Shown: in pieces, positions 1 through 64,000 of the stretch
Layout: every line of letters begins with the position of its first letter
How positions within the stretch are numbered: position 1 is the first letter of the stretch
DNA from: an alpha proteobacterium U9-1i
GTDB lineage: Bacteria; Pseudomonadota; Alphaproteobacteria; Caulobacterales; Aquidulcibacteraceae
NCBI GenBank assembly: GCA_000974665.1
Contig: BBSY01000003.1
Location: 1,329,001 to 1,393,000 of the forward strand
DNA length: 64,000 nt
Direction of reading: 5' to 3'
The notes under the pieces: generated by a model
What the model was told of the DNA's origin: nothing
Seen by the model: only the letters and a program-made list of their open reading frames with translations
Databases searched by the model: none
Made by a program: the position numbers and the translations under genes

Positions 1-23
1 GTGCGGAGTTCTAGCTCGCTCAT
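1..23 (-). CDS. 5' end of a minus-strand gene running off the window
   Basis: Reading leftwards from an ATG at 23, seven codons are visible (M-S-E-L-E-L-R) before the window ends. A strong AGGAGG lies six bases upstream of the ATG, and it is part of the left palindrome of repeat element A. The gene lies downstream of thrC on the same strand. In related alphaproteobacteria thrC is often followed by an M16-family processing peptidase, so that is the best guess, but too little is visible to confirm it. Confidence 0.4.
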
Positions 24-26
24 CTT

Positions 27-158
27 CCCCCTCCTCTTGAGAGGAGGGGGTTAGGGGGTGGGGTGAAGCGCGACGTTTGCCGCGCAGGTGCAAGGCGCAA
101 ATCTCCAGAGGCCGGAGCATCACCCCGCCCCCTGCCCCCTCCCCTCGAGGGGAGGGGG
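27..158. repeat. Palindromic element A (short, gene-less copy)
   Basis: The left palindrome is at 27-50 (24 nt, 11 of 12 pairs) and the right palindrome at 135-158 is perfect, centred on CTCGAG. Inside them, a GGGGGTGGGG motif (54-63) faces a CCCCGCCCCC motif (123-132), so the whole 132 bp is an imperfect inverted repeat with a unique middle. It fills the gap between thrC and the next gene. No U-tract follows either hairpin, so it is not a standard terminator. Elements B, C and the composite at 60079-60610 have the same plan. Confidence 0.85.
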
Positions 159-171
159 TGCGCGCGGCACA

Positions 172-1599
172 TCAACTCCATGCCCGGCTCCGTTCGCGGA
201 TGAAGCGCTTCACCGCTTCAGCGTCAGCGGGGAGCGTGTCGACACGCTCGGGGCGGTCGAACAGATCGGCGCACTTGGCTGGCAATGGCGGGCGCACGCC
301 TGTCGCCTGCTCCACTGTGTCCGGGAATTTCGCGGGGTGGGCGGTGGCGAGCGTGACGAGCACGCCGCCAAGCGGCGAGGCGAGCTTTGCGCGTGCATAA
401 AGGCCCACCGCAGTGTGCGGGCACGCGAGATAGCCGAAATGCCCGTCATTCCAGTAACCGCGCATGGCGCGTTGCGTTTCTTCATTGCTCACAGACGCCG
501 CATCGAAATGTTCGCGCAAGAAGGCGAGCGCGGGCTCGGGAATGTCGAAGCCGCCGGATTGGGCGAACTGGTGGTAGAGGCGCTGCACGACGGCGCCGTC
601 GCGGCCAACCGCTTCGAATAGAATGCGCTCGAAATTGCTCGCGACTTGGATGTCCATCGCCGGCGAAAGTGTGGCGTGCGAGTGCGCGGCGCGTTCGTAG
701 CGGCCGGTTTTCAGCGCGCGGACAAGGATGTCATTGGCGTTCGTGGCCATGACGATCTTGCCAATCGGCGCGCCGCACATTTTGGCGACAAAACCTGAGA
801 ACGCGTCGCCGAAATTGCCGGTCGGAACGATGTAATTCACCGGACCGGACGCGGAAAGGATGTTCGCGGAGACGTGGAAGTAGACCGATTGCGCGACGAT
901 GCGCGCCCAATTGATCGAGTTCACGCCCGAGAGCCGCGCGCGCGCGGAGAAATCGCGATCCGCGAACAAAGCTTTCACGATGGCCTGGCAAGCGTCGAAA
1001 TCGCCGTCGATGTCGATCGCGTGGACGTTCGCGGCGCCGGACGCGGTCATGAAACGCTTCTGCACGTCGGAGACGCGGCCCTTGGGCATCAGCACGAATA
1101 GATCGCTGCGCGCGCTGCCTTGGATGGCTTCAACCGCCGCGCCGCCGGTATCGCCGGAGGTGGCGCAGACGACGCTGAGCTTTTCGTTGCGCTGCGCGAG
1201 TGCGTGATCGAACAGCGGGCCAATGAACTGCATCGCCACGTCCTTGAACGAGAGCGACGGCCCGTGGAAAAGTTCGAGTATCCAATCGCCAGGGCCGAGG
1301 TGGACCAGCGGAGTAACAGTTTCCGGCCACTTCGCGCGCCATTGCGTTTCGTCGAGTGTGGGCGGGTCAATGTACGCTTTATTCGCGAGCTTCGCGCAGG
1401 TCTCGGGATTGAGATCGTCGCCAGCGAACGACGTCAGCACGTTCATCGCCGCGCCAGCATAGTGGCCGGTCGCGGAGATGCTGATGATCGTGGGCCAGCT
1501 CTCAGGCACATAGAGCCCGCCGTCCGGCGCGAGCCCCGCGAGCACGGCGTCGAGAAATCCGACGGCAGGCGCCTGCCCGCGTGTTGAGATGTACCGCAT
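172..1599 (-). CDS. thrC: Threonine synthase
   Basis: Threonine synthase converts O-phospho-L-homoserine to threonine with PLP, in the cytosol. The 475-residue product has the normal length for the family. It starts MRYISTRGQ and contains the PLP-lysine region GPSLSFKDVAMQF, the phosphate-binding stretch CATSGDTGGAAV and the PTGNFGDAFSG motif. The ATG at 1599 overlaps the SURF1 stop as TGATG, which fixes the start; the frame is open further upstream but that sequence belongs to SURF1. It is the last gene of the cytochrome oxidase operon, a recurrent alphaproteobacterial arrangement with no known functional link. Confidence 0.96.
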   Translation of the reverse strand: MRYISTRGQAPAVGFLDAVLAGLAPDGGLYVPESWPTIISISATGHYAGAAMNVLTSFAGDDLNPETCAKLANKAYIDPPTLDETQWRAKWPETVTPLVHLGPGDWILELFHGPSLSFKDVAMQFIGPLFDHALAQRNEKLSVVCATSGDTGGAAVEAIQGSARSDLFVLMPKGRVSDVQKRFMTASGAANVHAIDIDGDFDACQAIVKALFADRDFSARARLSGVNSINWARIVAQSVYFHVSANILSASGPVNYIVPTGNFGDAFSGFVAKMCGAPIGKIVMATNANDILVRALKTGRYERAAHSHATLSPAMDIQVASNFERILFEAVGRDGAVVQRLYHQFAQSGGFDIPEPALAFLREHFDAASVSNEETQRAMRGYWNDGHFGYLACPHTAVGLYARAKLASPLGGVLVTLATAHPAKFPDTVEQATGVRPPLPAKCADLFDRPERVDTLPADAEAVKRFIRERSRAWS

Positions 1600-2291
1600 C
1601 AGTCTTCCGGCGGGCGCGGCGGCGCGAGGACGAGCCGCTTCACGCTCACATGATAGGCGAAATAGATCACCAGCAGCACCAGCGCGAGGCCATACCACGT
1701 CAGCGCGTATCCAAGGTGCCGTGCCGGGGGCAATTCGTCCGCGCCCGGCGCGCGCGCGAACGGATTGCGATGGGCGCGACCGTCTTCGCCGACATAATCG
1801 CCAGCGAGGTAATAATCGGCGACATGCTCGGCGCCGGCGTTGCGGCCCATGGCGTCGAGATCGACCGCGAACCAAAGCCGTTCCAACGGGCGTGGCGCGA
1901 GCGTCAACGGCGCCGGCGGACTAGGCCGAATGGATGCGCCGCTGAACGGCTGGCTGTAGCGCAGCGACGCCGGCACGCGCACTTCGCGCGGATCGGGCGG
2001 CGATACGCCCGGCACGAAATCCGCGTCAATAAACACGACTTCGTCGCCGTACTGCACCGGCGTGAAGACGCGCCATCCCTGCTCGCGGGTGTCTGTGCGG
2101 TTGCCATAGACAAACTGCAAACCACCTTCGAGCGGCTGATAGCTCGCGATCGTCATTTCCGGCACCGGCGCGGCGGCGGCGGCGAGCTTCAACTCGTACT
2201 TTTCCCACTGCCAACGCCCGGCCATCATCAGCACGGCCAGCGCAACAATCGACATCACGCTCATCAGCGGCAGCGGGCGGAAGCGGATCAT
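1599..2291 (-). CDS. SURF1 family cytochrome oxidase assembly protein
   Basis: SURF1 proteins help insert heme a into subunit I of cytochrome c oxidase in the inner membrane. The 230-residue product has an N-terminal membrane helix (about residues 7-25) followed by GRWQWEKYELK, a long periplasmic domain and a second helix near residues 190-212. That topology is characteristic of the family. Its ATG overlaps the DUF983 stop as ATGA, so translation is probably coupled. The context with coxA, coxC, ctaB and ctaG supports the call. Confidence 0.93.
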   Translation of the reverse strand: MIRFRPLPLMSVMSIVALAVLMMAGRWQWEKYELKLAAAAAPVPEMTIASYQPLEGGLQFVYGNRTDTREQGWRVFTPVQYGDEVVFIDADFVPGVSPPDPREVRVPASLRYSQPFSGASIRPSPPAPLTLAPRPLERLWFAVDLDAMGRNAGAEHVADYYLAGDYVGEDGRAHRNPFARAPGADELPPARHLGYALTWYGLALVLLVIYFAYHVSVKRLVLAPPRPPED

Positions 2292-2659
2292 CGCTCGACA
2301 TCCTTGTGCGTCGCTTCGCTGGCTTTGTGCTTCCATTGCAGTGCAAACAATGTCGCCTTGAAAGGCGGCAGCAGCGCTAGGCACAGTGCAATCGCGGCGA
2401 CGAGCGTGAGGGTGAGCGCGAGCCAACCCGGCAGATCGAGGCCATATTGCAAGACGATCAGCAGCGGCGTGACGATCGCGCCGACAATGAGAATAATGAA
2501 AACGGCGGGGCCATCGCCGGCATCGGCCGATTTGAAATCAGCGCCGCACGCGCGGCAGTGATCAGCGAACTTGAGATAGCCTGAGAACACCGAACCCTCG
2601 CCGCATTGCGGGCAGCGCGAGCGCGCCCCCGCCACGAAGGGCGACGGCGCGTTCGGCAT
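2288..2659 (-). CDS. DUF983 zinc-ribbon membrane protein
   Basis: This 123-residue protein carries an N-terminal zinc-ribbon-like pair, CPQCG near residue 16 and CRACG near residue 36, followed by two predicted membrane helices (about 53-72 and 78-98). DUF983 proteins of this size regularly sit between coxC and surf1 in alphaproteobacteria. Their role is not established, but the location suggests oxidase biogenesis. The coxC stop lies directly before its start codon, with no spacer. Confidence 0.88.
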   Translation of the reverse strand: MPNAPSPFVAGARSRCPQCGEGSVFSGYLKFADHCRACGADFKSADAGDGPAVFIILIVGAIVTPLLIVLQYGLDLPGWLALTLTLVAAIALCLALLPPFKATLFALQWKHKASEATHKDVER

Positions 2660-3574
2660 CTATTGCATCACGAGATACGGCGTCACGTACACGAACGTGA
2701 AGAGGAAGAGCCACACCACGTCAACGAAGTGCCAGTACCAGGCCGCGGCCTCGAGGCCGAAATGCTTCTGCGGCGTGAACTGGCCATAGAGCAAGCGCAG
2801 CAAGCACACCGCCAGGAAGATTGTGCCGATGATCACATGCGCGCCGTGGAAGCCCGTCGCCATGAAGAACGACGCGCCGTAGACGTTGGCGATCGTCACC
2901 GGATGTTCGCCGGCGGAATTGCCGAAGGCGAAGCCCGCTTCCGGATACTCGACGCCAAACTGTACCCACGTGAACAACGCGCCGAGCAGCACCGTGAGGA
3001 TGAGGCCATTGCGCGCGCCCTTGCGATCGCCGACCTGCAAAGCGTGGTGCGCCCACGTCACCGTCGTACCCGAGAGCAGCAGGATGAGCGTATTGATCAG
3101 CGGCAGATGGAAAGGATCGAACGTTTCCACGTGTGGCGGCGGCCAGTTGGCCCACGCGGCGGCGGTTGCTTCATCCCAGTTCGGCACCGCCCAGGCGGCG
3201 CGATGCTCGTGGAAGATCGCAAGCTCGAAGAACATCCAGAACCAGGCCACGAAGAACATGATCTCCGAGGCGATGAAGAGGATCATTCCGTAGCGCAGGC
3301 CGATATCCACCACAGGCGTGTGATCGCCGGCCTTGCTTTCCTTGATCACATCGCCCCACCAGCCGATGCAGGTGAGGACCAGGATCACGGAGCCGATCGT
3401 GAAGAGCGTCCAATGGCCTTTGCCCAGGAAGAAATTGTTCTCGTCCGGCGAGAGGCCCTTCCACAGCACGACCGCGCCGATGGCAGCCAACAGCGCGCCG
3501 ATCGAGGCCACGAACGGCCACGGGCTCGGGTTCACCAAGTGATAGTCGTGCTTGACGTCGCTGCCGTGCGCCAT
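2660..3574 (-). CDS. coxC: Cytochrome c oxidase subunit III
   Basis: Subunit III of the aa3-type oxidase is a multi-helix inner-membrane protein. The 304-residue product begins MAHGSDVKHDYHLVNPSPWPF and ends with a typical FVDVVWLFLFTFVYV helix. I chose the ATG at 3574 because an AAGGA sits eight bases upstream of it. The alternative ATG at 3583 would abut that same Shine-Dalgarno sequence with no spacer. It lies between ctaG and DUF983 in the oxidase operon. Confidence 0.95.
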   Translation of the reverse strand: MAHGSDVKHDYHLVNPSPWPFVASIGALLAAIGAVVLWKGLSPDENNFFLGKGHWTLFTIGSVILVLTCIGWWGDVIKESKAGDHTPVVDIGLRYGMILFIASEIMFFVAWFWMFFELAIFHEHRAAWAVPNWDEATAAAWANWPPPHVETFDPFHLPLINTLILLLSGTTVTWAHHALQVGDRKGARNGLILTVLLGALFTWVQFGVEYPEAGFAFGNSAGEHPVTIANVYGASFFMATGFHGAHVIIGTIFLAVCLLRLLYGQFTPQKHFGLEAAAWYWHFVDVVWLFLFTFVYVTPYLVMQ

Positions 3575-3641
3575 CGCCCTCATCCTTCCAAATCAGCGCC
3601 CGAGACTTAGCAAAGCCGCGGACGAAACGCCAAACGCCGCT

Positions 3642-4202
3642 CTATTGCGTGAGCGCCGCATTCGCCTCCGCCGTCGACCGGAAGAAGGTATAGGACAGCG
3701 TGACTGTGCTCACCTCGGCCGTGTCGGGGTCAGACGCGATTTCGGGATCGACAAAGAACACGACCGGCAGCTCAAGCTCCGCGCCTGGCGCCAGGGTCTG
3801 TTCTTGGAAGCAGAAGCATTCGAGCTTCTGAAAATACTGCCCAGCGATGTGCGGGGCGACATTGTAGGAAGCGATCGCCGTCACCGGCTGATCGGACGTG
3901 TTGCGGACGCGGTAAAACGCGAGACCAGTTTCACCGATGCGGATGGTCTCGGTTTGAGCGGGCGTGAACTCGAACGGCACATCGGCGGCGACGTTTGAGT
4001 CAAACCGGATTTGCATGGTGCGGTCGAGCACGCGGGTCGCGGCGGCGCTCGCCTGCTGCGTCGTGCCACCATAGCCGGTGACTTTGCAGAACATGTCGTA
4101 GAGCGGCACGGCCGCGAAGGCCAAGCCGGTCATGCCGATCACGGCGGCAACGACGATGCCGGCGGTCCACGCCATGCGCTTGGGGTTTGGGCGCACGCTC
4201 AC
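3642..4202 (-). CDS. ctaG: Cytochrome c oxidase assembly protein CtaG/Cox11
   Basis: CtaG delivers copper to the CuB site of subunit I. The 186-residue product has one N-terminal membrane anchor (about residues 10-32), then YDMFCKVTGYGG and the copper-binding CFCFQEQ motif near residue 130. The start is a GTG that overlaps the coxF-like stop as GTGA, implying coupled translation. The 67 bases between its stop and the coxC start form the largest gap inside this part of the operon. Confidence 0.95.
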   Translation of the reverse strand: MSVRPNPKRMAWTAGIVVAAVIGMTGLAFAAVPLYDMFCKVTGYGGTTQQASAAATRVLDRTMQIRFDSNVAADVPFEFTPAQTETIRIGETGLAFYRVRNTSDQPVTAIASYNVAPHIAGQYFQKLECFCFQEQTLAPGAELELPVVFFVDPEIASDPDTAEVSTVTLSYTFFRSTAEANAALTQ

Positions 4203-4351
4203 AGCGCGCGCTCCATCACGCTGCCGCCCAGCTTGGCCATGGTGATCAAGAACACCAACAGCATGAAACCGCCGATCGAGAGCGCGAGCATCACATTGCG
4301 GCGCTTGCGGGCGCGCTCTTGCTCAGGCGTGAGTTGGACGGTTTCGTTCAT
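4199..4351 (-). CDS. Small single-helix membrane protein, CoxF-like
   Basis: This 50-codon gene lies between ctaB and ctaG. The product starts [19 protein letters not shown] and has one hydrophobic helix at about residues 20-39. It overlaps ctaB upstream (ATGA) and ctaG downstream (GTGA), which argues strongly that it is real. Small proteins named CoxF occupy this position in other alphaproteobacterial cox operons. The assignment rests on position, size and topology, not on a diagnostic motif. Confidence 0.85.
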
Positions 4352-5262
4352 GCGGCGATCCCGTGCTCAACCAGGAGCGCCGCGAACAGCACGAACAGGT
4401 AGGCGATCGAGAAGCCGAACAGATGGCGTGCGTGTTTGTCCTCGCCGGAAATCCCCTCGCCCGCGCGCGAGCGCCAGACGCGGAATGCGAGATAGACGAA
4501 GAAGACGCCGCCTATTGCGGCCACGGTTCCGTACGCGACGCCGCCAAGGCCTGTCAGCACCGGCGCGAGGCCGAGCGGCGCCAGCAGCAGCGAATAGAGC
4601 AGGATTTGCAGCCGCGTGGCCTTCGCCCCATGCGTCACCGGCAACATCGGCACGCCAGCGTCCGCGTAATCTTGCTTCTGCAGCAGCGACAGCGCCCAGA
4701 AGTGCGGCGGCGTCCAGAAGAAGATGAGCGCCACGAGGAGCCCGGCGTCGAGCGAGAGCGCGCCGGTCTTGGCGGCCCAGGCGATCGCCGGCGGCAGCGC
4801 GCCAGCGAGACCGCCGATGACGATGTTCTGCGGCGTCGAACGCTTCAGCCACATCGTATAGACAACGGCGTAGAAGAAGATCGTGAACGCAAGCAGCGAC
4901 GCCGCAAGCCAGCCGCTGGCGAGCCACATCGTGACCACCGACAACGCTGACAGCATCAGCCCGAGCATCAACGCTTCTTCGCGGTCCACGCGGCCTGAGG
5001 GGATCGGACGCGCGCGCGTGCGCGTCATCACCGCGTCGATGTCGGAATCGAACCACATGTTGAGCGCGCCGCTTGCTCCCGCCGCGACCGCAATCGCGAG
5101 GATCGCCGCGAAGCCCAGCACCCAATCGCCCGCGCCGGGCGCGGCCACGTAGCCGACCAAACCGGTGAACACGACAAGCGACATCACGCGCGGCTTTAGA
5201 AGCGCGAAATAGTCACCGAACGCCGCCGCGCGGCTTGTGTGGTCAACCGAGATGTCCGTCAC
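4348..5262 (-). CDS. ctaB: Protoheme IX farnesyltransferase (heme O synthase)
   Basis: CtaB adds a farnesyl group to heme B to make heme O, the precursor of heme A for the oxidase. The 304-residue polytopic protein has the UbiA-superfamily aspartate-rich motif [19 protein letters not shown] near residue 70. The start is a GTG at 5262, 16 bases after the coxA stop. Its stop overlaps the coxF-like ATG. The position between coxA and ctaG is the usual one. Confidence 0.95.
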
Positions 5263-5278
5263 TGGACGTCACGTAGCC

Positions 5279-6955
5279 TCAATGATGCGTGTCCGGCTTG
5301 ATGACCGGCAGTTCGCTGAATTGGTGGAAGGGCGGCGGCGAGGAGAGCGTCCATTCGAGCGTGGTCGCGCCCTCTCCCCAGGGATTGTCGCCCGCTTTGC
5401 GCTTCACGATGAACATTTCGATCAAGGTGATGAGGAAGATCAGCACGCCGACGGCGGTGATCGCGTAGCCGATCGACGAGATGTAGTTCCAATAGGCGTA
5501 CGCGTCCGGATAATCGACGTACCGGCGCGGCATACCCTGCAAGCCCAAGAAGTGCTGCGGGAAGAAGATCACGTTCACGCCGACGAACATCGTCCAGAAT
5601 TGCAGGCCGGCCAGGAAGCCGTTGTAGCGGTAGCCGCTCATCTTCGGGATCCAGTAGAAGAAGCCTGCGAAGATGCCGAACACCGCGCCCAGCGACAGCA
5701 CGTAATGGAAGTGCGCGACCACGTAATACGTATCGTGCAGCGAGGTATCGATGCCCGAGTTGGCGAGCACGACCCCGGTGACGCCGCCGACCGTGAACAG
5801 GAAGATGAAGCCGATCGCCCACAGCATCGGCACCTTGAACTCGATCGAGCCGCCCCACATCGTGGCGATCCACGAGAAGATCTTGATGCCTGTCGGAACG
5901 GCGATGACCATCGTCGCGGCGATGAAATAGGCTTCGAGGTCGAGGCCCATGCCCACGGTGTACATGTGGTGCGCCCAAACGATGAAGCCGATGAAGCCGA
6001 TCGCCACCATCGCGTAGGCCATGCCGAGATAGCCGAACACGGGCTTTTTCGAGAAGGTCGAGACGATCTGCGACACCATGCCGAAGGCCGGCAGAATGAG
6101 AATGTAAACTTCCGGGTGACCGAAGAACCAGAACAAGTGCTGGTACATAACCGGATCGCCGCCGCCGGCAGGATTGAAGAACGTGGTGCCGAAATTCCGA
6201 TCCGTGAGCAGCATCGTCAGCGCGCCCGCGAGCACCGGCAGCGAGAGCACCAGAAGCCACACCGTCACCAACATCGACCAAACGAACAGCGGCATGCGGT
6301 GCAGCGTCATGCCCGGCGCGCGCATGTTGAAGATGGTGGTGATGAAGTTGATGGCGCCGAGGATCGAGCTGGCGCCGGCGATGTGCAGCGACAAGATCAA
6401 GAGGTCCATCGACGGGCCGTCGTGGTAGGCCGCGCCCGATCCCCAATTGGTGGAGAGCGGAGGATAGAGTGTCCAGCCGCCGCCAAAGCCGTTGTGATCG
6501 CCAGCGCCAGGCACCAAGAACGAAATCATCGCCAAAGTGAACGACGCCGGCAGCAGCCAGAACGAGACGTTGTTCATGCGCGGGAACGCCATGTCAGGCG
6601 CCCCAATCATCAGCGGCACGAACCAATTGCCGAAGCCGCCGATCATCGCCGGCATGACCATGAAGAAGATCATGATCAGGCCGTGATAGGTCACGAGCGA
6701 ATCGTAATGGTGCTTGGCGGCGTCGACGTCGTGAATCCACGGCATTTGCGTCAGCACGCCGATACCCGGCTCAGCCAACTCCCAGCGGATCAGACCGGAC
6801 ATCGCGCCCCCGATCAGACCCGCGATGATCGCGAAGATCAGGTACATCGTGCCGATGTCTTTGTGGTTGGTGGAATAAACCCACCGCTTCCAATCGTACA
6901 GGCTGGGGCGATGATCGTCGTGATGCCCCTCGGCGTGCGCGGTCTCGGTCGCCAT
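5279..6955 (-). CDS. coxA: Cytochrome c oxidase subunit I
   Basis: Subunit I carries heme a and the heme a3-CuB centre. The 558-residue, roughly 12-helix protein contains [14 protein letters not shown] (the histidine-tyrosine cross-link region), [10 protein letters not shown] with the CuB histidines, and [15 protein letters not shown] with the heme ligands. The ATG at 6955 follows GAGGAAAT. The open frame extends upstream to 7072, but that part lacks family sequence and lies in the promoter region. coxB, normally directly upstream, is displaced by a TPR gene, so coxA must have its own promoter or depend on read-through. Confidence 0.96.
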
Positions 6956-7268
6956 ATTTCCTCGTCCCAACAAAGAAACCCGCCGCTCCGCGTGGTCGCG
7001 CGGAACTGCTCCTGCCGTATGGCCCGCGCCGCGCGCGAGGCCCATACAGGCAAGGCGCGGCATAACGTCCAAATCGGTGGGCGCGTGCTAGCATGAGCCG
7101 CCCCACCCCTCCAAGCGGTCAAGAAAAACCCCACCGCGCGACGAGGCGCCGCCGGACGCCGACGAGCGCACGCCGCTCAGCGGATCGTGATCAATCTCAT
7201 AGGAATGTGAGTTGAGCGAAGCGAGCGCCGGATGGAGCCTCGCGGACCTACCGGAGGGAGGATATCCG
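6956..7268. other. Divergent intergenic region between coxA and the TPR gene
   Basis: This 313-bp stretch separates two divergent genes and should hold both promoters, but I see no convincing sigma-70 element. A 13-bp block at 7085-7097 (GTGCTAGCATGAG) is identical to 8908-8920, where it spans the start codon of the second TPR gene, and a TCCAAG follows at the same offset in both. It may be a remnant of a duplication. No credible gene lies within the stretch. Confidence 0.5.
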
Positions 7269-7820
7269 ATGCGTAAAACACTCATTGCCAGCACGGCGTT
7301 CGCGGTTGCGGCGTTGGCGGCGGCCCAAGCGGGTGCGGCGGTCATGTATGTCGGCGGCGGCCCGTCGCGCGATTGCTACCAGGCCGCCCGCGACGGCGTC
7401 ACAAGCCAGCGGGCGCTCGACGCTTGCAACGCATCCGTGACCCAGGAAGCGCTGCCCGCCTCGGGCCGGGCCTCGACCCTCGTCAATCGCGGCATCGTCC
7501 ATTTGAACCGCGGCGACAACGACCTCGCCATGGCCGATTTTGAGCACGCGATCGAGCTCGATCCCACCATGGCAGAAGGCTACACCAATCGCGGCCTCGT
7601 TCTGCTGCGCCAGGAAAACTATGCCGCCGCCATCCAAGCCATCGATCGCGGCCTGACGCTCAACCCGGTTGAGCCTGAAAAGGCCTATTACAACCGCGCC
7701 GTCGCTCATGAAGAAATGCGCAACATTCGCGCCGCCTACGCCGATTATCGCCGCGCCGCCGAACTCGCCCCGCAATGGGCGATCGCGCAGGAAGAGCTTA
7801 CGCGCTTCCGCGTTCAGTAA
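7269..7820 (+). CDS. Exported TPR-repeat protein, splits coxB from coxA
   Basis: The 183-residue product has a signal peptide (MRKTLIASTAFAVAALAAA, cleavage near residue 23), then a segment with two cysteines 17 residues apart (residues 36 and 53), then three tetratricopeptide repeats to the C-terminus. The ATG at 7269 is preceded by GGAGGGAGG at good spacing, so I prefer it to the upstream in-frame start at 7212. It is a paralogue of the gene at 8916, with the same order of parts. A periplasmic protein-interaction role, perhaps in oxidase assembly, is inferred from location only. Confidence 0.85.
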   Translation: MRKTLIASTAFAVAALAAAQAGAAVMYVGGGPSRDCYQAARDGVTSQRALDACNASVTQEALPASGRASTLVNRGIVHLNRGDNDLAMADFEHAIELDPTMAEGYTNRGLVLLRQENYAAAIQAIDRGLTLNPVEPEKAYYNRAVAHEEMRNIRAAYADYRRAAELAPQWAIAQEELTRFRVQ

Positions 7821-7838
7821 GGGCAACCCGAAACGAAA

Positions 7839-7872
7839 AAGGCGTCGACCGCGAGGCCGGCGCCTTTTTTTT
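7839..7872 (+). terminator. Rho-independent terminator, probably bidirectional
   Basis: An AAGGCGTCG / CGGCGCCTT stem (nine pairs, one of them G-U) is followed by eight T residues at 7865-7872. An A run on the other side would serve as a U-tract for the convergent coxB transcript. It lies between the stop codons of the TPR gene (7820) and coxB (7890). Confidence 0.85.
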
Positions 7873-7889
7873 GTTTGTGTGTGAGCCCG

Positions 7890-8777
7890 TTAGCGCGTGC
7901 GGGTCGGGGCAGCGGCCCCCTCGGTCGGGGCCGGCTCGGACGGCGCGGCCTCTGCAGGGGCGGCGGGCTCAGCCGAGGCGACGGCGCCGCCTTGGGCGGC
8001 GACCCATTGATCAAATTCGGGCCGGCTGACGACGCGGATTTCGATCGGCATGAACGCGTGGTCCTTACCGCAAAGCTCCGAACACTGGCCGTAGAAATAT
8101 TCCTGGCCGTTGATCATGCTGGATTCCACGCGGAACCAAGTCTCATTCACGCGGCCTTGGATCGCGTCTTCCTTGATGCCGAACGCAGGCACGGCGAAGG
8201 AATGGATCACGTCGTTCGACGTGACGAGCACGCGCACTGTGGTGTCAACGGGCACAACCAGCGGCTCAGTGGTGCCAAGCAAGCGCGGACGGCCGGCGGC
8301 CGCGGCCTCTTCCTCGGACAACATCACCGACGTGATTTGCACGCCCATGTCTGGATATTCGTAGGTCCAGTTCCACGAGTTGCCGGTGACTTTCAGCGTG
8401 ATTTCAGCGTCCGAAGGAATGCGTTCCTGCGCATAGATCAATGGGAACGAGCGCCAGGCGATCACAACTAGGATCAGCACCGGCACCACCGTCCAGATCA
8501 CTTCGACCATGATGTTGTGCGTGAATTTGCGCGGCGTTGGATTAGCGCGGCGATTGTAGCGGATCATCACCCACAGCAACAGCACCAGCACGAACACCGA
8601 AACGACGACGATGATCGGCAGGAGGAAATTGTGGAAGCTGACCGTGTCTTCCATGATGCGCGTCGCCGGCGCCATGAAATTCGTGCCGCCGTCTTGCGGG
8701 AAAGACGCGGCCTGCGCCGCACCCGCGCCGTAGGCGGCTGCCGCAAACAGCGTCGCTGCGAACATCCCTCGCTTCAC
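7890..8777 (-). CDS. coxB: Cytochrome c oxidase subunit II
   Basis: Subunit II accepts electrons from cytochrome c through its binuclear CuA centre. The 295-residue product has a signal peptide or leader, two membrane helices (about 48-72 and 88-108) and a periplasmic cupredoxin domain. The CuA ligands are visible as the histidine in VIHSFAVPAFG and the run QCSELCGKDHAFM. The C-terminus is a 40-residue Ala/Pro/Glu-rich tail, longer than usual. Start is a GTG with AGGAGG seven bases upstream. It is separated from coxA by a plus-strand TPR gene. Confidence 0.95.
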   Translation of the reverse strand: MKRGMFAATLFAAAAYGAGAAQAASFPQDGGTNFMAPATRIMEDTVSFHNFLLPIIVVVSVFVLVLLLWVMIRYNRRANPTPRKFTHNIMVEVIWTVVPVLILVVIAWRSFPLIYAQERIPSDAEITLKVTGNSWNWTYEYPDMGVQITSVMLSEEEAAAAGRPRLLGTTEPLVVPVDTTVRVLVTSNDVIHSFAVPAFGIKEDAIQGRVNETWFRVESSMINGQEYFYGQCSELCGKDHAFMPIEIRVVSRPEFDQWVAAQGGAVASAEPAAPAEAAPSEPAPTEGAAAPTRTR

Positions 8778-8915
8778 GCACTCGCCTCCTTCAGAGTCAG
8801 CCTGCGGTATGGCGCGGCAAGGTCGCCCCGCCTATAGTCGCGAGGCGCGGCATTCGACCGCGCCTATCGTTGAACTCTGGCTGTTTTGTCATCTGAGTCC
8901 GGGCGGGGTGCTAGC

Positions 8916-9569
8916 ATGAGGCGGCTAACGCTTCCAAGGCTGTTTGCGGTCGCCGTGGGCGCGCTGGCGTTCTGCGGGGCCGCCGCGACCGCCGCGGACG
9001 CTCAACTTGGCAACCCGGTCTCGCGGAATCGCGAAGTCGGCGCGCGCACCACGATTGGCGCGCCAAACGCCGACATGTGCAGCCAATACGCCGCCGGCGG
9101 CGACCTGACCGACGCGGCACTGGCCGCCTGCGACCAGGCAATCCGTTCCGAACGCCTGAACCGCGCCAATGAGATCGCCACACGCATCAATCGCGGCGCA
9201 ATTCACTTGCGCCGCCGCGAGGGCGAACCGGCCTTGGCGGATTTTGACGCCGTCATCGAACTCGACCGCCGCCACGCCGAGGCCCACCTGAACCGGGGAG
9301 CCGCGTTGGTGATGCTCGGCCGGCCCGGCCTCGCCGTCGGGTCGATAACCGAAGCGCTGTCGCTCGGCGTACGCGAACCGCATAAGGCTTATTTTAATCG
9401 CGGCGCCGCCCGTGAGGCGCTGGGCGATATGCGCGGCGCCTACGAGGATTATACGACGGCGCTCGAAATCCAGCCCGATTGGGGCCCCGCCAACGCCGAG
9501 CTCGCCCGCTTCGTCCGCACCCGTCAGGAGCAACTGGCCAATATCCTCAACCGGGGCGGAACGCGTTGA
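8916..9569 (+). CDS. Exported TPR-repeat protein, paralogue of the 7269 gene
   Basis: The 217-residue product has an N-terminal signal sequence ending near ATAADA, a pre-TPR segment with two cysteines (MCSQYAAGGDLTDAALAAC), three TPR units and a charged C-terminal tail. Order, spacing and cysteine pair match the 7269 gene, so the two are duplicates flanking coxB. The ATG at 8916 is the first good start before the signal sequence; no clear Shine-Dalgarno precedes it. It is divergent from coxB across 138 bp. Function unknown; a periplasmic scaffold role is a guess. Confidence 0.82.
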   Translation: MRRLTLPRLFAVAVGALAFCGAAATAADAQLGNPVSRNREVGARTTIGAPNADMCSQYAAGGDLTDAALAACDQAIRSERLNRANEIATRINRGAIHLRRREGEPALADFDAVIELDRRHAEAHLNRGAALVMLGRPGLAVGSITEALSLGVREPHKAYFNRGAAREALGDMRGAYEDYTTALEIQPDWGPANAELARFVRTRQEQLANILNRGGTR

Positions 9570-9693
9570 TCTGAGCCGTTTCGGTTGCGGTCGAGTTTCT
9601 GCGTTTCTGGCGCTCGCCGCCGGACTCGGCGCCTATATAGTCTCCTGAACCGCCCACTACTTGGGCCCCGTTTTCGTTTCGGAAGGAGAACCT

Positions 9694-11127
9694 ATGGCCG
9701 ACGGCCTGCGCGCGAGCCCTGATTTCAGCCCCGACAACAGCGCTGAGATGGATTGGGAGGCCGCCGGCCGCATCCTGGGCGACGCCGCCAAAGGCGCCGA
9801 CGACGGTGAATTGTTCGCAGAATCAAGCCGTTCGGAAAGTTTCTATTGGGATGATGGGCGCCTAAAATCCGCGTCGTTCGACGCCACGCAAGGCTTTGGC
9901 GTGCGCATCGTGGCGGGCGAACGCGCCGGCTATGGCCACGCCAGCGTGCTGGAAACCGGCGCCGTCGAGCGCGCGGCAGAGGCCGCGGCCAGCGTTAAGA
10001 TGGGCCATGAGGGCACGCTCGAAGCGAGCCCGGCGCGGGTGAACCGCCAGCTCTATCGCGACTTCGACCCGATCGAAGCGCCGGGCTTCACCGACAAAAC
10101 CTCTCTCCTCGCCGAGATCGACGCCTATTGCCGGGCGCGCGATCCGCGCGTGGTGCAGGTCGCGGCGACGCTTGCGGGCGGGCACCGCGCGCTGACCATT
10201 CTGCGTCCGGACGGCGCCAAGCTGACCGATCACCGCCCACTGGTGCGGATCAATGTGTCGGTGACGGTCGAGCGCGATGGTCGCCGGGAGTCCGGTTCGG
10301 CCGGCGCGGGCGGGCGTGAGCCGTACGAAGTGTTCATCGCGCCCGAGCGTTGGAAGAAAATGGCCGACGAAGCTTTGCGCATCGCGCTGGTGAACCTCGA
10401 CTCGGTCCCCGCGCCCGCCGGCGAGATGGACGTGGTGCTTGGTCCGGGTTGGCCGGGCGTGCTGCTCCACGAAGCCGTCGGCCACGGTCTCGAAGGCGAC
10501 TTCAACCGCAAAGGCACGAGCGCATTTGCCGGCATGGTGGGCGAGCGCGTCGCGGCGCCGGGCGTGACAGTCGTCGATGACGGCACGATCGAGAATCGTC
10601 GCGGCTCTCTAACGATCGACGACGAAGGCACGCCGACATCGCGCACGGTGCTGATCGAAGACGGCATCCTCAAGGGCTATCTGCAGGATCGCATGAACGC
10701 GCGGCTCTCGGGTGTGGCGCCAACCGGCAACGGACGTCGCGAATCCTACGCGCACCGGCCGATGCCGCGCATGACCAACACCTTCATGACCGCCGGCGAC
10801 AAGGACCCCGGTGAAATTCTCGCTTCGCTCAAAAAGGGCGTTTTTGCAGTGAATTTCGGCGGTGGGCAGGTTGATATCACCAGCGGCAAGTTCGTCTTTC
10901 AATGCACCGAAGCGTACATGGTCGAAGACGGAAAGATCGTCGCTCCAATCAAAGGCGCGACGTTGATCGGCGATGGCCCGAGCGCACTGACGCGCGTGAA
11001 AATGGTCGGCAACGATTTGAAGTTGGACGAAGGCGTCGGCACCTGCGGCAAGGGCGGACAGAGCGTGCCTGTCGGCGTCGGCCAACCAACGCTCTACATC
11101 ACCGGACTGACAATCGGCGGGATGTGA
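9694..11127 (+). CDS. tldD: Metalloprotease TldD
   Basis: TldD pairs with TldE/PmbA to form a zinc protease that degrades unfolded peptides and matures some peptide antibiotics and toxins. The 477-residue product carries the HEAVGH zinc motif at residues 259-264 and ends with the family's CGKGGQSVPVGVGQP region. The ATG at 9694 follows GGAGAA; the longer frame from 9661 is untypical. Its partner pmbA is in this window at 31562-32908. The 124 bases upstream contain no gene. Confidence 0.95.
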   Translation: MADGLRASPDFSPDNSAEMDWEAAGRILGDAAKGADDGELFAESSRSESFYWDDGRLKSASFDATQGFGVRIVAGERAGYGHASVLETGAVERAAEAAASVKMGHEGTLEASPARVNRQLYRDFDPIEAPGFTDKTSLLAEIDAYCRARDPRVVQVAATLAGGHRALTILRPDGAKLTDHRPLVRINVSVTVERDGRRESGSAGAGGREPYEVFIAPERWKKMADEALRIALVNLDSVPAPAGEMDVVLGPGWPGVLLHEAVGHGLEGDFNRKGTSAFAGMVGERVAAPGVTVVDDGTIENRRGSLTIDDEGTPTSRTVLIEDGILKGYLQDRMNARLSGVAPTGNGRRESYAHRPMPRMTNTFMTAGDKDPGEILASLKKGVFAVNFGGGQVDITSGKFVFQCTEAYMVEDGKIVAPIKGATLIGDGPSALTRVKMVGNDLKLDEGVGTCGKGGQSVPVGVGQPTLYITGLTIGGM

Positions 11128-11200
11128 CTCCACAAAGCAATTAGACAGTTTCACGAATCGAGGCAGAAGATTGCGCGTCCACAAGTCTGGGGAGGCCATC

Positions 11201-11278
11201 ATGGCTGCCAAGAAGAAAACGACGGTTAAGGCTGCGGCGAAGAAGACCAAAGCCAAGAAGACGTCGAAGAAGAAGTAA
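11201..11278 (+). CDS. 25-residue lysine-rich peptide
   Basis: A complete small reading frame begins with ATG at 11201 after a strong GGGGAGG and ends with TAA at 11278. The product is about half lysine, otherwise Ala and Thr, and starts MAAKKKTTVKAAAKKTKAKK. It resembles the basic tails of histone-H1-like or HU-type bacterial proteins, but it stands alone. A Rho-independent terminator follows at 11302-11339, so it forms a compact expressed unit or ends the tldD transcript. A nucleic-acid-binding role is inferred from composition only. Confidence 0.72.
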   Translation: MAAKKKTTVKAAAKKTKAKKTSKKK

Positions 11279-11301
11279 GCTAGCGCCACAAGCGCTAACG
11301 G

Positions 11302-11339
11302 AAACGCCGCCGCGGCTCACATGCCTCGGCGGCGTTTTT
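11302..11339 (+). terminator. Rho-independent terminator after the lysine-rich peptide
   Basis: A long GC-rich stem built from AACGCCGCCG and CGGCGGCGTT is followed by TTTTT. A smaller hairpin (TAGCGC-cacaa-GCGCTA) at 11281-11297 comes directly before it. The next 287 bases up to the TonB-receptor start contain no gene that I can support. Confidence 0.88.
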
Positions 11340-11626
11340 GCGTTTGGGCGATCGTCGCATTGCGTCGCCGCCGCTATCACAGTGCGCTGCGGCTGCTCGC
11401 ATTGAAGGTCGATGCGGGTTTGTGTTTCGGCGATTACAGTTCGCCGCCGCTTGTCGTGCGCGTCACGAATCCGTCGCGCGCTTTGGAGGCTTCGTCGCAA
11501 ACGGGCGCGCGTGCCGTTATTTCGCCCGGAAATCCTAAGGAAACAGCAGTCCATTGCATCTAAGGGCGCTTGCAGATCGCATCCCTGATGCAGGGGAGCC
11601 GCTGGGTGGCGGCAAAAGGGGGAAGC

Positions 11627-13756
11627 ATGTTCGGGCGGATGATGGCGTCGATGGTGGCGCTCACGGGAGCGGCGTACGCGCAAGAACAGGCGCCCGCAGC
11701 ACCCGAATGCACGCCCGCGCCGAGCTGTTCAACAACCGCGCTCGCGCCCGATGTGGCGGGCCGGCTCACATACGACACGGCGTTCTTCGCACAATTCAAT
11801 CCGCAAAACGCGCTCGACATGGTCAACCAGACGCCCGGCTTCTCGCTCGACGGCGGCGATGACCGGCGCGGATTTTCGGGCGCGGTCGGCAATTTGCTGA
11901 TCGACGGCCTGCGGCCGAGCACCAAGAGCCAGGATCTCGAGTCGATCCTGCAGCGCATCCCGGCGCGCCAAGTGGTGCGCATCGAGCTGCTCCGTGGCGC
12001 CGACGTCGCAGGTGACGCCTCAGGCGCGGCGGTGCTGCTGAACGTCGTGCGTGTGCCATCCGCGGGCAGCGGCCTATGGCGCGTCGGCGCCGAAGTGGCG
12101 CGTCGCACTGGCCCGCAAGGGGAGCTCTCCTATAGCGGCCGCACCGGCCAGTTCGAATATGGCGCGGGGATCGAATATTATAGCCAGTTCCGGATGCAGC
12201 CGGGCCGTCGAAACAATTACAATGCGCTCGGCAATCTGACATCCACCGTCAACACGCCCTCGCCTCGCGACTATCGCAACTGGACCGCCACCGCCGACGC
12301 GGCAATGCCGCTGTTCGGCGGACGCCTCAGCACCAACGGCCAGTATTACGGTGAACGCTTCCACCAACTCGGCGCGTTCGTATTCTCCGACCCGGCTGGA
12401 AACGTTTTCCGCAGCGATCTCGACAACAGCGGCAATTCGCTTCGCCGCTTCGAACTCGGCGTAAACTATGACCGCGACTTCGGCCCGTGGACAATGAGCC
12501 TCATCGGCCTGGCCAATCGTGGCACGTTCAACTTCGATCAGAGCTTCTACTCAACCGACGGCGTGCTCTCATCGACGTTCGTGCAAGCACAGGAACAGAA
12601 GACTGGCGAAACGATCGTGCGCGGCACGCTTTCGCGCGCGCTTAACGCCCAGCACCGCGTGGAAGTGGGACTGGAAAGCGCGTTCAACTCCCTCGACCAA
12701 ACTTTGGTGCTGACAAACGACAGCGGCGCCGGGCCAGCGGCGCTTGCAGTTCCAAACTCCAACGTCCTCGTCGAGGAAGAGCGTGTCGACGGCTTCGTTG
12801 TGCACACATGGCAGCCCAGCCCCGGCTGGTCCGTCGAGACCCGCTTGGCTGGCGAACAATCCACGCTGACGTTCACTGGCGACAGCAACCAAACCGTCGA
12901 GCTCGCCTACTTCAAACCGTCGGTTCAAGTGTCGCGACAATTTGGTGAGCACAACCAATTGCGCTTCCGTGTTTATCGCGACGTAGATCAGCTCGACTTC
13001 GACGACTTCGTTTCCGCTGCCGGCATCACCGACAATCTGATCAATGGCGGCAACCCTGATCTGACGCCCGAAACGTCCTGGCGCGCCCAACTCGCTGCGG
13101 ATTTGCGCCTGCCGGGCAACACCGCCTGGAACGTCAGCGTTGAGCGGCGTTGGATCAGGGACGTCAGCGATCTCGTCACGCTGCTAGACACACGCGGAAC
13201 CGCCGATCCGTCGGATGACCGCTTCTTCGACGCGCCGGGCAATCTCGGAGATGGCGACGCGTGGTACATCGAGTCAAACCTCACGCTGCCGACGCCATGG
13301 CTGCTTCCCTCCTCGCGGCTAACTCTATATTCGGCGCATTGGTTCAATGAAGTCACCGATCCGTTGACCGGTCGGCAGCGCCATTTCTCCGGCGACAACG
13401 ACCTCTTCTATCGCGGTGAATTTCGCCAAGACCTGAGCGGCTTGCGCATGGCCTGGGGCGTGTTCTTCAACAAGGGCTCGGAGAACCAGCAATTCCGCTT
13501 CGACGAAGTCGACACCTACGAAGAAGGGCCGTGGGTGGATGCCTTCGTTGAGACAACGGCGATCGAGGGCCTGCGCATACGCCTGACCGCCGCCAACATC
13601 CTCGACGGCGACATCCGGCGCCAACGCATGTTCTTCGGCGATGGCGATCCAACAACGCCCGACAATCGCAATTCGCCGTTCCTGCGCCTCGACGAGCGCC
13701 ACCGCGAATTCGACTACGATCCGTGGTTCGTGATCTCGGTATCGGGTTCCTTCTGA
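11627..13756 (+). CDS. TonB-dependent outer membrane receptor
   Basis: The 709-residue product has a signal peptide ending near AAYAQ, a plug domain at about residues 45-140 (NALDMVNQTPGFSLDGG, LLIDGLRPSTKS, VVRIELLRGADVAGDASG) and a large beta barrel ending in the classic terminal phenylalanine (VISVSGSF). It is an outer-membrane receptor for an unidentified ligand; nothing nearby suggests siderophore use. The ATG at 11627 follows AAAGGGGGAAGC. The frame extends to 11570, but that part lacks signal-peptide character. Confidence 0.9.
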   Translation: MFGRMMASMVALTGAAYAQEQAPAAPECTPAPSCSTTALAPDVAGRLTYDTAFFAQFNPQNALDMVNQTPGFSLDGGDDRRGFSGAVGNLLIDGLRPSTKSQDLESILQRIPARQVVRIELLRGADVAGDASGAAVLLNVVRVPSAGSGLWRVGAEVARRTGPQGELSYSGRTGQFEYGAGIEYYSQFRMQPGRRNNYNALGNLTSTVNTPSPRDYRNWTATADAAMPLFGGRLSTNGQYYGERFHQLGAFVFSDPAGNVFRSDLDNSGNSLRRFELGVNYDRDFGPWTMSLIGLANRGTFNFDQSFYSTDGVLSSTFVQAQEQKTGETIVRGTLSRALNAQHRVEVGLESAFNSLDQTLVLTNDSGAGPAALAVPNSNVLVEEERVDGFVVHTWQPSPGWSVETRLAGEQSTLTFTGDSNQTVELAYFKPSVQVSRQFGEHNQLRFRVYRDVDQLDFDDFVSAAGITDNLINGGNPDLTPETSWRAQLAADLRLPGNTAWNVSVERRWIRDVSDLVTLLDTRGTADPSDDRFFDAPGNLGDGDAWYIESNLTLPTPWLLPSSRLTLYSAHWFNEVTDPLTGRQRHFSGDNDLFYRGEFRQDLSGLRMAWGVFFNKGSENQQFRFDEVDTYEEGPWVDAFVETTAIEGLRIRLTAANILDGDIRRQRMFFGDGDPTTPDNRNSPFLRLDERHREFDYDPWFVISVSGSF

Positions 13757-13798
13757 CGCCGGTCGCGCTCTGCTGACTTGGCGGCTAGTTTACGCGGC

Positions 13799-14728
13799 AT
13801 GAGATCGATTCACGCCGCGCTTGTCGCCCTCGCCCTGCCCTTCATTTTGGCCGGCTGTTCCTCGCCGCAGCCAGCGGCCGCGCCGCCGCTGGCGAGCGAG
13901 ACCGACATCCTCGCGGTCGAAAGCGCATCGCTCGACCCCCGTGACGCGGAGTGGAACCAGTCGTTCGCGCCGTTCAACGTCATCGGCAACATCTATTATG
14001 TCGGGCCGACGAACGTGTCGTCCTACCTCATCACCACCGACGACGGGCATTTCCTGATCGACGGCGGCTTTGCGCAATCGGCGCCTCAGATTATCGCCAA
14101 CGTCGCCGCGCTCGGCTTCGACATCGCCGACGTCAAATACCTGCTGAACACGCACGCGCACAACGACCACGCCGGCGGATTGGCGAGGTTGCAACGCGCC
14201 AGCGGCGCGACCATGGCCGCCAGCCCCGCTGACCGCGTCGCGCTTCAAGCGGGTCGCGTCGGCTATGGCCCGTCCGCCGATTGGGCGTTTCCGCCGGTGC
14301 GCGTGGACCGTGTCATCGCCGATGGCGACACGCTCACCCTCGGCGGCGTAACGCTGACGGCAATCGTCATGCCGGGCCACACCGCGGGCTGCACCTCCTG
14401 GATGATGGATGTCGCCGGCGCCGATGGCGCACAGCATCGCGCCTTCTTCCATTGCAGCTCCACGGTCGGCGGCCAGAGCCTCTCGCCCCCTGACTACCCG
14501 ACGATCGTCGAGGACTTCCGCGCCACGTTCGCGCGCGTGCGGACGCTTCAAGCCGACATTTTGCTGCCGAACCACGGCAATTTCATCGATCTTCCGGCGC
14601 TACGCGCACGGCAAATCGCGGGCGACGCCAACGCGTTCGTGGACGCCGGCGCACTCCAGAGCTTCAACGATGCGACCGAAGCCGCGTTCAACACGGAGCT
14701 TGAACGCCAGAACGCCGCCACGCGTTAG
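13799..14728 (+). CDS. Subclass B3-like metallo-beta-lactamase lipoprotein
   Basis: The 309-residue product begins with a lipoprotein signal (lipobox LAGC near residue 18), so it is probably anchored in the envelope. The zinc motif is THAHNDHAGG, with further ligand histidines expected in MPGHTAGCTSW and LPNHGNF. The flow GNIYYVG, YLITTDDGHFLIDGG and ADGDTLTLGGVTL closely follows subclass B3 beta-lactamases. The serine-rich HCSSTVGGQ stretch also fits B3 enzymes. Substrate is not proven: related lactonases and quorum-quenching enzymes share the fold. Its stop overlaps the convergent VirD4-like gene by four bases. Confidence 0.85.
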   Translation: MRSIHAALVALALPFILAGCSSPQPAAAPPLASETDILAVESASLDPRDAEWNQSFAPFNVIGNIYYVGPTNVSSYLITTDDGHFLIDGGFAQSAPQIIANVAALGFDIADVKYLLNTHAHNDHAGGLARLQRASGATMAASPADRVALQAGRVGYGPSADWAFPPVRVDRVIADGDTLTLGGVTLTAIVMPGHTAGCTSWMMDVAGADGAQHRAFFHCSSTVGGQSLSPPDYPTIVEDFRATFARVRTLQADILLPNHGNFIDLPALRARQIAGDANAFVDAGALQSFNDATEAAFNTELERQNAATR

Positions 14729-16107
14729 CGTGCGAGCGTCTTGCGGCCGCGCGGCGTGGGCTCGGGATCGCTATCGAACATCGGGTTTGGATCCCAATGG
14801 TTCTCGAACGGCGCATCCTTCAGATAGTCGGGCAGCCGGGCGCTGATCGCCTTCTCGTTGGCGACTGAGATAATCTGCGTGGCCTTCGACATATTGCGCA
14901 GCAGGTCTGCGTCGACGTCGCCGATCAGTTCCGCGCTCTCCTTCGCCATCAAATGGTTGGCGACGCCGAACAGCTGGAACACGCCGGCATTGTTGAAGAT
15001 CGTGCGCCAATCTTTCGGATAGAGCCGCTGCAGCTGGCTGAGATCCTGGAAGAACGGCCACACCTGCAGGCCATACCCGCGCAGCAACGTCATCGATTGG
15101 CGCAGCGGCCCGAATTCGCCAAGCTGAGCGCACTCGTCCAGCAGGAAGAGCGTTGAGCGCTTCGGGCGGCGCTTGCGCCCCATCACCGTCAGCATCAGCG
15201 CGCCAACCCAGAGGCGCAGCAAGGCGCCGTGGCTCTCAAGCTTGTCCGGCGGGATGACGATGTAGATCGTCATCGGGTCGCCGCGCCGCACCGCGTCGAG
15301 CGAGATGGTGGAGCGCGTCAGCGAGCGCAGCGCCGAATCCGAGTTCACGACCTTCAGATAGGACTGCGTGGTCGAGAGGATGCCGGAACGCGTCTGCTCG
15401 GTAATCGGCAGGAACGAGCTGATGTTTTGCTTCGAGAGCCGGTTCAGCGGTTCATGGTTCTCGATCAGCGCCGCGAGATTATACACCGCGTCGTCGCTCA
15501 TCAGGATTTCACGCACTTTGCCGAAGTGCTTTTCATTCTTCGGCGCGGTTTCAGCGACAGCGGCGATCACGCCCGCCATCAGCGAACGGCCCCAATTGTC
15601 CCAGAAGGGCTCCTTATGGAAGCCAGCGTCGCCCGCGAGCAGCGAGGCAAGCATTTCCGCGTCCGCATCCAGCAGCGCGCCAGGACGCTGGAAGAGGTCA
15701 AACGGGTTCAGGCTGTCGGTGTTCTTCGACACCGCGCCGAACGGATCAAGGAGGCGGACCTCCTGGCCCATTTCCTTTCGCCGGCGGGCGGTCACGTGCC
15801 AGGTCTCGCCCTTGGGGTCGATGACGATCACCGAGCCTTCGAACCGCAGCAGGTTCGGAATGATGACGCCGCGGCCCTTGCCGGCGCCCGTGGGGGCGAT
15901 CGTCACCAGGTGGCGGTCCTCGGCGTAAAGGATCGGGACTTCGCCAACGGGCGCAGCTTCAGGCAGCGCCGGCGCGCCAAAGCCGATCGCTTGCTTACCG
16001 TTGTCGCCAGATTTCCAACCAAGGAGGATGTCTGTCACCTCCGGCCGGACCTGCTCCGGGGCCGCCACGGGCCTCTTCTTGGAGCGGGTATTTCTCGGCC
16101 GTGCCAT
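14725..16107 (-). CDS. VirD4/TraG-family coupling ATPase, soluble orphan
   Basis: VirD4-type ATPases recruit DNA or protein substrates to type IV secretion systems. The 460-residue product has a Walker A-like APTGAGKGRGVIIPNLL near residue 71, then VIDPKGE, and a Walker B LFLLDECAQLGEFG near residue 320. It lacks the N-terminal membrane helices of canonical VirD4 and begins with a basic segment. No relaxase, mating-pair or other secretion gene is in the window, so its partner is unknown. A good start is the ATG at 16107. Confidence 0.88.
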   Translation of the reverse strand: MARPRNTRSKKRPVAAPEQVRPEVTDILLGWKSGDNGKQAIGFGAPALPEAAPVGEVPILYAEDRHLVTIAPTGAGKGRGVIIPNLLRFEGSVIVIDPKGETWHVTARRRKEMGQEVRLLDPFGAVSKNTDSLNPFDLFQRPGALLDADAEMLASLLAGDAGFHKEPFWDNWGRSLMAGVIAAVAETAPKNEKHFGKVREILMSDDAVYNLAALIENHEPLNRLSKQNISSFLPITEQTRSGILSTTQSYLKVVNSDSALRSLTRSTISLDAVRRGDPMTIYIVIPPDKLESHGALLRLWVGALMLTVMGRKRRPKRSTLFLLDECAQLGEFGPLRQSMTLLRGYGLQVWPFFQDLSQLQRLYPKDWRTIFNNAGVFQLFGVANHLMAKESAELIGDVDADLLRNMSKATQIISVANEKAISARLPDYLKDAPFENHWDPNPMFDSDPEPTPRGRKTLAR

Positions 16108-16340
16108 GGGTGACGCCTCCTCCCGACGGCGCTGCCAGCCAGCCCCGCACGAATCAAAGATAGCCCTCGATCAGGGCCGGACCCGTCCGTGAATAAGTCC
16201 CCTGAGAGGCGAATTCGGGCAGACCGGCGACCAAGCGTCCCCGCCTCGTCCTGGCTTAGATCAGCCGGAAAAGAGGGCGAGCGCAACGCCTTCTAGCTGT
16301 GAGGCGAGCACTATATTTTTTTGCTCGCGGAAACAGCAGA

Positions 16341-16376
16341 ACGCCGCCCATCTCTGGGCGGCGTCGCTTTGTTTTT
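16341..16376. terminator. Hairpin downstream of the peptide transporter
   Basis: A perfect ten-pair stem (ACGCCGCCCA-tctc-TGGGCGGCGT, 16341-16364) lies 37 bases beyond the transporter stop codon at 16401. The T-rich side (CTTTGTTTTT) is on the plus strand, so it would terminate plus-strand transcription better than the minus-strand gene it follows. A second weaker inverted repeat (GCGAGCA / TGCTCGC) lies at about 16303-16327. The rest of 16108-16400 contains no gene and should hold the VirD4-like gene's promoter. Confidence 0.6.
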
Positions 16377-16400
16377 ATTGGGTTTTCGTGTTTACGGAGG

Positions 16401-18134
16401 TTAACGGATGTCGCCCATCCATTTTTTGAGAATGGGCGAGAGGAGCAGCAGCACGACGCCCGCGCCGATGCCCCAATATCCAACCATGGTGAACTCGCGC
16501 AGATAGGTTGCGAGCTGTCCGCCCACATCGACGACCTGGCCCGCAACGGTATCGGCCGAGGTGCGCTGGGCGATGATCGCCGCGAGGATGTGCGCCAAAG
16601 ATGACGACAAGAACCACACGCCCATCATCAAGCCAACGACGCGCACCGGCGAAAGCTTGGTGATCATCGACAGGCCGACTGGCGAGAGGAAGAGTTCGCC
16701 CGTGGTGTGGAGAAGATAGAGCAGCCCGAGCCAGATCAGCGGCACCTGGTAATTCGCATCCGCGAACTGGGCGCCGAACACAAGCACGAAGAAGCCCACG
16801 CCAACTTGGATCAGGCCAAGCGCGAATTTAACCGGCGTCGATGGTTCAAGCTTCGCCTTCGCAAGCGCAACCCACATCGCCGCGAACGGCAATGCCAAGA
16901 GCACGATGAAGCCGGGGTTGAACATCTGCGTCTGCGCCGCCGTCATCACGACGCCGGGCACGACGGTGAGGTCCGTGTTGCGTTCCGCGAACAGCGAGAG
17001 CGACGAGCCCGCCTGCTCGAACAGCATCCAGAACACGACGCTGAAGAACACCATGATCAGAGCGGCGATCATTTGCGAGCGCTCAAGGCCCTTAAAGCCA
17101 ATCAGAGCAAAACCGAGCACCAGGACGAAGAGAGCGGGCACCACGATTGGCAGCGCTTGCTCCATCAGCTCGGTTTGTTGCACCAGCATCCACGCCGGGA
17201 TCACCGCCAACAGGCCGCCGATCCAAATCATGCCCTCAAGTCCGCCGCCGAGCGGCTTTGGCGGATCGGCTTTGCCCTGCAAATGCTTCTGCCCCATCAG
17301 GTATTGGATGAGGCCGAAGGTCATGCCGATGCCCGCGAGGCCGAAGCCATAGGCCCAGCCGTACGTCATGCCGAGATAGCCGCAGAGGCCAGTGGCGAGC
17401 ACTGAGCCGAGGTTGATGCCCATGTAGAAGATGGTGAAACCACCGTCGCGGCGGGGATCGCCCGGCGGATAGAGTGCGCCCACCGTTGTAGAGATATTGG
17501 CCTTCAGGAAGCCGACGCCGACGATGATGAAAGCCAGTGAGAAATAGAGGATTTGCTCAAATGGGATGGTCATCCCAGCGAAGCTGAACACGTCCGGACG
17601 AACGCTGAGCGCGTAATCTTCTGTCGCCATGAAGGACGGCACGTTGGCCCCGCCGGCCTCAATGCGCATGCCTTCCGGCGACACCGTCACGGGATAGCGT
17701 GCTTCGCCATCGACGAGGAACAGCTCGCGGTTGTCGCCGCGGCCATCCGCGATCACGTCATAGGTCGCGCCTTGGTACGTGACCTCCTGCACCGAGCCGC
17801 GGCCTTCGAACGCCATGCCGAAGTGGCCAAGCACCAACAGCACCGCGCCAATCGTCACGGCTTTGCGCGCGCCGAGGTAACGGTCGGCGATGACGCCGCC
17901 GATCACCGGGATCAGGTACACAAGCGCCGCGTAGGCGCCGTAGAGCCCCTGAGCTTTCTCATCCGAGAACAAAAAGTGCTGCGTGAGATAGATCACCAGC
18001 AGCGAGCGCATGCCGTAGAACGAGAAGCGCTCCCACATTTCGGTGAAGAAGAGCGTGACCAAGCCGCGCGGATGGCCAAGAAACGTGCTCTCGGAGCCGG
18101 AAGCGGCAGCGCCGCTGGCGGTCGTGTCTGTCAT
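16401..18134 (-). CDS. Proton-dependent oligopeptide transporter (POT/PTR family)
   Basis: POT transporters import di- and tripeptides with protons across the inner membrane. The 577-residue product has the family signature EMWERFSFYG near residue 33 and GGVIADRYLGARKAVTIG near residue 80, and about 14 hydrophobic segments. An insert of about 70 residues after the third helix (VQEVTYQGATYDVIADG onwards) is hydrophilic and probably periplasmic. It stands alone, with no peptidase beside it. Confidence 0.92.
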   Translation of the reverse strand: MTDTTASGAAASGSESTFLGHPRGLVTLFFTEMWERFSFYGMRSLLVIYLTQHFLFSDEKAQGLYGAYAALVYLIPVIGGVIADRYLGARKAVTIGAVLLVLGHFGMAFEGRGSVQEVTYQGATYDVIADGRGDNRELFLVDGEARYPVTVSPEGMRIEAGGANVPSFMATEDYALSVRPDVFSFAGMTIPFEQILYFSLAFIIVGVGFLKANISTTVGALYPPGDPRRDGGFTIFYMGINLGSVLATGLCGYLGMTYGWAYGFGLAGIGMTFGLIQYLMGQKHLQGKADPPKPLGGGLEGMIWIGGLLAVIPAWMLVQQTELMEQALPIVVPALFVLVLGFALIGFKGLERSQMIAALIMVFFSVVFWMLFEQAGSSLSLFAERNTDLTVVPGVVMTAAQTQMFNPGFIVLLALPFAAMWVALAKAKLEPSTPVKFALGLIQVGVGFFVLVFGAQFADANYQVPLIWLGLLYLLHTTGELFLSPVGLSMITKLSPVRVVGLMMGVWFLSSSLAHILAAIIAQRTSADTVAGQVVDVGGQLATYLREFTMVGYWGIGAGVVLLLLSPILKKWMGDIR

Positions 18135-18215
18135 ACTTTGATCCCCTAGAGCGCGGGCTTGGCCGACGCTCTCCCTATTGCTTGGAAGACAGACAAGCCG
18201 CGCGCGGCGGCCCGG

Positions 18216-18743
18216 TCAAGCTTCCGCCGACAGGCGGAGGTCCGGCGTAAGCAGCCACCAGAAGGCGGTTCCCGGCGTGGTGTCGAGCCAGAAGCCGAGT
18301 TTTCGCAAGGTTTTGACCGACGCCACATTTCGCCTGTCGCAACCGGCGATGATGGTTTCGGCGCCGCCATGGGCGAAAAGCCAATCGATCACGGCGCCAC
18401 TCATCTCAGTGGCATAGCCCTGCTGGCGACGCTCGCGCGCCACGGCGTAGCCGATCTCAACCTCATCTGGCGCGCGCAAGCTGGGCTCGAAGCGCACATC
18501 GCCCACGACGCTGCCCTCGGCGCGATGAATGGCGACAGCGCGGATCGGCGTCTCCTGCCCCCACGCCGGATGAGCGGCCTTGGCGACAAGGCCCAAGTTT
18601 GCAGCGCACCAATCGGCAGGCGCCTCTGCGCCGATTTGCTCCGAAAACGCCTCGCCGCCCGCGCGCGCGGCCTGCGCCAGAGCCGGCGTCACCGGCTCAA
18701 GCCGAAGGCGCGCGGTGAACAGTGGGTGGCGTAGCGGACGCAT
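18216..18743 (-). CDS. GNAT family N-acetyltransferase
   Basis: The 175-residue product fits the RimJ/RimL-like branch of GNAT acetyltransferases. The acetyl-CoA region is visible as IGYAVARERRQQGYATEM, followed by CDRRNVASVKTLRKLGF near the C-terminus. The substrate cannot be told. It begins MRPLRHPLFTARLRLEPVTP, a common start for this group, and its stop is 81 bases upstream of the transporter start codon on the same strand. Confidence 0.85.
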   Translation of the reverse strand: MRPLRHPLFTARLRLEPVTPALAQAARAGGEAFSEQIGAEAPADWCAANLGLVAKAAHPAWGQETPIRAVAIHRAEGSVVGDVRFEPSLRAPDEVEIGYAVARERRQQGYATEMSGAVIDWLFAHGGAETIIAGCDRRNVASVKTLRKLGFWLDTTPGTAFWWLLTPDLRLSAEA

Positions 18744-18806
18744 GCAAGCGCGAGCATGGAGGTTTTTGTGGTGACCGCAATGTTGGTTCGTCAGACGGGC
18801 GAACGC

Positions 18807-18988
18807 TCTTGGACCGCCGGCGTCCTCGCCGGCAGCTTTCGCTTGAGCAAGCGCCGCCCTTCGACAAGCTCAGGGTGGCGCGCCATAGGTCGTCTCCCAA
18901 ACACCGAACGCACCGCAGCGCGAGTCTGAGCCTGTCCGAGGCCGCGCGGCCCAGAACATTCGCCGGCGAGGACGCCGGCGGTCCAAGA
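18807..18988. repeat. 182-bp element with 27-bp perfect terminal inverted repeats
   Basis: Bases 18807-18833 and 18962-18988 are perfect inverted copies rich in GCCGGCG. Nested inside is a second, imperfect inverted pair: CTTCGACAAGCTCAGG near 18859-18875 and CTGAGCCTGTCCGAGG near 18926-18941. That inner motif resembles a dispersed sequence seen in many environmental Proteobacteria. The element fills the gap between gshA and the GNAT gene, starting three bases beyond the gshA stop, so it could also act as a 3' stem for gshA. There is no coding potential. Confidence 0.75.
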
Positions 18989-18991
18989 ACG

Positions 18992-20356
18992 TCAATACGC
19001 GCACGCCTCGAACACGGGGCGCACGTCGCGCTTCCATTCGGTGTGGTAACGCTCAAGCAGACGCTCGGCCGGCGTGACGCCGCTGGCGGCGATGTCGTCG
19101 AGTTCGGCGAGGAAGTGGGTTTCGTCCTGGCCGCCGCTGTCGAGTTGTGCGCGGGACTTGAGACCTTGGCGGGCGATCGCCAGCGAGGCTTGGGCAATGT
19201 CTTGCGCGGTGACGCCGCGGATCGGCGCCTTCAGGCCAAGAACCGGCACGGCGCGGCGCAACGCTTCGCGATCTTCCGCCGTCCAGCTTTTTACGAGCGA
19301 CCACGCCGCTTCAAGCGCGGCATCGCAATACATGATGCCGGCCCAGAAGGCCGGCAGCGCGCAGAGGCGCGACCATGGGCCGGAATCGGCGCCGCGCATT
19401 TCGAGATACGTTTTCAAACGCACCTCAGGGAAAATCGTCGTCAGATGATCCTCCCAATCTTTTTTGGTGGGACGCTCGCCGGGCAGCTCGTCGAGCTTGC
19501 CGTCCATGAATTTGCGGAACGAGCGGCCTGAGAGATCGATATATTTGCCATCGCGATACGCGAAGTACATCGGCACATCGAGCGCGTATTTCGCGTAGCG
19601 CTCAAAGCCCATGCCGTCCTCGAACACCCACGGCAACATGCCGGTGCGATCCGGATCGGTGTCGCTCCAGATGTGGCCACGATATGAAAGGAAGCCGTTG
19701 GTACGTCCCTCCGCGAACGGCGATGCCGCGAACAACGCGGTGACGATCGGCTGCAACGCGATGCCGACGCGGAATTTTTTCACCATGTCCGCTTCGGATG
19801 CGAAATCCAGATTGGTCTGCACTGTGCAGGAGCGGAACATCATCTGCCGCCCCAACCGGCCGACCTTGGCCATGTAGTTCCGCATGATCTGGTAGCGGCC
19901 CTTCGGCATGATCGGCGTATCTTCGAGGCTCCAGAGTGGTGAGAAGCCCATGCCTAGAAAGGCAATGCCCATCTTGCCGGCGACATCGCGCAATTGCGCG
20001 AGGTGCGAGCCGGTTTCGCTACACGTCTGATGCAGATGCTCAAGCGGTGCGCCGGAGAGTTCGAACTGGCCGCCCGGCTCCAACGTAATGGAGGCGCCGC
20101 TCTGCGACAGCGCGATCGTGTTCGCGCCCTCCTTCACTTTGGTCCAGCCATACGTCTTGGAGAGACCGTCGAGCAGCGCGCCAATGCCGCGTTCGCCTTC
20201 GTAGGGAACCGGCTCCAGCGTCTCCTTGTAGAACGCGAACTTCTCGTGCTCGGTGCCAATGCGCCAGGTCGAGCGATCAGGCTTGTTGCCAGACGCCAAA
20301 TGGTCGACCAGGTCCTTGAAGCCCTCGATCGGCGGTGATTTTTGCTTTGTCGCCAT
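18992..20356 (-). CDS. gshA: Glutamate-cysteine ligase (plant/alphaproteobacterial type)
   Basis: The enzyme joins glutamate and cysteine, the first and limiting step of glutathione synthesis. The 454-residue product is of the GCS2/plant-like type: [12 protein letters not shown] near residue 35, [16 protein letters not shown] near 90, and [27 protein letters not shown] near 150-175. The ATG at 20356 has GGGAGG eight bases upstream; the frame extends to 20449 but without family sequence. Its 3' end runs into the inverted-repeat element at 18807-18988. Confidence 0.94.
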
Positions 20357-20472
20357 GTCGCGAGCCTCCCTGGCCGCCCATGTGGAGTTTCCCGCGCCGG
20401 CCCGCAAGCGTCTAGCCGGTTCGCCAATCGACCCACGCGGCTTGGACAAGTGTTAACGCGGCGCCGGACGCT

Positions 20473-21108
20473 TCATTGGACCGCCTGGCCGATGCGTCCA
20501 ACGTCCGTCCCGTAAAGGACACGCACGATCCGATGCGTCGCGGCCGTCAAGGCAAACGGCCCAACCAGACGGGAATCGATTGAGTTGTCCCTGAAATCGC
20601 CAGCGACGAACATTTGCGCGGCCGGTACAGAAATGGCCGGCATGGTTCGGAGCCCCGGAAGTTCTTCTACATCGCCCTCAAAATGCTGGACGCGAAAAGT
20701 GCGACCGCCGATCTCTTCGCGTGACAGGCGGATGCGACGACCTTCCCATTCGCCCGAGCCGACCTCCTCCCGCCAAGCCCGATTGCCGTTAATCAAGGGC
20801 GATCCGTTCTGGAAGCTCACCTCATCACTTGGCAACCCGATAACGCGGCCGGTGAAGGGCAGGACACCCTGGCCATCGTCGCGATTGTAGACGATCAGTT
20901 CTCCCAAGCGCGGAATCGGCGCCGCCGAGCCAACAAGCTGCTCGGCCAGGACAACGTCTCCAGGCATCAGCGTAGGGTTCATACTTGGACTCGGAATGCG
21001 GAAGCTGCGCGTCGCGCCCTCAGAACAACTCGCGACGCTAGGCGTGCAAAGCGCGGCGGCGGCGATGAAAAACGAGCGCCGGTTGAGTAAACCCGAATGC
21101 GTTATCAC
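20473..21108 (-). CDS. Signal peptidase I-like protein lacking the catalytic lysine
   Basis: The 211-residue product has the S26 signal-peptidase landmarks IPSPSMNPTLMPGD (serine region), a box D-like TGRVIGLPSDEV, and GDFRDNSIDSR. In box D the general-base lysine of the usual KRVIGLPGD is replaced by glycine. Instead of membrane helices the N-terminus has NRRSFFIAAAAL ending in VASC, which looks like a twin-arginine/lipoprotein signal. The GTG start at 21108 overlaps the rsmE stop as GTGA, which decides it over the TTG at 21120. It is probably not a standard signal peptidase. Confidence 0.8.
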   Translation of the reverse strand: MITHSGLLNRRSFFIAAAALCTPSVASCSEGATRSFRIPSPSMNPTLMPGDVVLAEQLVGSAAPIPRLGELIVYNRDDGQGVLPFTGRVIGLPSDEVSFQNGSPLINGNRAWREEVGSGEWEGRRIRLSREEIGGRTFRVQHFEGDVEELPGLRTMPAISVPAAQMFVAGDFRDNSIDSRLVGPFALTAATHRIVRVLYGTDVGRIGQAVQ

Positions 21109-21986
21109 CAATCCCCCCAACCAGCTTGTACTAATGACAAGGTCGCGATCACGGCCGTTTCGGCGCGCAAGATGCGCGGACCAAGTGATACCGGAATGAC
21201 GTAGGCGAGCGCACGCAACATGCGGCGCTCCTCTGGCGTGAAGCCGCCTTCGGGGCCAACGAGCACCGCAGCTCCCCCTCCTCTCGAGAGGAGGGGGTTG
21301 GGGGGTGGGGTGGGGCTCTGCGCATGTGATGAAGGCGGCTTCGGTGAAGCGCCTTCACCTTTGACGTCGCGCATCACCCCACCCCCTGCCCCCTCCTCTC
21401 GAGAGGAGGGGAAGAGCGCTTCAAGCATCGGCCGCGCTCGGCCATTCTCGCCACCCCATGGCGCGTGTGCATCATCACCGCGTTCGTCCGCAAAGATCAG
21501 CGGACGCGACGCATCCCAACCGTCAAGCATGCGCGCCAGCGACAGCGGCTCGCACACGTCCGGGGCATCAAAGCGTTCGGTCTGTTCGGCCGCTTCGCGG
21601 GCGATTGATTGCAAGCGATCCACGCGCACCGTTTCGGCGATCGTGCGTTGGGTGATCACAGGGCGAATGCGGCGGACGCCGAGTTCGGTCGCCTTCTCAA
21701 CAATCAGGTCCGTCGCGTGGCGCTTCACCGGCGCGAACAGCAGATCGAGATCGGGCACGGCGCGCGCGGCGCGCACGAACTCCGTCACGCTCACGCTCAT
21801 CCCGCGCTTTGTCTTCTCTGCGACGCGCGCGCGCCATTCGCCAGCGGTCGCGTTGAAAACACGAAGCGTGTCGCCAACGTCGAGCCGCAGCACAGTTCCG
21901 ACATGCCGCGCCTGCCCCTCGTCCAGCGCAATCATTGCGCCGACGGAAAGCGTTTGGTGCTCAATCAGGAGACGCGGATTGGCCAT
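21105..21986 (-). CDS. rsmE: 16S rRNA m3U1498 methyltransferase with in-frame repeat insertion
   Basis: RsmE methylates U1498 of 16S rRNA using SAM. The 293-residue product has the N-terminal PUA-like part (HVGTVLRLDVGDTLRVFNA), FAPVKRHATDLIVEKATELGVRRIRPV in the middle, and the SPOUT knot AVLVGPEGGFTPEE and SLGPRILRAETAVI at the end. It is about 45 residues longer than usual. The excess, roughly residues 192-238, is encoded by palindromic element B and is Pro/Gly/Ser-rich. The reading frame stays open because the element is 138 bp. The ATG at 21986 follows AAGGAACCC. Confidence 0.94.
   Translation of the reverse strand: MANPRLLIEHQTLSVGAMIALDEGQARHVGTVLRLDVGDTLRVFNATAGEWRARVAEKTKRGMSVSVTEFVRAARAVPDLDLLFAPVKRHATDLIVEKATELGVRRIRPVITQRTIAETVRVDRLQSIAREAAEQTERFDAPDVCEPLSLARMLDGWDASRPLIFADERGDDAHAPWGGENGRARPMLEALFPSSREEGAGGGVMRDVKGEGASPKPPSSHAQSPTPPPNPLLSRGGGAAVLVGPEGGFTPEERRMLRALAYVIPVSLGPRILRAETAVIATLSLVQAGWGDW
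21274..21411. repeat. Palindromic element B, inserted in rsmE
   Basis: Two palindromes centred on CTCGAG (21274-21297, 24 nt perfect; 21390-21411, 22 nt perfect) face each other through GGGGGGTGGGG and CACCCCACCCCC inner motifs, with about 55 bases of unique sequence between. The plan is that of elements A and C. The 138 bp encode 46 residues in frame within rsmE, just before the conserved VLVGPEGG motif. Confidence 0.88.
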
Positions 21987-22096
21987 GGGTTCCTTGGGTG
22001 TTGCCCTTTGCTGCCAAGGGCTTGGCCGCAAAGCAAGCGCCAGCCCTTGACCCGAGCGCCGCCCCGGCGCTTCCTCCCGCCCCGACGCTGGAGGGG

Positions 22097-22729
22097 ATGA
22101 TGGCGGGAACCGTATTGCTGACGGGCGGGGACGTGATCGAGGTGCAGCTTACCTCGGAGACGGTCGTGATCGAGGGCGCCCATGGGCGCCGCGCTTCCGA
22201 CGAACCCGGCCACATCACCAACCGCATGCGCCTGTTCGTCCGCGAGACCGACGGCAAGGAAGCGAAATATGATTTCGAGGAATGCGAGCTCGGCGTACGC
22301 GACACGCAGCGGGTGGCGATCGCGCGCGCCAAGTTCAAAGGCCGCGACGAGCCGTTGAACCTAATCCTGTTCAATCTTTCGACCGGCGAGAAGGATTGCT
22401 TCGAAAGCGGCCTCTTCGCACATCTGGCGTACCGGCCATTCTTCGGCGCCAAATGGAAGGCGTTTTTCTTTTCGCTGTTGATCGCCTTCGTGTTTTTCTG
22501 CGTCAGCTTCTACATCGTCCGCCACGGCGATGGCGCAGTCACAAGCACCTCGCTCGCCATCATGTTCGCGTTCCTGCTCTACCCGCTGCTCTGGTGGATC
22601 TGCGGCACATGGGACCGCGTGACCGAACGCATTCGCTACAAAAAGGCGCGCCGCGATTTCATCGCCGAGATGGAAGGGCGTGCGCGGGTGTATGCGCCAA
22701 GCACCGCGCCCGCCGCGCCACCCGCCTAA
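22097..22729 (+). CDS. Hypothetical two-helix membrane protein
   Basis: I do not recognise this family. The 210-residue product has a soluble N-terminal domain of about 120 residues with many beta-type stretches (GTVLLTGGDVIEVQLTSETVVIEG), then two membrane helices at about 127-148 and 160-180, and a basic, Ala/Pro-rich tail. GGAGGGG lies directly before two consecutive ATG codons (22097 and 22100); either could be used. It diverges from rsmE across 110 bp and ends two bases from the convergent gene. Confidence 0.72.
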   Translation: MMAGTVLLTGGDVIEVQLTSETVVIEGAHGRRASDEPGHITNRMRLFVRETDGKEAKYDFEECELGVRDTQRVAIARAKFKGRDEPLNLILFNLSTGEKDCFESGLFAHLAYRPFFGAKWKAFFFSLLIAFVFFCVSFYIVRHGDGAVTSTSLAIMFAFLLYPLLWWICGTWDRVTERIRYKKARRDFIAEMEGRARVYAPSTAPAAPPA

Positions 22730-22730
22730 T

Positions 22731-23177
22731 TCAGCTGATCAGCGTATTCTGATCAAATACGAGTCGCCATCCGCCGCCTTCGAGCGCGAAGGTGAGCGTT
22801 AGCCACGCCGTGCTGGTCTGGGTGGCGCCTGCGGCGTCGATGGAGGAATAACGATAGCGCATCAGAGCGTGCGCGAGATCCGTGGATTCGATGACACTCA
22901 CGATCTCGAACTCAAGGCGGCCGTTGTCCGCCGCGGCGAACCAGGCACGATGGAAATCGATGAAGTCCTGTCGCGTGTTCCATTTGTGGCCGGTGGGCGC
23001 GAGCATTGGCAGCGCCTCGCCGCTGGTCAGCGTCGGGATCAGCGCGTCGATGTCGCGCGCGGCGATGGCGTTAAGGTGCGCCTCCAATGCCGGGCGAAAC
23101 GCCGGCGCCGGTTCGCGATGCGCGGTCGCACACGCGGTGAGCGTAAGCGCGACGATGATGGCGGCGAGAGCTTTCAC
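22731..23177 (-). CDS. NTF2-like (SnoaL/DUF4440-type) lipoprotein
   Basis: The 148-residue product has a lipoprotein signal (lipobox LTAC near residue 15) and then a single NTF2-like domain (HLNAIAARDIDALIPTLTSG, DFIDFHRAWFAA, ending WRLVFDQNTLI). Such proteins often bind small ligands or serve as stress-associated envelope proteins; the function here is unknown. The start is a GTG with only a weak upstream GGGGAT. Confidence 0.75.
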   Translation of the reverse strand: MKALAAIIVALTLTACATAHREPAPAFRPALEAHLNAIAARDIDALIPTLTSGEALPMLAPTGHKWNTRQDFIDFHRAWFAAADNGRLEFEIVSVIESTDLAHALMRYRYSSIDAAGATQTSTAWLTLTFALEGGGWRLVFDQNTLIS

Positions 23178-23263
23178 TGAAGAATCCCCATACGAACTGG
23201 CGGCGCCCGCGCTTTGCCAGCGCGAGCGCCGCCTTGCTTGGGGAGACTTGCGTCTTCGCGTCG

Positions 23264-25084
23264 CTAGGCCGCCTCGTCCGCGTCCAGTTTATCGCCCCGC
23301 GCTAACGCATTCAGACGCGCATAGAGCCCGCCGCCGCCGATCAGTTCGGCATGGCGGCCCTGCTCGACGATCCGGCCTTGGTTGAACACCAAAATCCGAT
23401 CCGCCTCGCGCACCGTGGAAAGTCGGTGCGCGATGACGATCGTCGTGCGCCCCTGCTTCAGCTCGGCCATCGCCGCCTGCACGTCGCGCTCGGTTTCCAC
23501 GTCGAGCGACGAGGTCGCCTCGTCGAGGATGAGGATCGGCGCGTCGGCCAGGAACGCGCGCGCGAGCGCCACACGTTGCCGCTCACCGCCCGAAAGCTTC
23601 ACGCCGCGCTCGCCGACTTCGGTGTCGTAGCCCTTGGGGAGCTTGACGATGAAGTCGTGCGCACGCGCGCGCTTAGCGCAGGCGATGATGTCGTCCAGTG
23701 AAGCGCTCGGCCGGGCGTAGGCGATATTCTCACGCAACGAGCGGTGAAAGAGCGCCGGATCTTGGGGCACCAACGCCACGCTTTGGCGCAAGCTGGCTTG
23801 GGTCACCTCGCGCACGTCTTGTCCGTCGATGCGGATCGCGCCGCCCGACACATCGTGGAGACGCTGCACGAGTTTCACGAACGTGGTTTTGCCGGAGCCC
23901 GTCGGGCCCACGAGCGCGACGGTCTCTCCCGGCGCGATTTCCAGCGAGAAATCGCGATAGAGCGGCTCGGCGGCGTTCTTGTAGCCGAACGACACGTTAT
24001 CGAACGCGATGGCGCCCGGCCCCGGCGCGAACGCGCGTGCGTCCGCTCTGTCGGAGACCTCCGCGTCATCGCCCGCGTATGCAACGACGTCCTCAATCTC
24101 CGCATAGCCTTTTTGCAGGTTCTGGAAGTTCTCACCGAGCGTCCGCAAATAGCCCGAAACCAGGAAGAACGATGTGATCGCAAACACCGCGTCACCGGCG
24201 CTTGCTTGGCCGCGCGACCATTCGAGGATCACCAGCCCAACCAGGCCCACTTGCAGCAAAAACAAGATCAGGTTCTGCACGATCCACGCATTGGTGTACT
24301 TCACCCATGTCACTTGGGACTTTGCGTTCCAATCCTGCGCTACGGCGTCGAACCGCGCCTGCTCACGCGCCTCCGCGCCGAACGCCTTCACGGTTGCGTT
24401 GGCGCCAACGGAATCGGCCAAAGCCGCGCCGATGCGCGTATCGGCGGCGTTGGAGACGCGCGTTGCATCGGCCATGTAGTGCACCGCCATCAGCCATGTC
24501 GCGATCAGGAAGCCGGCGATGGTCGCGCCGGTGAAAAACCCGATCAACGGCCATTGCACGGCTGTCAGCACGGTGATGCCCACCAGCACAACGCCTGCTG
24601 GCAACACGAACCACACTAAGGTGTCGGAGATCGTATCGTAGGCCCACATGGCGCGTGACACGCGCCGCACCGTCGCGCCGGCGAAATTGTCGGCGTGCCA
24701 ATCGGACGAGAAACGCTGCACGTCCTTGAAGCCGCTAGATACGATGGCTTGCATATTGTTGGCGGCGAACGGAATCCAAAAGCGCACGCCAATATTGCGC
24801 GCGAAATAGAACACGAAGGCGATCGCCGTGAAGAGACCGAAGCCCCACGCCGCCTGGCGCGCGCCCGCGTCGCTGGGCCCAGCGGTCAATGCTTCAACCA
24901 ATTGCGCGGATGCAAACGGCAAAGCCAGATCGCACGCCGTCGCCAGCGCGAAGAAGCCGCCAAACCACGCGAGCTTGCCGGGCTGCGAGGACCACAGCCG
25001 CCAGATGTAAGATGCAACGGCGCCGACGCTGGCCTTGCGCTGGCCGCGTTCGGAATCGCCGTCAAAGTCGAGCACGTCGCTCAT
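23264..25084 (-). CDS. ABC exporter, fused membrane and ATPase domains
   Basis: The 606-residue protein is a half-transporter of the MsbA/Atm1 type that would work as a homodimer. The N-terminal membrane domain has about six helices (residues 35-330). The ATPase domain carries Walker A GPTGSGKTT, signature LSGGERQR, Walker B ILILDEATSSLD and the switch histidine in IAHRLST. The substrate is unknown, and no substrate-defining neighbours exist. A second exporter at 33941 lies next to LPS genes, so that one is the better lipid A candidate. Confidence 0.9.
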   Translation of the reverse strand: MSDVLDFDGDSERGQRKASVGAVASYIWRLWSSQPGKLAWFGGFFALATACDLALPFASAQLVEALTAGPSDAGARQAAWGFGLFTAIAFVFYFARNIGVRFWIPFAANNMQAIVSSGFKDVQRFSSDWHADNFAGATVRRVSRAMWAYDTISDTLVWFVLPAGVVLVGITVLTAVQWPLIGFFTGATIAGFLIATWLMAVHYMADATRVSNAADTRIGAALADSVGANATVKAFGAEAREQARFDAVAQDWNAKSQVTWVKYTNAWIVQNLILFLLQVGLVGLVILEWSRGQASAGDAVFAITSFFLVSGYLRTLGENFQNLQKGYAEIEDVVAYAGDDAEVSDRADARAFAPGPGAIAFDNVSFGYKNAAEPLYRDFSLEIAPGETVALVGPTGSGKTTFVKLVQRLHDVSGGAIRIDGQDVREVTQASLRQSVALVPQDPALFHRSLRENIAYARPSASLDDIIACAKRARAHDFIVKLPKGYDTEVGERGVKLSGGERQRVALARAFLADAPILILDEATSSLDVETERDVQAAMAELKQGRTTIVIAHRLSTVREADRILVFNQGRIVEQGRHAELIGGGGLYARLNALARGDKLDADEAA

Positions 25085-25146
25085 TTGAATAACCCTCGGC
25101 CACGCATAGCAGCGCGGCGCAGATAGAGATTTGGGAGTTTAAGGCT

Positions 25147-25175
25147 GGAACAAAACCCCGCACAAAAGGCGGGGA
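25147..25175 (-). terminator. Minus-strand Rho-independent terminator upstream of the ABC exporter
   Basis: On the minus strand a CCCCGC / GCGGGG stem with a seven-base loop (25156-25174) is followed by TTTTG. It lies upstream of the exporter gene, whose start is at 25084, so it must end a separate short minus-strand transcript coming from 25180-25330. Confidence 0.75.
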
Positions 25176-25193
25176 CCACGCCAAAGCGTGCGG

Positions 25194-25253
25194 CTAAGCG
25201 AGCATTTCCCGGCGTGGATCGTGGATCAGCCGGAATTTCGAGCGAAGCCGCAT
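25194..25253 (-). CDS. Possible 19-residue basic peptide before a terminator
   Basis: A short frame from ATG 25253 (or the GTG directly before it) to TAG 25194 encodes a basic peptide starting MRLRSKFRLIHDPRREM. It ends 19 bases before the start of the terminator at 25147-25175. There is no clear Shine-Dalgarno. The unit may instead be a small RNA. Apart from this and the terminator, the 316-bp gap between the exporter and ubiA shows nothing I can support. Confidence 0.3.
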   Translation of the reverse strand: MRLRSKFRLIHDPRREMLA

Positions 25254-25400
25254 CACGCTGGCTTCAGACCCGGCAGCGTCCGCTCGCGGCGCCGCTGGTG
25301 AAGGCGGGAGTGGTCATGAATTCTGTTGCTCCGAAGCGGCACACATAGCGCTTGTGTCGCCTTGCGTCCACACCAAGCGCGCCGCATTTTCGCGCCTACG

Positions 25401-26351
25401 ATGAACCAGAAGCCCGCCGATGCGCTCGCGCAACACTGGACCGACCGCCTGCCCGCGGCGCTGAAGCCGTACGCGCAGCTCTCGCGGCTCGACCGCCCGA
25501 TCGGGTGGCAATTGTTGCTGCTGCCGTGCCTGATGGGTTTGGCGATCGTGCGCACGCAGGACGGCTTCTTCGCCGAGGACGCGCGCTACGCTTTGGCTTT
25601 CTTGCTAGGCGCCGTCGCCATGCGCGGCGCCGGCTGCACCTACAATGACATCCTTGATCGTGACATCGACGCGAAGGTCGCCCGCACGCGGGCGCGGCCA
25701 ATACCGTCCGGCGCGATGTCGGTGAGGGCGGCGTGGGCGTGGCTGCTACTGCAATGCCTTGCGGGGCTTGTTGCCCTGCTGATGTTCCCGCACTTCGCGC
25801 AAATCACGGCTTTGATCGCGTTGCCGCTGGTGGCGCTCTACCCGTTGATGAAGCGCATCACCTGGTGGCCGCAGGCGTGGCTCGGCATTGTGTTTTCTTG
25901 GGGAGCGCTGGTTGGCGGCGCGGCGGTGGCGTTTCCGGCCAGTGCGATGCCGCCGGAGGCGATAGCGCTCTACGCCGGCTGCATCGCCTGGACCATCGGC
26001 TATGACACGATCTACGCCCTGCAAGATCGCGAGGACGACGCGTTGATCGGCGTGCGCTCCACCGCGCGTCTGTTCGCCGATCAATGGCGGACATGGACGA
26101 CATTCTTCTACGCCGCCGCGCTTTTTCTTTGGAGCGCCGCGGCGCAGCTTGCAGGCGCTCCGCTCGCCACGATCGGACTCTTGATCGCGATCGCCGCGTT
26201 CATGATCTGGCCGATGTTGCAGCGCGTCGACGATGCGAAAGGCGAAACCGCGCTCGCCGGCTTCAAGTTCAACGCATTGATTGGGCTTGCCGTCTTGCTG
26301 GCCTTCGCGGCCGAACCCATCTGGCGTACGCTACGGCCGCTGATGGGGTGA
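25401..26351 (+). CDS. ubiA: 4-hydroxybenzoate polyprenyltransferase
   Basis: UbiA prenylates 4-hydroxybenzoate in ubiquinone synthesis. The 316-residue, roughly nine-helix protein shows both aspartate motifs: [23 protein letters not shown] near residue 85 and YALQDREDDALIGVRSTA near residue 205. The ATG at 25401 (MNQKPADAL) gives the normal length; the frame extends to 25326 without family sequence and no strong Shine-Dalgarno is visible. The DNA glycosylase gene follows after five bases. Confidence 0.93.
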   Translation: MNQKPADALAQHWTDRLPAALKPYAQLSRLDRPIGWQLLLLPCLMGLAIVRTQDGFFAEDARYALAFLLGAVAMRGAGCTYNDILDRDIDAKVARTRARPIPSGAMSVRAAWAWLLLQCLAGLVALLMFPHFAQITALIALPLVALYPLMKRITWWPQAWLGIVFSWGALVGGAAVAFPASAMPPEAIALYAGCIAWTIGYDTIYALQDREDDALIGVRSTARLFADQWRTWTTFFYAAALFLWSAAAQLAGAPLATIGLLIAIAAFMIWPMLQRVDDAKGETALAGFKFNALIGLAVLLAFAAEPIWRTLRPLMG

Positions 26352-26356
26352 AAGCG

Positions 26357-26980
26357 ATGGGCGACGCGGAAGTGCATCTGGCGAAAGTTTGTAAGCGGCT
26401 GGCGAAGGTGATGCCGACGCACGAAGCTTTCCCGACGACGTTCGAAAAAAAGAAGGACCCCTATCGCGCGCTGGTCCGCGCGGTGGTGTTTCAGCAGCTC
26501 TCTGGCAAAGCGGCGACGACGATCCACAATCGCGTGCTGGCCCTATTTCCGGACAAGGATCATCCTGAACCTGAGGACCTGCTCGCCACGAAGGATGAAA
26601 CCCTGCGTTCAGCGGGGCTCTCGCGCCAGAAAACCGCCGCCCTGAAAGACATTTCGCAAAAGCGCATCGACGGGATCATTCCGCCGGCGCGGGCGCTGGC
26701 GCGCTTGTCCGACGAGGAGATCATCGAGCGCCTCACCGCCGCGCGCGGCGTCGGCCGCTGGACCGTGGAAATGTACCTCATCTTCACGCTCGGCCGCCAA
26801 GACGTGTTGCCGATTGACGATCTCGGCGTACGCAAGGGCGCAGAGAAACTTTATCGCCGCGAGTTCACGCCCAAGACGCTTGGCGAGTATGGCAAGCGCT
26901 GGGCGCCCTATCGCTCCGCCGCGGCGTGGCACATGTGGCGCGTCGCGGATACGCAGACGCCGGATCAGAGCAAGGTCTAG
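26357..26980 (+). CDS. DNA-3-methyladenine glycosylase (AlkA-like, HhH-GPD)
   Basis: This base-excision repair enzyme removes alkylated purines. The 207-residue product has the HhH-GPD pattern LVRAVVFQQLSGKAATTIHNR, the helix-hairpin-helix LTAARGVGRWTVEMYLIF, and the catalytic aspartate in LPIDDLGVRKG. It lacks the extra N-terminal domain of E. coli AlkA. The ATG at 26357 has GGGG eight bases upstream; a GTG at 26348 overlapping the ubiA stop (GTGA) is an alternative. Confidence 0.9.
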   Translation: MGDAEVHLAKVCKRLAKVMPTHEAFPTTFEKKKDPYRALVRAVVFQQLSGKAATTIHNRVLALFPDKDHPEPEDLLATKDETLRSAGLSRQKTAALKDISQKRIDGIIPPARALARLSDEEIIERLTAARGVGRWTVEMYLIFTLGRQDVLPIDDLGVRKGAEKLYRREFTPKTLGEYGKRWAPYRSAAAWHMWRVADTQTPDQSKV

Positions 26981-27324
26981 CTGGGGTGGCGCGCGCGTGA
27001 ATCGCTCGGCGCTTGCCTGCGTTCGCGCATTCCGTAGTCGCGCGACACGTCGGCGATGCGCACGCGGTAGTCGCGGAATATTTCGGCGCGTCCGGCGGCT
27101 TGGGCGGCTCGATGCGCTTCAAGCTTACGCCATTGCGCCACCGCCTCCTCATCGCGCCAAAACGAGAGCGAGAGCACTTTGCCCGGCGCGCTCAGGCTTT
27201 CGAAGCGCTCAATCGAGATGAAGCCGTCGATTTCAGCGAGCAGCGGTCGCAATTCGGCGGCGATGCGGAAATAGTCGTCGCGCCGCGTCTCGTGCGGCTC
27301 AGCCTCGAAGATCACAGCGATCAT
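26977..27324 (-). CDS. Antibiotic biosynthesis monooxygenase (ABM) domain protein
   Basis: The 115-residue product shows the ABM ferredoxin-like fold pattern: [31 protein letters not shown] and [24 protein letters not shown]. These small dimeric proteins may be monooxygenases or just ligand-binding domains. It overlaps the NIPSNAP gene upstream (ATGA) and the convergent glycosylase gene by four bases. The pair is divergent from an ArsR regulator that may control it. Confidence 0.83.
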
Positions 27325-27650
27325 GGGCGCACTAAGGGGCCGTGCGGCGCCGACGCGAGTTTCAGAAACATGCGATCCTCACTGCGGATAAATTGTTCCC
27401 GCTTGGCGAAGGCGTAGTTTTCCCTGCCCGACGGATCGGCCGCCAACCGTGCGCGATAGGCTTCGTAGGCAGCGAGGCTCTCAATGTTGTAGAGCGCAAT
27501 TGCCGTAGTCGCGGAGCCTTCGTGCGGCGCGAAATAGCCGATCAGGTCAGCGCCGCAGCGCGGGATGGCCTCGCCCCACACGCGCGCATAATGTTCAAAC
27601 GCATCGCGTTTAAACGCGTCGATCTCATAACGGATAAAGCAGGTGATCAT
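27321..27650 (-). CDS. NIPSNAP family protein
   Basis: The 109-residue product fits the NIPSNAP family, distant relatives of ABM proteins: [54 protein letters not shown]. The role is unknown. The ATG at 27650 is preceded by GGAGGTTTCC, which decides it over the ATG at 27662. It is the first gene of a two-gene unit with the ABM protein, 62 bases from the divergent ArsR gene. Confidence 0.84.
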
Positions 27651-27712
27651 GGAAACCTCCAAGCTTCACCCTAGAGGTTGGCGGCGCGCAATGGTTCGTC
27701 TATGATCGAACT

Positions 27713-28399
27713 ATGAAAGACGGCCCCTCCATAGCAGAAATCGCGTCGCTCATCGGCGACCCGGCGCGCGCCAATATGCTGACGGCGCTGATGCATGGCG
27801 GCGCGCTCACCGCGAGCGAACTGGCGCTTGAAGCGGGCGTCACTAAGCAAACCGCCAGCGCGCACCTGGCGAAACTCACACAGGCGGATTTGATCTCCGC
27901 CGAGGCGCAGGGCCGCCATCGCTATTACCGGCTGGCGGACGCCGACGTCGCGCGCGTGCTCGAAGGCTTGATGGGCGTCGCCGCGCGCGGCAGGCAATTG
28001 CGCACACAGCCGGGCCCGAAGGAGCCAGCGCTCCGGCGCGCGCGGGTCTGCTACGATCATCTCGCGGGGGATTTGGGCGTGGCGCTTTACGAGGCGTTGC
28101 TGCGGCAACGTTGGATCGCTTTGCGCGATGGCGAATTGGACGTTACCAAACTCGGCCGCGCCGCGTTCGCGCGCTTTGGCTGTGACATGCCCGCCCTGGA
28201 GCAAGGAAACCGACAGCTCTGCCGCGCTTGCCTGGATTGGAGCGTTCGCCGTCATCATCTTGCCGGCGCGCTTGGCGCGGCCCTGCTCGAGCAGTTCGTG
28301 GCGCGCGGTTGGGCGAGACGCGTGCGCGCAAGCCGCGCGATGAGCTTCAACGCCCCTGGCGAAGCAGCTCTACGCACGGGTTTTGGTATTGCGCGTTAG
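27713..28399 (+). CDS. ArsR-family transcriptional regulator
   Basis: The 228-residue product has an N-terminal winged helix-turn-helix (ASLIGDPARANMLTALM, TASELALEAGVTKQTASAHLAKL, GRHRYYRLAD). A long C-terminal part carries cysteines (CDMPALEQGNRQLCRAC) that could sense metal or redox state. This longer form is common in alphaproteobacteria. It faces the NIPSNAP-ABM unit, which is a likely target. Its stop overlaps the convergent DUF2892 gene by four bases. Confidence 0.88.
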   Translation: MKDGPSIAEIASLIGDPARANMLTALMHGGALTASELALEAGVTKQTASAHLAKLTQADLISAEAQGRHRYYRLADADVARVLEGLMGVAARGRQLRTQPGPKEPALRRARVCYDHLAGDLGVALYEALLRQRWIALRDGELDVTKLGRAAFARFGCDMPALEQGNRQLCRACLDWSVRRHHLAGALGAALLEQFVARGWARRVRASRAMSFNAPGEAALRTGFGIAR

Positions 28400-28590
28400 C
28401 CTTTCCGCGCGGGGCAAGTGTTGATGCCGAGCAGCGCATAGGCCGGGCAAAAGCCGACGATGCCGGTGAGCAACGGAATCGCACCAAGATAACCCCACGC
28501 TGTCTGCGGGCCGATGAACGCTAGGGAAAGAATACCGGCGCCGGCGATGATGCGAATGGCGCGGTCCAGGCCGCCTTCGTTGGTTTTCAT
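28396..28590 (-). CDS. YgaP-like DUF2892 membrane protein
   Basis: The 64-residue product has the DUF2892 pattern: an N-terminal GGLDRAIRIIAGAGILSLAF, two membrane helices and a C-terminal GFCPAYALLGINTC. The family matches the membrane part of rhodanese protein YgaP. The ATG at 28590 has GGAGG at good spacing. The role is not known; some relatives lie near sulfur or thiosulfate genes, but none is here. Confidence 0.85.
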   Translation of the reverse strand: MKTNEGGLDRAIRIIAGAGILSLAFIGPQTAWGYLGAIPLLTGIVGFCPAYALLGINTCPARKG

Positions 28591-28671
28591 GTGTGACCTC
28601 CTTCCTGCTGTCTGCCGCGTCCGCCCGGGCGGCACTTTGATTCAGATCAGTTGGAGGGCTAGATTTCGCCG

Positions 28672-29580
28672 ATGCCAGCCGTCGCGCGTATCGATCCGAA
28701 GACCGTGTTCACGCCCGACGAATGGGCGCGGCTTTCGGCGCACTCGACCTGGCGCGGCCTGGCGCTCGTGGCGGGCGCGTGGACGCTAATTTTCGGCGCT
28801 GGCGCGATGTTCGTGGTGTGGCCGAACCCGCTAACGTACGTGCTGGCGGTGATGCTGATCGGCGCGAAGCAACTTGGCCTCGCGATCCTGATGCACGACG
28901 CCGCGCACGGGGCGCTGCATAAAGATGCGAAGGTCAACGATTGGATGGGCGAGTGGCTGTGCGCAGCGCCAGTGGGCGGGCGGCTTGAAAGCTATCGCGC
29001 CTATCATTTGAAGCACCACCTCTTCACGGAGCAGCCGGAAGATCCAGACCTCGCGCTCTCAGCGCCGTTCCCGATTTCGCGCAAATCATTGTGGCGCAAG
29101 ATTGTGCGCGATCTCACTGGGCAAACTTTCCTGAAACAGCGCGCGGCGCAGCTCTTTGGCGGCCGCAAGGACGGCGAGGTCGTCAATGCCGGCACGACGC
29201 ATTTTCTGATGGTCAACGCGCTGCTGCTCGCAGCGCTGATCGCCGCCGGCTATTGGTGGGCGTACCCAGCGCTCTGGATTGTGCCGATGGCGACGTGGCT
29301 TCCACTGGTCACGCGCCTGCGGAATATCGCTGAGCACGCCTGTGTCGATACCCGCGAAGATCCGTTCAGCCATGCACGCACAACGAAAGCAAATGCGATT
29401 GAACGCCTCTTCATCGCTCCGTTCTATGTGCATTATCACGCCGAGCATCACGTGTTCATGCACGTGCCCTGCTACAATCTCCCGCTGGCGCATCGTCTGC
29501 TGATGGAAAAGGGCTACGGCGCGCGGATGCAGGTCGCCAGGAGCTATGCTGACGTCTTGCGCATAGCGGCGCCCGCTTAA
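28672..29580 (+). CDS. Fatty acid desaturase family protein
   Basis: The 302-residue membrane protein has the three histidine boxes of diiron desaturases: HDAAHG near residue 81, HLKHH near 113 and HAEHH near 262. Hydrophobic stretches at about 28-68 and 180-215 fit the usual topology. It could desaturate a membrane lipid or a related substrate such as a carotenoid; the sequence does not decide. The methyltransferase gene starts on the base after its stop. Confidence 0.87.
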   Translation: MPAVARIDPKTVFTPDEWARLSAHSTWRGLALVAGAWTLIFGAGAMFVVWPNPLTYVLAVMLIGAKQLGLAILMHDAAHGALHKDAKVNDWMGEWLCAAPVGGRLESYRAYHLKHHLFTEQPEDPDLALSAPFPISRKSLWRKIVRDLTGQTFLKQRAAQLFGGRKDGEVVNAGTTHFLMVNALLLAALIAAGYWWAYPALWIVPMATWLPLVTRLRNIAEHACVDTREDPFSHARTTKANAIERLFIAPFYVHYHAEHHVFMHVPCYNLPLAHRLLMEKGYGARMQVARSYADVLRIAAPA

Positions 29581-30225
29581 ATGATCACCGACATTCCGGT
29601 TTTCATCCGCGAGAACACCCGCGTGCTCGCGCCGAGCTATCTACCGGAGTTGAAGCTGCATCTGGCCGACGACGCCGTCGCTTTGTGGCAACTGACGGAA
29701 GAGCAACTCGGCGAACTCGGCCTGCCGCCGCCATTCTGGGCGTTCGCGTGGGCCGGCGGGCAAGCCTTGGCGCGCTACATTCTCGACCATCCCGAGATCG
29801 CACGCGGCCGCGAGGTGATGGATGTTGCGTCTGGCTCGGGGCTCGTTGCGATCGCGGCGATGAAAGCTGGCGCCCAAAGCGCGATTGCCGTGGACATTGA
29901 TGCGTTCGCGGCGCATGCGGCGGAGATCAACGCGGCGCTCAACAATGTCGCACTCACAACCAGCAACGTCGATCCTGTCGGCCAGCCAACGTCATGCGAC
30001 CTCATCCTCGTCGGCGATCTCTTCTACGATCGCGATCTCGCGCCACGCGTGCTGGCATGGCTTGAAACGCTGCAGCGCGACGGCAAGCAGGTGCTGATCG
30101 GCGATCCCGGCCGCACCTACTTGCCCAAAGACAAGCTTGAACAAATCGCCAGCTACGACATCCCTGTCACGCGCGCGCTGGAGGATGCGGAGATCAAACG
30201 CGCAGCGGTTTGGCGCTTGCGGTAG
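29581..30225 (+). CDS. Class I SAM methyltransferase, ETFB-lysine type
   Basis: The 214-residue product carries a Rossmann motif VMDVASGSGLVAIAAMKAG near residue 80 and an acidic VDID loop. The opening IRENTRVLAPSYLPELKLHLADDAVALWQLTEE and PPFWAFAWAGGQALARY fit the METTL20/ETFB-lysine methyltransferase group. It would methylate electron-transfer flavoprotein or a similar protein. The gene begins directly after the desaturase stop codon, so the two are co-transcribed. Confidence 0.85.
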   Translation: MITDIPVFIRENTRVLAPSYLPELKLHLADDAVALWQLTEEQLGELGLPPPFWAFAWAGGQALARYILDHPEIARGREVMDVASGSGLVAIAAMKAGAQSAIAVDIDAFAAHAAEINAALNNVALTTSNVDPVGQPTSCDLILVGDLFYDRDLAPRVLAWLETLQRDGKQVLIGDPGRTYLPKDKLEQIASYDIPVTRALEDAEIKRAAVWRLR

Positions 30226-30723
30226 CTATTCGATCGCGCAGATATATTGCCGCTCTTCGTCATTGGTCTGTCGCGCGCGGATGTCAGCGCACACGGTTTC
30301 CCAGAACGGCATCACCTGCTCGCTCACCGCGTTGGCGCGGCTCCGCAATTCTTCGAGCGAGGGTTCGGCGGTCGCTGGATCGGCGATCCAGGTTGGTTCA
30401 TAGGCCGGTCCACAACTCACTTCCGGGTAGAGCCCACGCGCGCACAGGCGCGAACGGTTGAGATTATACTCCCAGACCACATGGCGCAGATTGCGCGCCA
30501 ACGTGCCCGGCGCTTCGCTTTCAGGCTCTGCGGCTGACGGGATGTCAGTGGTGAGGTTGGCGACCTGGTCAAGCATCACGCCGTAGCGGCCGATCTCGAT
30601 CTGCATCTCGAACGGATCCGGCGGGGCGTCGGCGGCGGGCGCGCCGGCCTTCTCGCCGGTCTGCTGGCCGCAGGCCGCCAATGCGAAGAGCACCGCCACA
30701 AGCAAAATACGCGCACGCGCCAT
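30226..30723 (-). CDS. Hypothetical lipoprotein
   Basis: The 165-residue product has a lipoprotein signal (lipobox LAAC near residue 18) and a soluble domain with four later cysteines (RLCARG, VSCGPAY, TVCADI, YICAIE) that could form disulfides. I do not recognise the family. The ATG at 30723 has AGGAGG five bases upstream. Its stop is directly next to the convergent methyltransferase stop. Confidence 0.78.
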   Translation of the reverse strand: MARARILLVAVLFALAACGQQTGEKAGAPAADAPPDPFEMQIEIGRYGVMLDQVANLTTDIPSAAEPESEAPGTLARNLRHVVWEYNLNRSRLCARGLYPEVSCGPAYEPTWIADPATAEPSLEELRSRANAVSEQVMPFWETVCADIRARQTNDEERQYICAIE

Positions 30724-30787
30724 GAACGCCTCCTGGTTGGGAAACCAGTCTAGCGTCCTGACGGCAGCGCCGCGCCTACGTTTTTGT

Positions 30788-30973
30788 TTAGCGATCGACC
30801 ATAGGGGCAAGCGCGTTGTAACCGCGGGCCCACATGGCTTCATCGTCGTCGCGGCGCTCCAAGAGCGTCCTCGCGGCGGCCCCGGCTCCAAAGCCGGCGA
30901 CCACCGCGAATAGCGCCCAAGCGAGGCTCCAGAGCCCAGAGTTCAAGAGCTCGGCGTCGACCAAACCACCCAT
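30788..30973 (-). CDS. Small single-helix membrane protein
   Basis: The 61-residue product has one membrane helix (LWSLAWALFAVVAGFGAGAAA) and a charged C-terminus. I do not recognise it. The ATG at 30973 has AAGG seven bases upstream; the earlier in-frame ATG at 30979 would sit too close to it. It is the likely first gene of the unit with the lipoprotein, 64 bases apart. Confidence 0.62.
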   Translation of the reverse strand: MGGLVDAELLNSGLWSLAWALFAVVAGFGAGAAARTLLERRDDDEAMWARGYNALAPMVDR

Positions 30974-31107
30974 CCCCATGCCTTCGAGGCATTTGTTTAT
31001 GTGGAGATTATGCAATGACGCGGTGAACACTCGGTTTCTGAAACGAAAACAAAAGATTGAAACGCCGATTTCCGCCGCTAGCGTGAGCGCGCTTCGAGGG
31101 AGGCCCT

Positions 31108-31512
31108 ATGCTGCGTTTGGAAGTCGCCGCGATCTACGCCGGTGTGAATATCCTGATCTTGCTCGTGCTCGCAGTGCTGGTGGTGGCGGGCCGTCGGAAG
31201 CACAAGATCAGGTTGGGGGACGGTGGGAACGAGGAATTTTCCCGCGCTGTCCGCGCCCACGCCAATGCCGCCGAATACATCCCGGCTGGGCTGGTTGGCC
31301 TACTTTTCGTGGCTTTGATGGAGCCGGCGACGCCGCTTTGGCTGCTGCATGGCGCCGGAATTTCTTTGACCCTCGGCAGAATTTTGCACGGCATCGGCCT
31401 GCACACCGGGGTGCTCAATGCCGGCCGGATGCTTGGCATGGTGCTGACCTGGACCAGTTACGCGCTCTTGGGCGGGGGCCTCATTCTGGCCGGGCTCAGC
31501 CAGCAACTTTGA
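31108..31512 (+). CDS. MAPEG family membrane protein
   Basis: The 134-residue, four-helix protein matches MAPEG proteins, membrane enzymes of eicosanoid and glutathione metabolism in eukaryotes. The sign is RRKHKIRLGDGGNEEFSRAVRAHANAAEYIP near residue 30, with the conserved E and N residues, then LHGIGLHTG. In bacteria the function is usually unknown; a glutathione-dependent role is possible. GAGGGAGG precedes the ATG. Confidence 0.9.
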   Translation: MLRLEVAAIYAGVNILILLVLAVLVVAGRRKHKIRLGDGGNEEFSRAVRAHANAAEYIPAGLVGLLFVALMEPATPLWLLHGAGISLTLGRILHGIGLHTGVLNAGRMLGMVLTWTSYALLGGGLILAGLSQQL

Positions 31513-31561
31513 CCTGAATCCGCCGATTGCCCGCCCCGGCCCGAGGGCCCATGTAGGGGCC

Positions 31562-32908
31562 ATGGCTTTCGATGCTGATTCACACGCCGCGCTCGCGGCC
31601 CTCCTCGACCATGCCAAAAAGTCCGGCGCCGAAACGGCCGAGGCCAGTTTGGCCGCCAGGGAAAGCGTTTCCGCCGAAGTAAGACTTGGCGAACTTGAGG
31701 GCGTCGAGCGCGAGGAAGCGCGCTCGGTGGCGCTCAGAGCGTTCATTGGCAAGCGGCAAGCGGCTGCCTCCTCGACCGACCTTTCCGCCAAGGGCTTGCA
31801 GGCCTTGGCGGAGCGCGTGGTGGCGATGGCGAAGGCCGCGCCGGAAGACAAATATTGCGGGCTGCTCGAAGCTAAGCACCGCGCGACCGGCCGCGGCCCC
31901 GATCTCGAACAAGCCGACACCGTGCGCCCCAGCGCCGAACAGCTGGCCGAACTCGCCAAGATTTGCGAAGCGGCGTCGCTCGAAATTCCTGGAATCGAGA
32001 ATTCCTCAGGTGGCGGCGCGTCGAGCGAAGCCTCGCACTTCGTCTACGCAACCTCCGATGGCTTCGAGGGCGCGGAGAGCTCCACCTCCTACAGCCTCGG
32101 CACCCAGCCGATCGCCGAGCGCGACGACAAGATGGAGCGCGACTACGAATGGCGCACCAAGCGCTTCTTCGCCGATCTGCCCGACGCGAAAACCATCGGC
32201 CGCATCGCTGGCGAGCGCACCGTCGCGCGCCTCGGTTCACGTAAGCTGGATAGCCAGAAGGCGGCGGTGATTTTCGAGAACCGGCTCGCGGGCTCGCTGC
32301 TCAGCCCGTTCCTTTCGGGCATTCACGGGGCGGCGATCGCGCGCGGCACCTCGTTCTTGAAGGACAAGCTCGGACAGCGCGTGTTTCCCGCCGGCTTTGA
32401 AATGCGCGAAGATCCCTTCGTGAAGCGCGCGGTCGGCTCACAATGGTTCGACGGCGAAGGCGGCGCGGTGCGTCAGTGGAAACTGATCGACGACGGCGTG
32501 CAGACCATGTGGTTGTTAAATTCCGCTTCCGCGCGTCAGCTCGGCCTCGAACCGAACGGCCACGCGACGCAAGGCCATGGCGGCCCGCCCGGCACGGCGG
32601 CGTCGAACTTGTTTGTGAAGCCCGGCAAGGACGATCGCGCGGCCTTGATGAAGAACGCCGGCAAGGGCGTGTTGATCACCGACATGTTTTCGCCGTCGCT
32701 GAATATGAACACCGGCGATTGGTCCGTCGGCGTCGCTGGCTTCTGGTTCGAGAACGGTGAGATCGCCTACCCGGTCAGCGAAATCACCGTCGCCGGCAAT
32801 CTGCTCGACATCTATTCCCGCCTTATCGCCGGCGCCGACCTTGATACACGCGGCGCTCTCGAAATCCCCAGCTTGCTTGTGGACGACCTTGCAATCGGCG
32901 GCGCTTGA
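31562..32908 (+). CDS. pmbA: Metalloprotease subunit TldE/PmbA
   Basis: TldE/PmbA is the non-catalytic partner of the TldD protease. The 448-residue product lacks the HExxxH motif and has the family's later part: GGPPGTAASNLFVKPG near residue 340, LITDMFSPSLNMNTGDWSVGVAGFWFENGE near 380 and AGNLLDIY near 418. Its partner tldD lies about 20 kb upstream on the same strand. It overlaps the next gene by 20 bases, which suggests coupled translation. Confidence 0.94.
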   Translation: MAFDADSHAALAALLDHAKKSGAETAEASLAARESVSAEVRLGELEGVEREEARSVALRAFIGKRQAAASSTDLSAKGLQALAERVVAMAKAAPEDKYCGLLEAKHRATGRGPDLEQADTVRPSAEQLAELAKICEAASLEIPGIENSSGGGASSEASHFVYATSDGFEGAESSTSYSLGTQPIAERDDKMERDYEWRTKRFFADLPDAKTIGRIAGERTVARLGSRKLDSQKAAVIFENRLAGSLLSPFLSGIHGAAIARGTSFLKDKLGQRVFPAGFEMREDPFVKRAVGSQWFDGEGGAVRQWKLIDDGVQTMWLLNSASARQLGLEPNGHATQGHGGPPGTAASNLFVKPGKDDRAALMKNAGKGVLITDMFSPSLNMNTGDWSVGVAGFWFENGEIAYPVSEITVAGNLLDIYSRLIAGADLDTRGALEIPSLLVDDLAIGGA

Positions 32909-33698
32909 TCTCCAGCTCTTAGAAGCCGCCGCGCGCGACGCCGGCCGCTACGCCCACCAATGGTTTGGCAAGCCGCGCGAGGTCCAATCCAAGGGGGCCG
33001 CGGGGCCCGTCACCGAAGTGGATTTCGCCGTCGATGCAATGCTAAAAGAGCGCTTGCGCGCGGCGCGGCCGGACTACGGTTGGCTCTCGGAGGAAACGCC
33101 GGACGATCACGCCGCGCGGATCGGCTTCAAGCGCAGCTTCTCGCTGGACCCGATCGACGGCACCAGCGCGTTCATTCAAGGCGCGCCGGAATACACGATC
33201 AGCGTGGGCGTCATCGAAGACGGGCGGGCGATTGCGGGCGCGATCTATAATCCATCGACTGACCAGATGTTCCTCGGTGCGGAAGGCGTTGGCGCGACGC
33301 ACAACGGCACGCCTATGTACGCCAGCAGCGTCGACCAGCTCGAGGCCGCACACCTTGTCGGCGATCCACGACGCTTTGCGGACAAACGTTGGCCCACGCC
33401 ATGGCCACGGTCCATGCAGGTGACGCCCCGCCAATCGATCGCGCTGCGGCTCGCGCTGGTGGCGGCTGGCGCGTTCGACGGCGTGATCTTGTTCGGCTGG
33501 AAGAACGAGTGGGACATTTCCGCGGGCGCCGCGATCATCGAAGCCGCTGGCGGGCGCTTTACCGACGCCTTGGGAAATCCGGTTAAGTTTAATCAACCCG
33601 ATCCGCGCGCACCGGGCGTCGTCGCCGCTGGCGCGGCCCTGCACCCTCTGATAATCGAGCGCGCATCAAGTGCTGCGCCTGGGGCCCTCAAGTCATGA
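32889..33698 (+). CDS. Inositol monophosphatase family phosphatase (CysQ-like)
   Basis: The 269-residue product has the family metal-site motifs: EVDFAVDAML near residue 40, WLSEET near 63, LDPIDGTSAFIQGAP near 85 and WDISAGAAIIEAAGG near 205. It could be a 3'(2'),5'-bisphosphate nucleotidase or another small-molecule phosphatase. The start is uncertain: I place it at TTG 32889 inside the pmbA end, the only start that keeps the N-terminal helix. Gene order pmbA-phosphatase-DUF4170 is recurrent in Caulobacterales. Confidence 0.85.
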   Translation: MQSAALDLQLLEAAARDAGRYAHQWFGKPREVQSKGAAGPVTEVDFAVDAMLKERLRAARPDYGWLSEETPDDHAARIGFKRSFSLDPIDGTSAFIQGAPEYTISVGVIEDGRAIAGAIYNPSTDQMFLGAEGVGATHNGTPMYASSVDQLEAAHLVGDPRRFADKRWPTPWPRSMQVTPRQSIALRLALVAAGAFDGVILFGWKNEWDISAGAAIIEAAGGRFTDALGNPVKFNQPDPRAPGVVAAGAALHPLIIERASSAAPGALKS

Positions 33699-33937
33699 GC
33701 GAAGAACGCCAACTTCTGCACCTTGTCGTCGGGGGCGAACTGAAGGCGCTCGACCGGCCAGAATTCGAGGATTTGAACGCCGTCGATTTTGTCGGCGCGT
33801 TCGCGAACTACAAAGCCGCATACGACGCCTGGAAGGGCGCGGCGCAACGCACCGTCGACAACGCGCGCATGCGTTATTTCATCATCCACGCGCACCGTTT
33901 GCTCGATCCCTCCGAGGACGGGGCGCACGGCCACTAA
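33695..33937 (+). CDS. DUF4170 protein
   Basis: This 80-residue protein matches the DUF4170 pattern (LHLVVGGELKAL, FVGAFANYKAAYDAWKGAAQRTVDNA, YFIIHAHRLLDP). It has no known function. It starts with an ATGA overlap on the phosphatase stop and is followed after three bases by the MsbA-like exporter, so it is central to the operon. Confidence 0.86.
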   Translation: MSEERQLLHLVVGGELKALDRPEFEDLNAVDFVGAFANYKAAYDAWKGAAQRTVDNARMRYFIIHAHRLLDPSEDGAHGH

Positions 33938-33940
33938 GGC

Positions 33941-35695
33941 ATGACGCCTCGCGCCCTCATCGCGCGCCTGTGGCGCGAGCACGTGGCGCGCTATTCCGCC
34001 GACATCGCCGCGCTTGTTCCCGTGCTCGCCTTGGTGGCGGCGACCGGGGCATCCTACGCCTGGATCATGCAGCAGGCGATCGACGCGATCTCACGCGAAG
34101 ACATGAACGCCATCGCGCTGACGCCGGTTCTCGTGATCGGCGCCACTCTGTTGCGGGCGCTGGCGATGTTCAGCCAAGCCGTGTTGTCGCAAGGCCTGGC
34201 GCTCAAGGTGCTGCGCGACTTGCAAGGCGCGATGTTCGGCAAATTGATGCTGTCGGATTTCGCACGCCATGCGCGCGAAGAGCCAGGCAAGCTCGTCTCA
34301 CGCTTCACCAACGACATCAATGTCGTCAGCGAAGGATTGGTGAGAGGCGGACAAGCGCTCATCCGCGACGCACTGACATTGGTCGGCGCAATCGGCTTGA
34401 TGCTCTGGTTCGACTGGGTGCTCACGCTGCTGGTTGCGGCGGTGTTCGCGCTCGCCGGCCCGCCCCTGCAGGCCATCGCCAAGCGCGCGCGCGCGCGTAC
34501 GGAAGCCGCACAAGTCCAACTCGGCGCTCTCTCGGCGCTGCTGACGGAGAGTTTCGGCGCGGCGCGCACCGTGAAAACCTACGGGCTCGAAGCGCGCGAA
34601 ACCGGGCGTGCGCGGTCCGCGTTCGAGGAGCGGCGCAAGATCGCCATGCGCTTGGCCCGCAATCGCGCCCGCAGCGAGCCGTTGCTGGAAATCATCGGCG
34701 GGTTGGCGCTGGCGGGCGTCTTGTTCGTGGCCGGGCTTCGTGTCGCCGGCGGCGCGATGAGCGTTGGCGATCTCCTTGGTATTGTCACAGCCATTGGCGT
34801 AGCGACGCCTGCGGCGCGCTCGCTTTCCAATTTCAACACGGTGCTGAATGAAGCCGTCGCTGCGCTGACGCGCATTTTCGGCCTGATCGATGAGCCGATC
34901 GAGGTGAAGGACAAGCCGGACGCCAAAACGTTGAACTTGAGCGAAGGTTGGATCAGCTTCGAGAATGTGTCGTTTGCCTATGGCGAAGCGCCGGCGCTCA
35001 GCGACGTCACCTTCACGATCGCGCCCGGCGAAACGGTGGCGCTTGTCGGCCCATCGGGCGCAGGCAAGTCGACGATCTTCAATCTTTTGGCGCGGCTCTA
35101 TGATGCAAACGCCGGCGCAGTGTGCATCGACAAGCAGGATGTGCGCGACGTGACCCTCTCAAGCCTACGCAGCGCGATGGCGTTGGTGGCGCAAGAAGCG
35201 GCGCTGTTCAACGACAGCATCCGCGCGAACATCGCGCTTGGCCGCCCCAACGCGACGCAGGCTGAAATCGAGGAAGCCGCGCGCAACGCCGCCGCCGACG
35301 ATTTTATTCGCGCTCTGCCCGGGGGCTACGACGCGATGGCTGGCGATCGCGGCGCAAACCTTTCTGGCGGCGAACGACAGCGCATCGCGCTTGCGCGAGC
35401 GTTCTTGCGCAACGCGCCCATCCTGCTGCTCGACGAAGCGACGAGCGCACTTGATGCAGGCAGCGAGGCGAAGGTGCAGGAGGCGCTGAAGCGTTTGTGC
35501 AAGGGGCGCACCGTGCTGGTGATTGCGCATCGCCTCTCCACCGTGCGCGACGCGGATCGCATCCTTGTTCTCGATGGCGGCAAATTGACTGAGAGCGGAA
35601 CCCATGACGATTTGATGCGCGCCGGGGGGCTTTATTCCGGCTTGGCGCGACTTCAATTCAGCGAACCGGGAACGATGGGCGCGGACCTGAGTTAG
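33941..35695 (+). CDS. MsbA-like ABC exporter, lipid A exporter candidate
   Basis: The 584-residue half-transporter has about six membrane helices (residues 20-310), an EAA-like loop, then an ATPase domain with GPSGAGKST, LSGGERQR, ILLLDEATSALD and IAHRLST. The lipid A block (acyltransferase, waaA, lpxK, lpxL) resumes about 3 kb downstream, so lipid A or LPS-core flipping is the likely role. Broad ABC exporter homology alone would not decide between lipid and drug export. Confidence 0.9.
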   Translation: MTPRALIARLWREHVARYSADIAALVPVLALVAATGASYAWIMQQAIDAISREDMNAIALTPVLVIGATLLRALAMFSQAVLSQGLALKVLRDLQGAMFGKLMLSDFARHAREEPGKLVSRFTNDINVVSEGLVRGGQALIRDALTLVGAIGLMLWFDWVLTLLVAAVFALAGPPLQAIAKRARARTEAAQVQLGALSALLTESFGAARTVKTYGLEARETGRARSAFEERRKIAMRLARNRARSEPLLEIIGGLALAGVLFVAGLRVAGGAMSVGDLLGIVTAIGVATPAARSLSNFNTVLNEAVAALTRIFGLIDEPIEVKDKPDAKTLNLSEGWISFENVSFAYGEAPALSDVTFTIAPGETVALVGPSGAGKSTIFNLLARLYDANAGAVCIDKQDVRDVTLSSLRSAMALVAQEAALFNDSIRANIALGRPNATQAEIEEAARNAAADDFIRALPGGYDAMAGDRGANLSGGERQRIALARAFLRNAPILLLDEATSALDAGSEAKVQEALKRLCKGRTVLVIAHRLSTVRDADRILVLDGGKLTESGTHDDLMRAGGLYSGLARLQFSEPGTMGADLS

Positions 35696-35731
35696 CCTCA
35701 CCAGCGGGGCCATTCAGTTCAGGATGAACCC

Positions 35732-36100
35732 ATGCTCCGCACCCTCATTCTCGCCACAGCCACGATCGCCTTCGCCACACCGGCGCTCGCTGATCCCGAC
35801 CCGCAAGAAGTCCCATACGAAGTCGTCCGCTACGGCGATCTCGACCTAGATTATCAAGCCGACGCCAATGTCATGGTGCGCCGTATTGCGCGCGCGTCCG
35901 ACAATGTGTGCGGTGACGATTCAAGCGTCGTTTCATTGCAAGAGCGCGCACGCGCCAACCGCTGCGAACGTGTGGCCGAGCGCCAAGCCGTCGCTGACGT
36001 GGGCCATCCTAACGTATCGGCCCGCTATTACGGCCGCCGCCCGGTCGTGACCGTGGACGACGAGCCGGCCTACGATCCGTACTACGACAGCAAGAAGTGA
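35732..36100 (+). CDS. UrcA family exported protein
   Basis: The 122-residue product has a signal peptide ending near PALA and fits UrcA: VRYGDLDLDYQADANVMVRRIARASDNVCGDD, then CERVAERQAV. The conserved pair of cysteines is present. The function is unknown, but the family is common in Caulobacterales and sphingomonads. It interrupts an otherwise conserved LPS gene block. A terminator follows at 36107-36133. Confidence 0.85.
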   Translation: MLRTLILATATIAFATPALADPDPQEVPYEVVRYGDLDLDYQADANVMVRRIARASDNVCGDDSSVVSLQERARANRCERVAERQAVADVGHPNVSARYYGRRPVVTVDDEPAYDPYYDSKK

Positions 36101-36106
36101 TGATCC

Positions 36107-36133
36107 GGCGCCGGCTACAAGCCGGCGCCTTTT
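36107..36133 (+). terminator. Rho-independent terminator after the UrcA gene
   Basis: A perfect ten-pair stem (GGCGCCGGCT-aca-AGCCGGCGCC, 36107-36129) is followed by TTTT. It lies seven bases after the UrcA stop and touches the stop of the convergent gene, so it may serve both. Confidence 0.85.
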
Positions 36134-36572
36134 ACTGGCCAACAGGCTCCAGCACGACCACCGGTATTTCACGGTCGCCGGCGCGCACCTGGTAGTCGTC
36201 ATATGGCGGGTAGAGTTGCGCGAGTTGCGCCCAAAGCTGTTGACGCTCCACTCCGTGCGCTGTTCGCGCTTTCACGTGGAAATGGTCGCGACCAACTTGA
36301 ATCTCAGCGCTCGGATCGGCTTCGAGGTTGAGGTACCATAGCGGATGCGTGGGCCAGCCGCCTTTCGAAGCGATCACAACGAAAGCGCCGTTGGCTTCAC
36401 CGAAGATCAACGGCGTGGGGATTGCCTTACCCGATTTGCGGCCTTTGACGGTGAGCAGAAGCGTTTTCAGCATACCGCTCGACCCTCCTAACGCACTGTC
36501 CCACCACAGCGCCTTCTCAGGATCGCTGCGATAGAGCGCGATATGGTCGTCAATCCATTGCGGGCGTTGCAT
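36132..36572 (-). CDS. Deazaflavin-dependent nitroreductase-family protein (DUF385)
   Basis: The 146-residue product fits the DUF385/F420-dependent reductase-like fold: LLLTVKGRKSGKAIPTPLIFGEANGAFVVIASKGG, HPLWYLNLEADPSAEIQVG. Whether it uses F420 or another flavin cannot be read here. AAGGAC sits about eight bases upstream of the ATG at 36572, favouring it over 36578. Confidence 0.85.
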   Translation of the reverse strand: MQRPQWIDDHIALYRSDPEKALWWDSALGGSSGMLKTLLLTVKGRKSGKAIPTPLIFGEANGAFVVIASKGGWPTHPLWYLNLEADPSAEIQVGRDHFHVKARTAHGVERQQLWAQLAQLYPPYDDYQVRAGDREIPVVVLEPVGQ

Positions 36573-36641
36573 GGGCATGTCCTTTCCGCCGGCCGAGCCT
36601 ACTTATTTTGACGCCAAACGCCACCTCGGCGCCACCTCAGT

Positions 36642-38048
36642 CTATCCCGCCGGCGGGCCCATTCGCGCGCGGCGCCAGCCGCCCCAGCGATAATAAGCCA
36701 GCGCTAGCGACGCCGACACCGCCATGCTCACGGGGAAGCTCCACCAAATCGCATCTTGGCCCCATGCCGGCTCCACGAACTCGGCGAAGCCAACACGGAC
36801 AAGAAACAGCGAGACGAATAGGATGATCAGCGGCGGCGTCACCGCGCCCGTTGAGCGCACAACGCCGAACAACACGAACGTTACGCCAAACAGAATGAAG
36901 CTCCAGCCGGCGACGGTGTTGATGTGCTCGGCGATCGCGATCGAGCGCTCTTGGCCCGGCAGAAACAGGCCGATGATGTAAGGATCGACAAGATAGAGCA
37001 GCGCGACGAGGCCGCCCGTCAGCGCCACATTGATGAAAACCCCGGCATGTGCGCTGCGCTCGACGCGCTCCCATTTGCCAGCGCCGACATTCTGCGCCGC
37101 CATCGACGAAACCGCCGCGCCAATCGCCATGGCCGGCATTTGCACGTAAGTCCACAATTGCACGGCTACGCCATAGGCGGCAGCGGTTTCAGAGCCATAG
37201 GCGTTGATCATGGATATCATGACGATCGCTGAAGACGAGATCACCAGCATCTGCGCACCCATCGGCAGGCCCTTCACGATGATCGTGCGTAGCAACGGGC
37301 CGTCGGGCTTCAGGAAATGAAACTCGCCGCGGGTGAGGCGCAGATCGGACTTGCGCCAGTAAAGATGCAACAGCATCGCGCTCATGCCGATCGCCTGCGA
37401 GGCAAGCATCGCCGTGGCCGAGCCAGCGATGCCCATCTCAGGGAACGGGCCGAAGCCGGTGATCAGAATCGGGTTGAGCACGATGTCCAACACGACAGCG
37501 AGGGTGTTGAACCAGAACGGCGTCTTCGCATCGCCCGCGCCACGCTGCACCATCACCATGAAGGCGAAGAAGCTCATGAACGGCATCGATAGGAACACAA
37601 CGCGGAGATAGGCCTCCGCCAGCGGGCGGGCGTCCGCGGGCGTGCCCATCCAAATCAGCACGCGCTCCGACGCCGCAAAGCCGCCGATCGCCAACGACAG
37701 AGAAATCCCCAGGAAGAAAACCGCGCCGGTGCCGATGACTCTCTTGGCGCGCACCAGATCCTTCGCGCCGATCGCTTGGCCCACGAGGATGGTCGCGGCC
37801 ATCCCGACGCCAAACATCACGCCCAACAACAGCAGAAGCACGATGGTGGCGTTGGTGGTCGCGGTCAGGGCCTCTGGGCCAAGCAACCGCCCCACCCAAA
37901 TCGCATTGATGGACCCATTGAGAGACTGCAGCACGCTTGTGCCCAGAACTGGCAATGAAAACATCAGCAGCGTGCGCGAGATCGGGCCCTGCGTAAGGTC
38001 CATCGGCGCAAGCGCCTTGCGCTGAGCGGGAGCAGTTTGTTCCGACAT
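36642..38048 (-). CDS. MATE family efflux transporter
   Basis: The 468-residue, 12-helix protein fits the MATE family of drug/sodium or drug/proton antiporters: PISRTLLMFSLPVLGTSVLQSLNGSINAIWVGRLLGPEALTA near the N-terminus, then VGQAIGAKD and GAGDAKTPFWF. The substrate is unknown. The ATG at 38048 has GAGGAC upstream at good spacing. It ends 69 bases upstream of the DUF385 start codon on the same strand, in the region that splits the LPS block. Confidence 0.92.
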   Translation of the reverse strand: MSEQTAPAQRKALAPMDLTQGPISRTLLMFSLPVLGTSVLQSLNGSINAIWVGRLLGPEALTATTNATIVLLLLLGVMFGVGMAATILVGQAIGAKDLVRAKRVIGTGAVFFLGISLSLAIGGFAASERVLIWMGTPADARPLAEAYLRVVFLSMPFMSFFAFMVMVQRGAGDAKTPFWFNTLAVVLDIVLNPILITGFGPFPEMGIAGSATAMLASQAIGMSAMLLHLYWRKSDLRLTRGEFHFLKPDGPLLRTIIVKGLPMGAQMLVISSSAIVMISMINAYGSETAAAYGVAVQLWTYVQMPAMAIGAAVSSMAAQNVGAGKWERVERSAHAGVFINVALTGGLVALLYLVDPYIIGLFLPGQERSIAIAEHINTVAGWSFILFGVTFVLFGVVRSTGAVTPPLIILFVSLFLVRVGFAEFVEPAWGQDAIWWSFPVSMAVSASLALAYYRWGGWRRARMGPPAG

Positions 38049-38195
38049 GGGCAGTCCTCGTCGCAACACGCATGAGCGAACATGCGATCCTGTGGCGGCG
38101 CGCTTCCTAGCGAAATTGATCCGCCGTGTGCAGTCTTGTTTGTCGCGGGCGCGACGCCCATCTCTTCGTTAGGCAGGGAGCGGTCTGCGCGGCGA

Positions 38196-38879
38196 TCATT
38201 CCCGCCGCAGAACCTTGTCCACCAAGATGTTCGCCCACCATTCGCCCATGAAGGCGGCTTTCACCTTAGCTTGGTCGTAATCTTCCTCGACCCATTGCAG
38301 GAACGGTTTGCCGCTTTCCTTCGTCTCGGCGAGATAAGTCGCGAAGAAGAAGTCGATCATGCCGGTCTTGCCCTGCTTTACGTGCAGGTACTTGAGCTCA
38401 AGCTGCTCGACAGCTTCAGCGATCGGAACACCCATGGCGAAATGCTTGTAGAGCACCGCCATCACGCCGGCGCGGTCCGCACCGGATTTGCAGTGCATGA
38501 GCGCGGGATATTGGATCGTCTCGAACAGCTCCTTGGCGCGCTTTACTTGTGCAATGCTGGGCGGCTCACGTGAGTGCATGCGCACATCGACCATGGCGAG
38601 GCCGTGTTTCTCGCACGCCTCCTTCTCCAGCGCGTAATAGCCAGTGTTGGAGGGCCCGCGGAGATTGAGGATGGTCTTGAACCCCGCTTGTGCATAACGG
38701 GCGATGGCCTCCGGCGAGGGCTGGTTGGCGCGCGCCATCTTGCCCGGCTCGATCCAGTGGAAATTCGAGAAGGCGGCTCGGAGAAAGCCATGATCGCCCC
38801 AAATCAGGTCGCGCTCCGCGCGCTTGCGCCCTTGGGGCGTCGCGAGGTCGAAACGGGCTGGGTCGACGGGCCGGGCCAT
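38196..38879 (-). CDS. Tyrosine/dual-specificity phosphatase-like protein (possibly CtpA-like)
   Basis: The 227-residue product carries the Cx5R signature MHCKSGADRAGVM near residue 128 and the preceding ILNLRGPS loop. The gene lies directly upstream of, and divergent from, the DUF374-waaA-lpxK-lpxL block. In Caulobacter a phosphatase of this kind (CtpA) acts on lipid A phosphates, and the location here fits such a role. That link is inferred from position; a protein-phosphatase role is not excluded. Confidence 0.85.
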   Translation of the reverse strand: MARPVDPARFDLATPQGRKRAERDLIWGDHGFLRAAFSNFHWIEPGKMARANQPSPEAIARYAQAGFKTILNLRGPSNTGYYALEKEACEKHGLAMVDVRMHSREPPSIAQVKRAKELFETIQYPALMHCKSGADRAGVMAVLYKHFAMGVPIAEAVEQLELKYLHVKQGKTGMIDFFFATYLAETKESGKPFLQWVEEDYDQAKVKAAFMGEWWANILVDKVLRRE

Positions 38880-38989
38880 GGACGTCCTAGGTAGGGCTTC
38901 GGGCCCGCTCTGCTTCTGATCTCAGCTTCTGGCGTAAACCAGGGCGGCCACCCTATAAGGGCTCTCGTTGCGCACCGCCACAGGACCAG

Positions 38990-39739
38990 ATGTCCAAGCA
39001 GCTGATCGGCAATCCTGTCGTCCAATTCCTGATTGGCCGGACCCTGGGGCTCTACATGCTCCTCGTGGGCGCTACCACGCGTTGGGCGAAGGTCAATCGC
39101 GCGGCGGCGGAGCCCTACTGGGCCGGGCAGGGAAATGTGGTGCTCAGCGTCTGGCATGGTCGCTTCATGCTCGCGCACACGCTTTGGCGGTTCCGCCGAG
39201 GCGACACCAAGGCGGTGTTTCTCATTTCGCGTTCCCGCGAGGGCGAGGTCGCATCGCACGCCTCGCGCACGGTCGGCGCGGAAGTGATCCGCGGCTCCGC
39301 CGCAAAGGGCGGTCAGCAGAAGGGCGGGCTCGAAGCGGTGCGTGAATTGGTGCGCCAACTCGAAGATCGAGGCGCAGTCGGCATGACGCCGGATGGGCCA
39401 CGCGGACCACGCATGCGCGTGAAGATGGGGCCGGTCCAGGTCGCCAAATTAGCGCAAGCGCCGATCTTGTGTTTGGCGTGGTCCACCAATTGGCGCGTCG
39501 TTCTGAATTCGTGGGATCGCATGATCGTGCCACTCCCGTTCGGGCGCGGCGTGATGATTTGGGGCGATCCGATCGCGCCGCCCTCACCCGAGGCCGACCA
39601 ATCCGAGCTGGAGCGGGTGCGCGCAGCGCTCGAAGCGGAAATGAACCGCATCAGCGGCGAGGCCGATCGCATGGCGGGGGTCGAGCCAATCGATCCTGCG
39701 CCGCCACGCGCCGCGACCGTGGCTGAACCGGTGGCATGA
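38990..39739 (+). CDS. DUF374 lysophospholipid acyltransferase-family protein
   Basis: The 249-residue product shows the acyltransferase landmarks VWHGRFMLAH near residue 54, ISRSREGE and MTPDGPRGPR near 125. DUF374 proteins accompany waaA in alphaproteobacteria and probably acylate a lipid A or Kdo intermediate, though this is not established. It starts a tight block: the waaA ATG overlaps its stop as ATGA. The C-terminal 35 residues are Pro/Ala-rich. Confidence 0.88.
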   Translation: MSKQLIGNPVVQFLIGRTLGLYMLLVGATTRWAKVNRAAAEPYWAGQGNVVLSVWHGRFMLAHTLWRFRRGDTKAVFLISRSREGEVASHASRTVGAEVIRGSAAKGGQQKGGLEAVRELVRQLEDRGAVGMTPDGPRGPRMRVKMGPVQVAKLAQAPILCLAWSTNWRVVLNSWDRMIVPLPFGRGVMIWGDPIAPPSPEADQSELERVRAALEAEMNRISGEADRMAGVEPIDPAPPRAATVAEPVA

Positions 39740-41025
39740 GCGCGCACGCGTTCTCCCCGGTGCTGGCGTTTTATCGCGTTGCGTCCGCCTTCGCTGGCAT
39801 GTTCGCCGGTGCATACCTTCGCGACCGCGCTCGACGCGGGAAGGAAGACGCTACGCGCTTGCCCGAACGCTTTGGTTATGGCGCACAGCCGCGTCCCGCC
39901 GGCACGTTGATATGGCTGCACGGCGCCAGCGTTGGCGAAAGCGCGGTCGCGCTGCAAATCGTCGAGACCATGGGCGCTCGCGATCCGTCGCTGTCGTTTC
40001 TGGTATCGACCGGAACGCGCACGTCGGCGGATTTGGTGGCGCGACGCGCTCCGCCGCGGACAATCCATACTTACGCGCCGATCGATCGCGCCGATTGCGT
40101 GCGGAGGTTCCTGTCGCACTGGCGGCCAGACCTCGGCGTGTTCGTCGAAAGTGAGCTCTGGCCGAACCTCATTCTGGAATCCGAGGCGGCCGGCGTAAAG
40201 CTCGCTTTGGTGAACGCGCGCATGAGTCCGAAATCGATTAGACGCTGGTCGCGCTGGCCGGCGGCGGCGCGGCGGTTGAACGGTGCGTTTGCGCTGGTGT
40301 TGGCGGCGGACGCGCGCACGGCGGACGCGCTTTCGCGCTTGCGCGATCGGCCAACCCCGGCGCTGGGCAATCTGAAGCTTGCAGCTGATCCTTCCCGCAT
40401 CGACGTTGGCGCACGCGCGACGCTAGAAGCCGAAATCGGACGCCGGCCAGTGTGGCTCGCCGCGTCCACGCACGGCGGCGAGGACGAAATCGCGCTGGCC
40501 GCGCACGCGAAATTGCGCGAGTCGTTCGCCGACGCGTTGTTGATGATTGCGCCGCGCCATCCTGAGCGTGGCGGCGACATTGCGGCCCTCGCTGGCGGCG
40601 CGCCGCGGCGCTCCCTCGGGCAACCTATCAATGGCGCCAGCGTCTACGTGGCGGACACGCTGGGCGAGCTTGGCATGCTCTATGCGCTGACGCCGGCGGC
40701 GTTGATCGCGGGCAGTCTGTTGCCGCACCTCAAGGGGCATAACCCGGCTGAACCCGCCAAGATTGGCGCAGCGATTGTGACGGGCCCGTACGTGGAGAGC
40801 TTCCAGGACCTGTTCGACACCTTGTTCGCCGCCGATGCCGCACTCGAAGCGCGTGACGCCGAAGCGATTGCGGCGGCGATCGCTTCGTTGTGGCGCGACG
40901 ACGACGCCCGCTCTCGCCGGGTGGCGGCGGCGAGCGCGGTGATCGAAGCGGGCGCGCACGCGCTCGAAGCAACCTTGGCCGAGCTCAACGCCGTCTTGAA
41001 GAGGCCCGCGCATGCGCCCGCCTGA
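39736..41025 (+). CDS. waaA: 3-deoxy-D-manno-octulosonic acid transferase
   Basis: WaaA adds Kdo to lipid IVA at the inner membrane's cytoplasmic face. The 429-residue product has the N-terminal anchor FAGMFAGAYLRDRARRG, WLHGASVGESAVALQI near residue 57, VFVESELWPNLILE near 135 and GHNPAEPAKIGAAIVTGP near 335. It overlaps the DUF374 gene by four bases and lpxK by 14. It may be mono- or bifunctional. Confidence 0.95.
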   Translation: MSAHAFSPVLAFYRVASAFAGMFAGAYLRDRARRGKEDATRLPERFGYGAQPRPAGTLIWLHGASVGESAVALQIVETMGARDPSLSFLVSTGTRTSADLVARRAPPRTIHTYAPIDRADCVRRFLSHWRPDLGVFVESELWPNLILESEAAGVKLALVNARMSPKSIRRWSRWPAAARRLNGAFALVLAADARTADALSRLRDRPTPALGNLKLAADPSRIDVGARATLEAEIGRRPVWLAASTHGGEDEIALAAHAKLRESFADALLMIAPRHPERGGDIAALAGGAPRRSLGQPINGASVYVADTLGELGMLYALTPAALIAGSLLPHLKGHNPAEPAKIGAAIVTGPYVESFQDLFDTLFAADAALEARDAEAIAAAIASLWRDDDARSRRVAAASAVIEAGAHALEATLAELNAVLKRPAHAPA

Positions 41026-41998
41026 GTTTTGGCGCGCCGACGCAAAGGGCCGCGACGCGGGCTACGCGCTGCGCGCGCTGCTGACGCCGGTGTCGTGGGT
41101 CTATGCGTGGACGGCCGCTCAGCGCATCCGCAACACCACTCCGCGCCACGCGCCGGCGCCAGTGATCTGCGTCGGCAATTTCACCGTCGGCGGCGCAGGC
41201 AAGACGCCAATCACGCGCGCGCTGCGCGCCAAGTTGGGCGCCAATGCCCACACGCTCTCGCGCGGCTATGGCGGGCGCTTGGAGGGGCCGCTGCGCGTCA
41301 CCCCTGATATGGACGCGCGCGAAGTGGGCGATGAGCCGTTGCTACACGCAGCGGATGGCCCGGCTTGGATCGCGCGCGACCGTGTCGCAGGCGCGCTTGC
41401 GGCCGCGCAAGCCGGCGCCCACGTGATCATCATGGATGACGGCTTCCAAAACCCTGCGCTTGCGAAAGATCTCTCCGTCGTCGCCGTCGATGCAGGCTTC
41501 GGCGTCGGCAATGGGCAGGTGTTTCCTGCTGGCCCGCTGCGCGAACGCTTGAGCGATGGGCTGGCGCGCGCCGACGCTGTGGTGATGCTCGCGAGCGGCG
41601 AAGATGAGGCCGCGCCGACAGATTGGCTCGCCGGTTTCAACAAGCCTGTCCTCCACGCTCGCCTTGAAGCAACAAGCGCGGCGCCCGAGGGCCCGCTGGT
41701 GGCGTTCGCGGGCCTGGCGCGGCCGGAAAAGTTTTTTGACACGCTTGAAAGCATCGGCGCCGATCTGGAAGAAGCCCTGCCGTTTGACGATCACCACGTG
41801 TTCGGCGCTCAGGATTTCGCGCTGCTCGACGCCATGGCGGACGAGCGCAACGCGCGGCTCATCACCACCGAAAAGGATTACGTCCGCCTTCCCACCGAAT
41901 GGCGCGCCAAGGTGCTGACGCTTCCTGTGCAAGCGCGGTTCGCGGACGAGGCGATCCTCGACGCCTTGCTCGCGCCTATCGTCTCGCGCATGAGTTAG
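41012..41998 (+). CDS. lpxK: Tetraacyldisaccharide 4'-kinase
   Basis: LpxK phosphorylates the 4' position of the lipid A disaccharide. The 328-residue product has the P-loop NFTVGGAGKTPITRAL near residue 55, then LSRGYGGR, DGFQNPAL near 148 and LITTEKDYVRLP near 288. The start lies inside the waaA end (14-base overlap), so translation is coupled. DUF2093, its frequent neighbour elsewhere, is at 45288 here. Confidence 0.95.
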   Translation: MRPPEFWRADAKGRDAGYALRALLTPVSWVYAWTAAQRIRNTTPRHAPAPVICVGNFTVGGAGKTPITRALRAKLGANAHTLSRGYGGRLEGPLRVTPDMDAREVGDEPLLHAADGPAWIARDRVAGALAAAQAGAHVIIMDDGFQNPALAKDLSVVAVDAGFGVGNGQVFPAGPLRERLSDGLARADAVVMLASGEDEAAPTDWLAGFNKPVLHARLEATSAAPEGPLVAFAGLARPEKFFDTLESIGADLEEALPFDDHHVFGAQDFALLDAMADERNARLITTEKDYVRLPTEWRAKVLTLPVQARFADEAILDALLAPIVSRMS

Positions 41999-42004
41999 CG
42001 CGCC

Positions 42005-42919
42005 ATGGCGAAGTCGAAGCCGGTCAACTTTTATTTCCGCCTCGAGGCGCTCGCCTGGAACGCCATGCTCGGCGGCCTCGGCGCGATGAAGCTTGAGGAC
42101 GCCTCGAAATTCGGCGCCTCAGTGCTACCGCGCCTCGGGCCGATGTTCAGCGCGCACAAGACCGCGCTGCGCAATCTGCGCCTCGCCTACCCGAACGAAA
42201 CCGAAGCTTGGCGGCTCGACCTCCGGCGCGCCATGTGGGCCGAGATCGGGCGCATGGCGGGCGAGTTCCCGCACATGGGCAAGTTCGTAGAGCGCCTCGA
42301 GCGGGGCGACATTCAATTCGATGGCCGCGAGATCATCGACAGCGTGAAGAACAAAGGCGCGGTTTACATCGGCGGCCATTTCACCAATTGGGAAGTCACT
42401 TCCCTCTGCCTCGCGCAGGCCGACCCGACGAGCTATTTCACATATCGCCCCGCCAACAATCCGATCATCGACAAATCGATCGTCGATACACGCCGCCAAT
42501 TCGGCCTCGAGCTACAAGCGCCGAAGGGCCGCGAAGGCGGCATGGGGTTGCTGAGGGCTCTGACCAAGAAGCGCACCATCGCGCTGATGAACGATCAAAA
42601 ATACAATATGGGCGTGTCCGTCCCGTTTTTCGGCCACGACTGCATGACCGCAGATGGGCCAACGCGCCTCGCGCTTAAGTTCAACGTGCCACTGATTCCG
42701 ATTTCAGGACGGCGCACCGAGGGCGTGAAATTTCACGTGCGCGTCCACGAACCCATCCCGCTCGACTATTCCAATCCTGAAAGCGATCAAAGCGTTCTCG
42801 ACGGTGTTCAGCGCGTGAACGACTTCATGGAAGCGCGCGTGCGAGAAGCGCCGGAGCAATGGTTCTGGGTGCACCGCCGCTGGCCGAAGGAAGCCTGGGT
42901 CAAGGCGGGGGCGATGTGA
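42005..42919 (+). CDS. lpxL: Lipid A lauroyl acyltransferase (LpxL/HtrB family)
   Basis: LpxL-type enzymes add a secondary acyl chain to Kdo-lipid A. The 304-residue product has the catalytic HFTNWE motif in YIGGHFTNWEVTSL near residue 120, NDQKYNMGVSVPFFGH near 198 and WFWVHRRWPKE near the C-terminus. The short spacer after lpxK and the GTGA overlap with the next gene place it in the same operon. Confidence 0.93.
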   Translation: MAKSKPVNFYFRLEALAWNAMLGGLGAMKLEDASKFGASVLPRLGPMFSAHKTALRNLRLAYPNETEAWRLDLRRAMWAEIGRMAGEFPHMGKFVERLERGDIQFDGREIIDSVKNKGAVYIGGHFTNWEVTSLCLAQADPTSYFTYRPANNPIIDKSIVDTRRQFGLELQAPKGREGGMGLLRALTKKRTIALMNDQKYNMGVSVPFFGHDCMTADGPTRLALKFNVPLIPISGRRTEGVKFHVRVHEPIPLDYSNPESDQSVLDGVQRVNDFMEARVREAPEQWFWVHRRWPKEAWVKAGAM

Positions 42920-43404
42920 ATCTGCCGGCATTGCATCAGTTCGAAATTCAATCGCCGCTTTCAGCGGAGGACGCGTTGGCGCGGATCAGCGCCCACGTGA
43001 TCCCGATCAAGTATTTTCGCCCTCGGATGGCGATAGGGTTTTTCCTCATCCACGCGGATACGGGTCGAGATCGGTTCGAAGGCCAAGTATTCGGCAATCG
43101 CTTCGACGTGCGCAGGCTCATCAATTACGTCAACGTCTTCGCTCCGCGCAGCGAGGGTGTTGTGCGCTCGGATGGCGCGCGCTCGCAGATCCGCATTCGG
43201 ATGATGTTGCCGGATGTCGTGATTGCGGTGGCCGCTGTGCTGACGCTCGTGCTGCTTGTCGGCGCATTCTCCAGTGACGCGCCACCGGAGGCATATGGAC
43301 TTGTCGTTCTCATCGCAATCGCTGCGATCTTTGTCGTGCTACTCGGCTTCTGGATCGAAGCCTCGCTTCAAGAGGCCGTCTTTCGTGAGATATTCAGAGC
43401 ATAG
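42916..43404 (+). CDS. Hypothetical membrane protein at the end of the lipid A block
   Basis: I do not recognise this 162-residue protein. It has a soluble N-terminal half (FEIQSPLSAEDALARI, FLIHADTGRDRFEGQVFGNRF) and two C-terminal helices (about 98-116 and 123-144). The GTG start overlaps the lpxL stop as GTGA, so it is co-translated. A terminator follows at once. Confidence 0.75.
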   Translation: MNLPALHQFEIQSPLSAEDALARISAHVIPIKYFRPRMAIGFFLIHADTGRDRFEGQVFGNRFDVRRLINYVNVFAPRSEGVVRSDGARSQIRIRMMLPDVVIAVAAVLTLVLLVGAFSSDAPPEAYGLVVLIAIAAIFVVLLGFWIEASLQEAVFREIFRA

Positions 43405-43409
43405 AAAGC

Positions 43410-43445
43410 GCGTCCGCTTCTTGAGGAAGCGGACGCCTTTGCTTT
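43410..43445 (+). terminator. Rho-independent terminator of the lipid A block
   Basis: An 11-pair stem (GCGTCCGCTTC-ttgag-GAAGCGGACGC, 43410-43436) is followed by CTTTGCTTT. It begins six bases after the hypothetical gene's stop and lies between it and the convergent gene ending at 43450. Confidence 0.82.
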
Positions 43446-43449
43446 GAAC

Positions 43450-43767
43450 TCAATTCGCCTGCAACAACGAGTGCTGCTGAAACGCCATCTTCCAACCGCG
43501 CACGCCATTCGCATAGCCCATGGACACCAGAGCGCGGTGGGGTTCGCCATCCGCACGCTCAGCGCTGATTTCGTACATCAGCACCAACATGCCGTCGGTG
43601 GTTTCAGCGATCCCGCGTTCGGTGAGCCGGACATTGCGCCAATCACCCGGGCCGAGCACGCCTGAGAGGATGCATTCGCTGTCATCGATCTCATTATAAT
43701 CGACGCCATCGGCGAAAACTTCTTCTTCCCAGGTTTCGAGGTCGAGGAGGTCTTGTTCCAGGGCCAT
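43450..43767 (-). CDS. NTF2-like (DUF4440-type) small protein
   Basis: The 105-residue product looks like a short NTF2-like domain, ending in GWKMAFQQHSLL as many DUF4440 proteins do. It is strongly acidic at the N-terminus (LLDLETWEEEVFADGVDYNEIDD). The ATG at 43767 has GGAG six bases upstream; starts further upstream would run into the divergent cupin promoter. Function unknown. Confidence 0.72.
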   Translation of the reverse strand: MALEQDLLDLETWEEEVFADGVDYNEIDDSECILSGVLGPGDWRNVRLTERGIAETTDGMLVLMYEISAERADGEPHRALVSMGYANGVRGWKMAFQQHSLLQAN

Positions 43768-43864
43768 GATCTGCTCCATCTGTTCGTTCGAAGCGGCAAC
43801 GTCGATTGAAGCAGCCGGTTCCGTGACCTCGGTCACGCAGGCTGCGGGCAAGGGGGAGGATCGA

Positions 43865-44356
43865 ATGACACGCATTTTCTTGGCTCTGGCCGTTAGCGCC
43901 TGGGCGCTCGGCGCGTGCGTCTCGGTCGATGTGCACGACGTCACCGCCGGGGACGTGACCTTAGCGGGCATTCAGAACGCCCAGCGGCGCGACTGCCCGG
44001 CCGCGCGTGCGCAGGCCAATCCGCAACGCATGGAGGGCGCCTCCACCGGCGTGGAGGGCGTCGACCTGGCGTTCACCCCGCTCGCCAGCGACCCGACACG
44101 GGCGCTAAGGCTGCGGCGGCTTGTGATCCAGCCGGGCGGCGTGATCCCCTGGCACGCCCACGACGTGAACCAAGGCATGGCGATCTTGGTGAGCGGCGAG
44201 ATGACCGAGTACCGGAACGATTGCCTTGACCCAATCATCCACCGCGCCGGCGACATCGCCCGCGAAGACGCCGCCACGCAACACGGCTGGCGGAATTTGT
44301 CGGGCCGCGCGGCCGTCGTGCTGGTGAGCCACGTGGTGGCGCGGCCAGCGGAGTAG
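43865..44356 (+). CDS. Cupin-domain lipoprotein
   Basis: The 163-residue product has a lipoprotein signal (lipobox LGAC near residue 17) and a cupin barrel with PGGVIPWHAHDVNQGMAILVSGE near residue 100 and a second HRAGDIAREDAATQHGW box. The metal-binding histidines are present. The substrate is unknown. GGAGG precedes the ATG at 43865. It converges on the M23 peptidase gene two bases away. Confidence 0.82.
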   Translation: MTRIFLALAVSAWALGACVSVDVHDVTAGDVTLAGIQNAQRRDCPAARAQANPQRMEGASTGVEGVDLAFTPLASDPTRALRLRRLVIQPGGVIPWHAHDVNQGMAILVSGEMTEYRNDCLDPIIHRAGDIAREDAATQHGWRNLSGRAAVVLVSHVVARPAE

Positions 44357-44358
44357 CG

Positions 44359-45288
44359 TTAGCGCGCCGCCAATTGGGTTCGCGCCGCCGCCAGGCCCTC
44401 GATCGCCACGCTTGGATCGAGCTGACGCTCGCGCCAGCGCATGCGCCAGCAGAGGTGTGGCCCTGTCGCGCGGCCGCTCGCGCCCACGGCGCCGATCACA
44501 TCGCCCTGCGCCACGCGCTGGCCTTCGACAACGTCGAGCCGGCTCATGTGCAGGTACATGGTGATGAGGCCCTGGCCGTGATCGATGAACACGAGCCCGC
44601 CTTCGTAATGCATGTCGGCATTGGCGAAGCTCACGACGCCGGCCGCCGGCGCGCGGATCGGCGTGCCGGTGGGCGCCGCAATGTCCACGCCGAAATGCGG
44701 CGTCGAGGGCGTGCCGTTCAGAATGCGCTGATTGCCCCAGCGGCCTGAGATACGGCCATCGACCGGCCAGATGAAACCGTCGAGGAAGCCTTCCAGATTC
44801 GCCATCGAGTCGAAGCCGACGCGCTTCATCGCCGTTTCGCGCTGAATGCGGGCGAGCACAGCGGGATCGGTAGGCGTGACGGTTTGCTGCGGCAGACCAT
44901 CAATGCGCTGCACGTCAAACTCGCGCGGCGCGATGGCGAAAGAGCGCGACAGAGTGTGCCCAGGCGCCGTCGCGGTGACGACGCCCTCAGCGCCGTGCTC
45001 GCGGTTAAAGCCAACGACGGCATAGCCGTTTGCATCCGCCGTCCCGCTGGCGACGCCGTCAACCGCGATCGCCGCACCCGGTAACGTGCGGCAGATGGCG
45101 ACGCCGCCTTGCGTGAACGCGCCGGCGCAATCGAGCGCCGCTTGGGGCGGCGCTGGCGGATCGGGCGGCAGAATGATCTGCGGCGGCGTCTCGACCGGCG
45201 CCTCAGGCGGGACCTCGTTCGAATTCGGCTCAGCGGCGGCGCAGGCCGCCACCATCAGCAAAGCGAAGAGCGCCCCAATGATCCGCAT
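44359..45288 (-). CDS. M23 family peptidase lipoprotein, HxH third ligand is cysteine
   Basis: M23 metallopeptidases cut peptidoglycan peptides. The 309-residue product has a lipobox VAAC near residue 16, a Pro-rich linker, and a C-terminal M23 domain with HFGVDIAAPTGTPIRAP near residue 200. Where most members have HLH, this reads GPHLCWRM, so the third zinc ligand would be cysteine; related alphaproteobacterial proteins may share this. The ATG at 45288 overlaps the DUF2093 stop (TGATG). Confidence 0.88.
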   Translation of the reverse strand: MRIIGALFALLMVAACAAAEPNSNEVPPEAPVETPPQIILPPDPPAPPQAALDCAGAFTQGGVAICRTLPGAAIAVDGVASGTADANGYAVVGFNREHGAEGVVTATAPGHTLSRSFAIAPREFDVQRIDGLPQQTVTPTDPAVLARIQRETAMKRVGFDSMANLEGFLDGFIWPVDGRISGRWGNQRILNGTPSTPHFGVDIAAPTGTPIRAPAAGVVSFANADMHYEGGLVFIDHGQGLITMYLHMSRLDVVEGQRVAQGDVIGAVGASGRATGPHLCWRMRWRERQLDPSVAIEGLAAARTQLAAR

Positions 45289-45509
45289 CAGTCGCCCTTC
45301 TTCGCTTGCATCTCTTTCCAGCGCTGCATCGCCTCGGCCGGGCCGCGATATGGCTCCTGAAGATCGACGCTCCAATAGCGCAGCTCATCCAGCGGAATGC
45401 GTGCGCCGGTGACGGCGCAGCGCACATGGAGGCCCTGCCGCAGGATTGTGAATTCGTTATCTTCGTAGCGCAGCACCGCTTCTGGGCCGCCGGGATCGTG
45501 CTTGTTCAT
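45288..45509 (-). CDS. DUF2093 protein
   Basis: The 73-residue product matches DUF2093: LRYEDNEFTILRQGLHVRCAVTGARIPLDELRYWSVDLQEPY. It is a small soluble protein of unknown function, often encoded near lpxK in alphaproteobacteria. Here it lies with an M23 peptidase and mltA. The TGATG overlap with the M23 gene indicates co-translation. Confidence 0.9.
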   Translation of the reverse strand: MNKHDPGGPEAVLRYEDNEFTILRQGLHVRCAVTGARIPLDELRYWSVDLQEPYRGPAEAMQRWKEMQAKKGD

Positions 45510-45533
45510 GTCGAGTCGAGTGTACCCCCTAGC

Positions 45534-46736
45534 TCATGCCACCGGAACCCCACGCGGAAGCAACGTCCACCAACGCGCCGGGGCGTTCATGCGCTGGGCG
45601 CGGTCGCCGGCTTCAGGGCCGGAGCCCATGAAAACATCGCCCCGCTGCGGCCCACGCCGGATGGCGCCGCCCGTATCCTGCGTAACCAACAGGCGGCGGA
45701 ACGGCGCGTCGTCAAAGGTTCCATCCACGAACACGATCGCCCCATACGGGTGGAAGGCGGGGTCGACGGCGATCGAACCCATCGGCGTCAGCGGTATGCC
45801 CGCCGCCCCGCGCGGGCCCGCGCTTGGATCGTCGATGCCTTCAAGCGAGAAGAACACATACGACGGATCGGCGTTGAGCGCGGCACGCACGGCGTCTGGC
45901 GTACGCTCGTCGGCCCAATTCCGGAAATTGTGCCAGGTCGCGCCGTTCGGCATTTCACCAGCATTACGCAGCGCGCCGAGCGCGGAATTCCAGCGATAGC
46001 CGTTCTGCGAAGCGTAGGCGGCGCGCGCGTATGTCCCGTCTTCGAATTGCAAACGTCCCGAGCCCTGGACCTGCAGATTATAAACATCCACCGGATGCGC
46101 CCATGCGATGATCTGATCGCCGCGCGGCGCAAGCTCGGCGCGCTTGGGGTACGGCCGCACAACGCCGTCGCGCAATTGGCCGGTGAGACGGCGCGGCGCG
46201 CCACGCAACGTGGCGTCGTCATAGGCCTCCGCGAAAGCCGCGACGTCGACGGCGACGATGTCCGTTGGCGCGCGCACCAACGGTTCAGTGAAGCCTGGCG
46301 CGCTGTAACGGCGCGCTTGGATCATCGGCTCGTAATAGGCGGTCAGTCGCGCTTCGCCGGGCCCACGCACGATGTGCGGCGTAAAGTATTGCTCGAAGAA
46401 TTGCCGTTCGCTTCCGGGCGCGACGGCGAACGCCGCCGCGCACGCCGGCGCCCAATCGCGCATCGTGCCGCCGTAGATGCCGACGGTCGACCAGTTGGCT
46501 TCAGGCGTACGTGCGCGGCGTGCGTCGCAGGTTCGCCGGAGCGCGAGCAAAGCCGGCGCAAGATCGGCGCTCGACCAATCCGGCAGCGCGGAAAAATCGG
46601 TCGGTTGAAGTCGAAACGTGTCCTCCACGGCGGGTCCAGCCGTGCTGGGTCCGGGGCGGGTCGGCGTCGAGGTCGAAGCACACGCCGCCAGCGCGCAGGC
46701 GGCGGCAAACAGGGCCAGGTGGCGCATCGCACTCAT
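45534..46736 (-). CDS. mltA: Membrane-bound lytic murein transglycosylase A
   Basis: MltA cleaves peptidoglycan glycan strands, forming 1,6-anhydromuramic ends. The 400-residue product has a lipobox LAAC near residue 17, the MltA barrel (TAYYEPMIQARR near 133, VQGSGRLQFEDG near 215) and a C-terminal 3D domain with conserved aspartates (SIAVDPAFHPYGAIVFVD, VTQDTGGAIRGG-like, GDVFMGSG). The ATG at 46736 has GGAG six bases upstream. The DUF2093 gene follows after 24 bases. Confidence 0.92.
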   Translation of the reverse strand: MSAMRHLALFAAACALAACASTSTPTRPGPSTAGPAVEDTFRLQPTDFSALPDWSSADLAPALLALRRTCDARRARTPEANWSTVGIYGGTMRDWAPACAAAFAVAPGSERQFFEQYFTPHIVRGPGEARLTAYYEPMIQARRYSAPGFTEPLVRAPTDIVAVDVAAFAEAYDDATLRGAPRRLTGQLRDGVVRPYPKRAELAPRGDQIIAWAHPVDVYNLQVQGSGRLQFEDGTYARAAYASQNGYRWNSALGALRNAGEMPNGATWHNFRNWADERTPDAVRAALNADPSYVFFSLEGIDDPSAGPRGAAGIPLTPMGSIAVDPAFHPYGAIVFVDGTFDDAPFRRLLVTQDTGGAIRRGPQRGDVFMGSGPEAGDRAQRMNAPARWWTLLPRGVPVA

Positions 46737-46830
46737 GAAGCTCTCCGGCAAAGCTGAAGCGCGGGTTCTACCCGCCGCGCGTGACAGGCGCAGCCAGTCC
46801 ACGCACCTAACCGCCTGCGTACAGTTTTTG

Positions 46831-46859
46831 TTGCACCCCGAATCGGCTTGGCCTATGGT
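46831..46859 (+). promoter_or_regulatory. Predicted sigma-70-type promoter of nadA
   Basis: TTGCAC (46831-46836) and TATGGT (46854-46859) are separated by 17 bases. The predicted transcription start, near 46866, falls at the edge of operator 1. No other promoter candidate in the nadA upstream region is as good. Confidence 0.5.
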
Positions 46860-46868
46860 GAGTCGACT

Positions 46869-46887
46869 TATGCTAAATATGAGCATA
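46869..46887 (+). promoter_or_regulatory. Operator 1 upstream of nadA (NadQ-type candidate)
   Basis: TATGCTAAATATGAGCATA is a near-palindrome of 19 bp; the arms CTTATGCT / AGCATAAG are perfect over eight bases. It overlaps the predicted transcription start, as expected for repression. It shares its pattern with operator 2. Confidence 0.7.
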
Positions 46888-46930
46888 AGGGGTGGGCCGG
46901 GGTCTTTACCCGGCTTTTCGTCACCCCATA

Positions 46931-46949
46931 TATACTCAGATTGAGCATA
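46931..46949 (+). promoter_or_regulatory. Operator 2 upstream of nadA (NadQ-type candidate)
   Basis: TATACTCAGATTGAGCATA is a near-palindrome of 19 bp and matches operator 1 at 15 of 19 positions. The two centres are 62 bp apart, close to six helical turns, so one regulator could bind both. No regulator gene for it is in the window. Confidence 0.7.
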
Positions 46950-46988
46950 AATGCCCCGGATGTCGGGGCGCAGTGGGAGGCCAAGTCC

Positions 46989-48158
46989 ATGGCCCGCATT
47001 ATCGACGCTCCGCTTGTCGCCGGTGAAGGCGCTGGCGCCACCTGCGACCCCCGCACCATTCACGGCGCATGGGGCGGCCTCGACGCCGCCGCCAAACGCG
47101 GCCTCGCGTTCGATGACGCGGTGAAGGCCGAGACCGATCACCTCTACGCACGCGTGAAGCACGTCATCACGCCGATGGAATGGCCAGCCTACGCCCCGCT
47201 CATTGCTGCGATCAATCGCATCAAGGCGGAGAAGCACGCCGTTATCCTCGCGCACAATTACATGACGAGTGAGATTTTCCACTGCGTCGGCGATTTCCGC
47301 GGCGATTCACTCCAACTGGCGCGCGAAGCGGCAGAGACTGACGCAGAGATCATCGTCCAGGCCGGCGTCCACTTCATGGCCGAGACCTCGAAAATCCTCG
47401 CGCCGGAAAAGACCGTGCTGATCCCCGACATGCGCGCAGGCTGCTCGCTCGCCGCCTCGATCACAGGCGCGGACGTGCGCCTGATCAAGCAACGCTATCC
47501 GGGCGTGCCAGTCGTTACGTACGTGAACACGTCGGCCGAAGTGAAAGCCGAGAGCGACGTGACGTGCACCTCGTCGAACGCCGCCGCCGTGGTCGAATGG
47601 GCCGCGCGCGAATGGAACAGCGATCGCGTCATCCTGCTGCCGGACGAATTCCTGGCGAAGAACGTCGCCGCGCAAACCGGCATCAAGATCATCTCGTGGC
47701 ATGGCCGCTGCGAAGTGCACGAACGCTTCACCGCGGAAGACATCGCCGAACTGCGCGAAGCCCATCCCGGCATCGTCGTGCTCGCGCACCCGGAATGCCC
47801 GCCGGAAGTGATGGCGGCGTCGGATTTCGCAGGCTCGACCGCGGCGCTGCAAAGCTACGTCGAAGACAAGCGCCCGGCGAAAGTCGTGCTGCTCACCGAA
47901 TGCTCGATGAGCGACAACGTCGCCGCCAACGCACCGGACGTGGATTTCATCCGCCCCTGCAATCTCTGCCCGCACATGAAGCGCATCACACTCGAAGCGA
48001 TTTACGATGCGCTCGTGGAGATGAAGCACGAGGTTAAAATCCCGGAAGACGTCCGCGTCCGCGCCAAGCTCGCCATCGATCGCATGCTGGCCTTGCCGAA
48101 GGAAAAGCCGCGCGCGTTCGACGTGGGCCGGCCGCTCGCGACCGTGGAACTGGTCTAA
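46989..48158 (+). CDS. nadA: Quinolinate synthase
   Basis: NadA condenses iminoaspartate with dihydroxyacetone phosphate into quinolinate, using a 4Fe-4S cluster. The 389-residue product has [20 protein letters not shown] near residue 83, AGCSLAASI near 153, [10 protein letters not shown] near 193 and [13 protein letters not shown] near 325, which hold the cluster cysteines. The ATG at 46989 has GGGAGG eight bases upstream; the longer frame from 46848 runs through the operators and is not credible. Confidence 0.95.
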
Positions 48159-48227
48159 GCCGTCCGTTCGCCACATTGCCGCCCCGCACCTCGCCGATGA
48201 CAGCCCCAACTCTAAAGGGGACTGAAC

Positions 48228-48653
48228 ATGCGAAGCTTGTTGTGGGCCGTCGCGGCTGTAGCGCTGATTGCGACGCCGGCCGTGGCGCAATCGGGCGATC
48301 TTTCCGGTACATGGGCGTTTCAAACCCAGCCCTACGGCGATCAGCAATTCGGCGTGGTGATGTCGGGCGTCGCCATCGCGACGGCGTCGGCGCCGAACCG
48401 TTACGACATTCGCTTGATCGCCAACGAGCTGATCATCGAGCGCGCCTCCGGCCGCTCGCAAACCATCACCGCGCGCCAAACCTGCACCGGCGAGGATGCG
48501 GGCGGGCAATTCAACATCACCTGCCAGATGGCCGAACCGGTCGAAGGCTACGAGCCCGACAATTTCGTGCTGCAGCGTGGCGAAGCCGATCAACTCGTCG
48601 GCGTTCTGAGCTCCGCGACGTCCGGGCAAGTGACGTTCACAAGAGTGCGTTGA
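48228..48653 (+). CDS. Hypothetical exported protein inside the nad cluster
   Basis: The 141-residue product has a signal peptide (cleavage near PAVA-Q) and a beta-rich mature part with two cysteines (TCTGEDAG, ITCQMAEP) that may pair. I do not recognise the family. AAAGGGGAC precedes the ATG. It sits between nadA and nadB with no obvious link to NAD synthesis, next to palindromic element C. Confidence 0.72.
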   Translation: MRSLLWAVAAVALIATPAVAQSGDLSGTWAFQTQPYGDQQFGVVMSGVAIATASAPNRYDIRLIANELIIERASGRSQTITARQTCTGEDAGGQFNITCQMAEPVEGYEPDNFVLQRGEADQLVGVLSSATSGQVTFTRVR

Positions 48654-48658
48654 TCTCT

Positions 48659-48793
48659 CCCCCTCCCCTTGAGGGGAGGGGGCCGGGGGGCGGGGTGAAC
48701 CTCCGCACTTCGACGATTTCAAACTGCACGCCACGCGCACGCCAAACACCCGAGCTCACCCCACCCCCTGCCCCCTCCCCTCAAGGGGAGGGG
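48659..48793. repeat. Palindromic element C
   Basis: The left palindrome (48659-48682, CCCCCTCCCC-ttga-GGGGAGGGGG) and the right palindrome (48772-48793) face each other through GGGGGGCGGGG and CACCCCACCCCC inner motifs. The element is 135 bp and lies between the exported-protein gene and nadB. Its right arm ends three bases before the nadB ATG and provides the GGAGG that serves as Shine-Dalgarno. Confidence 0.87.
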
Positions 48794-48795
48794 AA

Positions 48796-50265
48796 ATGAA
48801 GCGCGACATCCTCATCGTCGGCGCGGGCCTTGCCGGCCTCTTTCTCGCGCTCAAACTGGCGCCGCGCCGCGTCACGGTGTTGAGCCAGGCGCCGCTCGGC
48901 ATGGCGTCGTCGTCGGCATGGGCGCAAGGCGGGCTGGCTGCGGCGCTCGATGCGCAGGACTCACCCGCGCTGCATGCGGCGGACACAATCGCCGCCGGCG
49001 CTGGCCTCGTCGATCCCGCCGTCGCGAAGCTGATCGCCGAAGAAGGCCCGGCGCGCGTGATGGACCTTATCGCGCTTGGCGTGCCGTTCGACCGCACGCC
49101 CGACGGCAAACTCGCGCAAAGCCTGGAAGCCGCGCACTCGCGCCCGCGCGTGGCGCGTGTTTCAGGCGATCTCGCCGGCAAGGCGATCATGGAAGCGCTC
49201 ATCGCCGCCGCGCGCGCGGCGGAGCACATCACCATCATCGAAAACGCCCGCGCCAACACGCTACTCACGGATGCCAACGGCCGCATTCGCGGCGCCTATT
49301 GCGCGGCGACGCGCGCGAGCTTCGAAGCCAACGAAACCATCCTCGCCACCGGCGGCGCCGGCGGCCTCTATGCGGTGACGACCAATCCGCAAGAAGCCAT
49401 GGCGCAAGGCATGGCGATGGCGGCGCGCTTCGGCGCGTTGATCGCCGATCCCGAGTTTGTGCAATTCCATCCCACCGCCATCGATATTGGCCGCGATCCG
49501 GCGCCGCTGGCGACGGAAGCGTTGCGCGGCGAAGGCGCGCATTTGATCAATGCGAAGGGCGAATCCTTCGTCTCCGATCTCGCCGCGCGTGATGTGGTGG
49601 CCCGGGCGATCCACATAGAACGCGAAGCCGGACGCGGCGCCTTCCTCGACGCGCGCAAAGCGGTCGGCGCGAAATTCCCAGATCATTTCCCAACCGTGTT
49701 CGCCGCCTGCATGAGCGCCGGCCTTGATCCGCGCACGACGCCGATCCCGGTCGCGCCCGCCGCGCACTATCACATGGGCGGCATCGCCACCGACATTTGG
49801 GGCCGCACGACGCTCGAAGGCCTCTCCGCCGTCGGCGAATGCGCCTCCACCGGCGCGCACGGTGCGAACCGGCTGGCGTCCAACTCGCTGCTTGAAGCGG
49901 TCGTGTTCGCCAACCGCATCGCGGATCGCTTGCGCAACGACGCAACTGGCACGCCTGCGCAAATTGAACCGCCGCAAACACCGCCCGCTTTGCCCGAAGC
50001 CGCGCGCAGCGAATTGCGAACCTTGATGCAAGCGCATGCCGGCGTCGTGCGCAAGGCGGATGGCCTCGCGCTTGCCCTTGGCCGCGTCGACGCGCTCTGC
50101 GATGCTCACGGTGCAGCCCACGCCTTCATCGCCGCGCGTTTCATCCTTCACGCCGCCCTCGCCCGCCAAGAAAGCCGCGGCGGCCATTATCGGAGCGACT
50201 TCCCCAATGCCAGCGCGCCCGTCCGCACTTTCCTCAACGCCGCGGAGCTTGCCGCCGCTTCCTGA
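48796..50265 (+). CDS. nadB: L-aspartate oxidase
   Basis: NadB oxidises aspartate to iminoaspartate with FAD, feeding NadA. The 489-residue product has the dinucleotide fold ILIVGAGLAGLFLALKL at the N-terminus, SSSAWAQGGLAAALD near residue 36, FVQFHPTAIDI near 220 and AAHYHMGGIATD near 320. It is somewhat shorter than the E. coli enzyme at the C-terminus. Its Shine-Dalgarno lies in palindromic element C. It overlaps nadC. Confidence 0.94.
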   Translation: MKRDILIVGAGLAGLFLALKLAPRRVTVLSQAPLGMASSSAWAQGGLAAALDAQDSPALHAADTIAAGAGLVDPAVAKLIAEEGPARVMDLIALGVPFDRTPDGKLAQSLEAAHSRPRVARVSGDLAGKAIMEALIAAARAAEHITIIENARANTLLTDANGRIRGAYCAATRASFEANETILATGGAGGLYAVTTNPQEAMAQGMAMAARFGALIADPEFVQFHPTAIDIGRDPAPLATEALRGEGAHLINAKGESFVSDLAARDVVARAIHIEREAGRGAFLDARKAVGAKFPDHFPTVFAACMSAGLDPRTTPIPVAPAAHYHMGGIATDIWGRTTLEGLSAVGECASTGAHGANRLASNSLLEAVVFANRIADRLRNDATGTPAQIEPPQTPPALPEAARSELRTLMQAHAGVVRKADGLALALGRVDALCDAHGAAHAFIAARFILHAALARQESRGGHYRSDFPNASAPVRTFLNAAELAAAS

Positions 50266-51091
50266 CGTGGTGATTGAGCCGATCGTCAAGCTGGCGCTGC
50301 AGGAAGATCTCGGCGTCGCCGGCGACGTGACGACCGATGCGTTGATCGATCCCGACGCCACCGGCCGCTGGGTGATCGCTGCGCGCAAGGCAGGTGTGAT
50401 CGCCGGCCTCGACGCCGCAACGCTCGCCGGCTGGATGATCGACCCGGATTTGCAATTCACCGTGCGCGCGCCGGATGGCGCCAGCGTGAAGGCAAAGGAC
50501 GTCGTGCTTGAGATCGAAGGCAGCGCGCGTTCGATGCTGATGGCCGAACGCACCATGCTCAACTTCGTCGGCCAGCTCTCCGGCGTCGCGACGCTGACGC
50601 GCTCTTATGTCGACGCCGTCGCTGAGTTCAATGTGGTCATCGCTTCCACACGAAAGACCACGCCCGGCATGCGCGCACTCGAAAAGCGCGCTGTGCGTTT
50701 GGGCGGCGGCGGCGCGCATCGCTACGGGCTCGATGACGCGATCCTGATCAAGGATAATCACGTCGCCGCAGCCGGCGGCGTCGTCCGCGCCATGGAGCTC
50801 GCGCGTACGGCGGCCGCGCACCTCACGGCGATCGAGATCGAGGTTGATAGCCTCGAACAATTCCGCCAAGCGCTGCCGATGGCGCCGAGCGTTATCATGC
50901 TCGACAACTTCACCCTCGCCGACATGCGCGCCGCGGTGAAGCTCGCGAACGGCGCCGTGCTGCTGGAAGCCTCCGGCGGCGTGACGCTCGAAACCGTCTA
51001 CGCCATCGCCGAAACCGGCGTGGACGTGATCAGCGTCGGCGCACTGACCCATTCCGCCCCAGCCTTGGATGTCGGCCTGGACGTGCTTTGA
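50207..51091 (+). CDS. nadC: Nicotinate-nucleotide pyrophosphorylase (carboxylating)
   Basis: NadC turns quinolinate and PRPP into nicotinate mononucleotide. The product has LQEDLGVAGDVTTDALI near residue 30, STRKTTPGMRALEKRAVRLGGG near 150 and IKDNHVAAAGG near 182. The start is uncertain: ATG 50207 (294 residues, overlapping nadB by 59 bases), TTG 50249 or GTG 50267 are all in frame. The family usually begins near LPPLPDVVIEPIV, which any of them allows. Confidence 0.92.
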   Translation: MPARPSALSSTPRSLPPLPDVVIEPIVKLALQEDLGVAGDVTTDALIDPDATGRWVIAARKAGVIAGLDAATLAGWMIDPDLQFTVRAPDGASVKAKDVVLEIEGSARSMLMAERTMLNFVGQLSGVATLTRSYVDAVAEFNVVIASTRKTTPGMRALEKRAVRLGGGGAHRYGLDDAILIKDNHVAAAGGVVRAMELARTAAAHLTAIEIEVDSLEQFRQALPMAPSVIMLDNFTLADMRAAVKLANGAVLLEASGGVTLETVYAIAETGVDVISVGALTHSAPALDVGLDVL

Positions 51092-51197
51092 GATAAAGCA
51101 ACCCGCATCAGCGCAGAGCCCGCGCACGCGGGCGCAAGCCTCCTGACGCGCGAGAAGGATGCGTCGCGATAGTCGGTCGTGCTAAACCACAACCAAG

Positions 51198-53216
51198 ATG
51201 CCCCCCGCGTCCCCCCGCAAAATCGCGGCGATCCTCGCTTGCGACATCGCCGGCTACTCCTCCTTGTCGGAGCGAGATCAGGCGCGCGCGATCGCCAGCG
51301 TCGCCTTAATGCGCCAGCAGGCAACAGCGGTTGCGGCCGAACGCGGCGGGCGCATTTTCAACACCGCTGGCGACGGCGCGATGCTGGAATTCACGACCGC
51401 CTCTGACGCGCTCCACGCCGCCATCGCGCTCACCGCCGCGCTCACCGATCCGCCGCTGCGCTTCGGCGTGCACCTCGGCGAAGTGACGATGGCGGATGGC
51501 GGCGATTTGCTGGGTCACGGAGTCAACATCGCCGCGCGCTTGCAGCAGGAAGCGCCGCCCGGCGGCGTGATCGTCTCGCAAGCCGTGCGCGACATGGTGG
51601 ATACGCCGCTGGCGCAACAGCTGACGCCGCGCGGCAAGATCAAGCTCGCGAAGATGCGCGAAACGATGAGCGTTTACGGCTACGGCGCGATGCGGCCCGC
51701 CGTCACGACGCAACCCGTGCTCGCCGTGCTCGCGTTCGACAACGCCACACGCGACCGCGAAACGCGCTTCTTCTCCGACGGCATGTCCGAGGAAATTCTC
51801 TACGCGGTCTCGCGTGTGCCGGGGCTGAAGGTGCTGGGCTCAACGTCGAGCTTCGCTTTCCGTGGGCGAAACAAACCAAAAGCCGCCGCGGCGCTTAACG
51901 CGACACACGTTCTCGACGGCTCCGTGCGCCGCAGCGGCGACCAAGTGCGGATCACGCCGCAGCTGGTCGAAGCGGAAAGCGGCGTGGTGCTCTGGTCGCA
52001 GCGTTACGATCGCGCGCTCGATGACGCGCTGGCGTTGCAAGAGGAGATCGCCACGGAAGTCGCCAAGGCGCTCGCCGTTGCGATGCGCGAAGCCGGCCGC
52101 GTGCGCGCACCGAAACTGACGGCCGCCTTGTTCGATCAGTATCTGCAAGCGCGCGAGCAATTGCGTACAGGCGCGCCCGCGCAAATGGCGGCGGCGGCCA
52201 CCAAGTTCGAGCGCATCGTCAAGGAATCCCCGGAGTTCGCGCGTGCTTGGGCCGGCCTTGCGACGGCGCGGCTCGAGGTGTTGCGCCTAGCGCGCGCTGA
52301 TCGCGCACGGCTGGTGGATGAAACGCGCGAAGCCGCCGAACGCGCTATCGGCCTCGATCCCGGCGCTGGCGAGGCCTATGCAGTGCTCGCGGCGCTGGAG
52401 AGTGATTTCGAGAGCTGGCGCAAGCGCGAGGCGCTGCTGGAACGCGCGCTCGAAGCGGAGCCAAACAATCCGCTGCTGCTGTTCCGCCACGGCCAGTTTC
52501 TCGTTTCGACGGGCCGCGTGCTCGCCGGCTACGCGCAACAAGCGCGCGCTTACGAGCTCGATCCGCTCGATCCGATGCTGGCGGCGTTTCACGGCTACAA
52601 TGTCTGGTCCAAATCCTCGAAGGACGACGGCCGGCGCATCCTTGACGACGCCGCCGAGCGCTATCCGGACAACGTGTTCGTCTGGTACATGCGCGTGAAC
52701 ACCGCCGCCCTCGACGGCGATTTCGCCACCGCGGCGGCGCGCCGCGAGGACGGCCACCGTCTGCTCCCGCAACTTGCGGACTCGCCCGTCTACAAAGCCG
52801 GCAAGATGATGCAGGACGTGCTCGCCGCGCCCTCGCCGGACGCCTTCATGAAACTCGGCGCGGATTTTTCCGCCATGGCGGAGCGCCAACCCTCCGCCGC
52901 GCTCGATTTCGCCGTAGCGCTCTCAGTGCTCGGTTTCACCGGGCCTGCGCTTTCGCTGTTCGGTACGGCGCTTGACAACATCGACGCTTGGCGGCTCGAC
53001 GCGCTCGAAGCCGTGCGTCCGCACATCGGCTACGAGACAGCGCTATTATTCATCGATCAAACGCGTTCACTGAGAATGGACAAGGCGTTCGTCAATCTCT
53101 GCTCGCGGCTCGGCCTCGTGCGCTATTGGCGCGATAGCGACGTTTGGCCTGATTGCGTCGAAGAACCCGCCTACGCGTACGATTTCAAAGCCGCCTGCAC
53201 CGAGATCAACTCGTAA
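51198..53216 (+). CDS. Class III adenylate/guanylate cyclase with TolB-like and TPR domains
   Basis: The 672-residue product has an N-terminal cyclase domain (residues 8-165) with DIAGYSSLSE, FNTAGDGAMLEF and NIAARLQQEA, which contain the metal aspartates and the conserved Asn/Arg. A TolB/FlgO-like domain follows (about 175-300: FFSDGMSEEILYAVSRVPGLKV), then TPR repeats. There is no membrane segment, so it is cytosolic. Such proteins may signal through cAMP or cGMP; the input is unknown. The ATG is at 51198; upstream 106 bp hold no gene. Confidence 0.9.
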   Translation: MPPASPRKIAAILACDIAGYSSLSERDQARAIASVALMRQQATAVAAERGGRIFNTAGDGAMLEFTTASDALHAAIALTAALTDPPLRFGVHLGEVTMADGGDLLGHGVNIAARLQQEAPPGGVIVSQAVRDMVDTPLAQQLTPRGKIKLAKMRETMSVYGYGAMRPAVTTQPVLAVLAFDNATRDRETRFFSDGMSEEILYAVSRVPGLKVLGSTSSFAFRGRNKPKAAAALNATHVLDGSVRRSGDQVRITPQLVEAESGVVLWSQRYDRALDDALALQEEIATEVAKALAVAMREAGRVRAPKLTAALFDQYLQAREQLRTGAPAQMAAAATKFERIVKESPEFARAWAGLATARLEVLRLARADRARLVDETREAAERAIGLDPGAGEAYAVLAALESDFESWRKREALLERALEAEPNNPLLLFRHGQFLVSTGRVLAGYAQQARAYELDPLDPMLAAFHGYNVWSKSSKDDGRRILDDAAERYPDNVFVWYMRVNTAALDGDFATAAARREDGHRLLPQLADSPVYKAGKMMQDVLAAPSPDAFMKLGADFSAMAERQPSAALDFAVALSVLGFTGPALSLFGTALDNIDAWRLDALEAVRPHIGYETALLFIDQTRSLRMDKAFVNLCSRLGLVRYWRDSDVWPDCVEEPAYAYDFKAACTEINS

Positions 53217-53451
53217 CGCACGGATTGGTGCGCAGCACGCGCTTAGTTGATGCTGGATATTTCGTCAGCGCCGCGGCCGGACGAACCGGCCGCGTGACCA
53301 GGTTCCCGGCACAATTCGGGCACTGGCCACGCAGGACGCCGTCCGCGCACTCCATGCAGAACGTGCACTCAAACGTACAGATCCGCGCTTCGACGCTCTC
53401 GGGCGGCAAATCCTTGTCGCAGCACTCGCAGTTCGGGCGAAGCTCAAGCAT
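53206..53451 (-). CDS. DUF1272 cysteine-rich protein
   Basis: The 81-residue product fits DUF1272: MLELRPNCECCDKDLPPES, CTFECTFCMECADGVLRGQCPNCAG. Eight cysteines in pairs suggest two zinc sites. The function is unknown. The ATG at 53451 has GGAG eight bases upstream and shares one base with the DJ-1 gene stop. Its 3' end overlaps the convergent cyclase gene by 11 bases. Confidence 0.9.
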   Translation of the reverse strand: MLELRPNCECCDKDLPPESVEARICTFECTFCMECADGVLRGQCPNCAGNLVTRPVRPAAALTKYPASTKRVLRTNPCVTS

Positions 53452-54134
53452 CACGCGCGCTCCGTGAGTGACTCAATCGCCTCCCGCCGTTGTGCGGCGA
53501 ACGCGGCAAACATCTCTTTGACGTTGGCGACGATGTGAGCCTCGGCTTTCTCGGGGCGGCCGCTAACAAATGGCGGTTCGGGATCGTACTCAAGCGCGAG
53601 CTGGATCGTCTTGGCCACATCGGCGCCTTTCAATTCGGCGACAATCGTCAACGCGATGTCGATGCCCGCTGTAACACCTCCGCCTGTGAAGGCGTTGCCG
53701 TCGCGCACCACGCGCGCGGGATCGGGGATAGCGCCGAACGCGGCCAGCAAGTCGCGATAGGCCCAATGGCTGCCGGCGCGCTTGCCCGAAATGAGCCCCG
53801 CCGCGCCGAGGATCAGCGAGCCGGTGCAGACGGAGGTGACGTATTCCGCGCCTTCGCCGAGGCGCTTCACCTGCACCATGAAATCGGGATCGAGCATCGC
53901 GTCGGTTTGGCCGGGGCCGCCGGGGATGCAGATGAGATCGCAGCCTTCGACGTCAGCTAAGCGCGCGAGCCCAGCGAACGCTAAGCCCAACTCGCTTTTG
54001 AGCTCGCCGCCCTCCTTGGACGCGACAATCACCTCGGCGCCGGGCATGCGCGCGAGCACCTCGTAAGGGCCGGTGAAATCCAACTGCGTCAGGCGCGGAT
54101 AAAGAATGAAAACGATTCTGAACGGTTTTGGCAT
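53451..54134 (-). CDS. DJ-1/PfpI family protein, isocyanide-hydratase-like
   Basis: The 227-residue product has the glutamine-amidotransferase-like fold with the catalytic-cysteine motif TSVCTGSLILGAAGLI near residue 103 and TQLDFTGPYEVL near 16, both typical of isocyanide hydratases. The substrate is not proven. The ATG at 54134 follows AGGAG. It is divergent from a GlxA-type regulator with the same N-terminal fold. Confidence 0.86.
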   Translation of the reverse strand: MPKPFRIVFILYPRLTQLDFTGPYEVLARMPGAEVIVASKEGGELKSELGLAFAGLARLADVEGCDLICIPGGPGQTDAMLDPDFMVQVKRLGEGAEYVTSVCTGSLILGAAGLISGKRAGSHWAYRDLLAAFGAIPDPARVVRDGNAFTGGGVTAGIDIALTIVAELKGADVAKTIQLALEYDPEPPFVSGRPEKAEAHIVANVKEMFAAFAAQRREAIESLTERA

Positions 54135-54183
54135 CGACGGCTCCTGTTGACGGCCATACTGGCGAGAGGCAGGCTTGGCTGAA

Positions 54184-55152
54184 ATGTCAAAGACCCCACC
54201 TTTTCGGCCAAAGCGCCATTTCACTGCTCGGCGCGTCCATTTGATCGTCTTTCCAGGTTTCCAACTCCTGGACGCTGCAGGCCCCATTGCGGCGTTCGAG
54301 ATCGCCGGCCGCTTCGCGCGCGATGCGTACACGTTAAAGGTCATGGCGTCCGTGCCGGGCTTGGTGGCGTCGTCTTCGGGCGTCGCGATGCCGGCGGAGC
54401 GCCTCAGCTTGGCGAAGGCCGATACGCTCATGGTCGTGGGCGGCAACGGCACGGCCGAAGCAATGCGCGACGACAAGCTGATGGCGTCGTTGAAACGCGC
54501 GCAGGTGCGGCGCATGTCGAGCGTGTGTTCCGGCTCCTTCCTGCTGGCGCAAGCCGGTCTGCTGAACGGCAAACGCGCGACGACGCATTGGCGGCGCGCG
54601 TCACAGCTGGCGAAGCTGTTTCCGAACGTGCGCGTTGAGCCCGACCATATCTTCGTGAAGGACGGCGCAGTATGGACTTCCGCCGGCGTGACAGCGGGGA
54701 TCGACCTCGCGCTGGCGATGATCGCGGAAGATCTGGGCGTCGAGATCGCGACGGACGTAGCGCGTGAAATGGTGGTTCACGCCAAGCGGCCTGGCGGCCA
54801 GACTCAGCATTCAACGCTGCTGGAATTCGGCGGCGAGCGCTTCGCCAAACTCAACTTATGGATCAACGCGCATCTCTCGGAGGATCTTTCAGTCGAGCGC
54901 CTTGCCAAGCAAGCAGCGATGAGCCCGCGCAATTTCTCGCGCGCATATTCCGCGGAAACTGGCGTCACGCCGGCCAAGGCGGTGGAGCGCTTGCGCACCG
55001 AGGCCGCGCGCACCGCGCTTGAAGCCGGCGGCGCAATTCAAGAGATCGCGGCGCGAACCGGCTTTGGCGACAGCGAGCGGATGCGGCGCGCATTCGTGCG
55101 CCTCTACGGCGCCCCGCCGGCCTCGCTGCGGCGGACCTTGCGGAACGCTTGA
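54184..55152 (+). CDS. GlxA-type AraC-family regulator with DJ-1-like domain
   Basis: The 322-residue product has an N-terminal DJ-1/PfpI-like domain (VFPGFQLLDAAGPIAAF, SSVCSGSFLLAQAGLLNGK) and a C-terminal AraC helix-turn-helix pair (LSVERLAKQAAMSPRNFSRAYS, IQEIAARTGFGDSERMRRAF). It probably regulates the divergent DJ-1/DUF1272 unit across 49 bp. The ATG at 54184 is preferred over a TTG at 54175; no strong Shine-Dalgarno is visible. Confidence 0.88.
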   Translation: MSKTPPFRPKRHFTARRVHLIVFPGFQLLDAAGPIAAFEIAGRFARDAYTLKVMASVPGLVASSSGVAMPAERLSLAKADTLMVVGGNGTAEAMRDDKLMASLKRAQVRRMSSVCSGSFLLAQAGLLNGKRATTHWRRASQLAKLFPNVRVEPDHIFVKDGAVWTSAGVTAGIDLALAMIAEDLGVEIATDVAREMVVHAKRPGGQTQHSTLLEFGGERFAKLNLWINAHLSEDLSVERLAKQAAMSPRNFSRAYSAETGVTPAKAVERLRTEAARTALEAGGAIQEIAARTGFGDSERMRRAFVRLYGAPPASLRRTLRNA

Positions 55153-55185
55153 CGGCGCATCGAAACGGGCGGACGGATTGAGCCC

Positions 55186-56001
55186 ATGAGCAAACAAGAC
55201 CAGCAAAAGTGCATCTTTATCACCGGCGCGGGCTCGGGCATCGGCCGCGCGACAGCGCAATTGTTCGCCGAGCGTGGTTGGTTCGTGGGCTTGTTCGATG
55301 TGAACGCGCCTGGCCTTGAAGAGACGTCCGCCTTGCTGCCGCCGGGTCAGCGTTTCTCGATGGTGTTCGACGTGCGCGATCGCGCTGGCTGGGCGCGCGC
55401 GATCGAAGCTTTTGGACAGGCGACGAACAGGCGCATGAATGTGTTGTTCAACAACGCAGGCGTTGGGCGTGGCGGCTGGCTTGAAGATATGAGCGAAGTC
55501 GACATCGATCTCGTACTCGATGTGAACCTCAAGGGCGTCATCAATGGCGCGATCGCGGCACTGCCTTTGCTGCGCGAGACGCCCGGCGCGCGCATCGTCA
55601 ACACAGCTTCGGTGGCGGGGATCGTCGGCGCGCCGAAAGGCGCAATCTATTGCGCCACGAAATTTGGCGTACGCGGCCTCACTGAATCACTCGACGTTGA
55701 ATATTCGCGCTTTGGTATTCGCGTCGTGAGTTTGATGCCGTGGTTCGTGGATACGGCGATCCTAGACAACAATGGCGGCCCGACGGGAACGTCCAATCGG
55801 CGTTTGCGCGATACGCTCAACGACGCCAAGACGCCTATCTATCCCGTGCGCATGGCTGCGGAGCGCGCGTGGGACGCGGTGCACGGCAGCGACGTCCACT
55901 ACATGGTCGGCAAAGCCGCGGAGCGCGCGCGTTTCGCCACGCGCTTCTTTCCAAACGCCGTACGCAATCAGATGAAAAAATCGATGACGACGGACGACTG
56001 A
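55186..56001 (+). CDS. Short-chain dehydrogenase/reductase
   Basis: The 271-residue classical SDR has TGAGSGIGRATAQLFAERG near residue 14, NNAG near 90 and the catalytic YCATK near 157, with NTASVAG before it. The cofactor is probably NAD(H), given the aspartate in LFDVNAPGLEE. The substrate is unknown. It follows the GlxA-type regulator by 33 bases and may be part of its regulon. Confidence 0.9.
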   Translation: MSKQDQQKCIFITGAGSGIGRATAQLFAERGWFVGLFDVNAPGLEETSALLPPGQRFSMVFDVRDRAGWARAIEAFGQATNRRMNVLFNNAGVGRGGWLEDMSEVDIDLVLDVNLKGVINGAIAALPLLRETPGARIVNTASVAGIVGAPKGAIYCATKFGVRGLTESLDVEYSRFGIRVVSLMPWFVDTAILDNNGGPTGTSNRRLRDTLNDAKTPIYPVRMAAERAWDAVHGSDVHYMVGKAAERARFATRFFPNAVRNQMKKSMTTDD

Positions 56002-56008
56002 GCCAAGC

Positions 56009-56986
56009 TCAGGTCGAAACTTCCGTTGCTGTTTCGATCGGCGCATCGGCGGCAGGCGTCGCTTCCGGCGCTGCTTCCACTGGCGCTTCCACAGCCGCGT
56101 CCGTCGCTTCGATAACGTCTTCGACCACCGCGTCTTCCGGTGTCTCAAAATCATTGGTGACGCTGCGGCGGCTGCCACGGCGACGCTCAAGCGCGGCTTG
56201 ATAGATTGGCCGCTCGGCGCCGGTCGGGAAGCGATAGAATTGGTGATCGCCGATCGAGGTGGTGGGCACGAGGCCCGCAGACCAGACCGGGTTCACGGCG
56301 TGGGTGTGATAGTGGGTTGCGCGGCCGGTGAGCGGACGCGTGTAGCCCTTCAGCACCAGCTCGGCGATGTGCTGGGCGGTTTCCCAAGCGCGACCGCGCG
56401 GGCGACGGTTCAGCGAACCGTCGCAGGTGAAGGTGAACTGGCAACCGGTAACGCGGTGCGATCCCTGATACACCACGCCGCAAACCGTGTTCGGGTATGC
56501 GCGCGAACGGGTGCGGTTCATGATCACTTCGGCAACGGCCTGCTGGCCGCGCTGGGTTTCGCCACGCGCTTCGTAATAGATTGCCTGGGACAGGCAGTTC
56601 AGCTCGCGCACGTTGATGTCGGTCTCGCGGCGGCTCGGCGCGGATTCGTTGGTGGTAGGCGCCAGCGGACCACGCAGTGCGGCCTGCACCAGCATGGAAT
56701 GGGTGTCGCCCTCAAACAGCGTGCCTTGACCGCGGGCGCGGAGGCCGTCGCTGCCCGTACGGAACGCGACCAGCTCGATGCGGGCGTTCGGCCCGGCGGC
56801 GCCGGCCATGACTTGCTGCTCGAGTTCAGCCTGGAAGGCCGTCGAGCGCGCAGCCCAGTCAGCGCCTTCGCGCTGCTCGGCGGCGCGATGCGCGATCACG
56901 GGCATCGCCACGGCCGCGGCCGCGATGCACACGATCGTCGCTGCGCCCTGGCGCACCGCCAGTGGGTTCCGTTCGATCTCAACCAT
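56009..56986 (-). CDS. SleB-type cell wall hydrolase
   Basis: The 325-residue product has a membrane anchor near residues 17-33 and a Hydrolase_2 (SleB) domain with CLSQAIYYEARGETQRGQQAVAEVIMNR near residue 130, then VCGVVYQGSHRVTGCQFTFTCDG and HYHTHAVNPVWS. The glutamate in EARGE is the likely catalytic residue. The tail is Ala/Glu/Thr-rich. The frame is open to 57199, but that part has AT-rich third positions unlike the rest, so I start at ATG 56986. Confidence 0.85.
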   Translation of the reverse strand: MVEIERNPLAVRQGAATIVCIAAAAVAMPVIAHRAAEQREGADWAARSTAFQAELEQQVMAGAAGPNARIELVAFRTGSDGLRARGQGTLFEGDTHSMLVQAALRGPLAPTTNESAPSRRETDINVRELNCLSQAIYYEARGETQRGQQAVAEVIMNRTRSRAYPNTVCGVVYQGSHRVTGCQFTFTCDGSLNRRPRGRAWETAQHIAELVLKGYTRPLTGRATHYHTHAVNPVWSAGLVPTTSIGDHQFYRFPTGAERPIYQAALERRRGSRRSVTNDFETPEDAVVEDVIEATDAAVEAPVEAAPEATPAADAPIETATEVST

Positions 56987-57394
56987 AATTTGGGCCCGTA
57001 GCGTTCCCGCAAACGTGGTCAGTCGACGCCAGAACAACGGTAAAAACATTAAGCCCCGCTTAAAGCCGTCCAGTTTTGGCACAAGTCGCTGCCAGTAAAG
57101 CTCGGACGGTCGCCCAACGATGCCTGCGCTCTTATTCTGCGGCGCAGCAGAATTGGGATATAGGCTCCTCACCAGAGCGGCGATTGTCTTTTTGTTCATG
57201 GTCCGAATTCCGGCTGGACTTGCAGCTCAACTTGGACCGCACACGCGGCCACTCGGGACAGCCGCCATTCGGCTCTAGCCCTTGCGGGACAAGGCCTTGC
57301 GAGGATCGTGCCGTTTCGCCAACGGAGCGAGTGTAGCCGCGACGCCACGCCGCGAGCGCCGCAGGCGCATTCCGCTAGGTAAAGGGCCGTTAAC
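56987..57394. other. Low-GC leader/intergenic region between sleB and ppdK
   Basis: About 408 bases with visibly lower GC than the flanks, notably 57000-57199. The region has an open frame in phase with sleB, but with about half of its third codon positions A or T, against a strong G/C preference in the neighbouring genes, so it is probably untranslated. It should hold the sleB promoter and the ppdK 3' end. I see no tRNA or clear terminator here. Confidence 0.45.
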
Positions 57395-60064
57395 TCAGTT
57401 TTTTGCGAGTGCGGCCTGGGCAGCGGCCAGACGGGCGATCGGGGTGCGGTACGGGCTGCAGGAAACGTAGTCGAGCCCGGCGGCTTCAAAGAAAGCCACC
57501 GACGCCGGGTCGCCGCCGTGTTCGCCACACACCCCAAGCTTCAGCCCTGCCCGCTGGACCCTGCCGCGTTCACAGGCCAGCCGAACCAGTTCGCCCACAC
57601 CGGCGGTGTCAATTGATACGAACGGGTCGATCGGTAAGACCCCGCGCTCGACATAAGTTCCCAGGAACCGGGCGGAATCGTCCCTGGAGAAGCCCATGGT
57701 GGTTTGGGTGAGGTCGTTGGTGCCGAAGGAAAAGAACTCAGCGGTTTCGGCGATCTCCCCCGCCAAGAGGGCGGCCCGCGGCAGCTCGATCATCGTCCCG
57801 ACCAGGTACTCGATCTTCACGCCGCGCTCGGTCATCACCTCGGTGGCGATGGCGTCAACGCGCACTTTCAGCAGGTCGAGCTCACGCTTGGCCAGCACGA
57901 ACGGGATCATGATTTCCGGGATCGGCGCCTCGCCGGTTTCGGCCAGCACATCGCACGCCGCCTCAAACACGGCGCGCGTCTGCATCTCGTAGATCTCGGG
58001 ATAGACGATCGCCAAACGGCAGCCGCGGAAACCGAGCATCGGATTCACTTCCGCGAGTTCCTTCGAGCGTTGGAGAAGCGCCTTCGCATCAAGGCCAGTC
58101 GCCTTGGCGACATCGGCGCAATCTTCTTCGGTGTGCGGCAGGAATTCATGCAAAGGCGGATCGAGATAGCGGATCGTCACCGGCCGATCACCCATGATGC
58201 GGAAGAGTTCGGCGAAATCCTTGCGCTGAAACGGACCGAGCTTCGCGAGTGCAGCGACGCGCCCCTCTTTCGTCTCCGACAAGATCATCTCGCGCACCGC
58301 GGCGATGCGGTTGGCGTCAAAAAACATATGCTCCGTGCGGCAGAGGCCGATGCCCTCCGCGCCAAACTTCACGGCCGTGCGCGCATCTTCCGGCGTCTCG
58401 GCGTTGGCGCGTACCCTCATGCGGCGCGCAGCGTCCGCCCATTCCATCAACGTCGCGAAATCGCCGGTGAGCTCGGGCTCCACCATTTCAGCGGCGCCGA
58501 ACAACACTTCGCCGGTTGAGCCGTCGACGGTGATGATCTCACCATACTTGATCACCCGGCCGATCGCGCGAAACACGCCCTCTTTCTCGTTGATGCGCAC
58601 ATCGCCCGCGCCGGACACGCACGGCCGCCCCATGCCGCGCGCAACGACGGCGGCGTGGCTGGTCATGCCGCCGCGCGCTGTGACGATGGCCCTCGCCGCG
58701 TGCATGCCGTGAATATCCTCGGGGCTCGTCTCCTCGCGCACAAGGATGACAGCCTCGCCCTTGTGCGCGAGCTGCTCGGCTTCGTCGCTGTCAAACACCA
58801 CCATGCCGGACGCCGCGCCTGGCGACGCGGGCAGGCCCTTGCAGATGAGATCGCGCTTGTAGTGCGGCGAGATCGTCGGGTGCAGCAATTGATCGAGCGC
58901 TGATGGATCGATGCGCAGCACCGCTTCGTGTTCGCTGATCAGCCCCTCACGCGCCATCTCGACGGCGATCTTCAGAGACGCCTTCGCCGTGCGCTTCCCG
59001 TTGCGCGTCTGCAGCATGTAAAGCGTGTTGCGCTCGATCGTGAACTCGATGTCCTGCATGTCGCGGTAATGGCGTTCGAGCTTGTCGAACACCGCCGCGA
59101 GCTCGCGATAGGCGTCCGGCATCGCCTCCTCGAGCGAGAGCCCCTCATCGCCCATCGCCTCGCGCGCTTTCTTCGTCAGGGGCTTCGGCGTGCGGATGCC
59201 GGCGACGACATCCTCGCCCTGCGCGTTGATCAGGTACTCGCCGTAATACAGACGCTCGCCGGTGGACGGATTGCGCGTGAACGCAACGCCGGTGGCGCTC
59301 GTCTCGCCCATATTGCCAAACACCATCGCCTGCACGTTGACGGCGGTGCCCCAGCTTTCGGGGATGTTGTTGTGCTTCCTGTAGAAGATCGCGCGATCGC
59401 TCATCCAACTTTGGAACACGGCGCCGACAGCGCCCCAAAGCTGCGCCTTCGCATCCTGCGGGAACGGCGCGCCAAGCTCACGCTCCACCGCGCGCTTGTA
59501 GTCGGCGACGACCTTCTCCCAATCCTCAGCGGTGAGATCGGTGTCGTAGCGATAATCGTTGCTCTCTTTGTAGGAGCCGAGAATTTCCTCGAACACGCCA
59601 TGCTCAAGCCCGAGCACGACATCGCAATACATCTGAATGAAGCGGCGATAGGAATCGTACGCAAAGCGCCGGTCGCCGGAGAGTTTCGCGAGCCCCTCAA
59701 CCGTTTCGTCGTTCAGGCCAAGGTTCAAAACCGTATCCATCATCCCCGGCATCGAAGCGCGCGCGCCGGAGCGCACGGAGACGAGCAGCGGATTGGACGG
59801 ATCGCCGAATGTCTTGCCAGCCTTCTTCTCGAGCGCTGCAAGCGCGCCTTCAAACTGCGCGTCGAGATCGGCGGGATAAGTACGGTTGTTGTGGTAATAG
59901 TGGACGCAGACCTCGGTCGTCACCGTGAAGCCCGGCGGAACGGGGAGCCCAAGCTTCGACATTTCCGCGAGGTTCGCGCCCTTGCCGCCCAGCAGCGTCT
60001 TCATCGACGCATCGCCCGCGCTTTCACCCGCGCCAAAACCGTAGACCCATTGTGTCGTCGACAT
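57395..60064 (-). CDS. ppdK: Pyruvate, phosphate dikinase
   Basis: PpdK interconverts pyruvate, ATP and phosphate with PEP, AMP and PPi, linking glycolysis and gluconeogenesis. The 889-residue length is normal. It shows GGKGANLAEMSKLGLPVPPGF at the N-terminus, the phosphohistidine motif ARGGMTSHAAVVARGMGRPCVSG near the middle, and GTNDLTQTTMGFSRDD and GVCGEHGGDP at the C-terminal barrel. It starts four bases from the DUF559 gene stop and is downstream of glyQS on the same strand. Confidence 0.96.
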   Translation of the reverse strand: MSTTQWVYGFGAGESAGDASMKTLLGGKGANLAEMSKLGLPVPPGFTVTTEVCVHYYHNNRTYPADLDAQFEGALAALEKKAGKTFGDPSNPLLVSVRSGARASMPGMMDTVLNLGLNDETVEGLAKLSGDRRFAYDSYRRFIQMYCDVVLGLEHGVFEEILGSYKESNDYRYDTDLTAEDWEKVVADYKRAVERELGAPFPQDAKAQLWGAVGAVFQSWMSDRAIFYRKHNNIPESWGTAVNVQAMVFGNMGETSATGVAFTRNPSTGERLYYGEYLINAQGEDVVAGIRTPKPLTKKAREAMGDEGLSLEEAMPDAYRELAAVFDKLERHYRDMQDIEFTIERNTLYMLQTRNGKRTAKASLKIAVEMAREGLISEHEAVLRIDPSALDQLLHPTISPHYKRDLICKGLPASPGAASGMVVFDSDEAEQLAHKGEAVILVREETSPEDIHGMHAARAIVTARGGMTSHAAVVARGMGRPCVSGAGDVRINEKEGVFRAIGRVIKYGEIITVDGSTGEVLFGAAEMVEPELTGDFATLMEWADAARRMRVRANAETPEDARTAVKFGAEGIGLCRTEHMFFDANRIAAVREMILSETKEGRVAALAKLGPFQRKDFAELFRIMGDRPVTIRYLDPPLHEFLPHTEEDCADVAKATGLDAKALLQRSKELAEVNPMLGFRGCRLAIVYPEIYEMQTRAVFEAACDVLAETGEAPIPEIMIPFVLAKRELDLLKVRVDAIATEVMTERGVKIEYLVGTMIELPRAALLAGEIAETAEFFSFGTNDLTQTTMGFSRDDSARFLGTYVERGVLPIDPFVSIDTAGVGELVRLACERGRVQRAGLKLGVCGEHGGDPASVAFFEAAGLDYVSCSPYRTPIARLAAAQAALAKN

Positions 60065-60067
60065 TGC

Positions 60068-60637
60068 TCAGCTCTCTTCCCCCGCCCCCTCGCGGGGCGG
60101 GGGCAGGGGGTGGGGGGCCTTCAAGCAGATGCACACCTGCTCGATCACCCAATCAGCCCTATGGGCCACATCCGCATTGGTCACACGCAACACGCGGAAC
60201 CCGGCGCGTTTGGCGCGCTCCTGCTTATCCGCATCAAACGCCGCAACCTCGGGACGATCATGAACTGCGCCGTCGAGTTCGATCAGCAAGCGCGCGCCGA
60301 ATTCGGCGAAATCGAAAACCCGATCGTCAATGGCGACTTGCTTGCGGAAGTGCGTATCCGGAATCTCGCGCAGCATGCGCCAGAACGCCTTCTCCGATGG
60401 CGTCATCTCGTGACGCAAGCGCTTTGCGCGCGCGTTCGCCTTTGTGAACTCGCGCTGACGCACCTGCCCCAAGCGCGCGCCCCAACCGATGGAGCCCTCT
60501 TGGCGCGACGCGCTTTCGGGCGGCGGAATGTCATCGCGCATATGGCCGGCGGGTGCGCTCAATCCTGATCGCCCCCCACCCCCTACCCCCGCCCCGCAAG
60601 GGGGCGGGGGATGATGCGTTGCACGTTCGCGCGTCAT
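60068..60637 (-). CDS. DUF559 endonuclease-like protein 1
   Basis: The core, about residues 62-170, fits DUF559: RAKRLRHEMTPSEKAFWRMLR, HFRKQVAIDDRVFDFAEFG, LLIELDGAVHD, GFRVLRVTNADV. The DF and ExDG residues suit a restriction-endonuclease-like/Vsr-like nuclease fold. The reading frame starts at an ATG overlapping the glyS stop (ATGA) and crosses both palindromic arms, giving Pro/Gly-rich ends. An internal ATG at 60541 is the alternative start (157 residues). It is closely similar to the DUF559 gene at 62751. Confidence 0.78.
   Translation of the reverse strand: MTRERATHHPPPPCGAGVGGGGRSGLSAPAGHMRDDIPPPESASRQEGSIGWGARLGQVRQREFTKANARAKRLRHEMTPSEKAFWRMLREIPDTHFRKQVAIDDRVFDFAEFGARLLIELDGAVHDRPEVAAFDADKQERAKRAGFRVLRVTNADVAHRADWVIEQVCICLKAPHPLPPPREGAGEES
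60079..60610. mobile_element. Composite palindromic element D enclosing a DUF559 gene
   Basis: The left arm has a palindrome (60079-60103) then AGGGGGTGGGG; the right arm (60571-60610) has CCCCACCCCC then a palindrome (60586-60610). This is the plan of elements A-C, with the same inner motifs, but the arms are about 450 bp apart and enclose the DUF559 nuclease gene. It lies between glyS and ppdK. I infer a mobile or formerly mobile unit; transposition is not shown and I did not find target-site duplications by eye. Confidence 0.6.
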
Positions 60638-62751
60638 CCCTCGATCTTCGAGAAATCCGCCACCGCGGACAATGCCTCGCGCAAGCGCGAGAGCAGCAAA
60701 AGTCTATTGCGGCGCAGGTTCGCGTCGTCTGCATTCACGAGCACGCCTTCGAAGAACGCATCGACCGGCGCGCGCAGGCCGGAGAGCGCTTTCATCGCCA
60801 CGGCGAAATCTTCGCGCTCAACCGCCGACCGCGCGGTCGGGATTGCGCTTTCGAGGGCGGCGTGCAACGCCTTCTCGGCGGCCTCGATGAGCTTCGACGC
60901 GTCGACGTCGCCCGTCGCCTCCGCCGCGCTCCACTTTCCCTTCTTCTCTTCGGCCGCGAGAATGTTGGCCGCGCGCTTGTAGCCGGCGAGCAAGTTCGCG
61001 CCGTCCTGCGATTTTAGGAACGCGTCGAGCGCCTCGACGCGTGCAACGATGCGGACGAGATCGTCGTCACCGAGTGCGAAGACGGCGTCGACGAGATCGT
61101 GGCGCTTGCCTTGGTCACGGAGCTGGACTTTGAGGCGATCGGCCAGGAAGGCGAGGAGGCTCGTTCGCGAGACCTGTTGATCGGCGCGCGCGACCTCGTT
61201 GGCCACATCCTTTTCCCAATTGTTCAGCCACGCGCCGCCGACGGCATGGATCAACGCCTCATCAAGCTCAAGCCTAACGCCAGCTTCCAAGGCGATCCGA
61301 ACAACACCCAAGGCCGCGCGCCGCAGCGCGTAAGGGTCACTGCTGCCCGTCGGCTTTTCGTCAATGACCCAAAACGATGCGAGCGTATCCAGCTTGTCCG
61401 CGAGCGCGAGCGTGATTGCGACTTTGTCTTCCGGCACGCGATCGTTGGGGCCGAGTGGGCGGTATTGATCTTCGATGGCGGCGGCGATGCTGGCGTTCGC
61501 GCCTTTCTCCAGCGCGTAGAGCTGACGCCCCACCTGCCCTTGCAGTTCTGGAAATTCTCCAACGGTCTCCGTCACCAAATCCATTTTGCAAAGTTCAGCC
61601 GCGCGCTTCACCTGCTCGACGTCCGCGCCCGTCACCGCGCACAATTCCGCCGCCAGCGCCTTCACGCGCTCGACCTTGTCCCACACGCTCCCGAGCTTCT
61701 GGTGGAAGACGATCTTCTCCAGCTTCGCTTTGCGCTCGTCGGTGTAGAGCGGCGTTTTCTTGTCCGTATCCCAGAAGAAGCGCGCGTCGTTCAAGCGCGC
61801 GCTCAACACGCGCGCATTGCCGGCGGCGATGGCTTTGCCGCCGTCTTTCGCTTCGACATTCGCGACAGTGATGAAATGCGGCGCGAGCTTTTGCGTTTTC
61901 GGATCGCGCACGGCGAAATACTTCTGGTGCGTGCGCATGGAGAGGCGGATCACCTCGCCGGGCAGATCGAGAAACGCCGGGTCCATGTCGCCCAGCAGCG
62001 TCACCGGCCATTCCACCAGCCCGCACACCTCTTCGAGCAGGCCGATATCGTCAACCAGCTCAAGCCCCTTCGCGGCGCAGAGCTTTTTGGCTTGGTCGAG
62101 GATGATCTGCTTGCGCTCGTCGCGCTCGATCAGCACTTTCGCGCCACGCAGCTTCGACGCGTGATCGCTCGCGCTCGAAACCGGCATCGCCTCCGGCGCA
62201 TGGAAACGATGGCCCCACGTCACGCCCTCGCTGCCCACGCCCTCGATCGCGATCTTCACGGCCTTGCCGTCGAAGATGCAGCAGATGTTGTGCAACGGGC
62301 GAACCCATTGCAAATCGCTCGATTGCGAGCGCATCGATTTCGGCCACGGAAACGCGCGCACGATCTCGGGCACGATCTCCTGCACGATCGCGCTCGTCTC
62401 GCGGCCCGCGCGCTCGATCTTAGCGACGTAGAACGCGCCCTTCTTGTCCTCAACGATCTGCGCCTGATCGATGGAGCTGAGGCCCGCGCTTTTCAGGAAC
62501 CCCTGCACCGCTTGATCGGGCGAGCCGACGCGCGGGCCTTTCTTTTCTTCGTTCACGTCCGCGGCCTTCGCCGGCAGGTCGTCGATCACCGCGCCAATGC
62601 GGCGCGGGCTGGAAAACGTCTTGATCGCCTTCGGCTCAAGTCCCGCACCCCTGAGCTTCTCACCCAAAGCCCGCGCCAAATCTTCCTCCCCGCGCTTTTG
62701 CATGCGCGCGGGAATTTCCTCGCTGAAAAACTCCAGAAGCAATTGCGGCAT
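60634..62751 (-). CDS. glyS: Glycine-tRNA ligase beta subunit
   Basis: GlyS is the beta subunit of the alpha2-beta2 bacterial glycyl-tRNA synthetase. The 705-residue product begins [18 protein letters not shown] and has RIGAVIDDLP near residue 51 and YRPLGPNDRVPEDKVAITLALADKLDTL near 455, followed by the anticodon-binding part. The ATG shares one base with the DUF559-2 stop (TAATG). The alpha subunit is at the window end. Confidence 0.96.
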   Translation of the reverse strand: MPQLLLEFFSEEIPARMQKRGEEDLARALGEKLRGAGLEPKAIKTFSSPRRIGAVIDDLPAKAADVNEEKKGPRVGSPDQAVQGFLKSAGLSSIDQAQIVEDKKGAFYVAKIERAGRETSAIVQEIVPEIVRAFPWPKSMRSQSSDLQWVRPLHNICCIFDGKAVKIAIEGVGSEGVTWGHRFHAPEAMPVSSASDHASKLRGAKVLIERDERKQIILDQAKKLCAAKGLELVDDIGLLEEVCGLVEWPVTLLGDMDPAFLDLPGEVIRLSMRTHQKYFAVRDPKTQKLAPHFITVANVEAKDGGKAIAAGNARVLSARLNDARFFWDTDKKTPLYTDERKAKLEKIVFHQKLGSVWDKVERVKALAAELCAVTGADVEQVKRAAELCKMDLVTETVGEFPELQGQVGRQLYALEKGANASIAAAIEDQYRPLGPNDRVPEDKVAITLALADKLDTLASFWVIDEKPTGSSDPYALRRAALGVVRIALEAGVRLELDEALIHAVGGAWLNNWEKDVANEVARADQQVSRTSLLAFLADRLKVQLRDQGKRHDLVDAVFALGDDDLVRIVARVEALDAFLKSQDGANLLAGYKRAANILAAEEKKGKWSAAEATGDVDASKLIEAAEKALHAALESAIPTARSAVEREDFAVAMKALSGLRAPVDAFFEGVLVNADDANLRRNRLLLLSRLREALSAVADFSKIEG

Positions 62752-63524
62752 TAGCTCCCCCGCTCCCCCTCAATGGGGGAGCTGTCAGCGCGTAGCGCTG
62801 ACTGAGGGGGCGTGGCCCGCGACCCTTCGGGCTTAGCCTCTTGAGGCTCCCCCGCAACGCTGGCGCGCGCACCCCCTCCGCCGCTCCGCGGCGCCTCCCC
62901 CATCGAGGGGGAGGCTATCTGCGCGTTCCTCTCCCGGATTTGCGCGTCATGTAGATTGCGCCAACGAAGCATCCGCGCGTAAGCGCTCGTCTCGCTCGCC
63001 GCATTGTGGATCGTTTCCCAGACGCCTTGGCGTTCACTGATCGCTTCGGTGTTCCAGAAGCGCAGCACCCGATACCCCTCGCGCTCCAACCAGGCGGTGC
63101 GCAGCGCGTCATGTTCCGATTGCGCAAGCGTTGCGTGTTGGGCGCCATCGACTTCGATTACAAGGCGCGCGGGATGCGAGACAAAATCCAGGATCGCGCT
63201 GCCGAAAGCAGCTTGGCGGCGCCAGCTGAGCGCCACGAGCTCGCCTTCATGCAGCAAACGCCACATGGCCTTCTCGTGCGGCGTCATCTCCGAGCGCATC
63301 GCTTTGGCGCGCGCACGGAGCCACTCGCGTGGGCTCATGCGAGCGCCCCGCTCCTCCTCGATGGAGGAGCTGTCAGCGCGCAGCGATGACTGAGGAGGTG
63401 AGGCCCGCGATTGTTGGGGGTGAGCCTCGTGAGGCTGCACTTCGCCGCCGGCGCGCGCACCTCCTCCGCCGCTCCGCGGTGCCTCCTCCATCGAGGAGGA
63501 GGCTGGAGCTTTATATTGAATCAT
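62751..63524 (-). CDS. DUF559 endonuclease-like protein 2, between glyQ and glyS
   Basis: The core, about residues 63-190, fits DUF559: [56 protein letters not shown]. It is a paralogue of DUF559-1. The ATG at 63524 overlaps the glyQ stop (ATGA) with GGAG eight bases before it; an ATG at 63338 (MSPREWL) would start just before the core. The frame runs through two copies of the 155-bp repeat, so the N- and C-terminal tails resemble each other. It ends with a TAATG overlap into glyS. Confidence 0.76.
62762..62916. repeat. 155-bp repeat E1
   Basis: E1 has a 5' palindrome (CTCCCCCTCAATGGGGGAG), internal hairpins and a 3' end containing CCGCTCCGCGG and GCCTCCCCCATCGAGG. It is 155 bp, the same length and orientation as E2, with 26 differences by hand count (about 83% identity). 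Many differences are paired, so the hairpin stems are kept. It encodes the C-terminal tail of DUF559-2. Confidence 0.87.
63350..63504. repeat. 155-bp repeat E2
   Basis: E2 is the partner of E1, with palindrome CTCCTCCTCGATGGAGGAG and the same internal layout (CTGTCAGCGCG, CGCGCACCTCCTCCG, CCGCTCCGCGG). It lies just upstream of the DUF559-2 core and encodes its N-terminal extension in the same frame. With E1 it brackets the 433 bp that code for the nuclease core. Confidence 0.87.
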
Positions 63525-64000
63525 TGCGCAAGCTCCGAATCTTCCCACGCTTTCGCACACCCCTTCGCCAAATCACGCACCCGGGCGATGAAGCTCTGAC
63601 GTTCTGTCGGGCTGACGACGCCGCGGGCGTCGAGCAAATTGAACAAGTGCGAGGCCTTCAGCGTGTAATCGAACGCCGGCAGCACCGCGCCCGCTTCGAG
63701 CAAGCGCTTCGCCGTCGCTTCCGCATCGCCAAACCAACGCAGGTTCATCTCGGGATCGCTGAGTTCGAAATTGAAGCGCGATTGCTGCTTCTCGTTTTCG
63801 AGGAACACGTCGCCGTACTTCAGCGGCGTGGCGCTGTCGGGATCGTTGAACGGCAGATCGTACACGCGATCGACGCCGAACACGTACATCGCCAAGCGCT
63901 CAAGCCCATACGTGAGCTCACCGCTCACCGGGCGCACGTCCAAGCCGCCGACTTGTTGGAAGTAGGTGTATTGCGACACCTCCATGCCGTCGCACCACAC
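63521..64000 (-). CDS. glyQ: Glycine-tRNA ligase alpha subunit (5' end outside the window)
   Basis: GlyQ is the catalytic alpha subunit of glycyl-tRNA synthetase. The last 159 residues are visible, starting in [15 protein letters not shown] and with [19 protein letters not shown] and [26 protein letters not shown], which are family hallmarks. The gene continues beyond 64000. Its stop overlaps the DUF559-2 ATG as ATGA. In related genomes glyQ and glyS are close neighbours, so the DUF559 gene is an interruption. Confidence 0.95.

Follow-up and report, generated by a model that had tools for sequence, protein, structure and literature searches.

DUF559 nuclease genes enclosed by inverted hairpin repeats as candidate small mobile elements of Pseudomonadota

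In the genome of alpha proteobacterium U9-1i, a gene for a DUF559 nuclease sits between two inverted palindromic ends (element D, 60079-60610), and the whole is probably an autonomous mobile element of ~0.5-0.6 kb, whose nuclease would drive both the element and the gene-less copies, or solos. In the same reading, A, B, C, E1, and E2 of the window (the whole 64-kb stretch of DNA that was analysed) would be non-autonomous relatives of element D. This reading is supported by the occurrence of gene and ends as a unit, at several sites, by full, solo, and absent states at one site, and by pairing in the ends, selection on the gene, and the nuclease fold of its product. The arrangement of a DUF559 gene within hairpins reaches beyond this window, into relatives, rhizobia, and a phylum sample.

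The window contains two DUF559 genes, both on the minus strand, placed between genes taken to be glyQ, glyS, and ppdK. The features are as follows.

27..158: element A, a solo without a gene
21274..21411: element B, a solo without a gene
48659..48793: element C, a solo without a gene
57395..60064, minus strand: ppdK-like gene (presumably pyruvate phosphate dikinase), a flank for the orthologous-site test
60068..60637, minus strand: element D's DUF559 gene (189 aa), whose domain lies at 60128-60442 (Pfam scan)
60079..60103: one of the two outer palindromes of element D (10-bp stem, 5-nt loop), with AGGGGGTGGGGGGC as its inward tail
60586..60610: the other outer palindrome of D, its tail being AGGGGGTGGGGGGC inverted
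60634..62751, minus strand: glyS-like gene (presumably the glycyl-tRNA synthetase beta chain), a flank for the orthologous-site test
62751..63524, minus strand: second DUF559 gene, a 257-aa frame; domain at 63003-63317 (Pfam scan)
62758..62916: E1, a solo made of two paired palindromes, at 62762-62782 and 62893-62915
63346..63504: E2, a solo made of two paired palindromes, at 63350-63370 and 63481-63503
63521..64000, minus strand: gene taken to be glyQ-like, cut off by the window end

Both window proteins belong to DUF559 (PF04480; Pfam scan, E 2.3e-21 and 4.9e-30), and neither matches PF01797 (Y1/HUH transposase) or PF03852 (Vsr) up to E 1 in the same scan. The genome has 10 DUF559 genes and a separate Vsr gene (G000:C5:19518-19742). 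The start codon of the gene in element D overlaps the glyS stop (ATGA), and its reading frame crosses both palindromic ends; the second gene overlaps the glyQ stop in the same way, and its frame passes through E2 and E1. Such NTGA overlaps of start and stop occur in 15/15 cases. Given that the start overlaps the upstream stop and that the frame spans a hairpin end, it appears that the host operon drives expression of the DUF559 gene in the window's genus, and the proline/glycine-rich ends of these proteins result from the hairpin end lying within the reading frame.

The inverted arms of element D (60075-60140 and 60549-60614) are 66 nt long and 80% complementary. Their plan, a palindrome followed by a G-rich tail, recurs in the gene-less elements A, B, and C, just as the sequence-only reading had it, with local-alignment scores of 24, 29, and 30 for the arms of these three and 35 for those of D. 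E1 and E2 are direct repeats of 159 nt (84% identical), each consisting of a pair of inverted palindromes, and they are also the closest pair met in this genome, such that recent movement is not seen there. The outer palindromes of the six elements account for 12 of the 16 palindromes in the 64-kb window with a stem of at least 7 and C- or G-rich runs. Folding of one of the two strands of element D gave a structure no better than shuffled sequences (z -0.97).

To score matching flanks, the upstream flank of a gene was compared with the reverse-complemented downstream flank, with a threshold of 20. Element D reaches 36.5 and the second gene 22.0, the latter score deriving from the palindromes of E1 and E2, two solos in direct orientation. 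Since E1 and E2 are separate direct solos, and a relative (L105) carries the second gene with the downstream solo only, only in element D does a single pair of ends enclose a gene; the claim that both genes are enclosed by repeats thus stands for D and its inverted arms, and the second gene is flanked by two separate solos instead. In the U9-1i genome, matching inverted flanks were found at 7/10 DUF559 genes versus 1/372 control open reading frames (ORFs), the left flank was best matched by its own right flank in 7/10, and 3/90 trans pairs of flanks scored at least 20. Inverted flanks were also present at 20/27 DUF559 loci from relatives of the family, at 13/30 loci at the phylum level (the best-scoring locus in each of 30 genomes, among 116 DUF559-positive ones), and at 46/75 named, mostly rhizobial loci, which are not independent (13 Mesorhizobium loci are one site), versus 1/411 control ORFs. 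True Vsr genes gave 0/28. The enrichment of palindromes around DUF559 genes that the earlier reading had put up for checking is thus borne out. It should be noted that trans pairs also match in the family (58/702) and phylum (83/870) samples because palindromes are alike within a clade, that the control ORFs came from a simple ORF caller, with flanks starting near ORF ends for controls and at domain ends for DUF559, and that loci with short flanks were left out (DUF559, 2/29 in relatives; RAYT, 4/10; Vsr, 2/30; named sets, 3/27 and 5/80).

The ORF controls (1/372 and 1/411) rule out chance in GC-rich DNA as the source of the matching flanks. Nor are the palindromes themselves due to chance: in the window's family, reversed control patterns gave 0-9 copies, whereas a genome there can hold up to 107 real palindromes, and in Mesorhizobium, where genomes hold up to 114, the reversed control pattern was at 0 in 145/146 genomes. 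Transcription terminators were rejected as well: the sequences inspected by eye lack a T run, and the paired inverted layout encloses the gene.

The comparison of orthologous sites that had been proposed as a check shows the element to be variably present. Among 21 genomes, the gap between glyS and ppdK holds a full element in 8, an internally deleted one in 1, a solo in 4, and none in 8; the gap between glyQ and glyS holds DUF559 in 7 (two lineages), a single palindrome in 1, and other sequence in 5, and is empty in 8. The relatives compared at glyS are 20/27 of the genus members with a glyS match. One genome, G032, has no DUF559 gene, yet carries a solo at the glyS-ppdK site. Similarly, one Mesorhizobium site is occupied by a full copy, a solo, a remnant, or a solo of another family, depending on the genome (22/30 loci readable on both sides); at the L210 site, 12/30 loci were read by eye.

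In Mesorhizobium, 54 distinct elements share one end design, the loci having been fetched mostly through DUF559. The 33 solos among them measure 141-224 bp and the 21 full copies 545-587 bp, with none between, and terminal inverted repeats are common to the gene-carrying and gene-less copies, as in pairs of insertion sequences and MITEs. An open DUF559 frame of at least 126 aa is present in 21/21 full copies, a count to be read with the loci fetched mostly via DUF559 or via a DUF559-occupied site. A single DUF559 subtype is found in unrelated genomic contexts, flanked on either side by clean matching ends at 5/14 loci read, and dN/dS among the Mesorhizobium copies is 0.06-0.16. Recent movement is not seen among these copies (dS mostly >1), and no target-site duplication was found for 2-9 nt, observed counts lying within ~1.5 sd of expectation at every length; that count took in both orientations of copies, and the tally of 54 is a recount of distinct copies. 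The query of the genome scan was a single Mesorhizobium protein (a 14-protein alignment being too diverse), and the scan leans to Rhizobiales.

Because the pattern used to gather the ends requires both the outer palindrome and GGATGAGGGG, these two features are constant partly by design; the inner hairpin lies outside the pattern. Its sequence varies and its pairing is kept, with a stem of at least 5 in 34/42 distinct sequences versus 183/2100 shuffles, which preserve base composition only. Its loops are strand-biased (GNA in 18 and TNC in 0 of 19), and a similar count holds for other families (GNA 28 versus TNC 7 of 44), for which the 48 loci include a few from Mesorhizobium, for example, L138.

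The number of palindromes loosely follows that of DUF559 genes. Across 60 genomes of the family, the Spearman correlation is 0.59, and it is 0.66 within the genus (n = 30), both without phylogeny correction; partial correlations on RAYT count are 0.46 and 0.56, respectively. Dropping genus g8 post hoc raises the family value to 0.73. Among 146 Mesorhizobium genomes, the matching DUF559 subtype is present in 68, whose median is 37 copies, and missing from 78, whose median is 18 (p 9e-7), the subtype being defined by a best E <1e-40, a cut of our own choice; the correlation with total DUF559 number is only 0.24. The proposed dependence of copy number on DUF559 thus survives as a trend and not as a strict rule. 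For example, 15/78 subtype-free genomes have at least 40 copies and 4/68 carriers have at most 10, G375 has 34 Mesorhizobium palindromes and G011, of the window's family, 27 without any DUF559 gene, and four g8 genomes, also of this family, have 3-6 DUF559 genes and 0-3 palindromes of the counted type.

If element D is mobile in the way favoured here, each end would, as single-stranded DNA, fold into the outer palindrome, joined in many families by an inner GNA-loop hairpin; the DUF559 nuclease would recognise the folded end and nick or cut beside the fold, and the element would then be copied or moved to another intergenic site. Alternatively, repair via the shared ends, with a full copy as the source, could turn a solo into a full element. 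What we infer here is the action of the protein on the ends, its chemistry, the single-stranded substrate, and action in trans on solos.

The AlphaFold model of the protein has a mean pLDDT of 90.9, and its fold matches in the PDB are 3hrl and 3r3p; residues D52, E63, and D65 (A4 numbering) are invariant. The Vsr-like fold proposed earlier for the family is supported by Foldseek (Vsr, 1cw0, E 5.4e-3), with the homing endonuclease I-Bth0305I (3r3p) nearer (E 3.2e-5). The latter is also the closest relative of known function in a profile search (E 1.7e-5), in which weak PDB hits at E ~0.6 are regarded as chance, so that by profile and fold DUF559 shares a related catalytic domain with a Vsr-like (EDxHD) homing endonuclease. 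It is conceivable, if rather unlikely, that DUF559 is a free-standing homing endonuclease which turns solos or empty sites into full copies, the solos being spread by another enzyme: besides this kinship, full and solo copies do occur at the same site in related genomes, and solos supply homologous ends for repair. Homing alone, however, leaves unexplained both the spread to non-homologous sites and the rise of palindrome number with DUF559 number, and no site-specific target could be defined.

Improbable, and a little more so, is a host repair nuclease of the VSP type, beside which palindromes would gather through shared intergenic tolerance or through an action on hairpins or mismatches. Caulobacter VsrA (CCNA_02930), which has a DUF559 domain and is required for the SOS response of an scmA mutant, is proposed as such a VSP-like repair nuclease (PMC12907096). 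In addition, matched flanks are missing at many DUF559 genes (17/30 in the phylum sample; 12/24 and 29/75 in two other samples), as expected of decayed copies and also of a host-gene role. Against such a role, the arms pair across the gene, size classes are narrow, contexts are several, and inverted flanks occur at 0/28 Vsr genes and 2/783 control ORFs. The least probable account is that RAYT (Y1/HUH) transposases move the palindromes with DUF559 genes as passengers: RAYT genes (PF01797) are present in 27/60 family genomes, palindrome number is correlated with their number (rho 0.50; partial 0.32, p 0.014), and in the U9-1i genome one is situated 3.3 kb away from a DUF559 gene, but the partial correlation within the genus is 0.10 versus 0.56 for DUF559, genomes G033, G031, and G034 hold 30, 53, and 16 palindromes with 0 RAYT genes, and at 6/6 scorable RAYT loci (10 fetched, 6 with full flanks) the inverted palindromes are others, of GCCGGC type at 4, the CTCC/CCCC type of DUF559 elements being absent from all 6.

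Beyond the autonomous status of element D, it is possible, and we suggest it tentatively, that the stand-alone Vsr-fold DUF559 protein serves as transposase for a class of hairpin-ended elements widespread in Pseudomonadota, with folded single-stranded GNA-loop ends, and is also the missing mobiliser of orphan repeats; examples would be the ycjD-linked repeat of E. coli, the CCTTCTCCC repeats found in Mesorhizobium, and perhaps repeats of the RIME, CIR, or CGTC kind. If true, such elements would form a class of mobile DNA whose enzyme is unrelated to those of RAYT/IS200, DDE, and recombinase systems. Bacterial genomes commonly contain REP-like palindromes, and another abundant hairpin group is now tied to DUF559 nucleases. 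DUF559, a family of unknown function, thereby gains a testable function, the repeats gain a testable mover, and an alternative to the reading of DUF559 proteins as Vsr-like repair enzymes is on offer.

Among known systems, I-Bth0305I and Vsr share the catalytic fold of DUF559. The former is listed as a mobile-intron protein, and the DUF559 gene sits in a hairpin-ended element; Vsr is a repair enzyme whose 28 loci, unlike DUF559, have no hairpin ends. In E. coli K-12, ycjD is a DUF559 gene with a palindromic repeat beside it, presumably box C, in which a palindrome is followed by a GTTAGGGTGAGGGG tail, the same as at the Rhizobium DUF559 loci L255 and L261. This repeat occurs in 5375/5426 E. 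coli genomes, at a median of 17 places, and is retained in genomes without the ycjD region, which is present in 3363; around ycjD, no matched end pair was seen by eye.

RIME (Rhizobium-specific intergenic mosaic elements) and CIR (Caulobacter) are alphaproteobacterial intergenic repeats that resemble DUF559 solos by description; CIR, of ~110 bp, has two long inverted arms and carries GANTC sites, and no mobiliser is named for either in the descriptions at hand (PMC2573895, PMC2245857, PMC2229807). CGTC-type REPs, which 'apparently lack a dedicated transposase', RAYTs being the proposed movers of the GTAG type, are likewise hairpin families found mainly in alphaproteobacteria, and their layout (CGTC-hairpin-CCA) is matched by some inner hairpins of DUF559 elements (PMC3733652). 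As described there, CGTC stems are of 8-9 bp and start with AT, with loops of 4-5 nt, whereas the DUF559 inner hairpins start with TC, CC, or GC and have loops of mostly 3-4 nt; the TCGGCGC type, for example, has the CGTC-hairpin-CCA layout when read toward the terminus, and its stem start is not AT and its loop not 4-5 nt. The same source describes TIRtrons as RAYT-like genes in long terminal inverted repeats (PMC3733652).

The palindromes of REPtrons differ from those of DUF559 elements and carry a GTAG tag at the foot, and no conserved GTAG was found there in a 50-end Mesorhizobium alignment of ends collected by pattern. In REPtrons, or REPINs, the RAYT (TnpA-REP) is a Y1 HUH enzyme that goes with REP palindromes. 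Of the RAYT-like job once suggested for DUF559, it is the arrangement that holds, a gene in inverted hairpin repeats, and not the enzyme, which has the DUF559/Vsr fold instead of Y1/HUH and lacks PF01797. Gene-carrying DUF559 copies are themselves found at several sites, a further difference from REPtrons. In both systems, inverted hairpin repeats enclose a lone nuclease gene, gene-less pairs are found elsewhere, positions are intergenic, and copy number tends to track the gene, and the combination of a hairpin-flanked gene with gene-less repeat copies is shared by the DUF559 loci and the RAYT loci used as positive control (6/6 scorable).

The DUF559 gene and the palindromic ends around it constitute one unit, a conclusion that is well supported by where these parts occur together. 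As the sequence-only reading had said, both genes concerned in the window belong to DUF559 (PF04480 Pfam matches), and its repeat positions, together with the one plan common to the arms of elements A–D, a palindrome followed by a G-rich tail on the inward side, were confirmed on the window sequence. Across these 64 kb, 16 palindromes have C- or G-rich runs and a stem of at least 7, and 12 of these make up the outer palindromes in six paired elements: A, B and C, which are geneless; D (60079–60610, between glyS and ppdK), which holds a DUF559 gene; and E1 and E2, geneless as well, which flank the second DUF559 gene, one per side. Elements with ends and gene are referred to here as full, and ends without the gene as solos.

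To score matched flanks, the 450 bp on a gene's upstream side were aligned locally with the reverse-complemented 450 bp on its downstream side, and a score of at least 20 was a pass. In the window's own genome (G000), seven of the 10 DUF559 genes pass, including the second window gene, whose score comes from the E1/E2 palindromes, versus 1/372 control ORFs (25 more ORFs near DUF559 were excluded from the control set), and the palindrome enrichment expected by the sequence-only reading is thus found; the sole passing control sits between two solos. The best match of the left flank is the gene's own right flank in 7/10 cases, and 3/90 trans flank pairs score at least 20. Pass rates are 20/27 in the family (trans pairs, 58/702), 13/30 at the phylum level (83/870), 12/24 for Mesorhizobium loci retrieved with the Pfam model, and 46/75 versus 1/411 control ORFs from the same loci in a named set that is mostly Mesorhizobium, Bradyrhizobium and Rhizobium; depending on the sample, between a quarter and more than half of the DUF559 genes are therefore without matched flanks. 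True Vsr genes, which have the same fold as DUF559, show matched flanks in 0/28 loci. As a positive control, all six scorable loci (10 fetched) of RAYT genes, PF01797 genes flanked by REP palindromes, pass, with palindromes of the GCCGGC type in four and of the CTCC/CCCC type in none of the six. The tenth DUF559 copy of G000 (L010, G000:C4:172665-172967), which has neither the ExDGxxH motif nor palindromes in the flanks read, is likely a relic, judging from its sequence. Another copy, L007 (G000:C2:1952152), has 41-nt inverted arms (98%) and an apparent frameshift in the N-terminal part, and a distance of ~3.3 kb separates the only PF01797 match in G000 (C2:1064003-1064320) from the DUF559 gene at C2:1060412.

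Presence and absence of elements at orthologous sites, a comparison that the sequence-only reading had proposed, was followed in 21 genomes, the window genome and the 20 of 27 relatives with a glyS match, and full, solo and empty states were all encountered at the glyS–ppdK gap. This gap carries a full DUF559 element in 8/21 genomes, an internally deleted one in one (L103), and a solo of 142–184 bp in four (L091, L093, L097, L099). The other eight lack such an element; seven of them have gaps of 5–66 bp (L106 among them with one short hairpin), and L100 has 147 bp holding an unrelated repeat. Seven of 21 genomes have DUF559 in the glyQ–glyS gap (the D type in three and the window's second type in four), one has a single palindrome there (L093), eight have nothing (−5 to 11 bp) and five have other sequence (L090, with a DUF2314 gene, L096, L100, L101, L107); this gap may be a general insertion spot. 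Thus, what occupies these two gaps varies between different DUF559 lineages, solos and nothing at all. All 15 DUF559 copies at these gaps have a start codon that overlaps the upstream stop (12 ATGA, 2 GTGA, 1 TTGA) and a frame that stays open through the DUF559 motif, and any end upstream of the gene has its hairpin in the reading frame; this arrangement suggests that the gene is expressed within the host operon. The alignment of the window GlyS breaks near residues 417 and 496–530 in relatives such as G051, G043 and G046, and some relatives' glyS frames are much longer, as if in-frame segments were inserted.

A second clade is Mesorhizobium, the genus given to G110 because its DUF559 protein and that of Mesorhizobium sp. 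B2-4-15 are identical. One DUF559 subtype (69–100% identity to the query, L186–L211) occurs there in unrelated contexts, and in 5/14 loci read (L188, L202, L203, L206, L210) the gene lies cleanly between two like ends with the layout CCTTCTCCC-loop-GGGAGAAGG, TGG, inner hairpin, GGATGAGGGGTG, mirrored on the opposite side; the remaining loci show additional solos or ends that have decayed, and no ends are present at L199. The 54 distinct two-ended elements fall into 33 of 141–224 bp and 21 of 545–587 bp with no intermediate sizes, and all 21 long ones hold an open DUF559 frame of at least 126 aa, a count that is not an unbiased cargo census since loci were fetched mostly via DUF559 or a DUF559-occupied site. 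At one intergenic site (22 readable loci, 30 fetched), DUF559 is found in 12, seven with both ends intact, next to two same-family solos, three remnants, and five solos that represent at least two further palindrome families (L276, L286, L268, L270, L289), so that one site has been reused by different families. A second site (12 of 30 loci read) also shows full, solo and decayed states. No target-site duplication was found at Mesorhizobium elements. Among seven loci, two of which (L202 and L206) are at a common site, dN/dS is 0.06–0.16 (20/21 pairs computable), a rough estimate as dS is mostly >1.

The inner hairpin varies in sequence and keeps its pairing, with a stem of at least 5 in 34/42 distinct inner sequences versus 183/2100 shuffles; that the outer palindrome and tail stay constant is partly built in, the ends having been collected by a pattern containing both. 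In the terminus-to-interior direction, three-base inner loops in Mesorhizobium are GNA in 18/19 and TNC in 0/19, and those of 48 other DUF559 loci are GNA in 28/44 and TNC in 7/44. Such a strand bias suggests that the element ends work as single strands; GNA loops are unusually stable in DNA. In single-stranded folding, the two Mesorhizobium ends examined each form both the outer and the inner hairpin (z −3.9, −4.3); one window D end is clearly below shuffles (z −3.7) and the other is at z −1.0.

The sequence-only reading had made palindrome copy number depend on DUF559, and this stands in part: palindromes (CTCCNCC-N3-6-GGNGGAG) rise with DUF559 number (Spearman 0.59 in 60 family genomes, 0.66 in the genus; 0.46 and 0.56 after correction for RAYT number), but the dependence is not strict. 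With the reversed control pattern, the correlation is 0.02 across the 60 genomes and a non-significant 0.27 within the genus. The 21 family genomes with at least four DUF559 genes average 47 palindromes and the 13 without DUF559 average 4.5, with G011 (27) as an exception; conversely, four genomes of the genus g8 have 3–6 DUF559 genes yet 0–3 palindromes of the CTCCNCC type. In Mesorhizobium, where 139/146 genomes have DUF559, CCTTCTCCC-N2-7-GGGAGAAGG reaches 114 copies per genome (reversed control in 1/146), with a median of 37 in the 68 genomes with the matching subtype versus 18 in the 78 without (p 9e-7). At least 40 copies occur in 15/78 subtype-free genomes, at most 10 in 4/68 carriers, and 34 in G375, which has no DUF559 at all. 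The link is statistical and uncorrected for phylogeny, and the numbers are compatible with solos outliving the gene.

The structure model of the second window protein (mean pLDDT 90.9) matches first the gonococcal DUF559 protein PDB 3hrl and next the catalytic domain of I-Bth0305I, a homing endonuclease (3r3p; E 3.2e-5, TM 0.81 by target), which the sequence profile also reaches (E 1.7e-5); Vsr 1cw0 (E 5.4e-3) ranks below mitochondrial ribosomal proteins. E23, D52, E63, D65 and H69 (A4 alignment numbering) are invariant in 30 DUF559 sequences. The E. coli member YcjD has been linked to Vsr (PMC1189080), and Caulobacter VsrA, a DUF559 protein, is described as required by a methyltransferase mutant for its SOS response (PMC12907096), so at least one DUF559 protein can be active on cellular DNA. 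We consider it rather probable that the unit is a mobile element with DUF559 as its enzyme, the role of the protein being supported by its fold, the absence of other cargo among the copies seen, selection and dosage. Solos may be turned into full copies by homing-like conversion, which fits both the homing-endonuclease kinship of DUF559 and the full and solo copies at shared sites; such conversion may belong to the same process as movement by DUF559. The data do not require RAYTs, which are improbable movers of these palindromes.

The association extends to Neisseria gonorrhoeae, where the DUF559 gene of L363, whose protein is the 3hrl sequence, is followed by two copies of a perfect palindrome (CTCTCTCCC..GGGAGAGAG, then another hairpin) and preceded by an imperfect one. 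The E. coli gene ycjD, located between sapF and fabI, has a perfect hairpin (TCACCTCATTCTGACA...) directly ahead (L183, L184, L185) and palindromic repeats downstream. The ycjD region is at least 80% present in 3363/5426 genomes, and its adjacent repeat occurs in at least one place in 5375/5426 (median 17, carriers and non-carriers pooled); E. coli thus shows association, not dependence. Both ycjD-less genomes opened have an efflux operon in its place, in line with the description of eefRABCD in PMC12817139, and ycjD and this operon are alternatives at one place. The PF04480 profile has no match in the E. coli control genome (strain unstated), though ycjD of MG1655 is annotated as DUF559.

No link between DUF559 and palindromic repeats was found in PMC12907096, PMC12817139 or PMC1189080, which come from a literature set without most subscription papers. 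The DUF559–palindrome system would work in a manner like that of REP/RAYT, for which the sequence-only reading had taken it as a counterpart, but it lies outside REP/RAYT membership, since its enzyme is DUF559 rather than a RAYT and the GTAG tag was not found in the element ends. If DUF559 proves to be the mover, these elements represent a new class of system.
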